The notes beneath the pieces were generated by a model. That model was not told the DNA's origin, searched no databases, and worked only from the letters and a program-made list of their open reading frames with translations. From positions 124,001 through 188,000 of the forward strand of contig CALKER010000009.1 in assembly GCA_938084835.1 (NCBI GenBank): a DNA stretch of 64,000 nt. The letters run 5' to 3'. Of the stretch, positions 1-64,000 are shown one piece after another. Numbering within the stretch: the stretch's first letter is position 1; the number at the start of each line of letters is the position of its first letter. The DNA is from an uncultured Thermoguttaceae bacterium (lineage in GTDB: Bacteria; Planctomycetota; Planctomycetia; Pirellulales; Thermoguttaceae). The position numbers and the translations under genes are program-made.

Positions 1-989
1 TTGAGCAATTCTGCCAAGGCGGCGGCATGTTCGAGCCGGTCGTTCACACCGGCAAGGAGGACGTATTCGAAGGTGACGCGGCGACCAGTCTTCGCGAAAT
101 AACGGTCGGCCGCGTTTAAAATCGCCTTTAGGCCAATCTTTTGATTGGACGGCACAATTTGCGTCCGAAGCTCGTCATTGGGCGCATGAAGGGAAATGGC
201 CAAATGGTACGGCTTTCTGCTTTCTGCTAAGCGGTCAATCGCTGGCGGGATCCCCACCGTTGAAATCGTCACCCTTCGGCCGCTGATGCCCAATCCGTTG
301 TTGCTCGTTGCCGCCTCCAGAGCCTGAAGGACGTTTTTCAAGTTCGTCAAAGGTTCGCCCATCCCCATGACCACAATGTGGGTAAGCCGCTCCCGTTGAG
401 GGAGAAGACGAGTAAGGTGAAGAAGCTGCTCCACGATTTCATAAGCTGAGAGGTTGCGCCGGAAACCACCCAGGCCACTTGCGCAAAATTTACAACCCAT
501 GGCGCAACCCACTTGCGTGCTCACACAGGCAGTGCGATGGCCCCGGTCGTCCCGCAAAAGAACGCATTCTACTGTCTCTCCGTCCATCAGCCGGACGAGC
601 AGCTTCTCAGTGCCATCATCGGCCTTTACATGTTCCACTACCCGCGTTGTCCACAGCCGAAAAGCCCGCGCAAGCTCCCTCCGCAACGCTTTGGGAATAT
701 CACTCATTTGCTCGAAATTTTCCACCGGCTGTTGGTACAGCCAGTGAAGAAGTTGTCGCAGCCGGAAACGAGGCTCCCCCTTGCTGTGAAGCCACTGATC
801 CAACTCTTCAGAGCTGAGAGTCAGGATTGGACGGCGATAATGCTTTTCGCTTGAGCCTTCTGCCGGTGCTTCGCGTGAGGATCTCGCATCACTAGCTACC
901 GCCGGCCCACTTTCTGAGACTGCCACTTGTTCCACGGTTAAGGCTTCCACCTGGGAAGATTTTTCTCCAAAACCGGTCTCGATAGACAT
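1..989 (-). CDS. rlmN: 23S rRNA (adenine2503-C2)-methyltransferase RlmN, C-terminus cut by window edge
   Basis: Radical-SAM enzyme that methylates A2503 of 23S rRNA (and A37 of some tRNAs in characterised members), acting in the cytoplasm. I start it at the ATG at 989, which follows GGAGGGG with about 7 bases between; 329 codons are visible. The cluster-binding motif CAMGCKFC (C162, C166, C169) is intact and is followed by [23 protein letters not shown] and [12 protein letters not shown], all hallmark RlmN blocks. The first ~50 residues are a Glu/Ser-rich lead-in before the recognisable domain ([15 protein letters not shown]). The last family cysteine region lies beyond base 1. No co-directional neighbour is close: 1.2 kb of non-coding DNA lies upstream. 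Confidence 0.95.
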
Positions 990-2209
990 GGACTTTCCCC
1001 TCCAGCCAGTCCCGAACGAAGCGATTCCCCCAACACTCCCCTACTTCGCACTATTCTAACTTCTGACCTTCCTCAGTGCGACAGGTTAGCATGCTTTCTT
1101 GGAAGACTCGGAGAAAAAAGTTCGGGTATCGCCCCTGCTTTGCTGCGTCTTCCACGCTTTCCTTTCGAAAGGATTCCTTTCCGAAGTGGTAGTTCGCCTT
1201 TAGCCAAATTTGTCCGCATATTTTCATCGCGGGTTGTCCGCACATTCTTATCCCGGGGCAATAGCGCTCCGAGTGCTTGGGGGTCCCAAATTTCGCCAGG
1301 TTACCCCAGCTTTACCCACCAAAGGTGCGACAACTCCTTTTTTTTATAAGAAGCGGGAACGACACGGGATGCAAGTGCCGAAATTGGGAGGAGGCGGCTT
1401 TTTCACCGCACCAGCGCAAGAATTTAAGGAATCACGGAGAATTTTAGATGCTACCCCAAATTCCCGGAGATTGTGTGAAGGGCGTGAACATCTCCCCCCG
1501 CAATATGCCTTCCGATTTTACGGTTTCCCCCAGACCGGTGCGGTTCCGTGGCTTGCCCCCACAAGAAACGTCTTGCCCCAAAAGGAGGTGCCAAACCCCA
1601 AATCCTCTACTCCCAAATAACCCATGAAGTGCCTCTTTGGGGACACCCTCTCGATCCGGAAAACCAGATTTTCTCCCCCTAAGGCCGCTCCGCGGGGAAA
1701 TTCGTTCCGGGCTCGCGGAACCAGGCAACCATTTTTCGAAAGGCCTCCGCTTAACGCACTAGCGCCTGTGTGAGGATTGGCCTCAGTAATTAGGCTTAGG
1801 GCACGTCGTGGCATCGGAAGGTCAGTTGCGAGTGTCCCCCAGGCCCACCCCCCCCAAGCCCATGGGGAGACCCTGCTAGTTCCGCCACCCACACGCGTCG
1901 TTAGCGCACACGCCCTGTGCCTAACGGAAGACCCATTCGGCGAGGGCCAGAGCTCACACCAGCAGGAGCCTACTTGCCCTAGTGGGATAGCCAACCGCCA
2001 ACGAAATTTCGGGGACGACTACCGGAGGCGAACAAACGGCAATCGGCCAAAGACCACAAGAGGGCTCGTGGTACGGCGGGGTTCGTCAGTGTGGCGAATC
2101 GGAGGGCAGAGCCAGAAGGAACCGGGACCGCAACTTTATCAGCTGGATGAGCGAAAACATCCCGTAACTTGTCCCCGCCTATTTGAGCAGTTCCTAAATT
2201 CTTCAGGGC
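990..2209. other. 1.2-kb gene-poor stretch
   Basis: No gene is supported between rlmN and the 2210-2692 gene. Short open frames exist on both strands but they overlap one another, lack ribosome-binding sites and show no family motif. Two small sequence features stand out: a 12-bp perfect palindrome (CCTTTCGAAAGG, 1161-1172) and a 24-bp imperfect tandem repeat at 1210-1257. I saw no tRNA, RNase P or SRP-type RNA signature. Confidence 0.6.
1210..1257. repeat. 24-bp imperfect tandem duplication
   Basis: Two head-to-tail 24-bp units, 1210-1233 and 1234-1257, agree at 20 of 24 positions; both begin TTGTCCGCA and end with CGGG. The unit length is a multiple of three, so minus-strand frames read a repeated 8-residue motif, but no coding evidence supports a gene here. 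Confidence 0.7.
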
Positions 2210-2692
2210 TTACCCAGGCACAAACACTTTCGACTTGCCGAGGTGCTCCTCAATCAGCCTTCGAAGAAATCCGCTGCGCAAAGCCCCCGCAAACTCGCTG
2301 AGATCGGAAAAGATTGCGTGACTGAGGAACCGTATGACCCAGTTCCGCCGCATGGGACTTACCGTCAGAACCACCGCGCCATGGCGATAGGCTTCCCACA
2401 TTTCGATTGCCGTTCCCATCGAGGCCTCCGGGACGTAGGCCACCAACACATCAATATGTCGGCATAAGAAGTTATGCCCCCAAAACACCTGTTGGCCAGT
2501 CGGCCTATCGTACTCCAAAGAGCGGGGGTGACCTGCCAAAGGATCGAACACACACGCTTCGGGAAAATGCTCTTCCAGTAGCTGACGGATCTCCGCGCGA
2601 TAGTTCTGGTCGTGAAGCGCCTTATCCACAAAGGAGCCCTGCATAATCCCTGCAATAAAAAATCGCCAGGATCTTCGTCGCTCTCCCTGCAT
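2210..2692 (-). CDS. Nucleoside 2-deoxyribosyltransferase-like small protein
   Basis: A 160-residue cytoplasmic protein. I choose the ATG at 2692 (MQGERRRSW...) because AAGGA lies 8 bases upstream; the frame is open a further 30 codons without a better site. The segment RFFIAGIMQGS at the N-terminus, a conserved Asp-containing middle (VFDPLAGHP) and ASMGTAIEMWEAYRHG near the C-terminus resemble the nucleoside 2-deoxyribosyltransferase-like fold (Rossmann-type; the MG-A-E block is where that family has its catalytic Glu). Enzymes of this fold cleave or exchange the base of deoxynucleosides, but related proteins have other sugar-nucleotide roles, so the substrate is unknown. It stands alone, with long spacers on both sides. 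The fold call is moderate; the activity is a guess. Confidence 0.5.
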   Translation of the reverse strand: MQGERRRSWRFFIAGIMQGSFVDKALHDQNYRAEIRQLLEEHFPEACVFDPLAGHPRSLEYDRPTGQQVFWGHNFLCRHIDVLVAYVPEASMGTAIEMWEAYRHGAVVLTVSPMRRNWVIRFLSHAIFSDLSEFAGALRSGFLRRLIEEHLGKSKVFVPG

Positions 2693-3304
2693 GAGCCAAG
2701 TCCTTTCCAAGCCGGAATTTTGCCGGCATTCGACACTTAACCCCTTTAGCCACGACACATTCGGGGCTCCTACGGCCAACAAGATGGATGACTTACCCGC
2801 TGTGGGCCACTGCTTAGCGTTAAAGCGCAGCGCCTAGCCATAAAGCGCAAAGCATATCGCACACGGGAAAAAGCCTGAAAAGTTATGAAGGACCTCGGCA
2901 TTTTTCCCCGTGAGACTTCCTCGAAGCTTTAGCCAATGTAAGGAGTGGAAGGAAAAAACCGAATTTTCTGCTATAAAGTGAGAACCAACCTGGACCACGA
3001 TCGGTTCTAAAGAACTTTCTTCGACGAAACTAGCAAGACCTCGCGCGATCATTCCCTCAAAATTTGGAACGACAGGAACACCTGCCTCGCCCCTGATAGG
3101 ACTTGTGGGAAGAAAATATCGAACTTTCGAGCGTCTTCAACAGCCAATCGCGAAAAAACTTCCGGCAACCGAGCAACCCTATCCCTCCAAAAGGGGTGAC
3201 CTCACCTACCTCAATTTCCTTTCCCTGGTGCCGCAATGGAGGCAGCCTGAGAAGGAGCAATCCCTCCATCCGCTCCTAATCCGGAAGCAACAATAAGTTG
3301 ACAG
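2693..3304. other. 0.6-kb spacer between tex and the deoxyribosyltransferase-like gene
   Basis: No supported gene. A 72-codon minus-strand frame (2834-3052) gives a protein-like reading, but it has no usable ribosome-binding site or recognised family, so I do not call it. Confidence 0.5.
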
Positions 3305-6300
3305 CTACCTGTGGGAAGCTCCACTCGAAGGCGGAATCGACTGGTCAGCCGGAGACGATTCGGTCGTTTCGCCTGTGGGCGGGCCGCCTGCAGCCTCCGA
3401 CGGCCCTCGAGCGGGTTCCAACGGGGTCACCTCCGGCGGAGATACAGAAACTTCGGGCATCGTCTCACCCACTGGATGAGGGGCCTGTGTCTCTGCCACC
3501 GAAGCTTGAACCTCGCTGGTTGGAGGGGAAGCCACTAATTCGTTAGCCGGCTGGGACTGAACGTCTTTAGCCTCTTTCCGCTTTTCGGCAGATTCCTTCT
3601 GCTTTTCAGCTTCAAGGCGACTTTTGAGCCGGAAAAATTCCGCAAGCTCAGCAAAACTACTCATGGGCCGCTTGCCGGAGAGCACCTCCTCGGGAAGCTC
3701 GATGGGCGGCGGCTGGCTCCGTTTTCGTCTGGAGTGCAAGCCTCGGGAACTGGCCGGCTCAGCCAGCGGGGAAGAGCTAGGTCCCGGCCCGGTGGTTGCC
3801 TTGGCAGGTGGCCTGTCCGCAGGCATCGAAGCCCGAGCCCCTTCCCGAGGAGCATTAACATCCCCCCCTTCGGGCGCGATCTGCTTTGCAGCGGGGGGGT
3901 GCGGCCGGCGCGATCCCGAAACTTCCTTGCCCTTCGGCTTGCGAGCTCTTCCAGGGGCTTGAACCTCCGCTTCGCTGGGCCCTCGCGGCCGGCGCTCCCG
4001 CGGCGTGCCCGGTGGGATCATCGTTAGTGATACTCGACGCCGCTTCAGATCTACCTCCCGCACCCACACGTGCACCATGTCGCCTATCTCGGCTACCTCA
4101 TGAGGATCCCGAACATACTTTGTAGACATTTCGCTGATATGGACTAAGCCGGTGATGGGCAATCCAAAGTCCACAAAAACCCCGAAATCAACAACATTGC
4201 TTACCGTTCCTTGAAGCGCCATTCCCGGCTTTAGGTCCTGAAGTCGCAAAATTCCTTGACGGAAAATGGGGCCCGGGAAGTCCTCGCGGGGGTCTCTCCC
4301 TGGCCGGGCCAACTGTGCCAAAATGTCGCGCAATGTTAACTCGCCGACTCCTAACTGACGACAGAGCTCCTTAGGATTGACCGTCTCGATGGCCGCCCGG
4401 AGCTTTTGCACCTGCTCGCGCGAGCGGAGGTCCTGCACGGTGAAGCCTAATACCTGTAGAACTTTCTCCGCCACGGGATAACTTTCGGGGTGGATCCACG
4501 TGGCATCCAAGGGATTGTCCCCATCGGGGATTTTGAGAAAGCCGGCTGCCTGAACAAATGTTGCCTCTCCAATCCCCGGAACATCCCGAAGTTGCAGTCG
4601 GTTCCGAAACGGCCCGTTTTGGCGACGGTACTCATAGATTCGCCTCGCCGTCAATTGGTTGAGGCCGGAAACGTACCGCAATAACGCCACACTGGCCATA
4701 TTGACGTCGACACCTACGTAATTGACGCACGATTCCACTACTTCCGCCAGTGAGGCCCGGAGGTGTGCAGCTTGGATATCGTGCTGATACAAACCAACGC
4801 CCAAATGGCTGGGTTCGATCTTCACTAGCTCGCTAAGCGGGTCCTGAAGCCGCCGTCCGATGGAAATGGCACTCCGCAGAGCAGGACTGTAGTCGGGCAG
4901 CTCCTCCCGAGCTAAAGGGCTTGTGGAATAGAGGCTGGCACCCGCCTCGTTGACAATGCAATAGTGAATATTCCTGTCTTTCAGCTCACTACTTAACAGA
5001 TTCGCCACAAAAGGTTCCGTGCGCCGTGAGCCGGTGCCGTTGCCGACGGCTATCAAATCGATTCGGTACCGTTCGATAAGTTGGCAGAGAAGTTGTTTAC
5101 CCTTTTCCAACTCCTCCGGTGCCCCAATCACAAAGAATTGTCCATAACCGAGCACATTCCCGAATTCATCCAAGGCGACCGCGGTACAGCCGTTTCTTAA
5201 GCCCGGATCAATAGCCAAAACCCGCCGATTGCGGACCGGGGGCTGGAGAAGAAGCGTCCGCAGATTTCGAGCAAAAACCCGCAGGGCGTGCTCTTCAGCC
5301 TTGTCGGTTAGTTCCCGACGAATTTCTCGCTCAAGCGCCGGCATTACCAGCCGGACCAACGCGTCGCGCAGGCACCCTTTCAGAAAATCGGCATGCGGAT
5401 GCTCCGCCCGGATGCAAAGCCTTTCTGCCTCCGCAATTAAAGGTTCCAGGTCGTATTCCAATTTGACCCGCAATACTCCAAGTCTTTCCCCGCGGTTCAA
5501 GGCCAAAATCTGATGCGGGGCGACGCCATCAACTTTCTGCCGAAACTTGAAATAGTCGGCAAAGGCAGCCCGCCGCTGAAGCCAACGCTCTGCAGCCCGA
5601 GAAAGTTTTGCGGGAGCGGTTGGAGCGTCGGACTCGGTTCCTGAAGCATCCGGTTGTTCTGCAGCCTTCTTCCGCTTTTTTCGCTTCTTCTTGCGTTTTG
5701 GCTTCGGAGCTTCGGAAACACTGTCTCCGGCTGACTCGCGCTCAAGAGGTGCCTCTCCGACGGCAGACCCAGACACTACCTCCCTTCCCACGGTTTCGTC
5801 CGACTGTGCTCTGTTCCGGATTTCGCCCGTCTCAGGAAGCACGGATTGAGGAACAGCTTCCCCACCCGCGATGCATAAGTCGGGGGCCGTTTCGGCCACC
5901 GTTTCCGGAGCTTGCTTGTCAGCTTCTTGCTGAGAAGAAGGGTTTGTAGTCGATACCGCAGGCACCTCAGCCGGTGGTGCCACAGAGGTACTCATTCCCG
6001 TTGCAGACGCAGGTGGTTCACCCCCCGATCGGGCATCCACCCCCTGCGATTGGATTTGGGGATTGGGCTCACCGGCTTCCGAAACCGCAAAAGAGGCATG
6101 AAAGGACCCGCCGTGCTCCCCAGTGACCACTCCCGACTGCCCCGAAGCGTTAGCCTCGCCGCCCCCATTTTGAGGGAAATCGCTTCCGTTCGCAGAAGCA
6201 GGGTAACTTCCGGACGCGGATCGCTCTTCGAGCAAATCCTCTTTAAGGAGTTCCCGTTGTAAATCCTCGCCCCCAGGCCCCGTGGAAAATGGTACTGATC

Positions 6301-7714
6301 CCGCCTCTTCAGGCCGGTTAATGGGAACCGCCTCCGGTGACACAATCGGATGCGCCACTTCTTTGGGAAAATCTCCCCCTGAAGCCGAGGCCGATCCGCT
6401 ACCGTTCCCCTCCCCAACCGCAGGAGGAAAATTATCCGAAGGAGCCGACGCGTTTTCATCAGAAAGGTGTCCGCCGTTTCCGTTACCCCCGGAATCTTCA
6501 CAACCGCCGTTCTCCCCCTCCTCGTCCGGATGCCGGTTCGGCTCCCCGGAAAAGCAGCTTGATGAGTTTTCCGCCGGAGAGTCTTTGCTGCTAGCCGCGC
6601 CTTCGGTCGAAGGAAGCACGCCAACTTCCGCAATTGCGTGAGAAGCCTGGTCGCCGGCTTCCTTCTGGTATAGCGTTCCTTCGGAATGTCCCCCCGCTGC
6701 CGGTTCCACGCGTGCGACACGCTCGCACCAGGATTCCTCAAGACTTCGGGGGACGGGAGTCTGGGATGCCATTTCCGGCGCTGCCGGCTTGGTCTCAGTC
6801 GTCTCGGCAAGCGGAGAGGCTATCCCGTGACCAAGCGTCCCAGGTGGCGTAATGTCTAAATGATCTGGGGGATTTATCTCCATCTCTAAATGGGATTCTT
6901 TGGCAACCCCTCCCTCAATTCCCTGGACTTCCGAAGCTGCCAATTCCGTAGGCAATTCGGTGGTTTCCACCCTCTCCGTCGCGTGAGAGCCTGCCGGCTC
7001 AGGGGATACAGCTTCCCCGCCAGCAAGCAATGACCCGACCTGCTCAGAGGGCTTGGGGACGCAAGGGGCGGCGGCTTCGGGAACTTTCTCGAAGAGTTTC
7101 AAACTTTTAGGGGGCTCAGCAGGGGAGGCCACCAGAAAAGCAACCTCCCGCAGCATTTGCCGCAGTTTTTCACGCAAATCCGCTCGTTCGCTAAAGCACT
7201 CGGCGATGATATGGCCTGCTCCGGCGAGCGCATCGGCCACGTGGTGAACCTTCTTATCCGGATCCACAAAGTCGGCAGCACGTTTGTCCAAATCGTGGCA
7301 CGCCGGGTCCGCCTGAAGAATTTCGTCCGCCAACTTCTGTAGACCCCGGGAGCGCGCCAGGGTGGCCAGGGTCTGTTTCTTCGGTTTGTATGGAAGGTAG
7401 ACATCCTCCAAGCGGGAGGGCGATTTAGCCTCCAAAATTGCCTTTTCAAGTTCGGGTGTAAGGCGGCCTTGATTTTCAATCGATCGCAGAATCGTTTGCT
7501 TCCGCTCGGCGAGGAGTCGGAGGGAGATAAGTCGCGACTGAATTCGCCGGATTTGCTCCTCGTCGAGGCCCCCCGTCACATCCCGGCGATACCGCGTGAT
7601 GAACGGGATCGTGTTGCCAGCTTCCAGTAACTCGATGACCGCCTGGACCTGCCAGACAGCCAAATGAAGTTCTTGAGCAATATCACGAATATCGATCGTA
7701 ACCTGCCTCGCCAT
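3305..7714 (-). CDS. tex: Tex-family RNA-binding transcription accessory protein with large disordered insertion
   Basis: Tex binds RNA and influences transcription; it is a cytoplasmic multidomain protein of about 770 residues in model bacteria. This one has 1469 residues. Start ATG at 7714 (MARQVTIDIRDIAQEL), preceded by AAAGGTG. Order: Tex N-terminal helical domain (~1-205), a ~500-residue Ser/Glu/Gly/Pro-rich insertion (~205-705) ending in a Lys/Arg run (KKKRKKRKK), then the rest of the Tex core with the YqgF-like nuclease-fold domain (VLAIDPGLRNGC), helix-hairpin-helix modules (VSGLNQLTARRIYEYR, RDVPGIGEATFVQAAGF), the S1 RNA-binding domain (GTVSNVVDFGVFVDFG, ~1165-1235) and a ~220-residue charged low-complexity tail. 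The frame is continuous, so the insertion is not a frameshift artefact. It is transcribed alone. Confidence 0.93.
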   Translation of the reverse strand: MARQVTIDIRDIAQELHLAVWQVQAVIELLEAGNTIPFITRYRRDVTGGLDEEQIRRIQSRLISLRLLAERKQTILRSIENQGRLTPELEKAILEAKSPSRLEDVYLPYKPKKQTLATLARSRGLQKLADEILQADPACHDLDKRAADFVDPDKKVHHVADALAGAGHIIAECFSERADLREKLRQMLREVAFLVASPAEPPKSLKLFEKVPEAAAPCVPKPSEQVGSLLAGGEAVSPEPAGSHATERVETTELPTELAASEVQGIEGGVAKESHLEMEINPPDHLDITPPGTLGHGIASPLAETTETKPAAPEMASQTPVPRSLEESWCERVARVEPAAGGHSEGTLYQKEAGDQASHAIAEVGVLPSTEGAASSKDSPAENSSSCFSGEPNRHPDEEGENGGCEDSGGNGNGGHLSDENASAPSDNFPPAVGEGNGSGSASASGGDFPKEVAHPIVSPEAVPINRPEEAGSVPFSTGPGGEDLQRELLKEDLLEERSASGSYPASANGSDFPQNGGGEANASGQSGVVTGEHGGSFHASFAVSEAGEPNPQIQSQGVDARSGGEPPASATGMSTSVAPPAEVPAVSTTNPSSQQEADKQAPETVAETAPDLCIAGGEAVPQSVLPETGEIRNRAQSDETVGREVVSGSAVGEAPLERESAGDSVSEAPKPKRKKKRKKRKKAAEQPDASGTESDAPTAPAKLSRAAERWLQRRAAFADYFKFRQKVDGVAPHQILALNRGERLGVLRVKLEYDLEPLIAEAERLCIRAEHPHADFLKGCLRDALVRLVMPALEREIRRELTDKAEEHALRVFARNLRTLLLQPPVRNRRVLAIDPGLRNGCTAVALDEFGNVLGYGQFFVIGAPEELEKGKQLLCQLIERYRIDLIAVGNGTGSRRTEPFVANLLSSELKDRNIHYCIVNEAGASLYSTSPLAREELPDYSPALRSAISIGRRLQDPLSELVKIEPSHLGVGLYQHDIQAAHLRASLAEVVESCVNYVGVDVNMASVALLRYVSGLNQLTARRIYEYRRQNGPFRNRLQLRDVPGIGEATFVQAAGFLKIPDGDNPLDATWIHPESYPVAEKVLQVLGFTVQDLRSREQVQKLRAAIETVNPKELCRQLGVGELTLRDILAQLARPGRDPREDFPGPIFRQGILRLQDLKPGMALQGTVSNVVDFGVFVDFGLPITGLVHISEMSTKYVRDPHEVAEIGDMVHVWVREVDLKRRRVSLTMIPPGTPRERRPRGPSEAEVQAPGRARKPKGKEVSGSRRPHPPAAKQIAPEGGDVNAPREGARASMPADRPPAKATTGPGPSSSPLAEPASSRGLHSRRKRSQPPPIELPEEVLSGKRPMSSFAELAEFFRLKSRLEAEKQKESAEKRKEAKDVQSQPANELVASPPTSEVQASVAETQAPHPVGETMPEVSVSPPEVTPLEPARGPSEAAGGPPTGETTESSPADQSIPPSSGASHR

Positions 7715-8458
7715 AGACACCTTTCGCTTTAAACAAAACTGCCGATGGCAAACGGCGCACAATCTTCCGCGCGTGACCCGAACTTATCGGGGGAGCAGGC
7801 GCTAGGGCGGTAACGCGGAGCAGTCCCCGGCTGCTTAACGAAAGAACTTGGAAATTCCCGCGGATTGACGTTTGCCGAGCGAGCTTCTGCCGTAGTGACG
7901 GCCAAATCTATTCACTCTATTGGACTCTCGGCGTGTCGTCAAGGACGAAGATACCCGGAATAACTCAAAGGGCGCCAAAAATCTCCCGCCAACCTGCCAT
8001 CACAGCAAAAGCATTCCTGGCCGAAGGACAACCCACTTAAGTTCTCCGCGGACTCAGGTTCTCCGCGGAGGCCACACAGGCCACAAAAGCGGCGGTTCAA
8101 ATTGGGAGGTCTTTCCACCCGGCTTCAACGCAGCAGGCATGGAGCTCAGGGTTTATTGGCCGAAAGCTTGGTGTGGTACAAAATTTCCCATCTTCGAGTC
8201 GCTACCGGGGAATTCTTTCTCGAAACGCTTTTGTCATAAAACACTTCGGATTCGCGAAAGCTCCTAGCCCTAAAACGGAAGTCACGCGGTCCGGGGTGGA
8301 TGTGCGCACAAGCTCTGGGCGACCACCAAACCGCAGATTCGACCGGCTTAAGCCGAGAGGCGAAACTTCCTCCTTCTTGCCACCAGCTCAAGGTACCACC
8401 CGTGCCTGCATAAGCCCTTCAAGTCTGGGCCAAGACGCCAAGGCGTCGCCCCTTTGTG
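7715..8458. other. 0.74-kb spacer between the heparinase-like gene and tex
   Basis: No supported gene. It holds a short direct repeat (GTTCTCCGCGGA at 8041-8052 and 8058-8069) and a tight inverted repeat GACGCC-AA-GGCGTC at 8434-8447, just past the heparinase-like stop. The latter has too small a loop and no T-run, so a terminator call is weak. Confidence 0.5.
8041..8070. repeat. 12-bp direct repeat containing a CTCCGCGGAG palindrome
   Basis: GTTCTCCGCGGA occurs at 8041-8052 and 8058-8069, 17 bases start to start. Each copy contains CTCCGCGGA, and the second completes the palindrome CTCCGCGGAG. It lies about 330 bp upstream of the tex start in the direction of tex transcription, so an operator role is possible but untested. 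Confidence 0.5.
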
Positions 8459-10222
8459 CTAAGGTTGCGACAGGAAACGCACGGAGATTTCCAGCGGTTC
8501 TTCACTGCCCTGGATGCGAATCCCAATCTTAGTGATGCCGGTATTTTGTCTTTGAGGGGGCGGCGGATTACACGGGAGCAATTCAAATGTCGCTCCGCTC
8601 GGCGAAGCGATCTCCATCCACAACCGCACGTGGTTCAACAACAGTTCGGCCCGGTTCCCATGAAGCGAAACCTTTGCCGGCGTATGCATTTGCCACACAA
8701 TTTCCGCACCTTGACCTCCTTCCAGCCGATCCGTGATGGATACCGTCCATTCGCCAGGGCTTCCCTCCTCAAGAACCACCCGGCGAACAACCTTCCCCAC
8801 TTGCTGTTGGTAGGCAGCAGAAAGGTCAACCTCAGCTTCCATGCGCTTGCGGCCAGCGCTAAAGTGCGTTATGGGAGCCACCGCCCGTGGTTCCTGATTG
8901 CTACGGTTGATCCACAAAGTATTTTGGCCTTCAGTGTTCAAACGATAGTAAGTCCACCGCTGACGGCCAAAATATCCGGGGAGATTGTAATCATCTGGAC
9001 CGAGGTCTGTGGCAAAACGCTGGCCCTGAAAATCCAGGACAAAGCTTCCCAGCTCCAAATGGCTGTGGTTGACGGCATTGTCTCCGCCTTTAAGGCCCAC
9101 ATAGAAGCCCACAGATCTATCCCAGCTGGATCGCATCATGACCACATCGGCATGACGAAAGTGACGGGCCAATGGTTCCTCCTCCAGGCCGGAGCCCCGT
9201 GGATCAAACCACCACAGATGGAGGGGAGAGCGACCCCGGATTACCTCGCGCTCGTGCCAGGCATACTGAGGCTTGTTGAAGCGTCGTGCCAGCCAAAACA
9301 TGGCAGGACTTTCACCGGGCCGCTCACCCCCATCGGCAAAATTGAAAGCCAGCCCGGAAGTTCCAATCACGTGGATGCGAAAGGTACCAGCCTCTGAGAA
9401 GCCCGGCAAATCGCTCAAGCCGAAATCGGTTCCCAAGGCCGTTTGCAAAGCTGCCAGCATGTACACCGTGTAACTTGTGGCATAATTCCAATAACCTGGG
9501 CCCTCCGCCCACGCGCCGTCGGGGGCATACTGCTGCATGGCAATTGGCAGCGATTTGCAAGCATGATGAACAATCCAACCGGCAAGCTCGGGCTCATCCT
9601 CAGCAATGGCCAGTGCGCCGATCGTCATGCCGCCATTACATACCTGGTTCCAATTGTACTGCGATTTCGTCCACCACCCGCCGCTTCTGTAAATTTTCTC
9701 CCCCGGGCGCAAGCCTTTGTCAACGATGGCTTGCCGAATTTTCTGCCGTTCTTCCTCCGAGAGCACGTCATAAAGCCAGTCGTAACCGATGGCCAACGCA
9801 TGAGTCATTTCTGCCGTATCTAAGAAATGAGAGGGATTCCAGTCCTTGAAAGCAGCAGCTGTCAACATCTCTTCGATTGCGCGACGTGCCATCGCCTGCT
9901 CTCTTTCCAGTCGGTAGACGGTTGCCAAAGTGTACACACGGCTCAGGCACCGCCGGCTTTCGGAGAGCAACCGTGGACCAATTAACCGATATTCCACCGG
10001 CTTCTGACGAAGGATCTCCTGTGCACTAAGCCGAATCTGTTTGTAGATCTCGGCCGCCACCTTATTTTGACGCATGACCTCGCGAACTTCCCTCTCCTGA
10101 CCCGCCGGAGCAATAATCCGGGGATGACCCGGTCGTAAACTCCGAAGGATCTCTTGAGGTTCTGCCACCGTAATCTGATGTAGAGCGACGATGAGTAAAC
10201 AGCTGGATAGCCAAATGTGCAT
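8459..10222 (-). CDS. Exported heparinase II/III-family polysaccharide lyase
   Basis: A 587-residue secreted protein. Start ATG at 10222, with AGGAGG eight bases upstream; the in-frame TTG at 10228 is too close to that site. A hydrophobic signal peptide opens the protein (MHIWLSSCLLIVALHQ). The first half is an all-helical toroid (LATVYRLEREQAMARRA, YNWNQVCNGGM near residue ~190, DGAWAEGPGYWNYATSY), the second half beta-rich with NHSHLELGSFVLDFQG near ~385. In heparinase II/III-type lyases the Asn, Tyr and His in these three blocks are the active-site positions, cleaving uronic-acid polysaccharides by beta-elimination in the periplasm or outside the cell. The exact substrate cannot be told from sequence. 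No transporter or sulfatase is adjacent; it seems monocistronic. Confidence 0.85.
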   Translation of the reverse strand: MHIWLSSCLLIVALHQITVAEPQEILRSLRPGHPRIIAPAGQEREVREVMRQNKVAAEIYKQIRLSAQEILRQKPVEYRLIGPRLLSESRRCLSRVYTLATVYRLEREQAMARRAIEEMLTAAAFKDWNPSHFLDTAEMTHALAIGYDWLYDVLSEEERQKIRQAIVDKGLRPGEKIYRSGGWWTKSQYNWNQVCNGGMTIGALAIAEDEPELAGWIVHHACKSLPIAMQQYAPDGAWAEGPGYWNYATSYTVYMLAALQTALGTDFGLSDLPGFSEAGTFRIHVIGTSGLAFNFADGGERPGESPAMFWLARRFNKPQYAWHEREVIRGRSPLHLWWFDPRGSGLEEEPLARHFRHADVVMMRSSWDRSVGFYVGLKGGDNAVNHSHLELGSFVLDFQGQRFATDLGPDDYNLPGYFGRQRWTYYRLNTEGQNTLWINRSNQEPRAVAPITHFSAGRKRMEAEVDLSAAYQQQVGKVVRRVVLEEGSPGEWTVSITDRLEGGQGAEIVWQMHTPAKVSLHGNRAELLLNHVRLWMEIASPSGATFELLPCNPPPPQRQNTGITKIGIRIQGSEEPLEISVRFLSQP

Positions 10223-10671
10223 GAACAAACCTCCTGTACGTTTTTGGGGATGAACAAATATCCCTCATCTAGCTCCCCGCTTCATGCCTGTCTGCGACAT
10301 TTTGCCCGCCGGAGCTATGTGGCTCGGGTGGACAGGTCGCACCTTGCGGGAAGCCACACCAAAACTGACCGAGGCTTGCCCAAATTTCTTCTCGGCCGGA
10401 TCAGGACGCCTCGGCAAGCCTCGGGGGAAACCGACACATTTATAACCGGGCGGAACAAGGCATCCGACCTTTACCCGTCAAATTCAAAACGGCTTCCGGT
10501 TGGAAATGCTTGACCACGCCCCAAAAGCTTTTATGCCAGACCTTCGGTGCTAAGAGGGCTCCGCATCGTGCGGTGGAATATTTCACTCAAAAGAATTGGC
10601 TCCGGCGTCACGTGTTAGGTAGGAGCTGTAGGGTAGGGACAAAATCGGCGGGACTACCTCAGCCCCAGCAG
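10223..10671. other. 0.45-kb spacer with a perfect 12-bp inverted repeat
   Basis: No gene is supported. The notable content is a stem-loop at 10369-10424. It lies 248 bp past the stop of the 1496-residue membrane protein gene and about 150 bp upstream of the heparinase-like start, both transcribed on the minus strand. Confidence 0.6.
10369..10424. terminator. 12-bp perfect inverted repeat (possible terminator or processing hairpin)
   Basis: CCGAGGCTTGCC at 10369-10380 pairs exactly with GGCAAGCCTCGG at 10413-10424, leaving a 32-base loop. No T-run follows in either direction, so it is not a canonical intrinsic terminator; it may separate two minus-strand transcripts or act in the heparinase-like leader. 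Confidence 0.4.
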
Positions 10672-13600
10672 CTACTGGCCGCGCGCCATCCGGGCCCGAT
10701 AGGCCCGGAAATATTCTGCCCACTCTGGCGGGGGTTCAGGAATCGCCAACTGTTTTACCGGAGAGATTGGACCCTGTAAATGCCCGGGACGAAAACCCCG
10801 CGACCCGGGGCGGAGTCCCAACGCTTGAAGGGCTCGCCGATAATCCTCGTGGGCCAGGCGGTTCCCGGTCCGGCCAGCTTCTTCTCGCAGTCGCACCCAC
10901 TGCTGGTAAAAGTCTAACAGTTCCTCCTCGGTCCATCCCAAAGAGTGAAGAAGTCCTGCCTCAATCTGGCCTTTCTGCACACTATCGCGAAGATACTCCA
11001 ATACCAATCCGGTCACCTTTTCGGCGTATGCCAAATTCACCTCATCTGGCTGATAGACTGGCTGGAGCGAACTCCCAGGGCTGGGAGGTGAAGCCGGTGG
11101 CGCCCCAGTTCCGCCCCGAACCGGGTTGGTCCCCCCTGATTGGAATTGCAGTGATTGTTGATTCCGTTCCATGCTGGGAAGTCCAGCTGTCCCGGTTCCC
11201 GCGGCAATTGCCTGGCCACCAACCGCTCCCGACTCCGCAGAATGCTGCAAGCCACCACCGGAAGCATGCTTGGCAGCCCCTCGGTTATCCCCGGAAACTG
11301 CAATTTGACCTTGTTGGCCTGGCGATAACTCGGTTCCCCCGGGGAGTGGCATGGGAGTACCTCCTCCATCCTGTGGGGATGTTGTACCTTCTGACCCCGC
11401 ACCCGGCTGTGGTGACCTTTGGCCCCCTCCGGGTCCTCCACCTCCGGAGCGATCCCCTTCTAGTTGCCCCTGCGTTCGCGATGGGGCCGTGCTCGTGCTC
11501 GGGGAGAGAGCTTCCGGAGAAGGCTGGGAATCTTCCCTACCTCGCAGGTCGTTGCCAGACATTTTCGGAGAATGAGGCCCAGCTGGAGCTGGGGGAATAG
11601 CCCGGGAATCGCCCCGGCCTGGGTCAGCCCCAGGAGACGACAGTCCAACTACCGCTCCTTGCGGTTGTCCGCCGAGGACCTGCGGCTCGTTTGACAAATG
11701 CCCCGCGAGGGAGCCAGCGGCCGAGTCCCGTGGGGTCACGTCCTCGGAATCTGAAAGGGGCGGATCTTTCTCAGGACCATCGCCGCGGTGCTCGCTTGCT
11801 CCTCTGGCAGCTGGCACTTGCCCGGTCGCATCCGCCTGAAACGAAATAACTTCCTCCCGGGCCAAAAGTTCTTGAGAACCATCTACCGACCGGGTTAGCC
11901 GTTCCCCAGGTGTTGGGGCAGAGGTCTCGTTTTTTCCAGTCCGGGCTGTCTGGCTTCCGTCTCCGGAAGCTTGTGACTTTCCAATAATCCCGGAATCTCG
12001 CTCCGATGAAAACTCCGCTGATATACCACCGCCAGCTGGTGCAGGCTCCCCACGATCTGACACCTGGGAAGGGATATCCGAGCTTACTCCGGAAGGCTGC
12101 GGGGCAGAGGCAGCCCGACCGAAGTCCCTCTGCCGACCCGATTGACCTTCTGTCCCAGTACCCACCCCTCCCGGCTCTTTGGGAAAGAGATTTGGCGACA
12201 TCGCACCAGCCCCCTCACCGACGGGTCGCTTTACCGCGGAAGAGTGACTTTCCGCCCCCGTTGCCCTGCCCAATTCCGACTGAGGCGAGACGCCTTCAGC
12301 CGACCCGCTCCCCGCAGCAGAATTATGGGTTGCTCCCTGGTTTGCCCTTGGCGTCGGCGAGGTCCCCATCTCGGAGGTATTGCCCCCCGCTTGATCGGTC
12401 CGATTCCCATGATGAGCAAAAAACTCTCCCCCGGCTACAGACCCATCCCGGGGCTGCCACGAAGAGCCTAATCCTTCCGCATTTTCCCGCCCCGAAAGCG
12501 ACTGATCCCCTAAATTACCACCGACCTCGTTGTTTGGATTGACCCCAAGTCGCTGATTCTGTTCCAGATATTCAAGGATCCGTTCAAACACTTCTCCGGG
12601 GTCGGCCAGATTGACCCGAGGACGGTTGGGTAAACTCGCCACTCTCCCGTCGACATTATTCCCCCCAGAGGGCAAACTTTGCGACGGGGAATTTTCACCC
12701 TCGCGCGGTATCGCGCCAGCTGTTTGGGTCGTTTGCCTTGCGTCGGATGCGCCCACTCGCTCCTCCGCCGATGATTGATCGCGAGTCCTGCCGGCCAGCT
12801 CTGACACCACTTCTTCCGCCCTAGAGGCCGCACCATCATGAGATCTGCTGAGGCGCGAATTCCCGCGCGAGGCGATTTGCTCCTCAGCCGGCAAGCCCGC
12901 GGGGGCGTCGGCATACTCCGGCCCAGGTTCCATAGATTTTGGATCCGACCCGGCTGTGGCACCATTCTCCAATCCAGAGGGCGATTCACCGGCAGAAGCC
13001 ACATGCCTTTCGGCACTTATACCTAAAGGCGTTCCTCGGTCTTGATGCACAATGTTCGGCCCAACCTCCTCAGGCAAGGATGACTCCTGGGACAAAGATT
13101 GACTCCCTTCTCCCGGACGCTGCTGCGCCATTAGACCTTGAGAGACGAGCGGCCGAAGCTCAAGAATTTCACGTGGGGCACCTTCCCCTTGGTCGCGGCT
13201 CCCGCGTGCCTCGGTTGGTTGTGCCAAATTTCCGTGATTTTCCGACTCGGAAAGAAGCCCAGAATTGTCCCTGTCCGAGGAATGACCGGAAGTTTGACCG
13301 TCCGGAGACCGAGCGGCTAATTCGGGCACGTGGGAGTCGATGCCTTGGGGAATGGACGCCGGAGGGGATCCGCTCCCTACCGAAATGCAGATTTTCGCCG
13401 TTTCCGCCCGATTCGGCTCTGGTTCTCTTGTATCCCAAGCCACCGCCCACACCCGCAGTTCCTCGCCGGAGAAATGACCCAACTGCCTTGGCTCAAAAGC
13501 CAGGCGTTGTTCCCAGCGATGGACCACCTTTTCAGGAGAACCGGCTAATGGAAGATGAAGCTTTTTCTGCTCCCCAAGTGTGGGCGAAGCCACCCAAAGC

Positions 13601-15162
13601 TCCACCTTCGCAAGGCCAAAGTCAGGGTCGTGAGCCCGAAGCATAAACTGAAGCCGATCCTCCAGCCCAAGCTGGATCCTCTCCCCAGCCAAATCTGCGA
13701 AGTTGACCTCCGGCGGCCGATCGGGTAACACATCGATGTGCCGACTCAATTCGTCCCGAAATTTCCGTCCCGATTGAGTCACCCCCTGAAACCAGTAACG
13801 GAGTATCGAGGAGCGAAGAACTCCGGGCCCTATCTGCGGCAATCTCAGGGAGGCTCCCCAGGCCCCTGCCTCATTGAGCTGGAGCTTCACAATTCCTTTT
13901 GAAGCCCGTCCAGTCCCTCCGATCTCCTCCCATAATAGAACTCCCTCTTTGAGGGGTTCCGAGCCGGTGACGACAATCCGCACCGTGGACCCTTCAATTG
14001 CCTGGAAATCACTGACAGCCTCTAAAATTCGCGAAGGAAGGCCAGTATAACCGGGGGGCTCGATGATCACTCGGTTGATAATGATTGTCACTGGAGGCAA
14101 GATGCGTAGGGAAAATACTCGAGTTCGCGCATCACCTGCCTCAAGCCAGTAGTCCAAATTCTCCCTTAACCCCCCTTCCTCGGGGGGAAAAAATGCCTGA
14201 TACTGAAGGGAAGGTGCCACCTTTTGTAACCGGATCGGCGGTCCCCATCTGGGCGCCTCTGCCGCTCGGGTGAAAAGGAAAACTTCCTCGTTTTCTCTAA
14301 GCCCATCCACGTGGGTGGATATCACGACCCTAGAGCCATACTCCACTTCGACATCTCCCGGCTGGACCTCTCGAAAAGTGACCCTTGTCGCCGGGGGGAT
14401 ATCCGCAAGCGGACGCGCAAGCCGTTGAACCGTTATCGCCGAATTCTTCGGTGACAGAACGTAGTACAGCACCGATGTCGTAAAAACCCCCAAAAGGATG
14501 TATGCCCACCTTATTGCCGCCGAGTAATCCACTTTTACGTGGGGAGGGACCCGAGCAAGCTGAGCAGCGGCCGTGAATCCGAGCGAAACGAGGACTTTCC
14601 GCCTTAAATCTTCCTCGACGCTTGAAGCTTCCGAAACCGCGAAACGGTTCCCCTCCGCCCTTTGGGATGAGGAGGGTCCCACATGGTCTGCCCTGTGCTT
14701 CGCCTCCAAGCACCTCGCTAAACTACTCCCGGCCTCCCGACGCAAAAAAACAAAGTTAAGCAGCGTGCTCCGCAACCACGGCACCCCCTGCTCAATCATG
14801 AAAGCAGCAAAGGCCGGACTAACTTTCCACACTACAACCGGCAGAACCCTCCAGAAGAGTCCCCCGATGAAAACCGTTGCAAGCAGAAAAAACGTAGCCA
14901 CCCGTGCCCAGATAGGTAACCCTCCTGGGACAATCCACTGGTCCGCGACTACAGCCAAAAGCAGAACAGTGAGAAGAAAAGTAGCGACGGCGCACAACTC
15001 GGCGACAGCGTCCGCCCATTTGACACGCCGCGCTGCCCGAGCGAGCTCCCGATCGATTAGCCGCTCCGCTTCCAAAAAAGCTGAGGTAGAGCTAGTCTGA
15101 CCGTCGCTCACCGCGCAGGTGCCCTCCGCAGATTGTGTGGCGGCTCTGCTAGATCGATTCAT
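10672..15162 (-). CDS. Large membrane protein, DUF4175-like, with long low-complexity region
   Basis: A 1496-residue protein of unknown function; the N-terminal part resembles planctomycete DUF4175-type proteins. Two hydrophobic helices at ~50-110 and a third at ~218-240 (AYILLGVFTTSVLYYVL) anchor it; residues ~250-590 are beta-rich and probably extracytoplasmic. Residues ~595-1365 are a Ser/Gly/Pro/Glu-rich region with little predicted structure, and a conserved helical C-terminus follows (TGLVLEYLRDSVQKG; WTEEELLDFYQQWVRLRE). A related helix motif occurs inside the low-complexity part (VNLADPGEVFERILEYL near 849) and again near 1375 (VNLAYAEKVTGLVLEYL), suggesting an internal repeat. In other planctomycetes such proteins often sit next to MoxR-BatA-type genes; here none is adjacent. 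No clear ribosome-binding site precedes the ATG at 15162, so the start is less certain. Confidence 0.7.
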   Translation of the reverse strand: MNRSSRAATQSAEGTCAVSDGQTSSTSAFLEAERLIDRELARAARRVKWADAVAELCAVATFLLTVLLLAVVADQWIVPGGLPIWARVATFFLLATVFIGGLFWRVLPVVVWKVSPAFAAFMIEQGVPWLRSTLLNFVFLRREAGSSLARCLEAKHRADHVGPSSSQRAEGNRFAVSEASSVEEDLRRKVLVSLGFTAAAQLARVPPHVKVDYSAAIRWAYILLGVFTTSVLYYVLSPKNSAITVQRLARPLADIPPATRVTFREVQPGDVEVEYGSRVVISTHVDGLRENEEVFLFTRAAEAPRWGPPIRLQKVAPSLQYQAFFPPEEGGLRENLDYWLEAGDARTRVFSLRILPPVTIIINRVIIEPPGYTGLPSRILEAVSDFQAIEGSTVRIVVTGSEPLKEGVLLWEEIGGTGRASKGIVKLQLNEAGAWGASLRLPQIGPGVLRSSILRYWFQGVTQSGRKFRDELSRHIDVLPDRPPEVNFADLAGERIQLGLEDRLQFMLRAHDPDFGLAKVELWVASPTLGEQKKLHLPLAGSPEKVVHRWEQRLAFEPRQLGHFSGEELRVWAVAWDTREPEPNRAETAKICISVGSGSPPASIPQGIDSHVPELAARSPDGQTSGHSSDRDNSGLLSESENHGNLAQPTEARGSRDQGEGAPREILELRPLVSQGLMAQQRPGEGSQSLSQESSLPEEVGPNIVHQDRGTPLGISAERHVASAGESPSGLENGATAGSDPKSMEPGPEYADAPAGLPAEEQIASRGNSRLSRSHDGAASRAEEVVSELAGRTRDQSSAEERVGASDARQTTQTAGAIPREGENSPSQSLPSGGNNVDGRVASLPNRPRVNLADPGEVFERILEYLEQNQRLGVNPNNEVGGNLGDQSLSGRENAEGLGSSWQPRDGSVAGGEFFAHHGNRTDQAGGNTSEMGTSPTPRANQGATHNSAAGSGSAEGVSPQSELGRATGAESHSSAVKRPVGEGAGAMSPNLFPKEPGGVGTGTEGQSGRQRDFGRAASAPQPSGVSSDIPSQVSDRGEPAPAGGGISAEFSSERDSGIIGKSQASGDGSQTARTGKNETSAPTPGERLTRSVDGSQELLAREEVISFQADATGQVPAARGASEHRGDGPEKDPPLSDSEDVTPRDSAAGSLAGHLSNEPQVLGGQPQGAVVGLSSPGADPGRGDSRAIPPAPAGPHSPKMSGNDLRGREDSQPSPEALSPSTSTAPSRTQGQLEGDRSGGGGPGGGQRSPQPGAGSEGTTSPQDGGGTPMPLPGGTELSPGQQGQIAVSGDNRGAAKHASGGGLQHSAESGAVGGQAIAAGTGTAGLPSMERNQQSLQFQSGGTNPVRGGTGAPPASPPSPGSSLQPVYQPDEVNLAYAEKVTGLVLEYLRDSVQKGQIEAGLLHSLGWTEEELLDFYQQWVRLREEAGRTGNRLAHEDYRRALQALGLRPGSRGFRPGHLQGPISPVKQLAIPEPPPEWAEYFRAYRARMARGQ

Positions 15163-15293
15163 GGTTTTTGCAGTGAAAAAAGTGAGCCTTCGCTTGCATC
15201 ATCCTGTGCCCGTCTCTTGACCTCCCACGGAATGGCTCCTCCGCATTTTCCGAAACCTCGGCACGGGCCCAATTACAACACCAAAATACTCAC

Positions 15294-15324
15294 GTGGCAC
15301 GCATTCATACTTTGGTGGCACGCA
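15294..15324. repeat. 10-bp direct repeat, 21-bp period
   Basis: GTGGCACGCA occurs at 15294-15303 and 15315-15324. The 21-bp start-to-start distance is two helical turns, as expected of paired binding sites on one DNA face. It is about 135-160 bp upstream of the membrane protein start at 15162. Confidence 0.5.
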
Positions 15325-15393
15325 ATTTCGATGGAAAAAGACCTCAGAGTTTTCCCCTTTTTAAAGTCCGGTACAGCTCAAACGAGCGCTTAT

Positions 15394-15433
15394 ATCGTTG
15401 CATATGAGGGTCGTTAAATCGTTGCAAATAAGG
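15394..15433. repeat. 16-bp imperfect direct repeat, 24-bp period
   Basis: ATCGTTGCATATGAGG (15394-15409) and ATCGTTGCAAATAAGG (15418-15433) match at 14 of 16 positions. With the GTGGCACGCA pair nearby, this is a candidate regulatory cluster upstream of the membrane protein gene. Confidence 0.5.
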
Positions 15434-16509
15434 CCCGAGGTCTCGCCAGGCTTCCAACTAAGGCATGGGGGCGTCGCGGCACTCTCCCAGAAGCATTTCA
15501 CGTACTTTTTAAATCATAATCCGACCCGAGCCAGGCGCGATCGAGAGTTTCGGACCATCCAAAACCACTCCGACTACTGAGGGTCCCATTAACAACGAGT
15601 GACCGGCGTATGAACATTCGGTCGCCGGTTCGGGCGCAACCCGCAGCTATCCCGCATCGTTCCGCGTAAAGTCCTCCTACTCGATTGTAGACTCCCAAAT
15701 CCCCCCAGAACAAATGTTTGTTGCAGGATTTTCCGGGGAAAAAGACTTTGGTCCGGAGCAAGCCCCAGCTACTTCGAAGATGATGGAGCAGCTCAGGGAT
15801 CACCGAGACTCTTCCTCTACGCCGCCCGTATGCTGCCACGCAAAATCGCTAGGCCTACTTACTTGGGAGGTGTTGGTTTTCTGGCGGGCAGACCAATCAT
15901 CCACCCGACTGCCGGTTGCAAACACTCCCTCCGGAAGTGTCATCTCCCCCAGCGATAACTGGGGCCGATACCCCAACTTTAAGCCATTTTTCAACAGGGC
16001 AAGTCGTTAATTCTGGAACTCAGTCCCAAATGCAGTACAAAACGATCGGCGCCTAGGGCAGATGCGGGAGAGCCTCCCGCGCTACGGAGACTTTTCCCCA
16101 AATGAACGTGTCCTCCCCTGAGACGGACGAAGGAGGCATTAACGACGGGTTGTCAACCGGCAGAAAGCGGTTGAAGGTGAACGTCTAACAGCTGGGCAAC
16201 ATCTTCGGGTAGAAATCGCGGACCTCCCCTGGCCTGTACACATCCTTTGCCCCAGTCTGCTTGCTTGCTCGAGCCCCCACCCCAACGGCGATTATTGACG
16301 GGAACGCTGAGGCTTTGCGAGAATTCGGCGGGTCTCCTTCGGCGGGCGAACTACCAGTCGCGGGGCTGGGATTCGTTAAGCTGCTTGTTACCGCTTAGAC
16401 AAGGAGGTATGCTGGAAGTAGAGGCCGACTTTGAATGATCTGCGGGAAGTGACTTCCACATCATTTTGCGAATAATTAAATTGAAAACGCGGGAAGATCC
16501 GCCGGTTTG

Positions 16510-19500
16510 ATGTCGGATAGTCTTTTTGGTTGCCATCATTGTCGGTTGTCTACTCGTGAGGAGGGTTCAATTGACTCACCTATGGTTTCTCAAGTCTGGC
16601 ACGATAAAGAATCGACGGCATCGCTCTATGGGCTTTTAGCGTTGCGGCACCGCTCTTTAGGACCGATCACGCTGTTTGTGGTCTTAGTGTTGGGCGGCTT
16701 ATTGAGTGTCGGCGCATGGGTGGGAGTGGTGCGACATTATGAGAGGTTACTCCGAGCTCAATTTGAAGCCGACGCTCGGCTGCGCCTACGGGCCATTGAG
16801 GAACGGGTTGATACAAACATTCAGGCTGCGCAAAGCTTGGCCGGACTGTTCCATGCCTCTGTGGAGGTTGAGCGCGACGAGTTTCATGCGTTCGCTTCGC
16901 CTTTGATGTCAGTGGGAAAGGAGCGGCAGGCGGTTTGCTGGGTCGCTCGCATAGGAGAGGGTGCGCGAAAAACTCATGAGGAAAAGTATCAGCGGGAATT
17001 TCAGACCCTCTACGAAATTATGGAGTGGACGCCTGCCGGAGAGCTGTCCCGGGCCCAAAACCGCAAGGAACATTTCCCCATCGTTTACGTCGAGCCGCCG
17101 GGAGTACCACAGCTACCCATCGGCCTGGATCTGGCGAGTGTTCCCGGCGCGATCTCAAAACTCCTCCCCGCCGCCGAAAGCGGCGAACCAAGCGCCGTTC
17201 GACTATGCAACTTGGTGCCCGAAAAAAAATGGGATCGTCGGTGGGATAGTTGGGTACTAATCTTTTGGCCCATTTATGATCGATCTCTACCCTCCGGCCT
17301 TCCCGCAGAACGCAGAAAAAGCCTCAAGGGTTTTGCGGGCCTGGCTGTTGACGTCAGCCAACTGCTTTCCCAAGCCCTTCTCGGTCTTCCCCCAGCAGAG
17401 GTGGATATCTCCGCCTATGATCACCCCCCTGAATGTGGACGACCTCTCTTAGCCTGGGAAGCGTCCGCCAATCGAAGCCGTCCCTTTGTTCCGCGTCCCA
17501 TCCCCGGGGAGCTCCTGGAAACAGGGCTCCATCGAGCCGAGCGATTAGCCTTGCCCGGAATTGCGTGGACGATTGTTTGCACGCCCACCGATACATACAC
17601 GCTTAGGGGGGTTTTCTTACCTCCGTGGCTCGTCTTGGCTGGGGGATTGTCTCTCAGCATGCTAGCCGCCGCATACGTGAGCTCGCTCGTCAATCGGACC
17701 GCACGTGTGGAGCAACTAGTGGCAGAGCGTGCTGCTGATCTCTGTCGGGCAAAAGAGTCGTTGGAAGCCGAAATCGAGCGCCGCAAGCTTGTGGAGCAAG
17801 ATTTGCGGGATTCCCAGGCCCTCTACTCTTCCTTGGTCGAAAATCTGCCGGTTCAGGTCTTGCGTAAAGACCTCGAAGGCCGGTTTACCTTTGCAAACCA
17901 GTCTTTTTGCCGTTTGGTCGGAATGAGCCTTGAGGAGCTGAAGGGTAAGACCGACTATGATCTTTACCCCCCGGATTTGGCAGAGAAATATCGCGCCGAT
18001 GACCGTTGGGTAGTAGAGCATGGACAACTTTTCGAATGTGAGGAGGAAAACATCCAAGAGGGTCAACGGCGGTACGTCCACGTGATGAAGTCTCCTGTTC
18101 GGGATGCGGCCGGAAAAATCGTGGGCACGCAAGTGGTTTTTTGGGATGTGACCGCGCAGCGTCAGGCGCAGGCGGCACTTGAGCACGAGCGATATCTGCT
18201 CCACGCCCTAATGGACCACCTTCCCCATGCTATTTACTTTAAGGATCGGGAAGGACGCTATCTGCGAATTAACCGAGCGTTGGCTCGTAGCTTCGGGTTG
18301 GCTGATCCTGCAGAGGCACTGGGGAAAACCGACTTCGACTTTTTTGGTCCGGAATATGCCCAGGAGGCGCGTCGCGACGAAATTCGCGTTATGGACACGG
18401 GGCAGCCGATTGTGGACAAAGAGGAGCGGGTGGTATGGCTTGACGGTCGCGCCCGATGGATGAGTACTACAAAACTTCCCCTCTTCGATGAGCATGGGGC
18501 CACTGTCGGGACTTTTGGCATCTCCCGGGACGTGACCGAGCGGAAAAAGGCGGCCGAGGCTCTTCGCGCTGCTAAAGAGGCTGCTGAATCCGCAAGCCAA
18601 GCCAAAAGCACTTTCTTGGCCAACATGAGCCATGAAATTCGAAACCCACTCAACGCTATCGTGAACATGGCTCGGTTGCTCCTGGACAGTCCCGTGACTA
18701 AAGAGCAACGCGATTATCTATTAGCCATTAAGGAATCCGGGGAAACACTGGAAGCGCTGATTAACGACATCTTGGATTTCTCCAAGATCGAAGCAGGTCG
18801 GCTCACCTTGGAACAGGAACCGTTCGACCTCCATGAGACGGTTCAAGATACAATGCGATGGTTGGCCATCCGGGCCCATCAAAAGGGGTTGGAAATTGCT
18901 TGCAATCTTCGGCCGGGGGTCCCTGTGGGAGTCATCGGGGATAACACCCGCTTGCGACAGATTCTGGTCAATTTGGTAAGCAACGCCATTAAATTCACGG
19001 AGCAAGGTGAAGTAGAGCTGACCGTCGACACGGAATCCTTTGTCAACGGAGACGTCGTGCTCCACTTCAAAGTCCGCGACACGGGGATTGGCATTCCTGA
19101 AGACAAGGTAAACAAAATCTTCGAGGCCTTTGAACAAGCCGAGACTAGTCGCCGGCGGCGCTATGGGGGAACAGGACTTGGGTTGGCCATCAGTCGACGT
19201 TTAGTCGAGGCCATGGGAGGGCAGATCTGGGTGGAAAGTATTCCCGGCGTGGGCAGCACTTTTCATTTCACCGTCCGTCTCGGCGTAGTGCCCACCTCCC
19301 CCGAACAACCCCAGCTCGTAGCGCCACCGCTTCTCCACGGCCTCCGCGTCCTGGTCGTGGACGACAATCACACTAACCGACGCATCCTCGGCGAAATCTT
19401 GGAGGGATGGCACCTCGTCCCCATTTTGGCCGAAAGTGTTGACCAGGCGTTGGAAATCCTCACGGAAGCCGAAAACGCCGGGAATCCCATCCCTCTGGTA

Positions 19501-20907
19501 ATCACCGATGTACAAATGCCGGGACGCGACGGTTTTGATCTTGTGCGAACCATCAAGGAAGACAAACGCTTAGGCAGCACAGTGATCATGATGCTTTCTT
19601 CGGGGGATCGGCCGGACGACTTACGCCGGGTGGAAAATTTCGGGGTAGCTGCTTATCTCCTAAAGCCGATTAAACACTCGGAATTATTGGACGCCATCAC
19701 CTTGGCCCTCGGGCTGCAGACGGCAAAGGACCTCCGTGAGCCAACCGACATCTTCCGTCGCACACCGCGGCGGCCATTGCGAATCCTCCTCGTCGAAGAC
19801 AGTATCATCAATCAAAAATTGGCCGTCGGCATGCTGCAAAAGTGGGGGCACGAGGTGGTGGTGGCCGCCAACGGACGCGAAGCACTCAAGCTCTATCAAA
19901 CGCAGCCCTTCGATCTGATTTTGATGGACGTCCAAATGCCAGAAATGGATGGTTTCGAAACCACCGAGGCCATCCGTGCTTTAGAGCGGCGCACGGGCCG
20001 ACATGTCCCCATCCTCGCCATGACCGCGCACGCCCTGAAAGGGGATCGCGAGCGGTGCTTGCGGGCGGGTATGGATGACTACGTGGGCAAGCCCATCCGG
20101 CCGGAAGTCCTCTTCGAAAAAATCGAGGCGCTAACGGCGGAGGAGCCACCGGCTGGAGTTAAAAAATCAGAGAGATCGCCCCTTGAAAGCCAAAGGCCTC
20201 CCGGCGAAGAAAGCGACTCCGGACTGAGTCCCGCCAACTTGGGGCAACCCGCTAAAGTTGTTCCTTCCCCCGATTTTACCGACGCGCAGACAGCCCAATC
20301 CCACAGCCATGAGGATAAATTAGCACCATCACGGCCAGAGACCCCTGAGCTTGTGACGAAAACCCTGTTCGAGGATGCGCGACCAATCTCCGGGCCCTCG
20401 GCCGCCCCAGAAAAGGCCTACTTGCCGGAGGACGTCCCCTCACCACATCGAGAAGAAGCCAAGCAAGCGACCACCATGTCACCTTTTTCGCCGGGAGGTA
20501 CAGCCGTGGAGCTCCCCTCACCTCCACACGAACAGTCGGATAATTCCCTGTGGCCGGATTTCAGTCTGCAAGAAGCGTTACGATCGGTTCGCGGCGATTA
20601 TGAGCTGCTTCGCGTGGTATGCGAATCGGTTGTAGAGGATACCCCTCGATTGCTGAGCGAGATCGGCAAGGCTCTATCCGAAAGAAATGCCAAGAATCTT
20701 CGGCTTTACGCCCATACCCTGAAGGGGTCAATTCGATATTTTGGCCCGACGGCCCTCTTTCATCATTGCTTTGAGCTAGAGAAAATGGGCAGGGATGGTC
20801 TTTTTGAGGGCGCTGACGACTTGTTTGAGCTGATCCGGCAGGACACGGAACGATTGCGAGAATTCTTACAGTCGTACCTCAAGTCCCAGTTTCGGCCGGA
20901 AGGATAA
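16510..20907 (+). CDS. CHASE-PAS-PAS hybrid histidine kinase with two receivers and HPt
   Basis: A 1465-residue inner-membrane sensor. Order: transmembrane helix (~50-75), extracytoplasmic CHASE-type ligand domain (~80-365), second helix (~370-395), coiled coil, PAS (~434-550), PAS (~560-677), HisKA with phosphoacceptor H708 ([11 protein letters not shown]), HATPase ([20 protein letters not shown]), receiver 1 (D1000 in [12 protein letters not shown]), receiver 2 (D1140 in [13 protein letters not shown]), a ~150-residue Pro/Ser/Glu-rich linker, and HPt with H1402 ([12 protein letters not shown]). All phosphotransfer residues are present, so a His-Asp-His phosphorelay to a separate receiver is expected, as in BarA/TorS-type kinases. 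The start is uncertain: ATG 16510, TTG 16507 and ATG 16582 are in frame and none has a well-placed Shine-Dalgarno. Two separate receiver proteins follow at 21.3 and 22.6 kb and are candidate partners. Confidence 0.93.
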
Positions 20908-21303
20908 GAGGTCTTCGCACGCCCCGCAGGGACGTGTGATCACGATCGGTGCCACGGGCAGAACCCAAGAGCTCCTCGCGCGCCGGCAGGAATCCGCGGA
21001 TTCCGCGGCCCCAGCGGGATGCCCGGGGAAGCGCAAAGATATACCCGTAATTCCAAAAGGCAGATGAAAACTTGCCCGCACGACATACGGGGCGATGTAC
21101 GCAGGAAAGTCCTTCAAAGTGATTTACCTACGGTTGCGACCCGATTGACACTGCCCATGCGAGGAACATTCTTTCGGCGGCTTGAAGTGTCCGACAATCT
21201 GGGGGGCTAGGTCTAGGCAGAAAGGATAACAATTACCGCTTGAGGAAACTGGCTTTTTGAGCTGCAGCAAAAGAACTTTTCACGAGGGAAAGGTGGGGGG
21301 ACA
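20908..21303. other. 0.4-kb spacer containing a 16-bp perfect palindrome
   Basis: Lies between the hybrid kinase and the first REC-HATPase gene on the same strand. No gene is supported. A perfect palindrome sits about 80 bp after the kinase stop; a G-rich ribosome-binding site (GGTGGGGGG) ends the spacer. Confidence 0.6.
20989..21004. repeat. 16-bp perfect palindrome
   Basis: GGAATCCGCGGATTCC is identical to its reverse complement over 16 bp and is embedded in GC-rich sequence (GCCGGCA before, GCGGCC after). As RNA it has no loop, so it fits a dimeric protein-binding site better than a terminator. It would lie about 300 bp upstream of the next gene. Confidence 0.55.
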
Positions 21304-22236
21304 ATGCCAACTGTGCTGATCGTCGACGATTCGCCTGTAGAACGGCGATTGCTGTGTGACTTCTTACGTTCGCACTCCCACTGGCGGGTTTACGACGCTG
21401 CCAACGGGGAAGAGGCCCTAGCGCGAGTGGCGGAGACCACCCCGGATTTGGTGGTGACCGATCTCAACATGCCGGTGATGGACGGGCTGGAGCTTGTCAC
21501 CGCGATGCGCACCCATCATCCGGACATCCCCGTCATCCTGATCACGGCTTACGGGAGCGAAGCTCTGGCAGTAGAAGCCTTGGAACGGGGTGCCGCCGGG
21601 TACGTTCCAAAGTCCAAACTGACCGAAAAGCTCCTGCAAACCATGGATAAAGTGGTGGCCCTTGCGCGGGCCGATCAGTCCTACACAAGACTCATTCAGT
21701 GCTTGGAGCTTACGGAGTTCCGCTTCCAACTGGAAAACGACCTGGGCCTTGTTGACCCCCTTGTGGATCTCGTTCAACAAATGGTTGAAGGACTGGAATT
21801 CAGCGACTTCACAGGTCGCCTTAGGATCGGCATCGCGGTGCGCGAGGCACTTGTCAATGCCATCCTGCACGGCAATCTGGAGCTCTCTCCGGATGAAGTC
21901 CAACGGATCGAAGCAACACCCGACGTGGAAAAGCAAATGGAGATGCTCGAGCCTCGCCGGCACGAGCCTCCCTACAAAGACCGAAGGGTGTTCTTTCAGG
22001 CGGTCCTAACGCGGGAGGAATTGCGGTTTGTGATTCGCGACGAAGGTCCCGGGTTTGATCCGGAAGCCATTCCGGCACCCACCGATCTGGGGGCCCTCGA
22101 CGGCGACCGAGGACGGGGGCTCGCATTGATTAGAACGTTTATGGATGAAGTGATTTTCAACGATAAGGGAAACGAGGTCACGTTGATCAAGCGTCGCGAA
22201 CAACTATCCTCCTCGCCCTCGGTCAGACAACAATAA
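21304..22236 (+). CDS. Receiver domain fused to RsbW-like HATPase
   Basis: A 310-residue cytoplasmic signalling protein. Residues 1-120 are a response-regulator receiver (VLIVDDS, phosphoacceptor D53 in VVTDLNMPVMDG, conserved Thr/Lys region ILITAYG and VPKSKL). Residues ~140-300 form an ATPase of the anti-sigma-factor/RsbW kind (EALVNAILHGN N-box, DEGPGFDP G1-box, GRGLALIRTFMDEV G2-box). RsbW-type domains bind or phosphorylate anti-sigma antagonists, so a phosphorylation-gated switch on a sigma factor or STAS protein is a reasonable guess. No DNA-binding domain is present. The start at 21304 follows a G-rich ribosome-binding site. Its paralogue lies 400 bp downstream. Confidence 0.9.
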   Translation: MPTVLIVDDSPVERRLLCDFLRSHSHWRVYDAANGEEALARVAETTPDLVVTDLNMPVMDGLELVTAMRTHHPDIPVILITAYGSEALAVEALERGAAGYVPKSKLTEKLLQTMDKVVALARADQSYTRLIQCLELTEFRFQLENDLGLVDPLVDLVQQMVEGLEFSDFTGRLRIGIAVREALVNAILHGNLELSPDEVQRIEATPDVEKQMEMLEPRRHEPPYKDRRVFFQAVLTREELRFVIRDEGPGFDPEAIPAPTDLGALDGDRGRGLALIRTFMDEVIFNDKGNEVTLIKRREQLSSSPSVRQQ

Positions 22237-22633
22237 TTTGCAAAGCACCACAAGGTGTGAAACACGTGCTGCTAACTCACGTCAGGGACCCGTAGTTCGT
22301 CACAAGGCCGGATATGGTAAGCCCTGTTCCGGAACCGGCTTTCCGAACAGATGTCACAAGTGCCGGGCAGACTCCTAAGGGGGACAGGTGCCCTCTGCGG
22401 AGCGGACAAATTTCCTGGTAGCATTCGTGAGCACGTCGGAGCGTATAAACTTGCTTACCGGTAAAAATTTAAAGATTTAATCGGCAGGTGGTTTTGGTGC
22501 AGCTCCGTCTCAAGCTGGCATTGAGAGCATCCGATAGCGGGGGTTTGTCTCGGTCGGCGCCAAATTTTCACACCATGCCGGTATCTTTTGGCAAGTCATT
22601 AGAAATTGGTTTACCCGGTGAGGAGTAGACTTT
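22237..22633. other. 0.4-kb spacer between the two REC-HATPase paralogues
   Basis: No gene is supported. It carries a bulged stem-loop at 22324-22350, about 90 bp past the upstream stop, and an A/T-rich patch near 22460-22485 (TAAAAATTTAAAGATTTAA) that may lie in the promoter region of the second paralogue. The pair is therefore probably not a single tight operon. Confidence 0.5.
22324..22350 (+). terminator. Bulged 10-bp stem-loop after first REC-HATPase gene
   Basis: CTGTTC (22324-22329) and GGAA (22331-22334) pair with TTCC (22341-22344) and GAACAG (22345-22350), with a one-base bulge at 22330 and a 6-base loop. No T-run follows, so a terminator role is plausible but not shown. Confidence 0.4.
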
Positions 22634-23617
22634 ATGCCCCGGGTTTTAGTAGTAGATGATTCGGCGGTGGATCGGCACCTTGTGGGCCAGTATCTTCAGG
22701 CCGATGAGGACCTACTTGTGGATTTTGCTGTTCACGGCGTCGACGCACTGCATAAGATGGCCCAGAACGTACCCGACTTGGTGGTCACCGATCTCATCAT
22801 GCCAGAAATGGACGGCCTGGAGTTGGTGGGGGAAATTCGGGACCGTTATCCTTCGGTGCCGGTCATTTTAATAAGCTCGCGGGGAAGCGAGGAAATCGTA
22901 GTTCAGGCCCTTCAGCGAGGGGCCGCCAGCTACGTGCCAAAGAGATCGCTCGCGCGGCGAATGTTGGCCACGGTTCGCAATGTTTTAGCGGTCTCCAGCA
23001 GTCAGCAGCGGCAAGTCCGGTTGATGGAATGCATGACGTGTAACGAATGCACGTTCGAGCTCGAGAACAACTCAGCTCTGATCGCCCCGCTTATTAATTA
23101 TTTGCAACAAATTATGGAAACATTGGGATTGGGCGATGAGGGAGAAAGAACGCGCGTGGGCGTAGCTCTGGAAGAAGCCTTGGCCAATGCCCTTTACCAT
23201 GGCAATCTTCAGGTGGGCTCGGAGCTTCGCGGTGAAGACGACGAAGCATACTACCGCCTCATCCAGGAGCGAATGCGAACGCCCCCTTATTGTACCCGGC
23301 GGATTCACGTCCATGCGAGGCTGGCACGTGATGGGGCCAAATTCGTTATTCGTGACGAAGGTCCAGGATTTGATCCAAACTCATTACCCGACCCAACAGA
23401 TCCGGCGAATCTGGAAAAGGCTAGTGGTCGCGGTCTTCTTCTCATGAAAACATTCATGGATGAGGTGATCTATAACGAGACCGGTAACCAAGTGACCCTC
23501 ATCAAGTACGCCAACCGGAAGGAGCCGTCCGGATCTTCTTCGCGGGAAGAAGACCAATCGGCCTCCATTTGCGGAACCCAAACAGCTGGCGAGAGTTCGG
23601 CCAATCACGAGGCTTAG
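22634..23617 (+). CDS. Receiver domain fused to RsbW-like HATPase (second copy)
   Basis: A 327-residue paralogue of the preceding protein, clearly diverged but with the same architecture: receiver (VLVVDDS, D53 in VVTDLIMPEMDG, ILISSRG, VPKRSL) then RsbW-like ATPase (EALANALYHGN, DEGPGFDP, GRGLLLMKTFMDEV). The C-terminal ~35 residues are Ser/Glu-rich and absent from the first copy. ATG 22634 has GAGGAG about 9 bases upstream. Two copies after a hybrid kinase with an HPt suggest alternative outputs of one relay, but this is inference from position only. Confidence 0.9.
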   Translation: MPRVLVVDDSAVDRHLVGQYLQADEDLLVDFAVHGVDALHKMAQNVPDLVVTDLIMPEMDGLELVGEIRDRYPSVPVILISSRGSEEIVVQALQRGAASYVPKRSLARRMLATVRNVLAVSSSQQRQVRLMECMTCNECTFELENNSALIAPLINYLQQIMETLGLGDEGERTRVGVALEEALANALYHGNLQVGSELRGEDDEAYYRLIQERMRTPPYCTRRIHVHARLARDGAKFVIRDEGPGFDPNSLPDPTDPANLEKASGRGLLLMKTFMDEVIYNETGNQVTLIKYANRKEPSGSSSREEDQSASICGTQTAGESSANHEA

Positions 23618-23629
23618 CTCCTTAAGGAG
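23618..23629. repeat. 12-bp palindrome abutting a stop codon
   Basis: CTCCTTAAGGAG begins at the base after the TAG of the second REC-HATPase gene and includes an AAGGAGG ribosome-binding-like string. No start codon lies at a suitable distance after it (nearest ATG at 23650 is 20 bases away). It may be chance. Confidence 0.35.
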
Positions 23630-23917
23630 GCGCCCGCCGAGTAACCTTCATGAACTTTGAGGATCATCGGTGGGCATTGAGCGGATGTGGGACCACTCCC
23701 TTCGGCCAGCGGTCTCCCCGCACCATGGTTCGCTTGGGGAAAATCCTACTTACGGGCCAACAGTTTTGCCTGAATTAAAGGCTAGACCCGCCGCCGGTTC
23801 GGACCCTGTGTTAGCCCGCGTGGCCTCTGACCAAATTATGCCCGCAGCACAATTAAGAGCAGCTCCCCCGCAAAGCACGGAGTCAGCCTCTGGAAAAAAT
23901 GTGGATGAACAAAAGGC
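23630..23917. other. 0.3-kb spacer with an unassigned 83-codon frame
   Basis: Lies between convergent genes. A plus-strand GTG frame (23670-23921) has GAGGA six bases before it and would give a Pro/Ala-rich 83-residue product that slightly overlaps the end of the GH99-like gene. No family is recognised and I do not call it a gene. Confidence 0.4.
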
Positions 23918-24985
23918 CTAGGGACGCTCGCCCAGTGGTTTAATGGGGGCAAATTGGGTGGCCCAATGACGGGTGAGTTCCAAGTACTTGTGACCGTGTT
24001 CGAGCGAGGGTTCGATTTCGCTTCCCTCGTGCCATTCGTTGAAAGAAGTAATCAAGATCCAGTCCGGCCGAGCGGCGATGGCCTCTTCCCACTGAATGCT
24101 GTAGCTCTCCCCGGCAAACCGATCCACCACCAGGCCCGGCGAGCGAATCTTGGTATCATCGTACCCGGGGATTACGGTTAAAGCTACCAGCTTCCCGGCG
24201 TCGCGCGCTAATTTCACCCATTTGGGATAACTGTCTCGGCACCAAGTTCGAATTTCCTCAGGTGATTTGTCTCGTAACCGACCTGCAGTATTATACGTAT
24301 GGAGGCCGTGGAATACCTGGGCCGCCTCGGCGGAAAATCGGTCTCCCTGAAAGAACGCTCCGCCCGGATATTCTTTCTCCACAAACGCAATAACCTCTTG
24401 CCAGCCTTTTACACCTATTTCGCCGATAGCTCTTCCGTAAACGAACACGACGGGTTTTCCCCCTGTACGAAGCCACCGCGGATGGTCCCCGTACTTCCGT
24501 AACAAACGTACGATATCCGCTGCTGCAGAGGCTGGCGTCTGAGGCTTTGGGACAGTTTCGTAATAAATCGTGATTTTGATAAGGGGACACACCGTGTCCA
24601 AAATTCGCTGTAAGGCTTGGTCAGAGAAATTGCCATGCCCCCACCAGCTTACGATCCACCCATGGATATTCGCTTCCACAGACCATCGCGAATGTTGCCG
24701 GATAGTGTTTGGATCATGGGAATCATAAGCACCAAGAAGTGGGTAATTGGTACTTGATCCAATTTTCTTGGCGACCGGGTCCACGTCGCGCCAGTGAGCC
24801 CACCGGCCACTACCTCCTGTCTTTTCCGGATTTCCATACCATGGGTAGTAAAAAGTGAGGACCAACGGAGCGGTCGCTTTGTCGCACGGTTGTTCCGCCC
24901 GCGAGGTGACGGCCATGATTCCCGCGTTTGCGCCTAAAACCAGAAAAGCCATCCCCAGAAGGAGCCAATAGGGCACGCGTCTCAT
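23918..24985 (-). CDS. Exported glycoside hydrolase family 99-like protein
   Basis: A 355-residue protein starting at ATG 24985, with AAGGAAAG just upstream. An N-terminal hydrophobic segment (LLLGMAFLVLGANAGIMAV) acts as a signal peptide or anchor. The body matches GH99/GH71-like TIM-barrel proteins: FYYPWYGNPE near the N-terminus, IHGWIVSWWGHG in the middle, and ITSFNEWHEGSEIEPS at the C-terminus. GH99 enzymes are endo-acting alpha-mannosidases or mannanases, but this GH99-like group is broad and mostly uncharacterised, so the substrate is not assigned. It probably acts outside the cytoplasmic membrane on polysaccharide. It is convergent with the signalling genes. Confidence 0.8.
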   Translation of the reverse strand: MRRVPYWLLLGMAFLVLGANAGIMAVTSRAEQPCDKATAPLVLTFYYPWYGNPEKTGGSGRWAHWRDVDPVAKKIGSSTNYPLLGAYDSHDPNTIRQHSRWSVEANIHGWIVSWWGHGNFSDQALQRILDTVCPLIKITIYYETVPKPQTPASAAADIVRLLRKYGDHPRWLRTGGKPVVFVYGRAIGEIGVKGWQEVIAFVEKEYPGGAFFQGDRFSAEAAQVFHGLHTYNTAGRLRDKSPEEIRTWCRDSYPKWVKLARDAGKLVALTVIPGYDDTKIRSPGLVVDRFAGESYSIQWEEAIAARPDWILITSFNEWHEGSEIEPSLEHGHKYLELTRHWATQFAPIKPLGERP

Positions 24986-25393
24986 AATTGCTTTCCTTTC
25001 ATCAACCAGGTTCGTGGAAAGAGCTACTTAGTGGCGGGCTATTCATCGGTTCTGCCGCTGTTTCATGGTGCCTTCTGCCCGCTCTTGTCAGGTCGATTTT
25101 TCACCAGAATAACGCGAAAACCTGCTGCGGGAAATTTCTCCATCGCATTCATCCCTTTCTGTCGCATCCAGCGTCTGCGGCACGGTGAGCACATAGGAAA
25201 TATCTTGCCGACTCTTCCCACAGGTTCTACTACGAGCCAAACCGGAGGGCTCATTCTCTGTACCTTTTAGCTTACAGTTGCCAACTGTACCTTGCAGGAC
25301 TTCCGGCTGGCATGGCAAACCTAGGTGAGGGAAGATCGGTTTACTTACGTCCGAATTTTTCGAGCCGAATTTCTACTTACTCGAATTTGCTAA
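24986..25393. other. 0.4-kb spacer between dnaB and the GH99-like gene
   Basis: Both flanking genes are on the minus strand. No gene, RNA or strong hairpin was seen. The promoter for the GH99-like gene is expected here but no consensus element was recognised. Confidence 0.5.
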
Positions 25394-26863
25394 CTAAAAC
25401 GGAGCTCCGTCTTCCTCTTCCTCATCGCTCACGGGGACATCGAACTCTTCATAATGGGGTCGGAGGTTCTCAAATCGTGTGAACTTCTGCAGCCAAGCCA
25501 ATTTGACGTCGCCCGTGGGACCGTTTCGCTGCTTTGCGACAATTATCTCGGCAATGCCGGCAACGCCCTTTTCTTCCGCCTCTTCGCGAGAGTGGCAATA
25601 GTATTCTTCCCGGTGGACGAACATAACCACATCGGCATCCTGCTCAATAGCTCCGGATTCACGAAGATGGCTTAGCCGCGGTCGATGTCCCTCTCGCCCT
25701 TGTTCTACCTGACGGTTCAGTTGAGCCAAGCAGAGGACAGGTATTTTCAGCTCGCGGGCCATGGCTTTCAGCCGCCGCGTTAACCTGGCCACCTGTTCTT
25801 GACGTGGATCTTGGGGATTATCCGGTTCAATAAGCTGAAGGTAATCGATAATGACAAGTCCCAAGCCCGTCTTTCGTTTCAGTCGGCGTGCGCAGGCAGC
25901 AATCTCAGAGACAGTGCGGCTAGGGGTATCATCGATAAACAGTGGGGCCTGCCCCAACGCATTGGAGGCCTTGACCAGCTTTTCCCGCTCTGCACTGGAA
26001 ATAAATCCGGAGCGAAATTTCTTGCCATCGATTTTTCCCAACGAGCAGAGCATCCGCTGGGCCAGTTCGCGCCGAGCCATCTCCAGGCTGACGAACAAAC
26101 ACGGCACCTGAAGCTCAAGGGTGACATGCTCGGCGATGTTAGTGGCCAAGGCGGTTTTTCCCATACTAGGACGGGCCGCCAGAATGATGAGCTCCGATTC
26201 GTGAAGGCCACCGGTCAAATCGTCCAAATCCCGAAAGCCGGTGGCCAGCCCACCCGGCGTGCCCTCTGCAAGCCGACGATCAATCTGCGCAAACGCCTCG
26301 ACCAAAACATCGTGGATGGGAAATACTTGATCATTACTCCGACGATCGCGAATGGCAAAGACTTGCTCCTCTGCCCGCGAGAGCAATCGCTCAGGTTCTT
26401 CAATTTCATCATAGGCATCCCGCATGATCGTGGCCGTGGCATGGATGAGCTGTCGCAATGTGGATTTATCTCGCACAATGCGAGCGTAGTAGGTAGCATG
26501 GCTTGGCACGGCCACTGCTTCCACGATTTTGCCCAGATACACCGCCCCTCCCACCGCCTCGTAATCGCCCGCCTTTTTCAGGCGATCCACTAGTACCGTG
26601 GCATCAATGACCTGCCCGGCTTCGTGAAGCGCCACCATGTGCCGGAAAAGCTTTTGATGCGACTCAAGGTAAAAGTCCTCCGGCTTGAGAATCAAGAGAA
26701 CGTCGTCACACATTCGCGAATCTAAAAGTAGGCTGGCAAGTACAGCTCGTTCTGCCTCTAGGTTTTGCGGTGGCAGTCGCTCCATTAACTGCATTTCTTC
26801 TGCTGGTGTGTCCGCGGAAGCCATCTTCCCCTGTCTTTGCTTTTTCTGTGCATTGGCTGCCAT
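25394..26863 (-). CDS. dnaB: Replicative DNA helicase DnaB
   Basis: Hexameric 5'-3' helicase that unwinds DNA at the replication fork. 489 residues, normal length apart from a ~25-residue Lys/Gln-rich N-terminal extension and an acidic tail (DEEEEDGAPF). The N-terminal primase-interaction domain starts at PPQNLEAERAVLASLL; the RecA-like core shows Walker A ARPSMGKTAL (~233), SLEMARRELAQRM, the Walker B/DYLQL block (LVIIDYLQLIEP) and the arginine-finger region SHLRESGAIEQDAD. No intein interrupts the motifs. Start ATG 26863 follows AGGAGGG at about 8 bases. It stands alone rather than with rplI or rpsR genes, with ~0.8 kb of spacer upstream. Confidence 0.97.
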   Translation of the reverse strand: MAANAQKKQRQGKMASADTPAEEMQLMERLPPQNLEAERAVLASLLLDSRMCDDVLLILKPEDFYLESHQKLFRHMVALHEAGQVIDATVLVDRLKKAGDYEAVGGAVYLGKIVEAVAVPSHATYYARIVRDKSTLRQLIHATATIMRDAYDEIEEPERLLSRAEEQVFAIRDRRSNDQVFPIHDVLVEAFAQIDRRLAEGTPGGLATGFRDLDDLTGGLHESELIILAARPSMGKTALATNIAEHVTLELQVPCLFVSLEMARRELAQRMLCSLGKIDGKKFRSGFISSAEREKLVKASNALGQAPLFIDDTPSRTVSEIAACARRLKRKTGLGLVIIDYLQLIEPDNPQDPRQEQVARLTRRLKAMARELKIPVLCLAQLNRQVEQGREGHRPRLSHLRESGAIEQDADVVMFVHREEYYCHSREEAEEKGVAGIAEIIVAKQRNGPTGDVKLAWLQKFTRFENLRPHYEEFDVPVSDEEEEDGAPF

Positions 26864-27666
26864 GCCTACTCCCTCCTAATTTCGCAAAATTCCTGTGAAA
26901 ATTTGTGATAGGTGGAAATTTGTTCTGCCCAGAGCTTACGCCTGGCCTGACACCAGAAAATACCTCCGGCTCCCTCAAGCCCATCGGCATACGCGGAGGC
27001 TGTCACCTCTTAAGCCCCTTTAGCTCCACTAAGATATCGGGGGAGCCACCACGGGAGCGGCCGGAGATGCCACACCTAACCCGGGCCCGGCTCCCAAGGC
27101 TTACGCGATGACAAATTAAAGCCGCTTAAAGATTAAATCCCCAGCCTACCCGCCTCTCGGCGAGCCTAGCGAAAAATTGGCTATGTCGGCACGCGCACCT
27201 GGAAAAGCTCTTTAGTACCGCTTAACGATTCCCGAACTTCCTCCCTGATCCTATTTCATGCTATCACGCCCTGAGAACCTTGCCCATAGCATCTGCCAAA
27301 AAACCGATGGTTGTACTTATATTCGCCGGAAAAACCGAAACGGGTATTTCTTCGGCGTCTCGTCCTTCCATTTTACAAGGAACCTTGATCGAAACCGGAA
27401 ATCGATCAGAATACCTCTTAGCTAGCCACTCGAGCGGCCGAGCCAGTGGGAGCAAAAGGGCAAGTGGGGATCCCCATGTACCGCGGAAGACCTTCGCTGA
27501 GGCAGAAAGCTAGCCAAATTGCCTGGGTTCGCCTCACAAAATACATCGAGTTACATCGGGGAAAAGTTGTGCGGAACCTCCTCCACGCGACTTTAGGCTT
27601 GCCTCAGAAATTGTCACTCAAGTCCTGATGGGCCATACCTTAGAATTTTCTCGAAGGGTTGAACAG
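26864..27666. other. 0.8-kb divergent spacer with a probable gene relic
   Basis: Separates minus-strand dnaB from the plus-strand GH43-like gene and should hold both promoters. It contains the histidine-kinase-like relic at 27264-27455 and a 10-bp CCGGGCCCGG palindrome near 27080. Nothing else is supported. Confidence 0.5.
27264..27455 (-). pseudogene. Possible relic of a histidine kinase (HisKA_3/HATPase junction)
   Basis: The minus-strand frame reads PLEWLAKRYSDRFPVSIKV, then EEIPVSVFPAN and LADAMGKVLRA before a stop. The order and spacing recall the junction of NarX/LiaS-type kinases, where ALEWLAERY is followed by EEIEVALFR and then the HATPase N-box ending with HAGAKRVRV. The N-box Glu/Asn are absent, the frame stops where the ATP-binding domain should continue, and no start codon with a ribosome-binding site was found. 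In another frame further on, GTKELFQVRVPT resembles a kinase C-terminus. The resemblance is from memory of the family and would need a profile search; chance is not excluded. Confidence 0.3.
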
Positions 27667-28707
27667 ATGAGCCGACAGATTCATGAAAACAGACTTGCCG
27701 TTTGCAGGCCAATACGAAGCATCGCCTTGGTAATACTCTTTTTCCCGGGAGTTATTGCCGCGGCGTCTGGTCAACACGAAAACAACACAAACGACAATTC
27801 TGTTTACTTGTTTAGCTACTTTACCGGGGTGGGCAAAAGTGGTCTTCACTTAGCGTGGAGCAACGACGGCCTCCACTGGGAGGCCCTAGCAGGTGGGAAG
27901 CCGCTTCTTTCCGGCAATGTAGGACGCCGGCTCATGCGGGATCCTTATGTCGTTCGCGGCCCGGATGGCATCTTTTATCTCCTGTGGACAACCCACGGGT
28001 TGGACCGCGGGTTTGGTCTGGCCAGCTCCCCCGACTTAATTAATTGGTCCGACCAGCGCTATATTCCCATGATGGAAAATGTCCCTGGAGCAAAAAATTG
28101 CTGGGCTCCAGAAATGGTATGGGATCCTCATACCGACCAGTGGGTTATTTTTTGGTCCTCCACAATCGAAGGCCAATTTTCAGAAACCCTTTCGGCAGGT
28201 GACAACGGCTGGAATCACCGCATTTACCGTTCCTTGACGCGTGACTTTCAGTCTTTTACCGCACCGGAATTGTTTTATAATCCGGGGTTCAATTGCATCG
28301 ATGCTACAATTGTTTTCGACCGAACCCGTTTCGTGATGATTCTTAAGAATGAGACACGCCATCCGCCCGCCAAGAATCTTTGCGTTGCTTTCGCCGAAAG
28401 GCTTTTAGGACCGTGGTCACAGCCTTTTGCTCCATTTTCCCCCGCGGGTGTTTGGGTGGAAGGTCCGTCGGTGCTTCGCGTTGGAGATTGGTGGTACGTT
28501 TATTTTGATAAGTACACCCTAAATCAATACGGGGCTATGCGGACCAAAGATTTTCGGACTTTTGAGGATGTCTCTGATCAGCTCGTTTATCCCACGGGAA
28601 TGCGGCATGGGACGGCTTTCGCTGTACCGGCAGAAATCTTTAGGAAATTGAAAGAACATTGCGATCGGCTTTCCCAAGAAAATCCACCGCAAAGAGCTAA
28701 TCCGTAG
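27667..28707 (+). CDS. Exported glycoside hydrolase family 43-like protein
   Basis: A 346-residue protein. I start at ATG 27667 (MSRQIHENRL), which places a hydrophobic signal segment (SIALVILFFPGVIAAASG) near the N-terminus; the ribosome-binding site is weak (GAAGGG). The five-bladed propeller motifs of GH43-type enzymes are visible: RDPYVVRGPDG (catalytic base Asp), NCWAPEMVWD, and WVEGPSVL (catalytic acid Glu). GH43 enzymes hydrolyse arabinan, xylan or galactan side chains; the specific substrate cannot be read. The protein is followed 190 bp later by a Gfo/Idh/MocA oxidoreductase on the same strand, a combination seen in carbohydrate-use loci. Confidence 0.82.
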   Translation: MSRQIHENRLAVCRPIRSIALVILFFPGVIAAASGQHENNTNDNSVYLFSYFTGVGKSGLHLAWSNDGLHWEALAGGKPLLSGNVGRRLMRDPYVVRGPDGIFYLLWTTHGLDRGFGLASSPDLINWSDQRYIPMMENVPGAKNCWAPEMVWDPHTDQWVIFWSSTIEGQFSETLSAGDNGWNHRIYRSLTRDFQSFTAPELFYNPGFNCIDATIVFDRTRFVMILKNETRHPPAKNLCVAFAERLLGPWSQPFAPFSPAGVWVEGPSVLRVGDWWYVYFDKYTLNQYGAMRTKDFRTFEDVSDQLVYPTGMRHGTAFAVPAEIFRKLKEHCDRLSQENPPQRANP

Positions 28708-28894
28708 TCCTTCACCAGGCTTCATGAACCTAGGTGTCGTCCAATGCCAATCAAGCAGCCGGGCATTATCGCTTGTGGCATGCTCACCCTCGCCGGCCAG
28801 GTTTGGCCCGGCACGCCAATAAGCGCGCAGAGTGTAGAACCCCCAAAGAAATGTTCCATCTTCTAATTAAACTCAGCCGCAGGAGTGTCTAACG

Positions 28895-30142
28895 ATGGAA
28901 ACCATGCGAAAGCTTCAGACGGAACAAGCAAATACTGCCCCGCACGCAATTCCACGTCGTCGCTGGATTGCGGGGATGGTGGGATCAACGGCGTTGGCTG
29001 CCGGCGCATGCCAGTCGGGAGTGCCCTCGCCCGTTCAGAAGCGGTATCGGGTGGCTATCATCGGTCACACTGGCCGCGGTGATTATGGTCACGGACTGGA
29101 TGTGGCGTGGCTACATATCCCCCAGGCGGAAATCGTCGCTGTGGCCGACCCTAACCCCCAGGGATTGGCCGAGGCCGTCAAACGCTTGGGGGCGCCCCGC
29201 GGATTCAGCGACTATCGGACAATGCTGGAGGAAGTCAAGCCGGATTTCGTGAGCATTTGCCCTCGGTGGGTAGAGGATCATTGTCAGATGGTGCTGGCGG
29301 CGGTCGAAAGCGGAGTCAAAGGAATTTTTTTGGAAAAGCCAATGTGCCGAAATTTGGTGGAGGCTGATGCCATTGTGGCAGCCTGCGAAAAAAATAACGT
29401 CAAATTGGTGCAGGCCTTTCAAACGCGCTACAGCCCAAAACTCCGGTGGATCGATGAGCTGATCGCCGGCGGCCAGTTAGGGGAAATTTTAGAAATTCGG
29501 GCGCGGGGAAAAGAAGATCGACGCGGCGGTGCTGAAGATCTCTTCGTCCTAGGTGTGCACATGTTCAACTTGATGCAGTATTTCGGGGGTGAACCGGTGT
29601 GGTGTTTTGGTATGGTGGAAGTCAACGGCCGCCCGATTTCCCGGGAGGACGTCCGCGAAGGGAATGAGGGCCTTGGGCCCCTGGCCGGCGATACGGTTCA
29701 TGCCATCTACAGGCTGAAGAAAGGCCCGGTTGGCTATTTCGATTCGCGAAAAGACGCGCAGGGGCGTCCCACACGGTTCGGCATCCAGCTTTACTGTTCG
29801 AAAGGAATTGTGCAACTTTTCAACACAGGCCAACTCCCGGACGTGTTTTTCCTCCCGGACTCTTCCTGGTCACCGGGCCGGTCCAAGAAAAATTGGATCC
29901 CCATCTCCTCCGCAGGCGTGGAAAAACCAGAAACAATCGACGATCCAGCCCTCCATGGCGGCAACGTTCTCGCCATCCAAGACCTTATCGCTGCTGTGGA
30001 GGAAAATCGGCAGCCCAAGGCCAATATGTACGAAGCACGCTGGTCGATTGAAATGGTCATGGCCGTCTTCGAATCTCAGCGACTGGGCCGACCTGTAAGC
30101 TTCCCCTTGGAAACAAGGGACAATCCCTTAAGCTTACTCTGA
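28895..30142 (+). CDS. Tat-exported Gfo/Idh/MocA-family oxidoreductase
   Basis: A 415-residue NAD(P)-dependent sugar oxidoreductase-type protein. ATG 28895 has AGGAG nine bases upstream. The N-terminus has a twin-arginine signal (IPRRRWIAGMVGSTALAAG) with a cysteine shortly after, so it may be a Tat-exported lipoprotein. The Rossmann fold follows (VAIIGHTGRGDYGHG, VAVADPNP), and the family EKP motif is present (EKPMCRNL, Lys as the catalytic/nicotinamide-side residue). The glycine motif GHTGRGDYGHG differs from the usual GxGxxG. Exported members of this family are frequent in planctomycetes; their substrates are largely unknown. Convergent with the lipoate ligase gene. Confidence 0.88.
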   Translation: METMRKLQTEQANTAPHAIPRRRWIAGMVGSTALAAGACQSGVPSPVQKRYRVAIIGHTGRGDYGHGLDVAWLHIPQAEIVAVADPNPQGLAEAVKRLGAPRGFSDYRTMLEEVKPDFVSICPRWVEDHCQMVLAAVESGVKGIFLEKPMCRNLVEADAIVAACEKNNVKLVQAFQTRYSPKLRWIDELIAGGQLGEILEIRARGKEDRRGGAEDLFVLGVHMFNLMQYFGGEPVWCFGMVEVNGRPISREDVREGNEGLGPLAGDTVHAIYRLKKGPVGYFDSRKDAQGRPTRFGIQLYCSKGIVQLFNTGQLPDVFFLPDSSWSPGRSKKNWIPISSAGVEKPETIDDPALHGGNVLAIQDLIAAVEENRQPKANMYEARWSIEMVMAVFESQRLGRPVSFPLETRDNPLSLL

Positions 30143-30229
30143 GGGTCTGCGAGCACGCCGCTACCAAAGCACGTGGCACACCACATAAGTGAACCGCAAA
30201 AACGCCAAGCCCGTGAACTGCCGGTATTT

Positions 30230-30258
30230 CCCTGGCCAGCCGGGGAGATTGGCCAGGG
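30230..30258. terminator. 9-bp perfect hairpin between convergent genes
   Basis: CCCTGGCCA (30230-30238) and TGGCCAGGG (30250-30258) form a perfect 9-bp stem with an 11-base loop. It lies between the stops of the Gfo/Idh/MocA gene (30142) and the lipoate ligase gene (30413), so it could serve both transcripts, but neither side has a T-run. Confidence 0.45.
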
Positions 30259-30412
30259 CACAAACGGTTGCAATGGTACTGGTAGAGTTCTTTTGTCTTC
30301 GAGGATCCCAGCTCACGTACTGGCACCATGGTATAGCCTGAGTCACAAAGGGGTAATATAAACTGGCGAAAATAACCCGGAAAGCCAAAGAGAATCACGG
30401 ATAAAGCGCTCT

Positions 30413-31276
30413 TCACCGGATTTTCATGGTCCACTGCCCATTTCTGTACTTTGTGGTGAGAAGCTCCTGGGCGCGGGCTATGTCGGCAGAGCGGGCTTCA
30501 GCAGATGTCGGTCGTAAACGTAATAGGGCACCCACTTCCTCGACAAAGTCGGAAATGAGCCGCTCCACCTGGATACATCGGGACAACAAATCGGCGAGAC
30601 CGGGAAATTCCGGGGCAAAGGGCGAGCGGCCAAGAAGAATACTTCCGTGTTGGAGGATGCCAGTTTTAATCCGCTTTTGAGCGCTGCCGGCGATCTTATG
30701 TGGCCCTACAACCACATCTCCGCAACTTCGGCGAGCAAAGCACATAAAAGGAGGGGGTAGTGAGCGCCCCAGATCTAGCCCCAAATTGTCCGCGTTGGAG
30801 AGGTGTGCTTCCCCTCTTGCCGGCTGCGATGGCGGTGCTCGGGCTGGGCGAGACGACCCTCCGTCCTCACCTTGGGTAGAGCCTTGGCAAAGAGTTTCGT
30901 TCCACAAAATCTCGGCAGAGACATTCCATGCTTTCAGGGCGCTTACAAGTGCTTGATGCACAGCGGAGTAAAGTGCCACCGGTCGGCTCGCCAAATGATG
31001 CTCAGTAGGGAGGACGAGGGCGTAAGTGAGTTCCCGATCGTGCAGGATGGCCCCACCGCCTGAGGGCCGCCGCACAACGGGGCAAGACAAACTTGCTTGA
31101 TGGTGATGACGATCTTCATACCGCTGGAAATACCCCAGCGACAAAGTAGGCATGGCCCACCGATACAGGCGAAGCGTAGGTCCACTCAAGGGGGCATGTT
31201 CCAGCAGAGCCTCGTCAAACGCCATATTCCAAGCCCCACCATAGGGCGGGTCTAATAACACCCGAAGGATGTCCAT
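30413..31276 (-). CDS. Lipoate-protein ligase / octanoyltransferase family protein
   Basis: Attaches lipoate (or octanoate) to a lysine of lipoyl-domain proteins; the natural target here is GcvH of the same operon. Start ATG 31276, 5 bases after the gcvPB stop, with GGAGGG inside the gcvPB end. 287 residues. Family motifs: RRPSGGGAILHDRELTYAL and KIAGSAQKR...ILQHGSILL, both required for lipoyl-AMP binding and transfer. Between them is a ~45-residue Ser/Pro/Gly-rich insertion (QGEDGGSSRPARAPPSQPAR...) not found in compact members. LplA, LipM and LipL share these motifs, so ligase versus octanoyltransferase activity is not settled by sequence. Confidence 0.85.
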   Translation of the reverse strand: MDILRVLLDPPYGGAWNMAFDEALLEHAPLSGPTLRLYRWAMPTLSLGYFQRYEDRHHHQASLSCPVVRRPSGGGAILHDRELTYALVLPTEHHLASRPVALYSAVHQALVSALKAWNVSAEILWNETLCQGSTQGEDGGSSRPARAPPSQPARGEAHLSNADNLGLDLGRSLPPPFMCFARRSCGDVVVGPHKIAGSAQKRIKTGILQHGSILLGRSPFAPEFPGLADLLSRCIQVERLISDFVEEVGALLRLRPTSAEARSADIARAQELLTTKYRNGQWTMKIR

Positions 31277-31281
31277 GCAGC

Positions 31282-32733
31282 TTATTCCCTCCACACGAGA
31301 ATTGGCTCTCGTGCCGCTCGGACCTCGTCGGGCCGGCTGACTGGCATATGATGAGGAGCCTCGTGCAAAAGCTCGGCTGGCTCACGCAAAATCGCTTCAA
31401 TCGCGGCAGAAAAAGCATCCAAGGTTTCTTTGTTTTCGGTTTCCGTAGGCTCGATCATTAAGGCCTCCCGAACTACTAGAGGAAAGTACACCGTGGGCGC
31501 ATGAAAGCCGTAGTCTAGCAACCTTTTGGCGATGTCCATGGCGGAGATGCTCCGCTCGGCTTTCACTTTCGCAGCCGAAGCCACAAACTCGTGCATGCAT
31601 CGCTGACCGTAAGGCACCGGCAGCAGCTTTCCCACCTTGTGAAGGAGGTAGTTCGCGTTAAGCACCGCAAGCTCAGCTACCTGCTTGAGTCCGGCCGCGC
31701 CCACTGTCCGGAGATAACAGTAGGCCCGGATAAGCACCCCAACGTTCCCCAGAAAACTACGGACACGGCCTATGGATAGTGGCCGATCGTAATCCAAACG
31801 GTAGCGACCATCCTCGTACACTACCACTGGAACCGGTAAAAACGGGGCAAGCTTGGCAGTTACAGCTACAGGTCCTGCCCCTGGCCCACCACTGCCGTGC
31901 GGTGTGCTAAATGTTTTGTGGGTGTTAAAATGCATCATGTCGATGCCGAATTTCCCCGGCTGAGCGATACCGCAGATGGCATTCATATTAGCTCCGTCAA
32001 GGTAAACAAGCCCGCCGGCCTGATGGACCATTTGGCACAGGCGAACGATTTCTTTCTCGAAAAGTCCCAGGGTATTTGGATTAGTGATCATAAGTACAGC
32101 AGTACTCGGGCCGAGGTGCTCCGCGAGGATTTCTGGGTCGGCGATCCCTGCCGGAGAGCTTCGGATCTGAACAACTTCGAACCCGGCCATTTTGGCGCTG
32201 GCAGGATTGGTTCCGTGGGCCACATCGGGAACGAGCACATGCCGTCGGGCTTCACCTCGGCTCCGGAAGTATGCCGCGGCCATCAACAAAGCCGTTAGCT
32301 CACCCTGAGCACCAGCCGCCGGATGAAGGCTGACGGCATCCAAACCGGCAATCTCACTAAGCATCTGCTGCAAGGAATAAAGCAGGGCAAGAAGCCCCTG
32401 GATACTCTCCTCAGGCTGATACGGATGCAGGTGGGTGAATTCGACCAGCTGTGCCCAGCGCTCGTGCCGTTTGGGATTGTACTTCATCGTACACGAGCCA
32501 AGAGGGTAAAAATGACTGTCGACACACATATTGCGGGCGGCGAGGATGCTCAAGTGGCGGACTAAATCTGGCTCGGCTACTTCCGGCAAAGATGGCACTT
32601 CGTGCCGGAGATATTCCTCAGGAATCAGCTCCGCAATCTCGTTGCAAGGAACGTCGCATGCCGGCCAGCGTACCGATTGACATCCCGGCTTGTGAAGCTC
32701 GAAAATTGTTTTCGATCCGTATCTTTCGTGCAT
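31282..32733 (-). CDS. gcvPB: Glycine decarboxylase subunit 2 (GcvPB)
   Basis: The PLP-binding subunit of the split glycine dehydrogenase (decarboxylating), which decarboxylates glycine and passes the aminomethyl group to lipoyl-GcvH. 483 residues, standard length. The PLP lysine lies in NTHKTFSTPHG (~K273), with upstream TNPNTLGLFE and YLDGANMNAICG typical of the family. ATG 32733 follows GGAGGAAAG. It is third in a minus-strand order gcvT-gcvH-gcvPA-gcvPB-lipoate ligase; spacing to gcvPA is 146 bases. The separate subunits are the two-gene form known from Gram-positives, archaea and planctomycetes, not a broken gcvP. Confidence 0.96.
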   Translation of the reverse strand: MHERYGSKTIFELHKPGCQSVRWPACDVPCNEIAELIPEEYLRHEVPSLPEVAEPDLVRHLSILAARNMCVDSHFYPLGSCTMKYNPKRHERWAQLVEFTHLHPYQPEESIQGLLALLYSLQQMLSEIAGLDAVSLHPAAGAQGELTALLMAAAYFRSRGEARRHVLVPDVAHGTNPASAKMAGFEVVQIRSSPAGIADPEILAEHLGPSTAVLMITNPNTLGLFEKEIVRLCQMVHQAGGLVYLDGANMNAICGIAQPGKFGIDMMHFNTHKTFSTPHGSGGPGAGPVAVTAKLAPFLPVPVVVYEDGRYRLDYDRPLSIGRVRSFLGNVGVLIRAYCYLRTVGAAGLKQVAELAVLNANYLLHKVGKLLPVPYGQRCMHEFVASAAKVKAERSISAMDIAKRLLDYGFHAPTVYFPLVVREALMIEPTETENKETLDAFSAAIEAILREPAELLHEAPHHMPVSRPDEVRAAREPILVWRE

Positions 32734-32879
32734 GAACTTCTTTCCTCCACGCGAGTCTACGCTCCGGCCGAGCTACCGCCTCGACCGACCTGGGAAAGAC
32801 TAATGCCTGCCGCGGAGATGGTGCCCATTCCACTATCCCGTGCCACTAAGAGGCTCATCACCCAAGCCGTGGGGCAAAC

Positions 32880-34220
32880 CTAACGCTTGCTACAAATTTT
32901 GACCAATGTATCAATTTCATGCTGCGTGCGTTTTTCCGTCAGTGCCACTAGAAAACAATCGGAAAGCTCCGGGTACCAACGGCCGAGTGGAGGACCCACA
33001 AAAACATTTTCTGCTGCCAGAGAGCGGAGGAGATGGTCCACATTTCCTGACGGGTCGCGGAGCACAAATTCATGAAAAAACGGGGCAGAAAAGGGCGATT
33101 GAAAGCCGGCTTCTTCCGTCAGCCGCCCCTTTGCATAGTGCGCTTTGTGCACACACAACATTGCCACCTGACGCAGGCCCACCCCACCCACCGCCGCCAA
33201 ATAAATGGTTGCCCTTAGCGCCATCAAGCCCTGATTTGTGCAGATATTGCTGGTTGCCCTTTCTCGCCGAATATGCTGCTCGCGCGTCTGAAGCGTCAAC
33301 ACCCAACAACGTTGCCCCCGGCGGTCTACGGTCTGCCCTACCAGCCGCCCTGGAATTCTCCTAACAAACTGTTCGCGACAAGTCATAATCCCCAAAAATG
33401 GGCCGCCAAATCCCATAGGGATGCCGAGACACTGGCCTTCGGCCACGGCAATATCCGCTCCATAGGCAGCCGGTGGCTGCAAAAGTCCCAAGCTGATAGG
33501 ATAAAACACAACAACAAAGAGGGCACCTACTTGGTGGGCATACTTGCTAAGTTCATGTACAGGTTCAAGGCACCCAAAGAAGTTTGGATGCTGAACGACG
33601 AGACATGCGGTCTTATCGCTGAGCTTTGACGCCACCTCTGCCAACTGGCATACGCCCCGCCGATAGTCTAAGATTACTATGTCAACATCTAGGTTGCGGA
33701 GATAGGTGCTCATGACCTCCCGATACTCCGGATGAAGCGTCCCGGCCAACACCACGTGGCGGCGGTTGGTGATCTCCACACTCATTAAAATTGCTTCTGC
33801 TGCGGCGCTTGCGCCGTCGTACATGCTGGCATTGGACACATCCATTCCCGTAAGCCGGCTTATGAGGGTTTGATATTCGAACATCGCCTGAAGAGTCCCT
33901 TGGCTTGCTTCCGGCTGATAAGGCGTGTAAGCGGTGACGAATTCCGGCCGACTCGCTAGCGCATCGACCACCGCCGGGATGAAATGATCGTAGCACCCAC
34001 CGCCCAAAAAATAGATGGCGTTTGCAGCGCAGCGATTCTGCGCCCCAAGCGCGCGGAGATGCTGATCCAACTCCAACTCACCTAGCGGCTCCGGTAAGGC
34101 CAGCTGGCCGCTCACGCGGCACTCCGCGGGAATTTCGGCAAAAAGTTCTTCGATACTGCTCAGCCCAATGGCGGCTAGCATCTCCCGAATGTGCTCTTCC
34201 GAGGCGTTGATGTAAGCCAT
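32880..34220 (-). CDS. gcvPA: Glycine decarboxylase subunit 1 (GcvPA)
   Basis: The other subunit of the split glycine decarboxylase; together with GcvPB it forms the P-protein. 446 residues, family-normal. Landmarks are the AAIGLSSIEELFAEIPAE opening, FLGGGCYDHFIPA and YTPYQPEASQGTLQAMFE, where the family packs against the PLP site of subunit 2. ATG 34220 has AAGGA about 10 bases upstream. It follows gcvH by 188 bases. Expression with gcvH and gcvT is expected from order and strand, although gaps of 150-190 bases leave room for internal signals. Confidence 0.96.
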   Translation of the reverse strand: MAYINASEEHIREMLAAIGLSSIEELFAEIPAECRVSGQLALPEPLGELELDQHLRALGAQNRCAANAIYFLGGGCYDHFIPAVVDALASRPEFVTAYTPYQPEASQGTLQAMFEYQTLISRLTGMDVSNASMYDGASAAAEAILMSVEITNRRHVVLAGTLHPEYREVMSTYLRNLDVDIVILDYRRGVCQLAEVASKLSDKTACLVVQHPNFFGCLEPVHELSKYAHQVGALFVVVFYPISLGLLQPPAAYGADIAVAEGQCLGIPMGFGGPFLGIMTCREQFVRRIPGRLVGQTVDRRGQRCWVLTLQTREQHIRRERATSNICTNQGLMALRATIYLAAVGGVGLRQVAMLCVHKAHYAKGRLTEEAGFQSPFSAPFFHEFVLRDPSGNVDHLLRSLAAENVFVGPPLGRWYPELSDCFLVALTEKRTQHEIDTLVKICSKR

Positions 34221-34408
34221 CTGCTGTAAATCCTTCGCGACAGAATCGGCTCAATCCGTGTGGTTACTCGTATTCGACAAGGCACGTGGAGATATTGTGT
34301 TGGTTTTCCCCCCAGCACTACAACGAGCCCATGTTCCCCGAGCTTGGCCCAGGCTGTCTTTCGGTAACGCCCCTGCCAACCGTGAGGATGATCAACGCCG
34401 AATTTGGC

Positions 34409-34807
34409 TTAATAGGACTCGGCCGCACACTGTTTTTGGTACCCCTCATAATCCAGAAGACCATCCGGTAACTTGTTCTCGCTCAGCTTGATTTTTACAA
34501 GCCAACCCTCACCGTATGGGTCCTGACTAAGCAGATTTAATTGATCCACAACGGCCTGATTTACCTCGACAACCTCGCCATCCACAGGGCTGTAAATGTC
34601 GCTGACAGCTTTGATCGACTCCACCACACCCATTGGCTTTGCCGCCTGAACCTGCTGCCCGACCTTAGGAAGCTCAAGAAACACCAGGTCCGTGAGTGCT
34701 GCGACCGCATGTTGGGTCAAACCGACTGTGGCGACCCAACCGCCATCCGCCTCATTTACGTGAACCCACTCATGAGTGGGGGTGAACTTTAATTCCTCGG
34801 GATTCAT
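34409..34807 (-). CDS. gcvH: Glycine cleavage system H protein
   Basis: The lipoyl carrier of the glycine cleavage system; it shuttles the aminomethyl group from the P-protein to GcvT. 132 residues. The lipoyl lysine is K66 in GVVESIKAVSDIYSP, the exact family context. The fold starts at KFTPTHEWVHV. ATG 34807 has GGAGGT about 8 bases upstream. The lipoate-protein ligase at the end of the operon is the probable modifying enzyme. Confidence 0.97.
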   Translation of the reverse strand: MNPEELKFTPTHEWVHVNEADGGWVATVGLTQHAVAALTDLVFLELPKVGQQVQAAKPMGVVESIKAVSDIYSPVDGEVVEVNQAVVDQLNLLSQDPYGEGWLVKIKLSENKLPDGLLDYEGYQKQCAAESY

Positions 34808-34963
34808 GTCTGTAGACCTCCAACTACTTGGGAGTACTTGAGCTTCGACTTGGTTTACCGCTAAAACCTTCCTGCACGTGGCCTAAGGAATCCCCCCATC
34901 TTTAACTGGTGTTAGCAGCCCGCGGTAAGGCAGATTCTTCGGCAAGATTTCGGCAGAAATTGC

Positions 34964-36103
34964 CTAGGCTATGTGCGGGTGCGCCCCCCGATAAAATGGC
35001 CGGGGAACTACCTCTGCTGGCTCGCGGTGACCGCGGACTTCTATTTCCAAGAGAGTTCCTACTGCAGCAAACGGCCTCTCCACATAACCCATAGCTATGG
35101 GGCGTTCCAAAGTTGGCGACCATGTGCCGCTGGTGATAGTCCCCACGACCTTATTGCCATAGACAATGACGTGCCCGTTGCGAGCGATGCGTCGTCCGCA
35201 GGATGCCAGGCAGACCAATTTTCGAGAAGATCCTGCCGCCATTACCTCACGAATCCTTTGCGCCCCCGGAAAGTCGCGAGCCTCCAAATCACAGGCGAAT
35301 TCAAGTCCAGCTTCGATTGGGTTCACCTCCGCGCTTAGCTCTTGTCCATATAGCGGCAAGGCGGCCTCTAGGCGAAGGGTATCTCGGGCTCCCAAACCCA
35401 CCGGTTTGATTCCAAAACCCTCACCGCTCTCCATGATAGCTTCCCATACGGCTAGGGCTATGCCATGCGGGACTATGATTTCAAAACCGTCCTCACCGGT
35501 GTAGCCCGTTCGAGAAATGATGGCCCGACAACCGTTCCTCGCCGGATGTCGCAAAGGAACGACCGCCCCCCGGAACCTCCGAAGCTTCTGAATCTCAAAA
35601 TCGACAAGTGAGCGAAGCACCTCACCCGAGCGCGGTCCTTGAAGCGCAAACATCGCCCAAATTGTTGTGAGATCCGATACAACAATCTCGCCGTCGTCAG
35701 GCAGTCGGAGCCTCACCCATTCTAGGATCTTTTGCCGATTGGCCGCATTCACCACCACAAGGAAGACAGGATCCCCCAATTCGCCCGGAAAACACCCCAC
35801 CACCACATCGTCGAGTATTCCTCCCTGATCGTTTGTAACCAAAGAGTACCTGAGTTGTCCTAACTGAAGATCGTCAACCCGGCGAGTTAGCGTCCTATCG
35901 AGGAATGCCCTCGCTCCGGGGCCTTCAAACCGCAGACGACCCATGTGCGACACGTCTGTCAGTCCGCATGCCTGGCGAGTCGCCTTATGTTCCTCGATGA
36001 TGGAACTATATTCAAGCGGCATGCTCCAGCCTGCGAAGTTTACCAATCGGCCTCCGTGAGCCAGGTGCCAATTGTAAAGCGGGGTGCGCAAAAGCTTTGA
36101 CAT
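34964..36103 (-). CDS. gcvT: Aminomethyltransferase (glycine cleavage T protein)
   Basis: Transfers the methylene group from aminomethyl-GcvH to tetrahydrofolate, releasing ammonia. 379 residues (usual ~360-370). Family blocks: DVSHMGRLRFEGPGARAFL, VVNAANRQKI, ALQGPRS, and SRTGYTGEDGFE near the folate site. ATG 36103 lacks a strong ribosome-binding site (GAGAATCGCGG precedes it) and is the first gene of the operon, so its ~135-base leader and the promoter at 36245-36250 deserve attention. Gap to gcvH is 156 bases. Confidence 0.96.
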   Translation of the reverse strand: MSKLLRTPLYNWHLAHGGRLVNFAGWSMPLEYSSIIEEHKATRQACGLTDVSHMGRLRFEGPGARAFLDRTLTRRVDDLQLGQLRYSLVTNDQGGILDDVVVGCFPGELGDPVFLVVVNAANRQKILEWVRLRLPDDGEIVVSDLTTIWAMFALQGPRSGEVLRSLVDFEIQKLRRFRGAVVPLRHPARNGCRAIISRTGYTGEDGFEIIVPHGIALAVWEAIMESGEGFGIKPVGLGARDTLRLEAALPLYGQELSAEVNPIEAGLEFACDLEARDFPGAQRIREVMAAGSSRKLVCLASCGRRIARNGHVIVYGNKVVGTITSGTWSPTLERPIAMGYVERPFAAVGTLLEIEVRGHREPAEVVPRPFYRGAHPHIA

Positions 36104-36215
36104 CCGCGATTCTCGACTAATTCCGTGGAGATCATCCTGGGATAGGGCGGCAACGCACCCAAGACATAGGTCCGCTCGACTTTCGCACGTCGCCGCTCCA
36201 AATGAGTAAGTTTCC

Positions 36216-36235
36216 GTCCGCGAAATAAATCGGAC
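36216..36235 (-). promoter_or_regulatory. Small stem-loop at the predicted 5' end of the gcvT leader
   Basis: GTCCG (36216-36220) and CGGAC (36231-36235) form a 5-bp stem with a 10-base loop, just after the predicted gcvT transcription start. Such 5'-end hairpins can stabilise mRNA; function not shown. Confidence 0.3.
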
Positions 36236-36244
36236 AGATTTCAG

Positions 36245-36273
36245 ATTATATCGCTATATCGCCGTCAATGTCG
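36245..36273 (-). promoter_or_regulatory. Candidate sigma-70-type promoter of the gcv operon
   Basis: On the minus strand a perfect TATAAT (36250-36245) lies 18 bases after GCGACA, which matches TTGACA at four of six positions. Transcription would start near 36238, giving a ~135-base leader before gcvT. An exact 8-bp tandem repeat (TATATCGC twice, 36247-36262 on the plus strand) overlaps the -10 and spacer. Confidence 0.4.
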
Positions 36274-36719
36274 CGGGCTATTCGCAAGGCTTCTGACCAA
36301 ACGGGGAATACGGCGTGAATAAGCGGGAGCCAGAATTTGCGGTGGCAAGCAGGGCCATGAGGTATCGTACGAGCTACTGTACAAGTGGCGTCGGCTTTTA
36401 TAGGTCTGTTGATCGGCATGGCCGGAGGGATGGCTATCGGCGATGGGTAAGTTACTCTTTCCGGCACGTGGGTTTTCCGGGTGGTTGTTTTTCCAAAGAA
36501 GCTCGGATTAGAGCTTGCGAAAAAAAGCGCTTTTCAACAGATTACGGCTTACTGGCACTTGACCATTGACAGCGGTCCGATTGACGGTTACGGTAAAAAT
36601 AGGGCAAGTTTTGGACTAATGAAGTCTACATGCTTTGTCATAAAGCTTTCTTGTGCACCCCAAGGATTGCCTTCTAGTCCTTGTTATGGGGAGGGTCGCG
36701 GCCGACAGGAGTCACACTC

Positions 36720-38441
36720 ATGGCAGTCAAACGGAAGCGTGAGTTCGCCGATATCATGCTGCAGCAGGGCATCGTCAGCCGCGAGCAGCTCGCTGAAGCA
36801 GAACAGCTGGCAAAGACGGCGGGCATCTCTTTGCAGGAAGCCTTGATCCGCTTAGGGTATGCCACCGGCGAGGAAATCTGCCGTGTTTTGGCTGAAGAGC
36901 ACGGTCTTGAATACGTTGACCTCCGGGATATGGTTATACCCCCTCATGTAGTGGAACTCGTCCCTGAATCGGTGGCTCGGGAAAACGTGGTCATGCCCGT
37001 AGCTGAGGAAGACGGTGAGTTGAAGGTGGCTGTTTGTGACCCGAATGATTACGAAACATTCGATAAGCTTCGGTTCATCTTAAATCGTGCCATTCAGCCG
37101 GTACTCGCCCCCCGGGAGGCGATCCTGGAGGCAATCAACCGTTACTACGGTCAGACGTATGTGGAAAGCGCCGACTCGATGCTTCAGGAGTTCACCGACA
37201 CGGCGGTGGACTTCACGGAGACAGACGAGGGTTTCCGAGGGGTAGAGGAAATTATCGATGAGGCCGCCGCTCCGATCGTCCGGCTGGTGCATTTAATGAT
37301 TAGTGAAGCAGTGCAGATGCGGGCCTCCGATATTCACATCGAGCCATTTGAGGATCGGGTCCGAATTCGCTATCGAATTGACGGCCGGCTTATGGAGCGC
37401 GACGCTCTGCCCCGTCGGCTTTTAGGGGCAGTTCTATCACGCATTAAGATTCTCGCTAAACTGGACATCGCCGAAAGGCGTCGGCCTCAGGACGGCCGGA
37501 TTAAAGTTACGGTAGGCGATAAAGATTTGGACCTTCGTGTCAGTGTCATACCGACCAATCACGGTCAGTCGGTAGTGATGCGGATTTTAGACAAAGAGAA
37601 TATTCGAATTGGCCTGAGGCAGTTAGGTTTTTCAGAGGAAGATTATCAGAAATTTACTCAGCTTATCCGCCGTCCGAATGGGATCATCCTCGTCACGGGG
37701 CCGACAGGGTCCGGTAAGACTACCTCGCTCTACGCGGCCCTCAATGAATTAAACACCCCCGATCGTAAGATCATCACCGCAGAAGATCCTGTGGAGTACT
37801 ATCTGCCGGGGGTAAATCAGGTGGAGATTAAACACGAAATCGGGCTGGATTTTGCCCGGGTGATTCGTGCCATGCTCCGCCAGGCACCCAATGTGATCTT
37901 GGTAGGCGAGATGCGAGACCTCGAGACGGCACAAATGGGCATTCAGGCATCGCTAACTGGACACTTGGTTTTCAGTACACTTCATACGAACGATGCGCCC
38001 AGTGCTATTACACGTTTGATCGATATGGGTGTCCCCTCATATCTCGTGTCAAGCAGCATTATTGCGATTATGGCCCAGCGCCTCGTCCGCTTAGTTTGTG
38101 ACAAATGCAAGGCGCCCTATTCCCCACCGGAAAGCATGATCAGGGCCGCGGGTATTTCTCCAGAGGTCGCAAGTAAGACGACCTTCTATAAAGGTCGTGG
38201 GTGCGAAATGTGCAACCGAACTGGCTACAAAGGGCGCACCGGGATCTTCGAGCTGATGATCATGTCGCCGCGATTGAGGGAACTTGCCTTTAATGAGGCC
38301 CCCACCTCTGAGATCCGTCGGGTGGCAGCAGAGGAGGGAATGAAGACGTTATTCCAAGACGGGCTCCAAAAAGTACTAAAAGGAATGACTACCCTCGAAG
38401 AGCTATTCAGGGTGGCAAAACTGGAGGAAGCCTACGTTTAA
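36720..38441 (+). CDS. Type IV filament assembly ATPase (PilB/GspE), copy 1
   Basis: Hexameric cytoplasmic ATPase that powers pilus or pseudopilus assembly. 573 residues from ATG 36720, which has AGGAG 8 bases upstream. Order: GspE/PilB N-terminal domain (LGYATGEEICRVLAEEHGL, VELVPESVAREN), then the ATPase core: SDIHIEPFED, Walker A GPTGSGKTTS (~327), Asp box AEDPVEYYLPGVNQV, Walker B NVILVGEMRD, His box HLVFSTLHTND, and the zinc-binding cysteines CDKC (~460) and CEMC (~495). First gene of the filament cluster; pilT follows after 257 bp. Copy 2 lies at 40.1 kb. Naming as PilB or GspE is open because the system type is open. Confidence 0.95.
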   Translation: MAVKRKREFADIMLQQGIVSREQLAEAEQLAKTAGISLQEALIRLGYATGEEICRVLAEEHGLEYVDLRDMVIPPHVVELVPESVARENVVMPVAEEDGELKVAVCDPNDYETFDKLRFILNRAIQPVLAPREAILEAINRYYGQTYVESADSMLQEFTDTAVDFTETDEGFRGVEEIIDEAAAPIVRLVHLMISEAVQMRASDIHIEPFEDRVRIRYRIDGRLMERDALPRRLLGAVLSRIKILAKLDIAERRRPQDGRIKVTVGDKDLDLRVSVIPTNHGQSVVMRILDKENIRIGLRQLGFSEEDYQKFTQLIRRPNGIILVTGPTGSGKTTSLYAALNELNTPDRKIITAEDPVEYYLPGVNQVEIKHEIGLDFARVIRAMLRQAPNVILVGEMRDLETAQMGIQASLTGHLVFSTLHTNDAPSAITRLIDMGVPSYLVSSSIIAIMAQRLVRLVCDKCKAPYSPPESMIRAAGISPEVASKTTFYKGRGCEMCNRTGYKGRTGIFELMIMSPRLRELAFNEAPTSEIRRVAAEEGMKTLFQDGLQKVLKGMTTLEELFRVAKLEEAYV

Positions 38442-38444
38442 TAT

Positions 38445-38470
38445 TGATAATAATTAATAGTGATAATAAT
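38445..38470. repeat. 10-bp direct repeat after pilB copy 1
   Basis: TGATAATAAT occurs at 38445-38454 and 38461-38470, 16 bases start to start, with TAATAG between; this A/T patch begins 3 bases after the pilB stop and supplies stop codons in all frames. It contrasts with the GC-rich surroundings. Confidence 0.5.
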
Positions 38471-38698
38471 GGGTTCAAATGCCTTCTCCGAAAAAGAGGG
38501 GAGGGCAGTTTCCGGAAAGGACTGGAGGACAACTAGCCAAAAGCGCCATGAATTTCTGGGAGAAACTTCTCCGGAAGCTAACGCAGCTCTTGGATTTAAG
38601 TAAGTATAAGCTGTCGCAACATTGTCGGTTCTCGGCGCAAGTGTGACCGGTCCGATTTGATAGATGCAGCCGACGGGAGCGGTGAGGAGAGGACATAA

Positions 38699-39832
38699 AT
38701 GGCCACATTACAGATCGACAAACTTCTTCAAACGGTTGTCAATCGCGGAGCAAGCGACCTCCACATCGCGGTGGGGCAGCCTCCGGTGATTCGTTTGCAC
38801 GGTCGCCTGGTTCGTTTGGACACAAAGGTCCTAGAACCGGAAGACACCGTCGCTCTGATGAAAAGTATTACGCCCGAGCGATGCCAGCAAGAGCTTCAGG
38901 AACGTGGAGGGTCGGACTTTGGGTTCGCATTCGGGAACCAAGGTCGTTTCCGGGTCTCGGTATTCAAGCAAAAGGGCTATGTGGGAATGGTGTTACGACT
39001 CATTCCCGCAAAAATGTGGAATCTTGATGAACTTGGGGCACCCCCGGTATTAAAAGAGCTTATAATGCGCCCGCGAGGCCTCATTCTTGTTACAGGTCCT
39101 ACGGGTTCGGGAAAGACCACCACTTTGGCGGCCTGCATTGATTACATCAACGAGAACATTGATCACCATATTATTACAATCGAGGACCCAATCGAGTTTT
39201 ACCACACCCACAAGAAGTCCACGGTGAACCAGCGGGAAGTGGGAGTCGACGTACCCAGCTTCGAGGAGGCGATTTGGCGGGCCCTGCGGCAGGACCCGGA
39301 CGTTATTCTGGTGGGTGAGATGCGAAACTTGGAAACCATTCAAGCAGCTATTACAGCGGCCGAGACGGGGCACATCGTGTTCGCCACGCTGCACACCACA
39401 GGAGCGCAGGGCACGGTCAACCGTATCATCGACGTCTTCCCGCCCTCGCAGCAGGCCCAAATTCGGACGCAACTTTCGACCTCTATTATCGGAATTGTGT
39501 CTCAAACGTTGCTTCCGAAAATTGGCGGTGGGCGTGTTGCCGCTTACGAAATGCTCGTGGTCACTCCTGCTGTTGCCAATCTGATCCGCGAAAACAAGGT
39601 TTACCGAATCAACTCTGCCATCCAAACGGGGCACAAGCTCGGAATGCAATTGTTGGATGACCACATGTTTGAGCTTTGGCGGAAAGGCTTGGTCGATAAG
39701 AAAGACGTCCTCATGAAGGCCCAGTCCCCCGACGAACTGGCGGCACGAATCGCTCGGGCGGAACGAGGTATCTTAGAAGACGAAGAGGAAGCACGCGAGC
39801 GGTTGGCTCGAGAGGCCGCTCGGGAGGACTAG
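38699..39832 (+). CDS. pilT: Retraction ATPase PilT
   Basis: Hexameric ATPase that disassembles type IV pili and drives retraction. 377 residues, standard. N-terminal PAS-like domain (SDLHIAVGQPPVIRLHG), Walker A GPTGSGKTTT (~134), Asp box IEDPIEFYH, Walker B DVILVGEMRN, His box HIVFATLHTTGAQGTVNRIID. It lacks the cysteine cluster of the PilB copies, as expected. ATG 38699 follows GAGGAGAGG. Presence of PilT between two assembly ATPases argues for a dynamic, retractable filament rather than a classical type II secretion pump, which has no retraction ATPase. Confidence 0.96.
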   Translation: MATLQIDKLLQTVVNRGASDLHIAVGQPPVIRLHGRLVRLDTKVLEPEDTVALMKSITPERCQQELQERGGSDFGFAFGNQGRFRVSVFKQKGYVGMVLRLIPAKMWNLDELGAPPVLKELIMRPRGLILVTGPTGSGKTTTLAACIDYINENIDHHIITIEDPIEFYHTHKKSTVNQREVGVDVPSFEEAIWRALRQDPDVILVGEMRNLETIQAAITAAETGHIVFATLHTTGAQGTVNRIIDVFPPSQQAQIRTQLSTSIIGIVSQTLLPKIGGGRVAAYEMLVVTPAVANLIRENKVYRINSAIQTGHKLGMQLLDDHMFELWRKGLVDKKDVLMKAQSPDELAARIARAERGILEDEEEARERLAREAARED

Positions 39833-40053
39833 CGATTCGCAAATGTGATTCCTCCTTGGCGCCGAATTTGCACCGAAGCATCGGGCGGGCCAGAAGGTAG
39901 GCTCAAAAAGAAAACGGGAGTGAGCAGAGCCAACGGAAAGGTTACGAGGAAGTCCGGCCACCACCGCGGGCTAGGGTTGGGCAACACCCCGTAAGCTCGA
40001 ATTTCAACATTTTCGGATAAAGCTGCGCGCGACGAAAAGCGAGAGTTTAAGCC

Positions 40054-41775
40054 ATGGCACTTCGCCGAATAGGCCAAATCCTCGTCGATCTCGGTTTCCT
40101 CACTGAAGAGCAAGTGGATCTCGTCCTTGAAGAACAGCAACATCGGCCCGGAGAACTCTTTGGGCGCATTGCGGTCGAGCTCGGTTTTTGCACCCAGGAA
40201 CAAGTAGCGCATGCCTTGGCCGAGCAAATGGGCCTTCCATTAGTTCGCCTCCGGGACATGACAATCCCCCCAGAGGTGTTAAGTCAAGTCACGGAGCCTA
40301 TGGCTCAGCTTTACCGCATTATCCCTGTTGCTTTCAAAGACAACACCTTGACGGTGGCCATGTGCGAGCCGCAGAAGCTCTCTGTGATCGATGAATTGCG
40401 GAGCTTTCTCGGCTATGAAATTCGCCCAGTTGTCGCCACCGAAAAAGACGTTCAGGAGGCACTAGATCGTTACTATTCCAGCGGCACGGAGAGCGTGGAG
40501 TCTATTATCGAACAGTTGGAAAAGGATCCGGAGCTCCAGCGGGCTGCAGCGGAGCTGGACGAAGAGGGGCCGATCGACATCACCAGTGCTGAGGCTTTGG
40601 CCGAAAGTGCTCCAGTTCGCAAACTCCTCAATATGATCCTTCTTTTGGCGATCAAGGACCACTCTAGTGACGTTCACTTCGAGCCATTTGAAAACGATTT
40701 CAAGATCCGGCTTCGTGGTGACGGGATCCTTTATGAGATGGTGCCGCCGCCCCGGCATCTGGCGATGGCACTGGTGACCCGGATCAAGGTGTTGGCCAAT
40801 CTGGATATTGCCGAACGGCGTTTGCCCCAAGACGGTCGGATTCGGCTCTCTGTTGGTGGTCACCCGGTCGACCTTCGGGTCAGTGTACTACCCACCATGT
40901 TCGGTGAGAGTGTTGTGTTACGGATTTTGGACCGTTCGGTGGTCATGTTGGACCTGGATGCCTTGGGCATGGAGCCGGACATCCTCGCCGAATTTCGCCG
41001 CATCATTAATTTACCGCACGGGATTGTGTTGGTGACCGGGCCCACCGGCTGTGGAAAGACCACAACGTTGTACGCAGCACTTAATGAGCTTAACTGTATC
41101 GAAGACAAAATTATCACCACCGAAGACCCGGTGGAGTACGATATCGATGGAATTGTGCAAATTCCGATCGACCCTACGATCGGGAACACGTTTGCGCATT
41201 GTCTGCGGTCTATTTTGCGGCAGGATCCCGACAAAATTTTGGTTGGTGAAATCCGAGACTTGGAGACGGCCGAGATTGCCGTCCAGGCGTCCTTGACTGG
41301 CCATATGGTCTTTAGCACGCTGCACACAAACGATGCTCCAAGCACCGTTACGCGGCTTCGGGACATGGGCATTCCCGCCTTTTTGATCACCGCCACTTTG
41401 GAAGCGGTGTTGGCCCAGCGGTTGGTGCGGAAGATCTGCTCGCAGTGCCGCGAAACGTTCGTTCCCTCAAGTGAGACACTAATGGAGCTCGGCCTTCGCC
41501 CGGAACACGTAGTAGGAAAAAAGTTCTATCGCGGGCGAGGTTGTGTCAACTGCAATAGCACTGGTTTTCGCGGACGGACGGGCATCTTCGAGTTAATGGT
41601 GATCAACGACGAAATTCGCGATGTGATCAACCGGGGGGCAGGTTCAGAACAAATCCGGGAAGTGGCCTTGGAACAGGGAATGCGTCCCTTGCGGGAGGCC
41701 GGGCTTCGAAAGATTTTCGACGGCACGACCACCTGTGAAGAGGTCATTCGGGAGACGGTGCTCGAGATCGGCTGA
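40054..41775 (+). CDS. Type IV filament assembly ATPase (PilB/GspE), copy 2
   Basis: A 573-residue assembly ATPase, paralogous to the copy at 36.7 kb and almost identical in length. Motifs: N-terminal GspE domain (LGFCTQEQVAHALAEQMGL), SSDVHFEPFEND, Walker A GPTGCGKTTT (~329; Cys in place of Ser), Asp box TEDPVEYDIDGIVQI, Walker B DKILVGEIRD, His box HMVFSTLHTND, and zinc cysteines CSQC and CVNC. ATG 40054 has only a weak purine-rich stretch upstream. It is followed by the platform gene gspF/pilC, which is the usual partner of the cognate ATPase, so copy 2 may be the main assembly motor. Confidence 0.94.
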   Translation: MALRRIGQILVDLGFLTEEQVDLVLEEQQHRPGELFGRIAVELGFCTQEQVAHALAEQMGLPLVRLRDMTIPPEVLSQVTEPMAQLYRIIPVAFKDNTLTVAMCEPQKLSVIDELRSFLGYEIRPVVATEKDVQEALDRYYSSGTESVESIIEQLEKDPELQRAAAELDEEGPIDITSAEALAESAPVRKLLNMILLLAIKDHSSDVHFEPFENDFKIRLRGDGILYEMVPPPRHLAMALVTRIKVLANLDIAERRLPQDGRIRLSVGGHPVDLRVSVLPTMFGESVVLRILDRSVVMLDLDALGMEPDILAEFRRIINLPHGIVLVTGPTGCGKTTTLYAALNELNCIEDKIITTEDPVEYDIDGIVQIPIDPTIGNTFAHCLRSILRQDPDKILVGEIRDLETAEIAVQASLTGHMVFSTLHTNDAPSTVTRLRDMGIPAFLITATLEAVLAQRLVRKICSQCRETFVPSSETLMELGLRPEHVVGKKFYRGRGCVNCNSTGFRGRTGIFELMVINDEIRDVINRGAGSEQIREVALEQGMRPLREAGLRKIFDGTTTCEEVIRETVLEIG

Positions 41776-41920
41776 TGGAGTTTTGAGCCCATTCTTAAAC
41801 CTGGAACAAAGTAAAAAATCTCTTCACCGGGTAGGTTCGGGCATAATATATCGATGAAGTCGGCAGTGGCCGTTAGTAGTTGATGAAAACACTCGGCCGT
41901 CATCGGTGAAGGAGTCTGCC

Positions 41921-43249
41921 ATGCCCACGTACCAGTTTGAAGCGATGGACGCCACCGGCAAGGAAATCCGGGACGTCATCGTGGCTGAAAGCGAAGAAGA
42001 AGCTCAGGCTACCATCCGCCAGATGGGCTACTTCGTGACTAAAATCACGGAGAAAAAGGCGCCCAGAAAGGCGGAGAAAAAGACTGGGAAAAAAAGAAAA
42101 ACCTTCGCCATTGGCCGAGTTAGCGCAAAGCAGCTCACCACGTTCACCCGCCAGTTCTCGATTCTTCAGGATGCTGGCCTGCCGGTGCTAAGAAGCCTGC
42201 GCATCTTGGAAAACCAATGTCCCCCTGGACCCCTGAAAAATGCTCTCATCGACGTTTGCGAGGAAATTGAAAGCGGGGCAAGTCTCTCCGAGGCGATGGC
42301 TAAGTGCCCCAAGACCTTTGATCGCCTTTATGTGAACATGATTAAGGCTGGTGAGGCCGGCGGGGCGCTGGAAGTGATCCTCCAGCGACTTGCTGATTTT
42401 AAAGAAAAAGCTCAAGCCCTTAAACGCAAGATTAAGGGGGCATTAACTTATCCCATCGCGGTAGTTGTCTTCGCCATCGCGATCCTAACTTTCATCATGA
42501 TCCGAATTGTACCGGAGTTTAAGAAGATTTTCGATGAATTCGGGATCGAGCTGCCGTTCCTCACGCAGTTACTCATTACTATCTCGTATTCGGTGTTGAA
42601 TTATTGGTTCCTGCTTCCCGGAATTCCTTTAGCGGTGTGGCTGTTTGTCAAGCTGATGTGCCGCTTCGAGTTTGGCCGGTACGGTCTGCACCTTTTCTTG
42701 CTAAAGATGCCCATTTTCGGCCAACTTGTTGAAAAGAATGTCGTGGCGCGGACGACTCGAACTTTGGGCACTTTGGTCGCAAGCGGTGTTCCGATTTTGG
42801 AAGCTTTGCAAATTACGAAGGAAACTTCCAATAACGCTGTCTTCGAGCACATTTATGGCAAGGTTTATGAAGCCATTCGGGAAGGCGAAACTATTGCCCA
42901 GCCGCTGAAAGAACATGCTCGGCCTAAGCTGAATTTGATGGCCGCCTTTTGGTGGGCATTTTTTATCGCTGGACCGATTGGTTTGCTACTTTATCTGTTG
43001 AAGTGGAATCAGCCCATCCTGGAGGACATGGTCATCAATATGATCGATGTCGGTGAGGAGACCGGCGAGCTTGATACGATGCTTTACAAGGTCGCTGACA
43101 CTTACGATGAGGATGTGGCCGTTCTGACCGAGGCTCTCACCGACCTTATCGAGCCGTTGATGATCATCGTCCTTGGATGCATGGTGGGATTTATCGTCAT
43201 CGCTTTGTTCCTGCCATTGATTGCAATTATTAGTGAGCTGAGCGGCTAA
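41921..43249 (+). CDS. Type IV filament inner-membrane platform protein (PilC/GspF)
   Basis: Polytopic inner-membrane platform on which the ATPase acts to extrude pilins. 442 residues from ATG 41921, with AAGGAG upstream. Two GspF domains: FTRQFSILQDAGLPVL and ARTTRTLGTLVASGVPIL openings, each with GEAGG- or GEETGEL-type turns. Usual transmembrane helices near 178-200, 220-248 and 408-437. An additional hydrophobic segment (AAFWWAFFIAGPIGLLLYLL, ~341-360) sits inside the second domain between REGETIAQPLK and MINVGEETGELD-like sequence, where E. coli or Neisseria homologues have only a short loop. A Lys-rich linker (~45-62) follows the N-terminal domain. Confidence 0.94.
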   Translation: MPTYQFEAMDATGKEIRDVIVAESEEEAQATIRQMGYFVTKITEKKAPRKAEKKTGKKRKTFAIGRVSAKQLTTFTRQFSILQDAGLPVLRSLRILENQCPPGPLKNALIDVCEEIESGASLSEAMAKCPKTFDRLYVNMIKAGEAGGALEVILQRLADFKEKAQALKRKIKGALTYPIAVVVFAIAILTFIMIRIVPEFKKIFDEFGIELPFLTQLLITISYSVLNYWFLLPGIPLAVWLFVKLMCRFEFGRYGLHLFLLKMPIFGQLVEKNVVARTTRTLGTLVASGVPILEALQITKETSNNAVFEHIYGKVYEAIREGETIAQPLKEHARPKLNLMAAFWWAFFIAGPIGLLLYLLKWNQPILEDMVINMIDVGEETGELDTMLYKVADTYDEDVAVLTEALTDLIEPLMIIVLGCMVGFIVIALFLPLIAIISELSG

Positions 43250-43342
43250 TCCCTCCCGTCTTGGGCAGATGGGAATTTCCGTCGGGCCAGTCTGAGAAGT
43301 TCGGGGAAACATGGTTGGCTACAGGGCCAGGAGACGCTCGTA

Positions 43343-44392
43343 ATGTGCGCGCAAAGTTTTCGTCGGTGCCAGTTGTTAGGCTTTACGCTTGTGGAGATGC
43401 TGGTGGTAATCATTGTCATCAGCATCTTAGCCGGACTGCTTACCGGGGCGGTGATCATGGCCCGAACCGCAGCCCGCGTCAGCATGGTGCGCACGGAGAT
43501 CGGTCAGCTGGAAATGGCACTGCAAATGTATCGAAACCAATACGGGGAATATCCCCCAGACTTTGCGTTGATCAACGATACCAGTGTTGGTTCCCAAGCC
43601 CGTCAGCGCGTGCTTAACCACATTCGTAAACGTTGGCCCCGATTTCAACCTCGCGATCCTGCAAGCGGAAATCCGGTGCCGTTTACTTGGGACACGGTGC
43701 GAGTTCACGTCTTAGCAGGCACACGTGTAGACTTGGGGCAGCTTGATCCAGCTGGTGCTTTGGTGTTTTGGTTGGGCGGCACACCAGAGGATCCTTCCGA
43801 GTGGAAACCACAGGGTTTCCATGCCGATCCGCTTAACCCATTTCAGCCGGGACTCCCGCGTGAAAAACCCCTGTACGAATTTCGGCCCGAGCGGATACGG
43901 TTTGAGCTTGACGCCGAAACCGGAGCGATCACCTCGCTAGCTTATCTGCCCGATGTGGGAAATAGACAGACCGGACCCTTTGTTTATTTTCGCGCCAATC
44001 GAGTCGTTGGCCCTGTAGCCAGTAGGTACGAGTACGGTTACCTAGACGGACAGGTCATTGAACCCCTACGGTACCCGCAGAGTTCCCCACACCCGGACTT
44101 CGGTTGGGCTGTTCCTTATCTTGAACCATGGGCGGGAATGCCCGATCCAACCTCAAGCAACGACGTTGATTTCGCCAGTGTGTCGCTCAAGCGTGCCTGG
44201 CGTAATCCGGAATCGTTCCAGATTATCGCACCTGGACTTGACGGAAGTTTCGGAATCGGATTGGACGTACCGGCAGGTGCAGGAACTCCATCCCTATTCC
44301 GTATTTCGCGACTTGGCGCCCGATTCTCGCAAGAGGACTACGACAACATTGCCAACTTCTGCCAGCGGACCTTGGAGGATGAAATCGAATGA
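43343..44392 (+). CDS. Pseudopilin/minor pilin, GspG-like
   Basis: A 349-residue type IV pilin-like protein. The prepilin signal is short: MCAQSFRRCQLLG then FTLVEMLVVIIVISILAG, with cleavage expected after G13 and Glu at +5. A coiled-coil-like helix follows (MARTAARVSMVRTEIGQLEMALQMY; described, not quoted in full) as in GspG/PilA N-terminal spines, with YRNQYGEYPPDFALIND as in planctomycete GspG-like proteins. The C-terminal two-thirds is a large globular part with no recognised domain. AGGAG lies 8 bases before ATG 43343. The stop overlaps the next start (ATGA). Confidence 0.85.
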   Translation: MCAQSFRRCQLLGFTLVEMLVVIIVISILAGLLTGAVIMARTAARVSMVRTEIGQLEMALQMYRNQYGEYPPDFALINDTSVGSQARQRVLNHIRKRWPRFQPRDPASGNPVPFTWDTVRVHVLAGTRVDLGQLDPAGALVFWLGGTPEDPSEWKPQGFHADPLNPFQPGLPREKPLYEFRPERIRFELDAETGAITSLAYLPDVGNRQTGPFVYFRANRVVGPVASRYEYGYLDGQVIEPLRYPQSSPHPDFGWAVPYLEPWAGMPDPTSSNDVDFASVSLKRAWRNPESFQIIAPGLDGSFGIGLDVPAGAGTPSLFRISRLGARFSQEDYDNIANFCQRTLEDEIE

Positions 44393-45477
44393 TCCCGGCT
44401 GGATGCATCAACAGGAACGAATCTGGCACGCCGGAGGGCGGAAGCGCGGCTGACTGGTGCGACCCCGAGCGCCAGGTTCCCCAAAAATTTAGGCCTGTCT
44501 TCAGGCTGACAAGTAAGGATGTGTTTGCTTCCAGGGGATGGGGCCGAGGCTCTGGCTTTACTCTGACCGAACTTTTGGTTGCCGTGGCCATTATCGGCAT
44601 GTTGGCCGGTATGGCCTTGGGGGTTTATTCTGCGGTTCGGGAACAAGCGCGTGTGGCAAGGACCCGAGCTACCGTGGCGAAAATTCATCGTCTTTTGATG
44701 GAGCGATATGAATCCTTTTTGACGCGACGTGTTCCCGTAAGTGCTGTAGGGTTGCCACCGCGCGTGGCGGCACTGGAACGGCTTTTAGCCATTCGGGAAC
44801 TCATGCGAGTGGAAATGCCCCAAAGCTTTCGGGACATGATCGCTGCTGCTCCGGTCCATTCGCCGCTACAGGAAGCCTACCGCCGGCGGTATTCGCAAAT
44901 GAGGCCCTCTCCGGAAAATCAGTCAGCCGAATGTTTGTTTCTCATCCTCACCACGGGTCCCGATTCGGCTCGCGACCAGTTTGCCGACTACGAGATCGGG
45001 GACACCGACGGGGACGGTTGGCCCGAATTTATCGACGGTTGGGGACGACCAATACGCTTTTTGCGCTGGGCGCCGTGTCTCATCGATTCCGATATCCAGC
45101 CACGAGTGGTCGATGCCACCGGCACTTTTAATGTTGATTTGGCCATCGAAGCAGTCAAACACAACTATGACCCTTTCGATCCTTGGAAAGTGGATTATTC
45201 TTTAGCAAGGGAGGGTGAGCCGAATTACCCTCCACGCTCGTGGTACCTTATACCCATTGTTTATTCGGCCGGTGCCGATGGGGAATACGGCATTCGCGAT
45301 ATTGAATATGTTTACGCAAGCGAGGGATCTCAAGCGGTGGAGCTAAATTGGACAGGGCCGTCAAATCCCTTTTACTTCCAGCAGGGCACGTCCCGTCAGC
45401 TCAATCGTCTGGGAGCACCGGTCGGGTCAGGCTGGGTGGACAATATCCACAACCATCGCCTTGGACAAGGACAATAA
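44389..45477 (+). CDS. Pseudopilin with calcium-loop-like motif
   Basis: A 362-residue pilin-like protein whose ATG overlaps the stop of the preceding gene (ATGA) and has GGAGG ten bases upstream. The prepilin site GSG/FTLTELLVAVAIIGMLAG lies unusually deep (cleavage after G56), giving a 56-residue leader; an internal GTG at codon 45 exists but has no spaced ribosome-binding site. After the spine, DTDGDGWPEFIDGWG (from D205) resembles an EF-hand/dockerin-type Ca-binding loop and is typical of planctomycete pseudopilins. The function of the globular part is unknown. Confidence 0.82.
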   Translation: MIPAGCINRNESGTPEGGSAADWCDPERQVPQKFRPVFRLTSKDVFASRGWGRGSGFTLTELLVAVAIIGMLAGMALGVYSAVREQARVARTRATVAKIHRLLMERYESFLTRRVPVSAVGLPPRVAALERLLAIRELMRVEMPQSFRDMIAAAPVHSPLQEAYRRRYSQMRPSPENQSAECLFLILTTGPDSARDQFADYEIGDTDGDGWPEFIDGWGRPIRFLRWAPCLIDSDIQPRVVDATGTFNVDLAIEAVKHNYDPFDPWKVDYSLAREGEPNYPPRSWYLIPIVYSAGADGEYGIRDIEYVYASEGSQAVELNWTGPSNPFYFQQGTSRQLNRLGAPVGSGWVDNIHNHRLGQGQ

Positions 45478-45502
45478 ATAAAAACTTTTTGAGCTAGCCG
45501 TC

Positions 45503-46753
45503 ATGCGCAAGCCACATGTAATTTTTGTCATCCCCGAACGAGTCAAAAGCCCGCGCCGAACGTGTCGCCAGTCTTCAAAAGCCAGAAGGGCGATGACGCT
45601 TGTGGAACTTCTCGTGGTGGTGGGAATCATCCTTCTCCTTTTGACGTTGGTAGTCCCTCGCGTGCAGCCACGAATCGAGGAAAACCGTCTCCGGGAGGCG
45701 GCTCGCGCTGTCAACGTCTTTTTGGCGGCGGCCCGAGTCCGGGCGATTGAATCGGGTCGACCCGTGGGTGTAGCCTTTGAGCGGCTGAGCGAACAGCCCA
45801 ATGCCTGCCGGGTCGTCTCCCAAATTCAATTTCCACCCCCTTATGCCGGGGAGATGCTCGATGCCCGTGTTCGCGTCGCCCTGCGCGATCCGCAGTCGGG
45901 AATCGTTCTGGCAAAAGTGCGGCAAGGAGATATCGCCGACAGACTGATTCGTCCTGGCGATCGCATTCGTTTCGGACATATTGGACATGGTGGCCCCTGG
46001 TTCGTACTAGCTCCTATTGATCCAGACCCTCTGCAAGGCAATCCCGACAGCAATGGGGATGGATTCATCGACTTTGACGATGGGTCGATTCAGTGGGAGT
46101 TAGACAGCAATGGACAAAGGTGGTCTGTTAATCGCTTTCTAGTGGGTGTCATTCCTGAGGAGAGTATGCCGACTCCGGCGCTTCCATGGCCATACGCACC
46201 GCGCTTCGGGGTCCCCGTACCATTTGTCATCGAACGAATGCCGAATTTAGACCCGGGCGGGACAGGGTTCGGTAGCGCGCTACTGAGATCTCCTGTGCCT
46301 CCACTCCAGCTTCCGGAGCAAGTGGTGATCGATTTGGGCGGGTCGGGCATCGGCCCCAACGGACGCGATTTTGCTGTTGAAAGCGCGGCCCCCCCGCTCC
46401 TTGTGATCTTCTCGCCTTCCGGAACCGTGGACGAAGTTTACTGTGGCGGGTCTAGTCTGCTTAATCCCTTCCGTCGGGTGCGACCAGTGGCCACGTTGTT
46501 TTTCCTTATCGGCTCATGGGAGCGAATGCCTAGCGACCCACTTGCGACTAGCTCGCTCGCTGAGGATGGCCTTCTCAATTGGCAGCATGCAGGAAATCTT
46601 TGGGTAGCTTTATCGCCCCAGAATGGATCGGCGACCGTTGCGCCAGTATATGCAGGGGGAATACTTGGCCCCGGAGGGAGGGCGATGCCACCAGATTTGT
46701 CCACCTCACGCCGTCTTGCACAAGAAAGTCAAGTCGCCCTTGGAGGTCGATGA
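45503..46753 (+). CDS. Pseudopilin, GspH-like
   Basis: A 416-residue pilin-like protein. The prepilin motif is RRA/MTLVELLVVVGI: cleavage would fall after A30 rather than the usual Gly, with Glu at +5 (E35). GspH-like placement of the helix and of the beta-rich domain (LREAARAVNVFLAAARVRA) follows. D182-S-N-G-D-G is a calcium-loop-like motif within NPDSNGDGFIDFDDG. The C-terminal part is long compared with the ~170 residues of classical GspH. Ribosome-binding site before ATG 45503 is weak. It overlaps the start region of the next gene. Confidence 0.8.
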   Translation: MRKPHVIFVIPERVKSPRRTCRQSSKARRAMTLVELLVVVGIILLLLTLVVPRVQPRIEENRLREAARAVNVFLAAARVRAIESGRPVGVAFERLSEQPNACRVVSQIQFPPPYAGEMLDARVRVALRDPQSGIVLAKVRQGDIADRLIRPGDRIRFGHIGHGGPWFVLAPIDPDPLQGNPDSNGDGFIDFDDGSIQWELDSNGQRWSVNRFLVGVIPEESMPTPALPWPYAPRFGVPVPFVIERMPNLDPGGTGFGSALLRSPVPPLQLPEQVVIDLGGSGIGPNGRDFAVESAAPPLLVIFSPSGTVDEVYCGGSSLLNPFRRVRPVATLFFLIGSWERMPSDPLATSSLAEDGLLNWQHAGNLWVALSPQNGSATVAPVYAGGILGPGGRAMPPDLSTSRRLAQESQVALGGR

Positions 46754-46758
46754 TCGTG

Positions 46759-48057
46759 ATGAATAGGCGACGCCAAGTTTTCGTCCACATGCCTGACTTC
46801 TCTGGGCTGCCTTTTGGCCCAAACGGTTTGACGCTCTTGGAAGTGCTCATTGCTTTGTTCGTGCTCATCGTCGCCGTTTTGGGCTTAATCTCCGTGATTC
46901 CCCTCGCAGCTCGAGGAGTAGAGGAGGCGGTAAAAGCGGATCGCACTCAGGTGTGCGGGCTCACGGGAATGTACACGCTGGCCTCGCGAGAGATCCTTTC
47001 CCAGGCGGACGGAATGAAGCACCGGATTTGCTCACCTTATGCGTGGGCAGATGTCCTTTTACGGCCGATGGTACCAACGACGAACACCCCGCTAGATGCC
47101 AGGCAGGGTTATGCGATAGACCCCTGGTTAATCGCTCAGACGGCGGAATACTACCTCAACGGCAACAATCAGGTCATTGACCCCGGATTCCAATATCTCG
47201 ATCGCTTTCCCTATCGCCCGCCAGTCACTAGTCCTGGAGACGACTGGTACTGGCCAGAATTGACTTTAAAAAGGGTGACGCTACTTGCCCCAATGTCTTT
47301 GCATCAAGGGGTAGTCGCGCAAAAAGGCATGTGGCTGCGAGTATTTCGGGCCGAAGATGACCTCGCGACGGGAGATCCCCTGGATGGCTCTGACCGCCCA
47401 ACCCTGATTTTTAACTTCGGCGGAGGCACTCGGCCGCTGAGAGCTGGAGCCCATGGCCACTATAGTTGGTTGGCCACAGTTAGCAGCGAAGATCCCCCGG
47501 ATCCGCAGCGGGGCAATCTCCTCCCCTTACAAGGTCCTCGGCGGTATCGCCTCGCGGTGGTGGTTTTCCACAAGCGTTCATTGTTGACGCCTGTTCAGTA
47601 CGACGGAATAGGTCCTTCCGGACAGCCGACCACTGAAGAACCGGCGCCCGAAACTCCCCCTGAACGCACGGTGGTGGCCACAGTTTTAGGGTCCGTAACT
47701 GGCACTGTCACCCTCAAATTGGTCGTTCCCCCGGCCCGAAGCGGCTACCTCGAAAACATTCCCGCGGGAACTTGGGTCATGCTCACCGGCTGGAACCCAA
47801 TTTGGGACCGGGCCGTGCACGAATGGTATAAGGTCATTAGCGTCGGTGAAGTTTACACCGAGGGTGTAAACGTCGTTCGAGAGATAACCGCGATAGGACG
47901 CGAGTGGCCAATAGATCCCACCACCGGCTGGTGTCTGCGGGATAGGGCAAGCGCGGAGTATCGGGACTTTAATGGCGATGGTCAGTTCCCAGACGTTCAG
48001 GTGTGCCTATTTGATGGGGTAGTGGGAGTCTACTGGACCACCATGGAAGTCTTTTAG
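46759..48057 (+). CDS. Pseudopilin, GspI-like
   Basis: A 432-residue pilin-like protein. The prepilin motif GPNG/LTLLEVLIALFVLIVAV (cleavage after G23, Glu at +5) is the GspI/PilV type. Several in-frame starts exist: ATG 46750 overlaps the previous stop, but GGAGG at 46742-46746 is too close; GTG 46756 and ATG 46759 have better spacing, so I use 46759. A loop D403-F-N-G-D-G near the C-terminus resembles the calcium-loop motif of its neighbours. The bulk of the protein is a beta-rich domain of unknown function. Confidence 0.8.
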   Translation: MNRRRQVFVHMPDFSGLPFGPNGLTLLEVLIALFVLIVAVLGLISVIPLAARGVEEAVKADRTQVCGLTGMYTLASREILSQADGMKHRICSPYAWADVLLRPMVPTTNTPLDARQGYAIDPWLIAQTAEYYLNGNNQVIDPGFQYLDRFPYRPPVTSPGDDWYWPELTLKRVTLLAPMSLHQGVVAQKGMWLRVFRAEDDLATGDPLDGSDRPTLIFNFGGGTRPLRAGAHGHYSWLATVSSEDPPDPQRGNLLPLQGPRRYRLAVVVFHKRSLLTPVQYDGIGPSGQPTTEEPAPETPPERTVVATVLGSVTGTVTLKLVVPPARSGYLENIPAGTWVMLTGWNPIWDRAVHEWYKVISVGEVYTEGVNVVREITAIGREWPIDPTTGWCLRDRASAEYRDFNGDGQFPDVQVCLFDGVVGVYWTTMEVF

Positions 48058-48275
48058 ATCGTGGGCAGTTGAGTGGGCCAATTGCCGGCTTCGACAATTT
48101 TGGTAGAGGGCAGAAGTCACCATCAGGCTTCACAGCAGAACGGGTGGCCTCTGAAGGCGGTGGAGAGCGGTGAATCCTCCCACTTTGCGGGCAAAGCGAC
48201 ACTTTGTGGGAAAGCATAGAGGTGTTTGGGCTTAGTCTTTGCGGGCCGGCTCAGTTCGGCAGAGGGAGAAACCCA

Positions 48276-51200
48276 ATGGACCGCAAAATTACGGCAGGAC
48301 ATCGGCACGGCGTGGTGCTCCTTGTGATCTTGGGGGTGGTAGCGCTTTTTGGGATGGCGGCTGTAAGCTTCCTTTTGATCGCTGGCCATCATCGGCGTGC
48401 CGCTTTAGTCCAGGCGCGGATCAGCGAATTCGATAACCCGCCAGCGCAACGCTATAAGTTGCTCGAAGAGGCCATGTATCAAGTGATCCGCGGAACGGAG
48501 AATCCCTTTTCCGTACTCCGGCATCATAGTCTTCTCGAGGATCTTTACGGTCACCCACCAGATCAACTGGTTATGGCTTATGATCCTCGCGTGAACGTTC
48601 TAGTAGGTTCGTTGGCGGGAATGGGTAGCGGCGATGGGCAGCTTTTGGCTTTTACCGCCCTAAGCTCGTTCGATATCCTAAATTCTTCTTTTAAGTCTGC
48701 CGAAATGCCATATAGGTTCGTTGGGCGACTTATCACTGCCGAGGATGGTCCGATAGCAAGCAAAACAACTCGGATTATTGATTACGATCCGGACACCAAT
48801 AGTTTCATAGCTTTACCTTTCGAAAATGTGCCCAACGGCTTGTTAGTGCAATGGTTTGGCGAACCGTTCGTCACAAGCCCAGGCAATCCTATTCCCCGGG
48901 TTGTGCGTCTCATTGTCAACGGGGTACCCTTTGCAGGTACGGGCGTGGGACTGAACCGCGAAAATTATCCTCGTTGTGATCGTTCACACCCGGATTTAGA
49001 CGACCCGGCTTTAGGCTACGTGGGGCCTCTGCCTGCGGCGCTTTTGCCTAATCCGCGGCATTGGCTAAGCCCTGACGATCCCGCGGCCCCCGGCGGGGCT
49101 AATGAAGATTACGATGCTGTCGACTATCAAAACATGTTGCTTGCCCTTCAATTGTCTGAGCCAACAGACCAGCCATACGGCTCGGTCCCCATCCCATCTC
49201 TTCACCGCCCAGAACTAATCAACTTTTGGGCCTATCGTTTAGTTCAAGAGATGATCGCTCGGGGACTTTCGCCCGAGGAGGCTTGGCGGGCTATGCTACG
49301 TCCCGATATATACGCTTCTGCCGACCAACAACGGACAATCCTGCGGGTGATGGCGCGGGCAAGCCTTCGGCCTTTGCCTTTTCTTCACCCGGTATTTGCC
49401 AGTGGAAATCCGGATTGGGCGGCTTGGTTGAGTCAATCCGCAAATTTGCAAGACCGGAGTCAACAACAACTCGAGAATCTGTGGCACCAAAGTCCCTTCC
49501 TATACGGTCCCTGGGATGTGGATAACGACGGCGATGGCTTGTGCGACAGCGTCTGGGTCGATCTGGGGATACCTGTGCGCCTATTACCCGATGGTCGCTT
49601 ATATAAGCCGCTTTTTGCCATACATTGCATCGATTTGGACGGCCGGCTAAATGTCAACGCCCATGGCTCGTTAGCTCAGACTACCCAGGAATATTATCGT
49701 CCTCCGCATACCAAAGAGGCACCTGGCGCTGGGCGGCTATTTCCTATGGCTCCCACGCAACAAGATCCAAACGTTACGGATTCGTTGGCAGCAGATGCTC
49801 AAGCCTACTACCTGTATGGAGGCCGAGGCAGCGGCTTTGGTCCTGCAGAGATTAATCTTCTTCCGCTGTTTGACGGCAATCGGTTGGCTTATCTGGAGCT
49901 TTTGGCCGGTAAGATCACCCCGCCGGTCGAAGGCCGTTACGGTGAGTGGCACATTCGCTTTCAAGGTCAAATCCCGCAACCGGGGCAAACCAGCTTCGAA
50001 GATCTCCTTAGTGCCAACAAATTCGTCCACTTTCCCCAAGATTATTTAAATTTTTCCGTACCCCATATTTTTGGTACCCCGCTGGATTACCGGGGGTATC
50101 TTGTGTGGGCCATCGACATTGTGGGGCAGCCACTATTCACAGCTTGGCAGGGCGCTTGGGGGAATTGGCGGCTGGATCACCCATACCAATTGAATCTGAG
50201 CCTAAAAGCCTCCCGAGGCGGCACTTTCACGGGCTTAGTAGACAGCCCCTTTTCACCTGCGGAGCTCGAGAGGGTCTTGCGGCCGTTTGATCGTGATTTT
50301 GCTAACCTGCCCGGCAGGCTCACGATTCTTTTGGGATCAGAATTCATCCGTAAACGTCATTTAGTGACGACCGATAGTTGGGACCTGCCCGTCCCCTCTT
50401 TACTTCGCTTTCCCGCTCCCCCCAACGTCAATCCTGAAGGATTTCTTAAATCTAATCACCCGGTGGAAATCGTGGCAGCTCGACTGCGGATGAATAAATG
50501 CCCAGAAGATCAGATTCCCGCTCAGCTGCGTTACATGTTAGGACCGGAGCTTGTGGCGGGCCTGCGCCTTAACCTTTCACGAGTCTTCGGGAACGGACAA
50601 GACGATGACGGCAATGGTGTTGTAGATGACTACTCCAACGAAGGAGCTGGGGAAACCATAACTTACCTCACGCCTCAGGGCCCGGTGGCAGTCCCCCTCG
50701 ATCTTGATAACAACGGAACACAAGATGCCTCCGAAGATCCGCGGGTTGCGCTTGCCCGCGCGCTTTATGTGTTGGCCATGGCTCTGACGGATGAAAATGT
50801 CGAGCCTTCATATTGGGAATGGCTAGGCGGACCAGGCACTGATAGGGCACGATTTTGGGCACAGTGGGCGGTCAATGTTGTGGACTTTTTTGACCGCGAC
50901 TCGATCATGACGCGATTTGAGTATGATCCCAACCCCTTCGATAAGGATGGTTGGAACCCTCCCGAAAATCCGCCAGGCCAGTATGTCGTTTGGGGTTGCG
51001 AACGTCCGGAACTTTTAATCACTGAGACACTTGCATTCCATGATCGTCGCACTCAGGATTTAGCGGCGTTCGGCTACGCGTACCCCAGGGAAGGCCAACC
51101 AAAAGAAGAGGATCAAGGAGACACGATTCCCGATCTCGATCAGTTGTATCGGCCACAAGGATCACTCTTTGTGGAGATCTATAATCCCTGGGTTAACCAT

Positions 51201-53789
51201 AGCGGCAGTTCTCAAATGGAACCGACGCCCGGCGAATTTTATCCCGCTGGTGGCGTGGGCGTGGACCTCAAGAGGACTGCGCCCGATGGTAACCCCGTGT
51301 GGCGCTTGGCCGTCACCAAGCCTACTTTTGCCTCTGGCGGAGCAGCTCTTGAGGAGACTCGGGAACTGGCCGATCCGGATGACGATTGGAACAATCCGCA
51401 ATTTTTGGAAAGGGTTGTCTACTTTACGAACCATGCGGGCCCCCCTGAGGAAACGAAAAAGGCAAAGATAACTTTTTTCACTTCCCGGCCTGAGGCTGCT
51501 GTTGTTCCCCCAGGTGGATATGCTGTCATCGGACCAGGCGGGCCTCCCGATCACTTTGTAACTTATATTGGATTTGACCAAAGTGGCCAACAAGACCGAA
51601 GAAACGTTCGGCACATTGTGTGTGATCCGTCGTCGCAGGTCTTTGCCGTCGTTAACAATAACGACGAGATCCCAGGAGGGATTCGCGGGCCGATACCCGT
51701 AATAATTGACAAAGCTATCAATGGTCCGAATAGTCCCGCGCGCGATCAGCGGCTAAGCGTAAGCGAGCCGACATATGGCTATGAACAATTGGAGTCCAAA
51801 AATAACGTGACATACAATGCGAGCACGGGGCAATATGACCAGCCTATTGACGAGCCACTCGACGCCCAGGCGGATCCGGATCTGTGGAATCGAGTTCTTG
51901 GGCGAAATACAACCGAAACTGGTTTCTGCATAGTGCACCTGCAGCGTTTGGCTGATCCCACCCGCCCGTGGGATCCTGTTTTGAATCCTTATCGAACAGT
52001 TGATTCTTTACCAGTGGATCTCACATCTTTTAACGGATTGAGCAATGACGAGGACTTCGGGGCGAAAGGTTCGGAATTGCAGGGTAGGCCGCTCGAAGAC
52101 GGGGATATTATGTTCCACACACGTCAACGGGGCGAGGCCAACTACCGGCCCGATCCAACCGATTCCTCAGTGCTTACTGACTTTAATATTTGGAAGCAAG
52201 AGCCCGTGTGGAAGGCCGTGAAAGACGACAACGAGAGAATTGGGGAGAATCACGTATTCAAACGCAAACTTTTTCATTCGCTCGGTTACCTCAACCGGAT
52301 GAGAAAGCGTGACCAGGAATTTTTCCCCATTTTCGGGGAGCCTTGGGATCCGAGTGATCCGAGCAGTCCCGTATTTGGACGAGAAGTTTATCGAGGGCAA
52401 CCGCGTCAGCCCGTGCCGTGGTTAACATGGTGGAATCGGCCGCCCGCAAGCCCCCTGGAGCTTCTCCTTGTGCCGGTCGTGCGGTCAAGCAAGTTGTTGG
52501 CTCGCCGGGAAGTTGCCAGCGACGACCCATCTCGCAACTCGCAGGCCTATTACGCCTACTATCGCATTGTAGACCGTGACATTTCCGCAGACGAGGGAAA
52601 TGATAGCCAACGATTGAATCCCTATGAACCATATAAGGGCACAAGTCGTGCCTGGTGGGCGATACCGTATCCACATTTGGGCAATTTCTTCGAAAGTTCT
52701 CGTCAGCCTTCTCAGATTTTATGGGGTAGAAATCCTTCTCCTCCTGCCCCGGAGCTTCACCGCATCCTGGAGTATGTGCGGGTTGCGTCCCCCTTTGTGG
52801 GAACCGAAATTCAAGGAAACCCACTGGCATTATCGGGTGATCCCGTAGGCGGACCTTCCCACCGATATCATCCACCTTACCACTTCATCTCCGAATACCG
52901 CGAGCCAGGAAAAATTAACATCAACACCGTTTTCGCCGAAAAAGTCTGGCAGGGTTTGTGGAACTCCCCAGCTTTATTGCGCCCTGAAGAAGAGCGGCGC
53001 CAGCTTGGTGGAGGAGTTGACATCGCAAGTGGGTTTGATCCCTATTATGATGATACAAGGGTCCAAGTTACAACGTTTTGGGATTCTTGGTGGCAGAGCC
53101 GAAGAGGATTCCCCGGTCAGGGTTATCTCTGGACGTTCGATCCGATATTCCCCACAGTTTTTGCTAATCCGCTTCGGTCTCCCTCGGGAGCGTGGCTCGT
53201 TCCCCTCCCGGTTTTAACGGCGGCCATCCCCCGCGAAGTGAACTCCACGTTGCTCAGGGAACATCCGCAGCAGCTTTTTGAGGACTTAAAAATGCTCTTT
53301 GCCGGCCCCCCACCAGTCCCAACCCAATTCAGATTCAGAAGGCCGCTTTTTGAAACAAAAGCATTAAAGCCAACAGAAGATGCATCAAACCCACTTGACC
53401 CAAATTCGCCACTTGTTCCCTGGTGCGATACCGATCGGAATCCGTTCTTCCGGTATCGACATTTGATGCGGCTGGCAAACTTGGTAACTCGCCGGAGCAA
53501 CGTCTACGCGGTGTGGATAACCGTGGGATTCTTCGAGGTGGCTCGGGCAGAACAGGGCAACATACCGGCTTGGCTTCAGGCTCTTATCGGGCAACATCCT
53601 AGCTTACTAGATGAACTCTATCCGGATGGATGGATTTTGGGGCCGGAGCTGGGAAGTGACCGGGGAGAGGTAAGGCGGCACCGAATGTTTTTCATCTTTG
53701 ACCGGTCGATCCCAGTTGGCTTTGTGCGCGGCCAAAACTACAACGTCGACAAAGCCATTCTGGTGAGGCGTTATATCGATCTTGACTGA
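48276..53789 (+). CDS. Giant GspK-like pseudopilin (1837 residues)
   Basis: Last gene of the cluster, ATG 48276 with GAGGGAGA upstream. The N-terminus has a prepilin-like HG/VVLLVILGVVALFGM helix with no Glu at +5, which is the mark of GspK/PilX, the tip-capping minor pseudopilin. GspK-type strings occur (REPGKININTVF, LDGRLNVNAHGS). Typical GspK is ~330 residues; this one has 1837, with no recognised catalytic domain. Asp/Asn-Gly calcium-loop-like motifs occur at D414 (DVDNDGDG), D776 (DDDGNG) and D809 (DLDNNG). Composition is Pro/Asp/Arg-rich and globular rather than disordered. In GspK the inserted domain binds Ca2+; here the role at the filament tip is inference. Confidence 0.75.
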   Translation: MDRKITAGHRHGVVLLVILGVVALFGMAAVSFLLIAGHHRRAALVQARISEFDNPPAQRYKLLEEAMYQVIRGTENPFSVLRHHSLLEDLYGHPPDQLVMAYDPRVNVLVGSLAGMGSGDGQLLAFTALSSFDILNSSFKSAEMPYRFVGRLITAEDGPIASKTTRIIDYDPDTNSFIALPFENVPNGLLVQWFGEPFVTSPGNPIPRVVRLIVNGVPFAGTGVGLNRENYPRCDRSHPDLDDPALGYVGPLPAALLPNPRHWLSPDDPAAPGGANEDYDAVDYQNMLLALQLSEPTDQPYGSVPIPSLHRPELINFWAYRLVQEMIARGLSPEEAWRAMLRPDIYASADQQRTILRVMARASLRPLPFLHPVFASGNPDWAAWLSQSANLQDRSQQQLENLWHQSPFLYGPWDVDNDGDGLCDSVWVDLGIPVRLLPDGRLYKPLFAIHCIDLDGRLNVNAHGSLAQTTQEYYRPPHTKEAPGAGRLFPMAPTQQDPNVTDSLAADAQAYYLYGGRGSGFGPAEINLLPLFDGNRLAYLELLAGKITPPVEGRYGEWHIRFQGQIPQPGQTSFEDLLSANKFVHFPQDYLNFSVPHIFGTPLDYRGYLVWAIDIVGQPLFTAWQGAWGNWRLDHPYQLNLSLKASRGGTFTGLVDSPFSPAELERVLRPFDRDFANLPGRLTILLGSEFIRKRHLVTTDSWDLPVPSLLRFPAPPNVNPEGFLKSNHPVEIVAARLRMNKCPEDQIPAQLRYMLGPELVAGLRLNLSRVFGNGQDDDGNGVVDDYSNEGAGETITYLTPQGPVAVPLDLDNNGTQDASEDPRVALARALYVLAMALTDENVEPSYWEWLGGPGTDRARFWAQWAVNVVDFFDRDSIMTRFEYDPNPFDKDGWNPPENPPGQYVVWGCERPELLITETLAFHDRRTQDLAAFGYAYPREGQPKEEDQGDTIPDLDQLYRPQGSLFVEIYNPWVNHSGSSQMEPTPGEFYPAGGVGVDLKRTAPDGNPVWRLAVTKPTFASGGAALEETRELADPDDDWNNPQFLERVVYFTNHAGPPEETKKAKITFFTSRPEAAVVPPGGYAVIGPGGPPDHFVTYIGFDQSGQQDRRNVRHIVCDPSSQVFAVVNNNDEIPGGIRGPIPVIIDKAINGPNSPARDQRLSVSEPTYGYEQLESKNNVTYNASTGQYDQPIDEPLDAQADPDLWNRVLGRNTTETGFCIVHLQRLADPTRPWDPVLNPYRTVDSLPVDLTSFNGLSNDEDFGAKGSELQGRPLEDGDIMFHTRQRGEANYRPDPTDSSVLTDFNIWKQEPVWKAVKDDNERIGENHVFKRKLFHSLGYLNRMRKRDQEFFPIFGEPWDPSDPSSPVFGREVYRGQPRQPVPWLTWWNRPPASPLELLLVPVVRSSKLLARREVASDDPSRNSQAYYAYYRIVDRDISADEGNDSQRLNPYEPYKGTSRAWWAIPYPHLGNFFESSRQPSQILWGRNPSPPAPELHRILEYVRVASPFVGTEIQGNPLALSGDPVGGPSHRYHPPYHFISEYREPGKININTVFAEKVWQGLWNSPALLRPEEERRQLGGGVDIASGFDPYYDDTRVQVTTFWDSWWQSRRGFPGQGYLWTFDPIFPTVFANPLRSPSGAWLVPLPVLTAAIPREVNSTLLREHPQQLFEDLKMLFAGPPPVPTQFRFRRPLFETKALKPTEDASNPLDPNSPLVPWCDTDRNPFFRYRHLMRLANLVTRRSNVYAVWITVGFFEVARAEQGNIPAWLQALIGQHPSLLDELYPDGWILGPELGSDRGEVRRHRMFFIFDRSIPVGFVRGQNYNVDKAILVRRYIDLD

Positions 53790-53831
53790 CGAGGGATTTG
53801 CGCGCTGCGCGGGCCGAGTCGCACCCCTCGT
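53789..53831. terminator. Inverted repeat between convergent genes
   Basis: ACGAGGG at 53789-53795 pairs with CCCTCGT at 53825-53831; the intervening 29 bases contain a GCGC-rich inner stem. It lies between the giant pseudopilin stop and the MFS transporter stop (53851), so it may terminate both transcripts. No T-run is evident. Confidence 0.35.
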
Positions 53832-53850
53832 GGCGGAAACGCGGTTGGCC

Positions 53851-55107
53851 TCACTCCGCTTTTTCGCCAAAGCGAGGTAGCATGCGGCGACTCGTGACCG
53901 TAAGGACTGTAATCCAGACGGTCCCCACCGAACTAAATAGGCCTGCCACTCCTAAGGCAAGGCTCGGGGCAGACAAGTGAAAGAGGTACCCCACATAGAG
54001 GCTGGCCGCAAGTTGGCCCACGGCCGTGGTAAAACCCACCAGCCCGAAGCCCAAGTTGCGCCACTGAAGCGGCACAAGTTCGGCCACGACTGCCTTCTCC
54101 ATGGCCTCTTCAATACCCAGCTCTATTCCGGAAAGAATCATGGCCACCGCAAGTAACCACAGGTTGGAAGAAAACAAAGCCGCCAGAAAGGTAGCCACCG
54201 TTAGAAGTCCGTATCCAAAGGCAAGCACTCCCAACCGGGATGTCCTGTCGGCTATGACTCCGGCCGGATACGGGGCCAAGCTACTCACCGCGTTGAGGAT
54301 GAGATACAAAATTACAGGCAGGCTAAGGGTACCCGGAGTGGCTTCACCACGGGCCCCCAAGGCCTGAATTACGAGAACCACCAAAAACAGCCGCGAATAA
54401 CTTCCCAGGGAAAAGACCCCCACCGCAAGCAGGTAACTGATGAAGGCTCCCGTTGGGCGATATCTTTCCCCGGAAGTGCTGAGTGATTCTCCCCCTGGGT
54501 CAATCGGATCCTCGAGGGGCTGACTGGCTTTTTCCTGAACCCCCAGCCAAACAAGGGCGGCTGCCATTAATCCGGGAACAGCGCCAAAGAGAATTACTGA
54601 GGGATAGGCCCATCCCATCCACAACAAGAATAGAGCTAGAAGCGGGCCAGCGACTGCCCCAAGCATGTCACCTGTGCGTTCCAAGCCGAAAGCTCGCCCA
54701 TAATAAGCCTTGGGCACTGCCTGCGACAAAAGATAATCCCTAAGAGGACCGCGAAAGCCGCGGGCAAACCAGGCTATCGCACGGAAAGATGTCAGAAAAA
54801 TCGGCCGAACCGTAAAAGCCAGGGCGACTGTAGCGAGGGTGGTGACGATGTACCCTGCCGCAGCAAAATACTTTTTTCGACGCGTAAGTTGGCCCATCAG
54901 GCCACCGGCCAATCGGCCAACATTAAGAGTGAAGTTCGCCACCCCCTCCATCCATCCCAAAACATGAGGACCTAAGCCCACAGAGGCAAAATAAAGGGGC
55001 AGAACTGCCGTGGCCGTTTCGTGGCTTACGTCCGACAGGAAAGTGGCCACACAGATAGCAATCACCGTCAAATTGATCCACGACTGGCGAAGTTGTTTAC
55101 GCCTCAT
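53851..55107 (-). CDS. Major facilitator superfamily transporter
   Basis: A 418-residue inner-membrane transporter of the 12-helix MFS type, judging from about a dozen hydrophobic stretches. The motif-A-like loop between helices 2 and 3 is GGLMGQLTRRK, and the second-half equivalent is GVIADRTSRLGV. The N-terminal SDVSHETATAVLPLYF is typical of a group of uncharacterised bacterial MFS proteins. Substrate and coupling ion cannot be told. A ~35-residue polar linker joins the two halves. The gene ends only 61 bp from the converging pseudopilin gene and lies downstream of a PP2C phosphatase, 126 bp away on the same strand. Confidence 0.85.
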   Translation of the reverse strand: MRRKQLRQSWINLTVIAICVATFLSDVSHETATAVLPLYFASVGLGPHVLGWMEGVANFTLNVGRLAGGLMGQLTRRKKYFAAAGYIVTTLATVALAFTVRPIFLTSFRAIAWFARGFRGPLRDYLLSQAVPKAYYGRAFGLERTGDMLGAVAGPLLALFLLWMGWAYPSVILFGAVPGLMAAALVWLGVQEKASQPLEDPIDPGGESLSTSGERYRPTGAFISYLLAVGVFSLGSYSRLFLVVLVIQALGARGEATPGTLSLPVILYLILNAVSSLAPYPAGVIADRTSRLGVLAFGYGLLTVATFLAALFSSNLWLLAVAMILSGIELGIEEAMEKAVVAELVPLQWRNLGFGLVGFTTAVGQLAASLYVGYLFHLSAPSLALGVAGLFSSVGTVWITVLTVTSRRMLPRFGEKAE

Positions 55108-55233
55108 CTTCTCATCCTAAGAAACACAGGAATGAAACCGGACAAGCCGGTAGCCGTAGTTCGAGCAAAAACGTCGGTTACCCCCTCAATTTATCAACGA
55201 AGCACGGTAATAGGAAAGGAGATGCAGACGAGC

Positions 55234-56541
55234 TTAAAAGCTTGCGCCGCGTGGCCAACGTCGGGAATACGGGGTGGATGACTTTGCGAAGAGCTGATTC
55301 ATCACATCAACAATAGCCCGGCCGTAAGCCGAGGCCGCAGCCACCACCTCATTCTGGGCGGAGGCCTCCTGTGCCTGCTTATACAGATGATTGAAGGACT
55401 GCCAGTCCACCGACCACTGCTCCTTCTGACCTCGCGCAGCAAGAGCTTCGGCCACATCTGCCAAATAACCCACAAACGATTGATCAACATTCGCACTATA
55501 GCTGCGAAAAGGCCCACTGTGGAGGACCCCCTGGGGTTGTCGCGACGCCGAGCGACGTCGGATAAGCCATTCCCATCCCACCCACCCTGCTGTCACCCCA
55601 GCGGCTAGGCCCAAGCAGGAGAACATCCCCAACCAATGTTTCCACAATATTCCTGCCAGGGCCGCGGCTCCAAGGAGCAGGAAAATTAGTAAAGCCGCGA
55701 TGGCGCGGAGCAGAATTCCCCCTCTTTCGCCCGGGCCTTTGCGGGAATCACGGCCGGCTGGGCCGACGCTGTCAACGCGAACCACGATCACCGAAATGTT
55801 GTCCGGCCCTCCATGAAAGTTGGCCAAATGAACGAGAAGTTGCGCGGCCTCCTTGGGCGGGAAAAGTCTTGCTACTTTTCCAATGTTTTCGTCGGCCACA
55901 GGACCGGAAAGTCCGTCGGTACAGAGCACGTACACATCGCCGGCCCGCAGATCGTCCCACTCCTGCAAATCAACTTTCACCTCCGGATGAGGGCCCAGGG
56001 AGCGGGTGATCACATTTTTTGGCAGGCACTCAAGCTCGTGCTCCTCAAATGCTGCAGGCTGAGCGGCCCTCAGCTCCCACACTAAGCTATGATCGAATGT
56101 CAACTGCTCGAATCTGCCATCGCGTAGACGGTAGACGCGACTATCCCCCACGTTGGCCACGATGATCTTCCGGGGCAAAAGGACCAAGGCACACACGGTG
56201 GTACCCATCCCCCGGAATTCCTCGTCTGATTGCCCTTTCCCATGAATTTGGCGGTTCGCCTCTTGAATTGCTTCTTCTAAGGCTTCAAGCGGGGAAAGCT
56301 GCGCCAGCTTACGATAAGTTTGAACCACCAAGTCGGTGGCCATTTTACTGGCCAATTCTCCTGCAGCGTGCGCCCCCATACCGTCGGCAACGACGAATAA
56401 ATGGCCCTGCTTCGACCATTGGGCATCTGTAGTGGCCGGGGCCGCGCAAACGCTGTCCTGATTGTTCGAGCGGCGCATCCCCACGTGGGTAATCGCCTCA
56501 AAAGTAACACCGAGGTGGGAGCCAGCCGATTGCGACTGCAT
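55234..56541 (-). CDS. PP2C-family protein phosphatase with transmembrane helices
   Basis: A 435-residue Mg/Mn-dependent Ser/Thr phosphatase of the PP2C/Stp type. Metal-binding blocks are complete: RRSNNQDS, VADGMGAHAAGE, CTDGLSG and GGPDNISVI, in residues ~10-255. Two hydrophobic segments follow (~278-325: AIAALLIFLLLGAAALAG and LGLAAGVTAGWVGW), then a cytoplasmic-type C-terminal helical region. In bacteria these enzymes reverse Hanks-type kinase phosphorylation; no kinase gene lies in this window, so the partner is unlinked. The ATG at 56541 lacks a clear ribosome-binding site. The MFS transporter follows downstream and may be co-transcribed. Confidence 0.9.
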   Translation of the reverse strand: MQSQSAGSHLGVTFEAITHVGMRRSNNQDSVCAAPATTDAQWSKQGHLFVVADGMGAHAAGELASKMATDLVVQTYRKLAQLSPLEALEEAIQEANRQIHGKGQSDEEFRGMGTTVCALVLLPRKIIVANVGDSRVYRLRDGRFEQLTFDHSLVWELRAAQPAAFEEHELECLPKNVITRSLGPHPEVKVDLQEWDDLRAGDVYVLCTDGLSGPVADENIGKVARLFPPKEAAQLLVHLANFHGGPDNISVIVVRVDSVGPAGRDSRKGPGERGGILLRAIAALLIFLLLGAAALAGILWKHWLGMFSCLGLAAGVTAGWVGWEWLIRRRSASRQPQGVLHSGPFRSYSANVDQSFVGYLADVAEALAARGQKEQWSVDWQSFNHLYKQAQEASAQNEVVAAASAYGRAIVDVMNQLFAKSSTPYSRRWPRGASF

Positions 56542-56598
56542 GGGGATTTCAAATGTTTATTACAATCCTCGCGCCTTGCCCGGATACGCCCGAGACAG

Positions 56599-56859
56599 CT
56601 AATGGGGAACAAGCCAAGCCGGCTCGGGGCCCATAAACTTCCCTTCCGCCAGTGGGCAGTCGCCTGAAGTCCTTTTCCACAAGCGTACCCTAAAATCGTG
56701 CCTCAGTTTATTCAAAAATCGCCGTCTCCTCCAGCCCACAAAGTTGAAGAAAGAATCCTCAAGGCCATCGTCCCAGTTTAAAAATCTTGCGCGGCGAAGC
56801 AGCCAGTCAAGAGACCCACTTGAGCCTCGATTCTCAGGCCGAAATTCTCGAAACCTCAC
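56599..56859 (-). CDS. Possible small Arg/Trp-rich protein upstream of the phosphatase
   Basis: An 86-codon frame beginning at GTG 56859, immediately after an in-frame TAA and with GGGAG six bases upstream, ends 57 bases before the phosphatase start. The product is basic and rich in Arg, Phe and Trp (FVGWRRRRFLNKLRHDF). No family is recognised. The ribosome-binding site and adjacency to a real gene favour it, but codon statistics were not computed and the amino-acid composition could be accidental. Confidence 0.3.
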   Translation of the reverse strand: MRFREFRPENRGSSGSLDWLLRRARFLNWDDGLEDSFFNFVGWRRRRFLNKLRHDFRVRLWKRTSGDCPLAEGKFMGPEPAWLVPH

Positions 56860-58912
56860 TTAATTCTCCCGTCGCAAAGCTGAATGAAAAGCTCCGGCAA
56901 GACGGGCCTATTGATGAGGTTAAAGGACAAAAAACTCTGGGTGTCGCGTATGTTGAGGCGGGTTAGGGAAAAGACTCAGCGGCAGAGCTTGTCCAAAGTC
57001 TTGCCTAACCGTGAAGCCTTCATGAAGAACTACCAAATTTGGAAGGAGCGATCGTATACCGACGAGGCAGCTTCGAACGACGGTACATTTAACAACGACA
57101 GTGCTTCAATAAATTAACTTTGTTGATCACCTAAATCAACTTCCGAAACGACGACTCGTCAAAAATGGCGATCCCGCGTCAACTTTTTTCGCCTCTGCAG
57201 GAAAATAACGACGAATAGCCCCAGGAGCCCACTCAAACGGGGGGAAACTCCAGCACAATTTCCTCAAACTGGGGATTCGAGAACAGGCTGTGGTAGGCAT
57301 GTTACGCGTTCGCTTCACTCGCGGGGAAAATTAACATACCCACTTAAAGAGGCGCGTATCGCTTACGGACCGCGGGCGGGACATTGGTGATTTAACTTAC
57401 GCCCTTGAAGGGTCGAGAGTAGAAAACAAAGCACTAAAAATTAGATGGTGAAGCCCGCTCGCCGGGGCGCTTCGGCGTGCTTCGACGAAATCAATTTGTT
57501 TTGGTCATCCTGGGACAATCCTTGGATAAGACTCCTTGAAGACTTACCCTACGGCTGAAATATCGTAGAACGACCCCTCGAGGACTACTCGGGGCTTGCT
57601 TTTTGGGACGTGCCAGTGGCGAACCCATGAGCCGCCCGTGCCGCGGGCCAAATGCCATTGGACTACTGTTTTGAAAAAATAAGCCCTCATTTCTTTGAAA
57701 CGCGATGCGCCGAAAGAGCTACCGCCCCAGGGATTGAAAGTTAGGATCAAATCGGGTGGCCAGGACAGTTTGTGCCCGCTCGATGTGCATTGTGGGACAG
57801 GCAGGCTAGTAACCGCCAAACCGTAAGTAGATACCGTTAGGAAGATGAGCTGGGAACGCCTCCTACCACCAGGTGATCGGCCGTTGAGGACTGGAAATTT
57901 CCCGCCACTGGAGATGAAAAAACATGGCCGGGGATCTCCGCCCTCCCGTTTCGAACCTGCCACGCCTCTCCCGTTAGATTATTTCGCCGTAAGCAGCGGA
58001 GTAACCGTTTTGGGGCTTCCTTAACACTTGCCCGAAAGCAAACCGGCGAAAGTGTTACCGGCCGGCCTCCTTCAGTGCGGACTCTAGCGGGAGACCCCTG
58101 CCCCGCGTAGAAACGGGTGGGAGATCCCCGGCACTCACTGCCCCTTCGCCACCTGCGGATATGCCCCTACCCGTTTTGGGCCGCCCCTTTGGTGTTGCCG
58201 GAACCTTGCCGCTCCGGCAGCTCACTACTCTATTTTTCCTTTGCCGAGGTAGACTGCCCAGCACGGAAAAGAGGAAATTTGAGCCAGGTGGGACATAACT
58301 TGGGCAACCAATCGGTGATTAGGGATAGAACACGCGTCATTTTTGCCCTTTCACAAGAAAACCCTCGGAATCACCTAGGCCCATCGCAAAGCACCGGCAG
58401 GAGGTTCGTAAGGCCACCCATTAACCAGTTCGCCTGCACTTGGAACTTGTCTTAGCAAAAGATCGGGCCAACCTGCAGGTTTTAGAGCTAAGCATTGTGC
58501 AACGGTTAAACGTCATGGTTGCTGAGCCGGTTTGCTTAACTTAGGAAGCTAAGGCGCAGCTGCCACCAGGGGTTATTACCCCGGCTCATTTGCCTCGGGA
58601 AGCGGAATCACTCGGTATAGCGCGAAAAATCCTCGTGATTTAGAGGGAGCCTGCAGCACTCTCCGGAAGCGCAAGACTTGAGCCAACCTCTATCCACTTA
58701 CCGATCCACCGGCTACCCAGGGGGCAACAGCTGTGGGGTTCCGTCGCCGGAAATGTCCTGGGAGCAAGGTGAGCCAATTGCCACCCTGCATGCCCGCCAA
58801 GTTCCGCCCGGTCCGCTAAAGCAGGGACAAAGCTCCACCCCTCAGGGCTTTGGCCGCAGAGGACAGACCAGAACGCAAGACCGGAACGAATAGCCCCAAC
58901 CCGCTTGAGCTC
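56860..58912. other. 2-kb gene-poor stretch
   Basis: The longest stretch without a supported gene. It holds several overlapping open frames on both strands with no recognisable family. The most protein-like pieces are a plus-strand 77-codon basic frame (56884-57117, no ribosome-binding site) and a stop-interrupted reading at 58422-58643. I saw no complete tRNA; a T-loop-like string near 57950 lacks a matching stem. Confidence 0.55.
58422..58643 (+). pseudogene. Possible decayed coding fragment
   Basis: In one plus-strand frame the reading VLAKDRANLQVLELSIVQRL, then VMVAEPV, a TAG (58542-58544), then EAKAQLPPGVITPAHLPRE and ESLGIARKILV, ending at TAG (58641-58643), looks like a helical protein interrupted by a nonsense codon. 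No start codon with a ribosome-binding site is evident and I do not recognise the family. It could be chance. Confidence 0.25.
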
Positions 58913-60796
58913 CTAGTTACCACTGGTCCCCTCCTCCGGGATGGACATGCCATCACATGACCGGGTACCGGTCCCTGGCTCCTGGGAGTGGTACGTTCGC
59001 GATAGGTAGTACACATGCCGCCGATATGTAAACAGCCTCTGACCGGTTTCCGCATCCCATACAATGACCGTGCCGTCCGATGAGGCGGTGACGATCCGCC
59101 GTCCGTCAGGACTGAAGGCCGCAGAGCGCACCTGATCGCTATGCCCCTCGAGCGTAAGAAACTTTCGGCCACTTGCCGCATCCCACACAATGGCCGTATG
59201 ATCCGATGACGCGCTGACGATCTTCTGACCATCAGGACTGAAGGCTGCGGAGTAAACAAAACCGGTGTGCCCCTTGAGTGTTAGTAGTGGCCGGCCACTT
59301 TCTGCATCCCACACCATGGCCGTCTTATCGTCCGAGGCGGTAACAATCCGCAGGCCGTCGGGGCTATAGGCTGCAGACATCACCGGAGCGGTATGGCCCC
59401 GGAGGGTCAAAAGCCCCTTGGCACTTGTGGCATCCCACACCATGGCCGTGGTGTCCGCGGAAGCGGTAACGAGCCTTCGCCCGTCAGGACTGAAGGCCGC
59501 AGTCAGGATCGGCGCGGAATGCGCCCGAAGGGTAAGGAGCGATGTACCAGTTTCCGTGTCCCACACCATGACCGTCCCGTCAAGCGCGGCGGTGACAATC
59601 CACAAGCCGTTTGGACTGTAGGTCGCAGAAAGGACGTGACTGGCATGGCCCTGGAGTGTCAGCAGCTTCTGCCCATTTACCGAGTCCCACACCATGGCTG
59701 TGCTATCCTCTGACGCGCTGACGATCGTACGCCCGTGGGGACTGTAGTTCGCACAGTAGACATCGCCGCTATGCCCCCGGAGCGTGATCACCGGCTCACC
59801 CTTTTGCACATCCCATACGAGGACTGTCCCACCGTCCGCGGCAGAGACAATCCACAGGCCGTTAGGACTGTAGGCCGCAAAGTTGATGCGCACCTTACGC
59901 ACTGGCTGAAGCGGCGGGAGAGCGCTTCTTACAACCGCTAAATCAAAATCGGGGAAATTCCCTCGCATCATGGGGTTTTGAGTACGATCCAGTGTTGCTA
60001 CATATTTTTCCGTAGATTTCGTGGCATACCTCGCCCACTCTGCAAGCGTAACAGTGCCACTTTCATTCAAATCTGCCTCGCCTTGCAAACCCTCAAGCAA
60101 ATAGTGCATAAAAACCCCATGCGCAAACTTCGACTCCTCCACCACCCCCTGCCCTGGCGAAGAGCTAACTAAAAGGAGGATCCCCTCGGGTAACACGTCT
60201 GGCACACTAAAGGAAACGCCTCGGATTTCGCCCTCCAAATGCCTAGGCACAATTTCTTTGGGTACCGCCGCTTCATCCTGCGAAGCATCCACCACGAAGA
60301 GTTTCCACTTTGCTCGACTATCCTGCATAAGCCGGTAGACGACTTCCACCGCAATCAAGTGCGAGGGATCCATCTCTGCATCCGCCGGACAGAGGTAGCT
60401 CGTGCCCTCCAAACGCACTCCGCGGCCAGAAAATACAACGAGGACTAGGTCGTTCGGCCCCGCCGCCTCCAATGTCAACCGTACTTGACGTTCGATATTG
60501 GCCTTGGTCGGATAGAGGCCAATCGGCGACTCCTCGTGCAACACCAAAACCCGCTCAGGGGTAAAACCACCATGGATCAGTGCCTCGCCCAAGGCCTGCA
60601 CATCCGCACTACAGTAGGTACGGTCGGACTTAATGTGGTGATATTTGTCCACACCTATCAGAACTGCCCACCGCGCTGGATCCGGGATAACCGGTTGGTG
60701 TTCAGCATTCCACCTCGAGCGCGAACAAGCACCGGGTAACGTTAACCCCATAACAAGCCCGATGAGGCAACCAGCCCTCGATGAGACTGAGCGCAT
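58913..60796 (-). CDS. Lipoprotein with catalytically dead caspase fold, EF-hand loop and seven WD40 repeats
   Basis: 627 residues from ATG 60796, which follows GGAGGG; the frame is open 44 codons further but without a site. A lipobox L20-P-G-A-C24 predicts a membrane-anchored exported lipoprotein. Residues ~40-290 match the bacterial caspase-like (peptidase C14) fold: WAVLIGVDKYHH, FSGRGVRLEG, YLCPADAEMDP, VVDASQDEA. The expected catalytic His (FSGHG) is R125 and the expected Cys (DACR) is S172, so proteolysis is unlikely. D242-x-N-x-S-x-T...E253 fits a canonical EF-hand loop. Residues ~300-600 are seven WD40 units of 42 residues (SPDG...VWD), a complete propeller. It is monocistronic. A scaffold or sensor role is inferred. 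Confidence 0.9.
   Translation of the reverse strand: MRSVSSRAGCLIGLVMGLTLPGACSRSRWNAEHQPVIPDPARWAVLIGVDKYHHIKSDRTYCSADVQALGEALIHGGFTPERVLVLHEESPIGLYPTKANIERQVRLTLEAAGPNDLVLVVFSGRGVRLEGTSYLCPADAEMDPSHLIAVEVVYRLMQDSRAKWKLFVVDASQDEAAVPKEIVPRHLEGEIRGVSFSVPDVLPEGILLLVSSSPGQGVVEESKFAHGVFMHYLLEGLQGEADLNESGTVTLAEWARYATKSTEKYVATLDRTQNPMMRGNFPDFDLAVVRSALPPLQPVRKVRINFAAYSPNGLWIVSAADGGTVLVWDVQKGEPVITLRGHSGDVYCANYSPHGRTIVSASEDSTAMVWDSVNGQKLLTLQGHASHVLSATYSPNGLWIVTAALDGTVMVWDTETGTSLLTLRAHSAPILTAAFSPDGRRLVTASADTTAMVWDATSAKGLLTLRGHTAPVMSAAYSPDGLRIVTASDDKTAMVWDAESGRPLLTLKGHTGFVYSAAFSPDGQKIVSASSDHTAIVWDAASGRKFLTLEGHSDQVRSAAFSPDGRRIVTASSDGTVIVWDAETGQRLFTYRRHVYYLSRTYHSQEPGTGTRSCDGMSIPEEGTSGN
58992..59893 (-). 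repeat. Seven ~126-bp WD40-coding repeats
   Basis: Within the lipoprotein gene, seven 42-codon units (the first slightly longer) encode blades with AxYSPxG or AxFSPDG, IVxAS, and MVWD signatures. Consecutive units are alike at DNA level (repeated forms of CCACACCATGGCCG and GACTGAAGGC on the plus strand), which points to recent duplication or conversion among blades 4-7. Confidence 0.7.
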
Positions 60797-61733
60797 TTCC
60801 CACCCTCCGATCACCACACTTTTCCACCCGGCCCAATTTCGGATTTTGGGCCACTTGCCCAAAAAAGCGTCGCATGGTGTGGCATGGGGTGCATTCAAGA
60901 AGCTACCCGGGCAGGCCCAACCCGTCAAGAAGCCGCAGCTTCTGCCTCAAAATGCGCCGGGCGTGTAAACTCGGAACTATTAATGGAGGGTGACGGAAAA
61001 AGAACCACCCAGCCTACCGCCGAAGCCCAACGCAAACCGCGAGCAGGATCGTGACGTAGCGCGGTATAAAACTTGCACGTGAAGTAAGCCCGCGCGCCTA
61101 GAGCGGGAAGGCAGCGAAAACTTCCCCGAAATGACGGCGGAGGCCATCGCAGGTCTTTCTAAGGACGAGGACCTACCCCGTCATAACGCAAGTGGGGCAA
61201 GCTTGTTCATCTAAGTAGTGTGGGAAAAGCAGCTAATCCTTTGCTCCCCCGAATTCTTTTGTATCCGCAAGACAAGTCTTAAGGCCGCTGCGTAGCACTC
61301 GACCTCAAAAATATGAAACTGATTAGCAAAATTTCACTTTAAGCCCACTTGTGAAAAATCCCATTGTGAAAAAGACCCATATCAGAAGTAACCGTCGTCA
61401 AGGGGGTAAGTCGCCCGAAAACCCGGTAGCCCTCTCCGCCATTGCGGCCAACAAAGAAAAGGGACTGCAGTGTCAGGATAATGACACCGCGTATCGTTGC
61501 ACATTTGTACTTGGGGTTCTTAATCCAGCTTAATCAACCCAATGGGTACGCCGCACGTAATTCATCCCACATAGGTCGCGCCACTACCTAGAAAGGTCTT
61601 GCCGCATTTCACATTATTCATAACCTGCAAAACTGTTGAAAACCCGCCCTAAAGCAAACTAACTCCAAACAAGGGCTATTCGCATTCATCCCAGGAAAAG
61701 CAACCACTTGGGCTTTACCACTTTGTGGGAACG
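60797..61733. other. 0.94-kb spacer between coaC and the caspase-fold gene
   Basis: Both flanking genes are on the minus strand. No gene is supported; a 60-codon plus-strand frame (61351-61533) has no family match. No RNA gene or strong terminator was recognised. Confidence 0.5.
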
Positions 61734-62312
61734 CTATCGCAACTTTTTTTCCCGCGGAGGGAGAGTGCGTAAGACTTCCACCAGCCGTTCGAAGATTTGC
61801 TCGGGCTCAGCCATGCGACCGGCACCCACCATGCCGCAACTAAGGTAGCCGGACTCTGGCTCGATGATGTGGATTCCATCTTGGCGGAGTTGTTGGAGAT
61901 TGCGCTGGACAACCGGCTTCTGCCACATGGCAACGTTCATCGCGGGAGCCACAAAGATAGGGCCGGAAAAAGCAAGCACAAGAGTGGACAAAAGGTCATC
62001 GGCAAGTCCCAAAGCCGCTTTCGCGAGGAAATTAGCCGTCGCCGGTGCTACGCACAGAATGTCCGCCTCTTGAGCTAATTCGATATGCGGATGGGTGAGC
62101 GTATCCCACATACCTAGGGCGACCGGTCGGCGGCTTAAAGCCTCGAAGGTCTTCGGCGACACCAAATGAGTGGCGGCCTCCGTCATCACCACAGTTACGC
62201 CCGCAGAAGCTTGCACCAACCTGCTGACCAGTGTGGCCGCTTTGTAGGCCGCAATTCCGCCGGTAACCCCAATAACCACCTCCCGGCCTTGTAAACTCGG
62301 GCTCTTTTCCAT
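61734..62312 (-). CDS. coaC: Phosphopantothenoylcysteine decarboxylase (stand-alone CoaC)
   Basis: FMN-dependent enzyme that decarboxylates phosphopantothenoylcysteine to phosphopantetheine in coenzyme A synthesis. 192 residues from ATG 62312, preceded by AAGGTG at 8 bases. Motifs: VIGVTGGIAAYKA, H-containing THPHIELAQEADILCVAPATANFLAK (quoted in part: APATANFLAK), FVAPAMNVAMW, and the substrate-clamp Cys segment GYLSCGMVGAGRM. In many bacteria this domain is fused to CoaB; the protein ends after the CoaC domain and no CoaB-like sequence follows, so CoaB must be elsewhere. It follows rpoZ and gmk on the same strand, the order common in bacteria. Confidence 0.93.
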   Translation of the reverse strand: MEKSPSLQGREVVIGVTGGIAAYKAATLVSRLVQASAGVTVVMTEAATHLVSPKTFEALSRRPVALGMWDTLTHPHIELAQEADILCVAPATANFLAKAALGLADDLLSTLVLAFSGPIFVAPAMNVAMWQKPVVQRNLQQLRQDGIHIIEPESGYLSCGMVGAGRMAEPEQIFERLVEVLRTLPPREKKLR

Positions 62313-62435
62313 ATTTCGATCACCTTTCAACACCCAAAAGCAACACGCATTTTCTCCATCGTTGATGTCCAACAGGCCGAGGCGGAAACGCCCCATTCCG
62401 GCCCCCCTCAGACCGCTTCAACCCACCCAAGCATC

Positions 62436-62699
62436 TCAGAAACCGGGAAAACCCATCTCGGGTGGCCCGATTTTGGCTCCGTCTGAGTCGGCAATTTGTA
62501 CATTCAACTCGGTATCCAGATAGATTTTGTCCTGCAGGATTTCCTGCAGGATGATTTTCATCCGATCGTTGGTGTCCAGCTGGACGAGGGGCTCGGCCCC
62601 CTGCATCAGGGCAATCAAACGTTTTTGAATGAGGGTGGTCAAGCGAAATGGCCCACCGACTTTCCGGAAGATTTCCTCATCACACAATTCTTCGTACAT
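62436..62699 (-). CDS. rpoZ: RNA polymerase omega subunit
   Basis: Small subunit that aids assembly of RNA polymerase around beta'. 87 residues. The omega signature FRKVGGPFRLTTLIQKRLIA and the following LMQGAEPLVQ are present near the N-terminus, and position between gmk and coaC supports the call. The C-terminal half is longer and more acidic than in E. coli. ATG 62699 has GGGAG upstream at a somewhat long distance. Confidence 0.85.
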   Translation of the reverse strand: MYEELCDEEIFRKVGGPFRLTTLIQKRLIALMQGAEPLVQLDTNDRMKIILQEILQDKIYLDTELNVQIADSDGAKIGPPEMGFPGF

Positions 62700-63492
62700 G
62701 GCCTTCTACAACTCCCTACCTCGCACGTCAAGGTTCACACCAGCTTTAGGCTTATACGCTGTCAGCCGTGGAACTCCATCAATCGAGACACGCTCCCTTA
62801 TGATGCCGCCTTGAAAATGGCCAGCATCCAAAGCAAGTTCTGCTTTTTGCCTCTCACTCTACAAGTAAAGTGTTTGCCCCGAGCGAGGAACTTCCTCGCC
62901 AGCATCACGGGGAATTTTTACTGGACTCACCCGCCCCGGCCTTAAGCTTCGGCTCCCCGCAAGTATTGCTCCACGATTCGCGATTCCAGCAAACCTTGCG
63001 GGGAAAACGTGGATCACTTCCGACGGAGATATTTTGCTCCTCCAGGCCAGCCTTTGAACCACTCGATACCCCATTTCACTTATTGGCAAGGGCTACAAGT
63101 CGCAGTTATTTTATCGCCAAAGGCAAGATGCCTGTTTCCTAACGAAAAACGAAACCACCGCTGTGGCCGCATCGGGCTTTCATGAGCCAAAAGCCGGCCT
63201 GGCGCAGCTGCGAGCTCAGCCCCCACCGGCAAGGGGAGAAAAACCACGCCCACTGACCGCACGGACGCCCGAGATTTCCGCGGAGCCCCTGGAAGCCGTC
63301 ACAGGTGTCGCTGGGTCGCATGGCCGTAGTTCCGTTACCAACGGTTCAGCCGTCGCTCCCATCCCAGCGGTTTCTTACCACGACCCGCAAGACGGTGCGG
63401 TTGTCGGGTGGGTGCCTTAGAAAAACCGAACCCCGTTGAAAAATCGTGGAGCTAAATACAAACCTGCGCCCTACTGCAACCCTGCTTCCTAA
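62700..63492. other. 0.8-kb spacer between gmk and rpoZ
   Basis: Unusually long for a gene pair that is normally adjacent. No supported gene; the short frames present have no ribosome-binding site or family. A separate promoter for rpoZ-coaC is therefore likely but was not identified. Confidence 0.5.
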
Positions 63493-64000
63493 TTAATTAC
63501 TTAAGCCTGCCTCTGCTTTAAGAATCTCACGAATTTGATTAACGACATCATCCAGATTATCATTCACGACTTGGTACCGATAATGGTTAGCGAACTTTAA
63601 TTCTTGGGTGGCTCGGGCCAGCCGTTCGTTGGCTGAAAATGCATCCTCGGTACCTCTTTGGGTCAATCGGTGTTTCAGTTCTTCCAGGCTCGGGGGGAGG
63701 AGGAAGATACTCACGGCTTCAGGGTAAATTGCCATCACCTGGCTTGCACCCTGGACATCGATCTCCAATAACACCCATCGACCGGCCCGGAGATGGCGCT
63801 CCACCTCCTCGCGCAATGTTCCGTACCAATGCCCGCCAAAGATTTGGAAACACTCAAGGAAGTCTCCGGCGACTTTTCTGCGGGCAAATTCTTCGGGGGT
63901 GAGGAAGTAGTAGTCCACGCCGTCCCGTTCCTCCGGTCGCGGCGGCCGGGTTGTAACAGAGACACTTCGAACAAGCGGTACGGGCGCGCGTTCAAGTAGG
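63493..64000 (-). CDS. gmk: Guanylate kinase, N-terminus beyond window edge
   Basis: Converts GMP to GDP with ATP. 169 codons are visible; the P-loop and first residues lie past base 64000. Visible blocks: LLERAPVPLVRSVSVTTRPP (GMP-binding Arg/Ser region), DYYFLTPEEF, HWYGTLREEVE, VLLEIDVQGASQV (Walker-B-like DVQGA), IFLLPPSLEELKHRLTQRG, and the lid. No frameshift is seen. It would be the first gene of the gmk-rpoZ-coaC series. Confidence 0.95.
   Translation of the reverse strand, partial: LLERAPVPLVRSVSVTTRPPRPEERDGVDYYFLTPEEFARRKVAGDFLECFQIFGGHWYGTLREEVERHLRAGRWVLLEIDVQGASQVMAIYPEAVSIFLLPPSLEELKHRLTQRGTEDAFSANERLARATQELKFANHYRYQVVNDNLDDVVNQIREILKAEAGLSN

Follow-up and report, generated by a model that had tools for sequence, protein, structure and literature searches.

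A gene on the minus strand of the window, by which we mean the whole 64,000-nucleotide stretch of DNA analysed here from an uncultured Thermoguttaceae bacterium, encodes a caspase-fold protein in which both residues of the catalytic dyad are substituted and the fold is followed by a complete WD40 propeller. On sequence, structural models and analogy with characterized proteins, we lean towards the view that this is a lineage-specific, non-proteolytic pseudo-orthocaspase with a binding or regulatory role in the periplasm. A scaffold or regulator of this kind is the likeliest of the explanations weighed below, and decay of an orphaned copy is a serious rival.

The reading frame (58913..60796, minus strand; identified from the ORF, its translation and Pfam matches) runs intact from an ATG at 60796 to a stop at 58913 and specifies 627 residues. 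A GGAGG ribosome-binding site, read directly at 60804..60808, lies 7 nt before this ATG, which we therefore favoured over an in-frame TTG upstream at 60928; that start was rejected. All domain coordinates given below, likewise on the minus strand, are computed from the 60796 to 58913 frame. Promoter and terminator scans gave scores no higher than those of shuffled sequences, and searches of the window for Rfam families and tRNAs found none.

A caspase fold with a substituted dyad

Residues 42-242 (60071..60673) match Peptidase_C14 (PF00656) with E=1e-17 and 65 bits against a cut-off of 21.4, the HMM search that the initial annotation had proposed as a check. Since a fold search with the whole-protein model returned propellers only, the caspase domain was folded separately. 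The resulting model, built from a three-sequence alignment, is of modest confidence (mean pLDDT 60.6, pTM 0.70), too low for active-site side-chain geometry to be read; it superposes on procaspase-7 with Z 17.5 over 205 residues at 3.8 A, and Foldseek pairs it with pro-Sf-caspase-1 at E 4.5e-9. The caspase fold claimed at the outset is thus retained in the predicted structure.

Arginine occupies the catalytic His position (R125, codon at 60422..60424) and serine the catalytic Cys position (S172, codon at 60281..60283). Every profile alignment made with caspase domains retrieved from 148 related genomes places H125R and C172S identically, and a direct alignment to plant metacaspase-4 sets R125 on the histidine and FSGRG on YSGHG, so that the double loss described by the initial annotation is borne out. 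The dyad is His-Cys in 52 of the 68 caspase domains in which both positions could be read, and the Arg-Ser pair is found in the query alone. We compared the protein with 40 His-Cys members at 31 columns, chosen for conservation in 85% or more of the dyad-intact relatives: 26 columns are kept and five are changed (L59R, H125R, L157M, C172S and C212S). The claim that every landmark other than the catalytic pair is preserved holds for the loss of the dyad and for most of the fold, but three further positions, L59, L157 and C212, also differ.

Pseudo-orthocaspases are defined by a p20-type caspase domain with one or both dyad residues substituted, together with the lack of a p10 domain, and the first of these is seen here; active caspases, metacaspases and orthocaspases carry the His-Cys dyad where this protein has R125 and S172. 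The score against the EACC1-associated caspase family NF047832 is 49.6 bits, below the curated cut-off of 140. Because both dyad residues are lost while the fold and propeller are kept, a non-proteolytic protein is likely from the sequence, in agreement with the initial reading. We regard continued enzymatic activity, whether with S172 acting as the nucleophile or through a rearranged active site, as very improbable: serine could in principle take that part and C62 and D65 of the pocket are kept, but arginine stands at the general-base position, and the domain has no cysteine after residue 136 and therefore no spare nucleophile near position 172. The retained C62-x-x-D65 is, by our reading, the counterpart of the Cys-x-x-Asp substrate-pocket pair of the type I metacaspase TbMC2 (PMC6426788).

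Proteins of this kind and architecture are already known, and planctomycete caspases often lack the dyad; in a 2012 survey just 64% of the caspase homologues of planctomycetes retained it (PMC3501461). Bacterial pseudo-orthocaspases have been named and surveyed (PMC6426788), and deletion of one of them, SyOC, gives a phenotype in Synechocystis (PMC7889975). They share with the window protein the p20 fold, a substituted dyad, retained pocket residues and extra C-terminal domains. Those described are mainly cyanobacterial or alphaproteobacterial, with Tyr-Ser, Tyr-Asn or Phe-Ser pairs, whereas the window protein has Arg-Ser, a signal-like N-terminus and a WD40 propeller, a combination that we did not find in the literature surveyed. 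The human pseudocaspase FLIP(L), which has R315 and Y360 in place of His and Cys and pairs with caspase-8 (PMC7586951), likewise combines the caspase fold with a His-to-Arg change and loss of the Cys; it differs in having Tyr at the Cys position, an intracellular location and death-effector domains, and the likeness is one of working, not of descent.

N-terminus, EF-hand-like loop and WD40 propeller

Residues 1-24 (60725..60796) are signal-like, comprising MRSVSSR, a hydrophobic core (hydropathy 2.2 over 12 residues) and LPGAC. The initial annotation had read a lipobox here, but with Pro at -3 the motif fails both PS51257 and the strict form [LVI][ASTVI][GAS]C. It had also called an extracytoplasmic location unusual for this fold. 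By a hydropathy test, which is cruder than SignalP, 36 of 45 rows including the query are signal-like, and in many relatives this segment closes with a typical signal-peptidase motif, AFAQ or LFAEE for example; predicted export is thus the family norm and the location is not unusual. Planctomycete kinases, too, can carry WD40 domains predicted to be periplasmic (PMC11032199).

At the end of the caspase domain lies an EF-hand-like loop, DLNESGTVTLAE (60038..60073), at residues 242-253 just as first described. It fits the canonical PS00018 pattern and sits between two helices in the model (228-240 and 251-268). When the protein was shuffled 20,000 times, such a pattern arose in 39 copies, a chance frequency of about 0.002. 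Across the 68 caspase domains, Asp is found at loop position 1 in 55, Asp at position 5 in 54, Gly at position 6 in 50 and Glu at position 12 in 52; Ser at position 5 occurs in the query alone. Judged from these sequences, the loop is a family-wide feature that is weakened in the pseudocaspase, and since it is common to the family it says little about this protein specifically. Of the calcium-dependent role put forward initially, the loop itself stands; but dyad-intact relatives share it and the query has lost the Asp at position 5, so that calcium dependence is suggested at most.

The C-terminal region, residues 299-584 approximately (59045..59902), contains seven Pfam WD40 repeats (E=1e-76). 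In the whole-protein model, built from a three-sequence alignment, this part is confident, with 28 predicted strands, and matches the seven-bladed propeller 7bie with Z 48.9 and 45% identity; the predicted propeller is closed and, as the initial annotation held, complete. Compared pair by pair, the blades show dN below dS in every case, which indicates that the frame has been translated and constrained since the repeats arose, without implying constraint at present.

Bacterial caspase domains are joined to WD40 more often than to any other partner domain (10.9%; PMC3501461). That frequency, together with the regularity and completeness of this propeller and its closeness to 7bie, would suit an account in which the protein shifted to a WD40-led binding role, the dyad was lost as a by-product and the caspase domain became a passive spacer. 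We consider this improbable, since a spacer would not need the caspase fold-core positions that have been kept.

Relatives and genomic setting

The nearest relatives are 37-43% identical to the pseudocaspase and all have His-Cys. An orthologue survey at the two catalytic positions, suggested in the initial annotation, therefore gave a divided result: close relatives were found, at no more than 43% identity, but their intact dyads go part of the way to the finding that it said would count against it, namely orthologues showing the change to be a local mutation. In the tree the query lies deep within a well-supported set of 15 rows, and its caspase-domain end branch is long (0.96 against a median of 0.36). 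In the close relatives tested, Pfam recognised FGE-sulfatase, Sel1 or no domain C-terminal to the caspase domain; because these partners differ, the role of the WD40 propeller is unreadable from them. The planctomycete dyad-intact caspases (L064-L072 and L113, with FGE-sulfatase, Sel1 or WD40 tails) belong to the same family, have the EF-type loop and mostly signal-like N-termini, but differ from the window protein in their intact dyad and are at most 43% identical to it. One of them, L113 (2716-5790; G095:C218), has a signal-like N-terminus and a WD40 tail, but with 11 repeats, and is not close in the tree; it is an active-looking counterpart whose WD40 fusion was apparently independent. A wider contig search yielded two distant relatives only, and viral contigs one. 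Tandem caspase domains were seen in L074 (3283-5250), HC then HG, with one domain lacking a dyad residue, and in L050 (1090-3744), HR then YC, with a dyad residue lost from both.

Two other genomes of the genus were sampled, and neither yielded an orthologue. On one side of the gene lies a block containing what we take, from our own reading of the sequences, to be PP2C and MFS genes, and on the other a block with presumed CoaBC and Gmk genes. Both blocks have syntenic counterparts in G002, a genus-mate, where they lie on separate contigs; neither the pseudocaspase nor some 3.3 kb of the DNA around it has a match at the syntenic blocks in genus-mate contigs, and the gene is absent there. It thus stands at a synteny breakpoint. 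The roughly 2.3 kb on its 3' side, at this breakpoint (56542-58912 of the window), contain no convincing ORF or homology, and about 0.9 kb upstream contain no convincing gene. A search of the non-coding flanks in twelve frames for remnants of caspase or WD40 genes, excluding the gene's own upstream extension, gave matches that were all weak and chance-like, with a best E of 0.003.

These features could describe a copy that was acquired recently or orphaned and on which selection is relaxed, its dyad lost by drift, with no specific role and a gene not yet broken. Absence from both sampled genus-mates, the breakpoint at which side blocks align and the gene with its flanks does not, the gene-poor surroundings and the long branch all fit such decay, and with the orthologue missing, the retained role first claimed is at most a possibility. 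Several features speak against decay: the 627-residue frame is intact behind a good ribosome-binding site, the fold-core positions and all seven blades are preserved, and no fragments of related genes lie in the flanks. We treat decay as rather unlikely, though a serious rival.

Elsewhere in the 4.75-Mb assembly that contains the window, Peptidase_C14 has two other matches, both His-Cys. They are adjacent genes (L002 and L003; G000:C6:105804-107452), one with DUF4384 and the other of about 750 residues with an EF-type loop, and a similar adjacent pair occurs in G002 (L098).

A possible role and a kinase-linked group

Sequence or prediction supplies the dyad loss, caspase fold, closed propeller, EF-type loop and signal-like N-terminus from which a mechanism for the favoured pseudo-orthocaspase can be sketched. 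An exported caspase fold unable to cut would instead bind a partner or peptide, and the WD40 propeller would offer a second docking face. The retained C62/D65 pocket may still bind basic peptides; alternatively, the fold may pair with and regulate one of the two dyad-intact caspases on contig C6, as FLIP(L) does with caspase-8. Adjusting the conformation of that fold may be the part played by the EF-hand-like loop, calcium control being the weakest step of the scheme. By analogy, the SyOC deletion phenotype and the pairing of FLIP(L) with caspase-8 count for such a role. The lack of any orthologue that would attest long-term retention without the dyad, the long branch, the changes at L59, L157 and C212 and the different C-terminal partners of the close relatives tested count against it. 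Dead caspases are common in bacterial surveys, and a function is known for very few of them. With just two dyad-intact caspases in its genome, an example that bears a signal and is linked to WD40 would make a simple test case for whether bacterial pseudocaspases regulate active ones.

Within the same bacterial family, an orthologue group represented in 28 genomes (L117-L144; for example G001:C145:14204-17533 and G002:C55:16399-19713) joins a caspase domain to a Ser/Thr kinase. These proteins have about 1,110-1,160 residues, some being cut by contig ends, with the kinase at about 5-280, a transmembrane segment near 300-330 (present in 17 of 17 proteins checked) and the caspase domain, predicted to lie outside the membrane, at about 650-910. 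The dyad is HC in four, altered in 23 and unreadable in one; the altered pairs are HS (7), RG (4), HT (3), HG (2), RS (2) and five single types. From its sequence the group looks like a conserved pseudocaspase receptor kinase. Literature searches with kinase and caspase terms found no description of the combination, a weak indication that it is new. The group resembles the window protein in its mostly lost dyad, including Arg-Ser in two members, and its predicted position outside the membrane, but differs in its fused kinase, in the lack of WD40 in the members scanned and in forming a separate, fully supported caspase-domain clade. Both genus-mates have the kinase-pseudocaspase; a full-length copy was not found in the window's genome, where the best weaker match has E 2e-27.

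The persistence of this group in 28 genomes with caspase domains that mostly lack the dyad, two being Arg-Ser, counts for the pseudo-orthocaspase reading of the window protein. More broadly, this planctomycete family might have turned repeatedly to exported pseudocaspases as a module for sensing or regulation in the periplasm, the WD40 protein and the kinase group having arisen independently with dyad-less folds as ligand-binding outer domains, a generalization that we offer tentatively and hold to be rather doubtful. The kinase-linked orthologue group is large enough for evolutionary tests.
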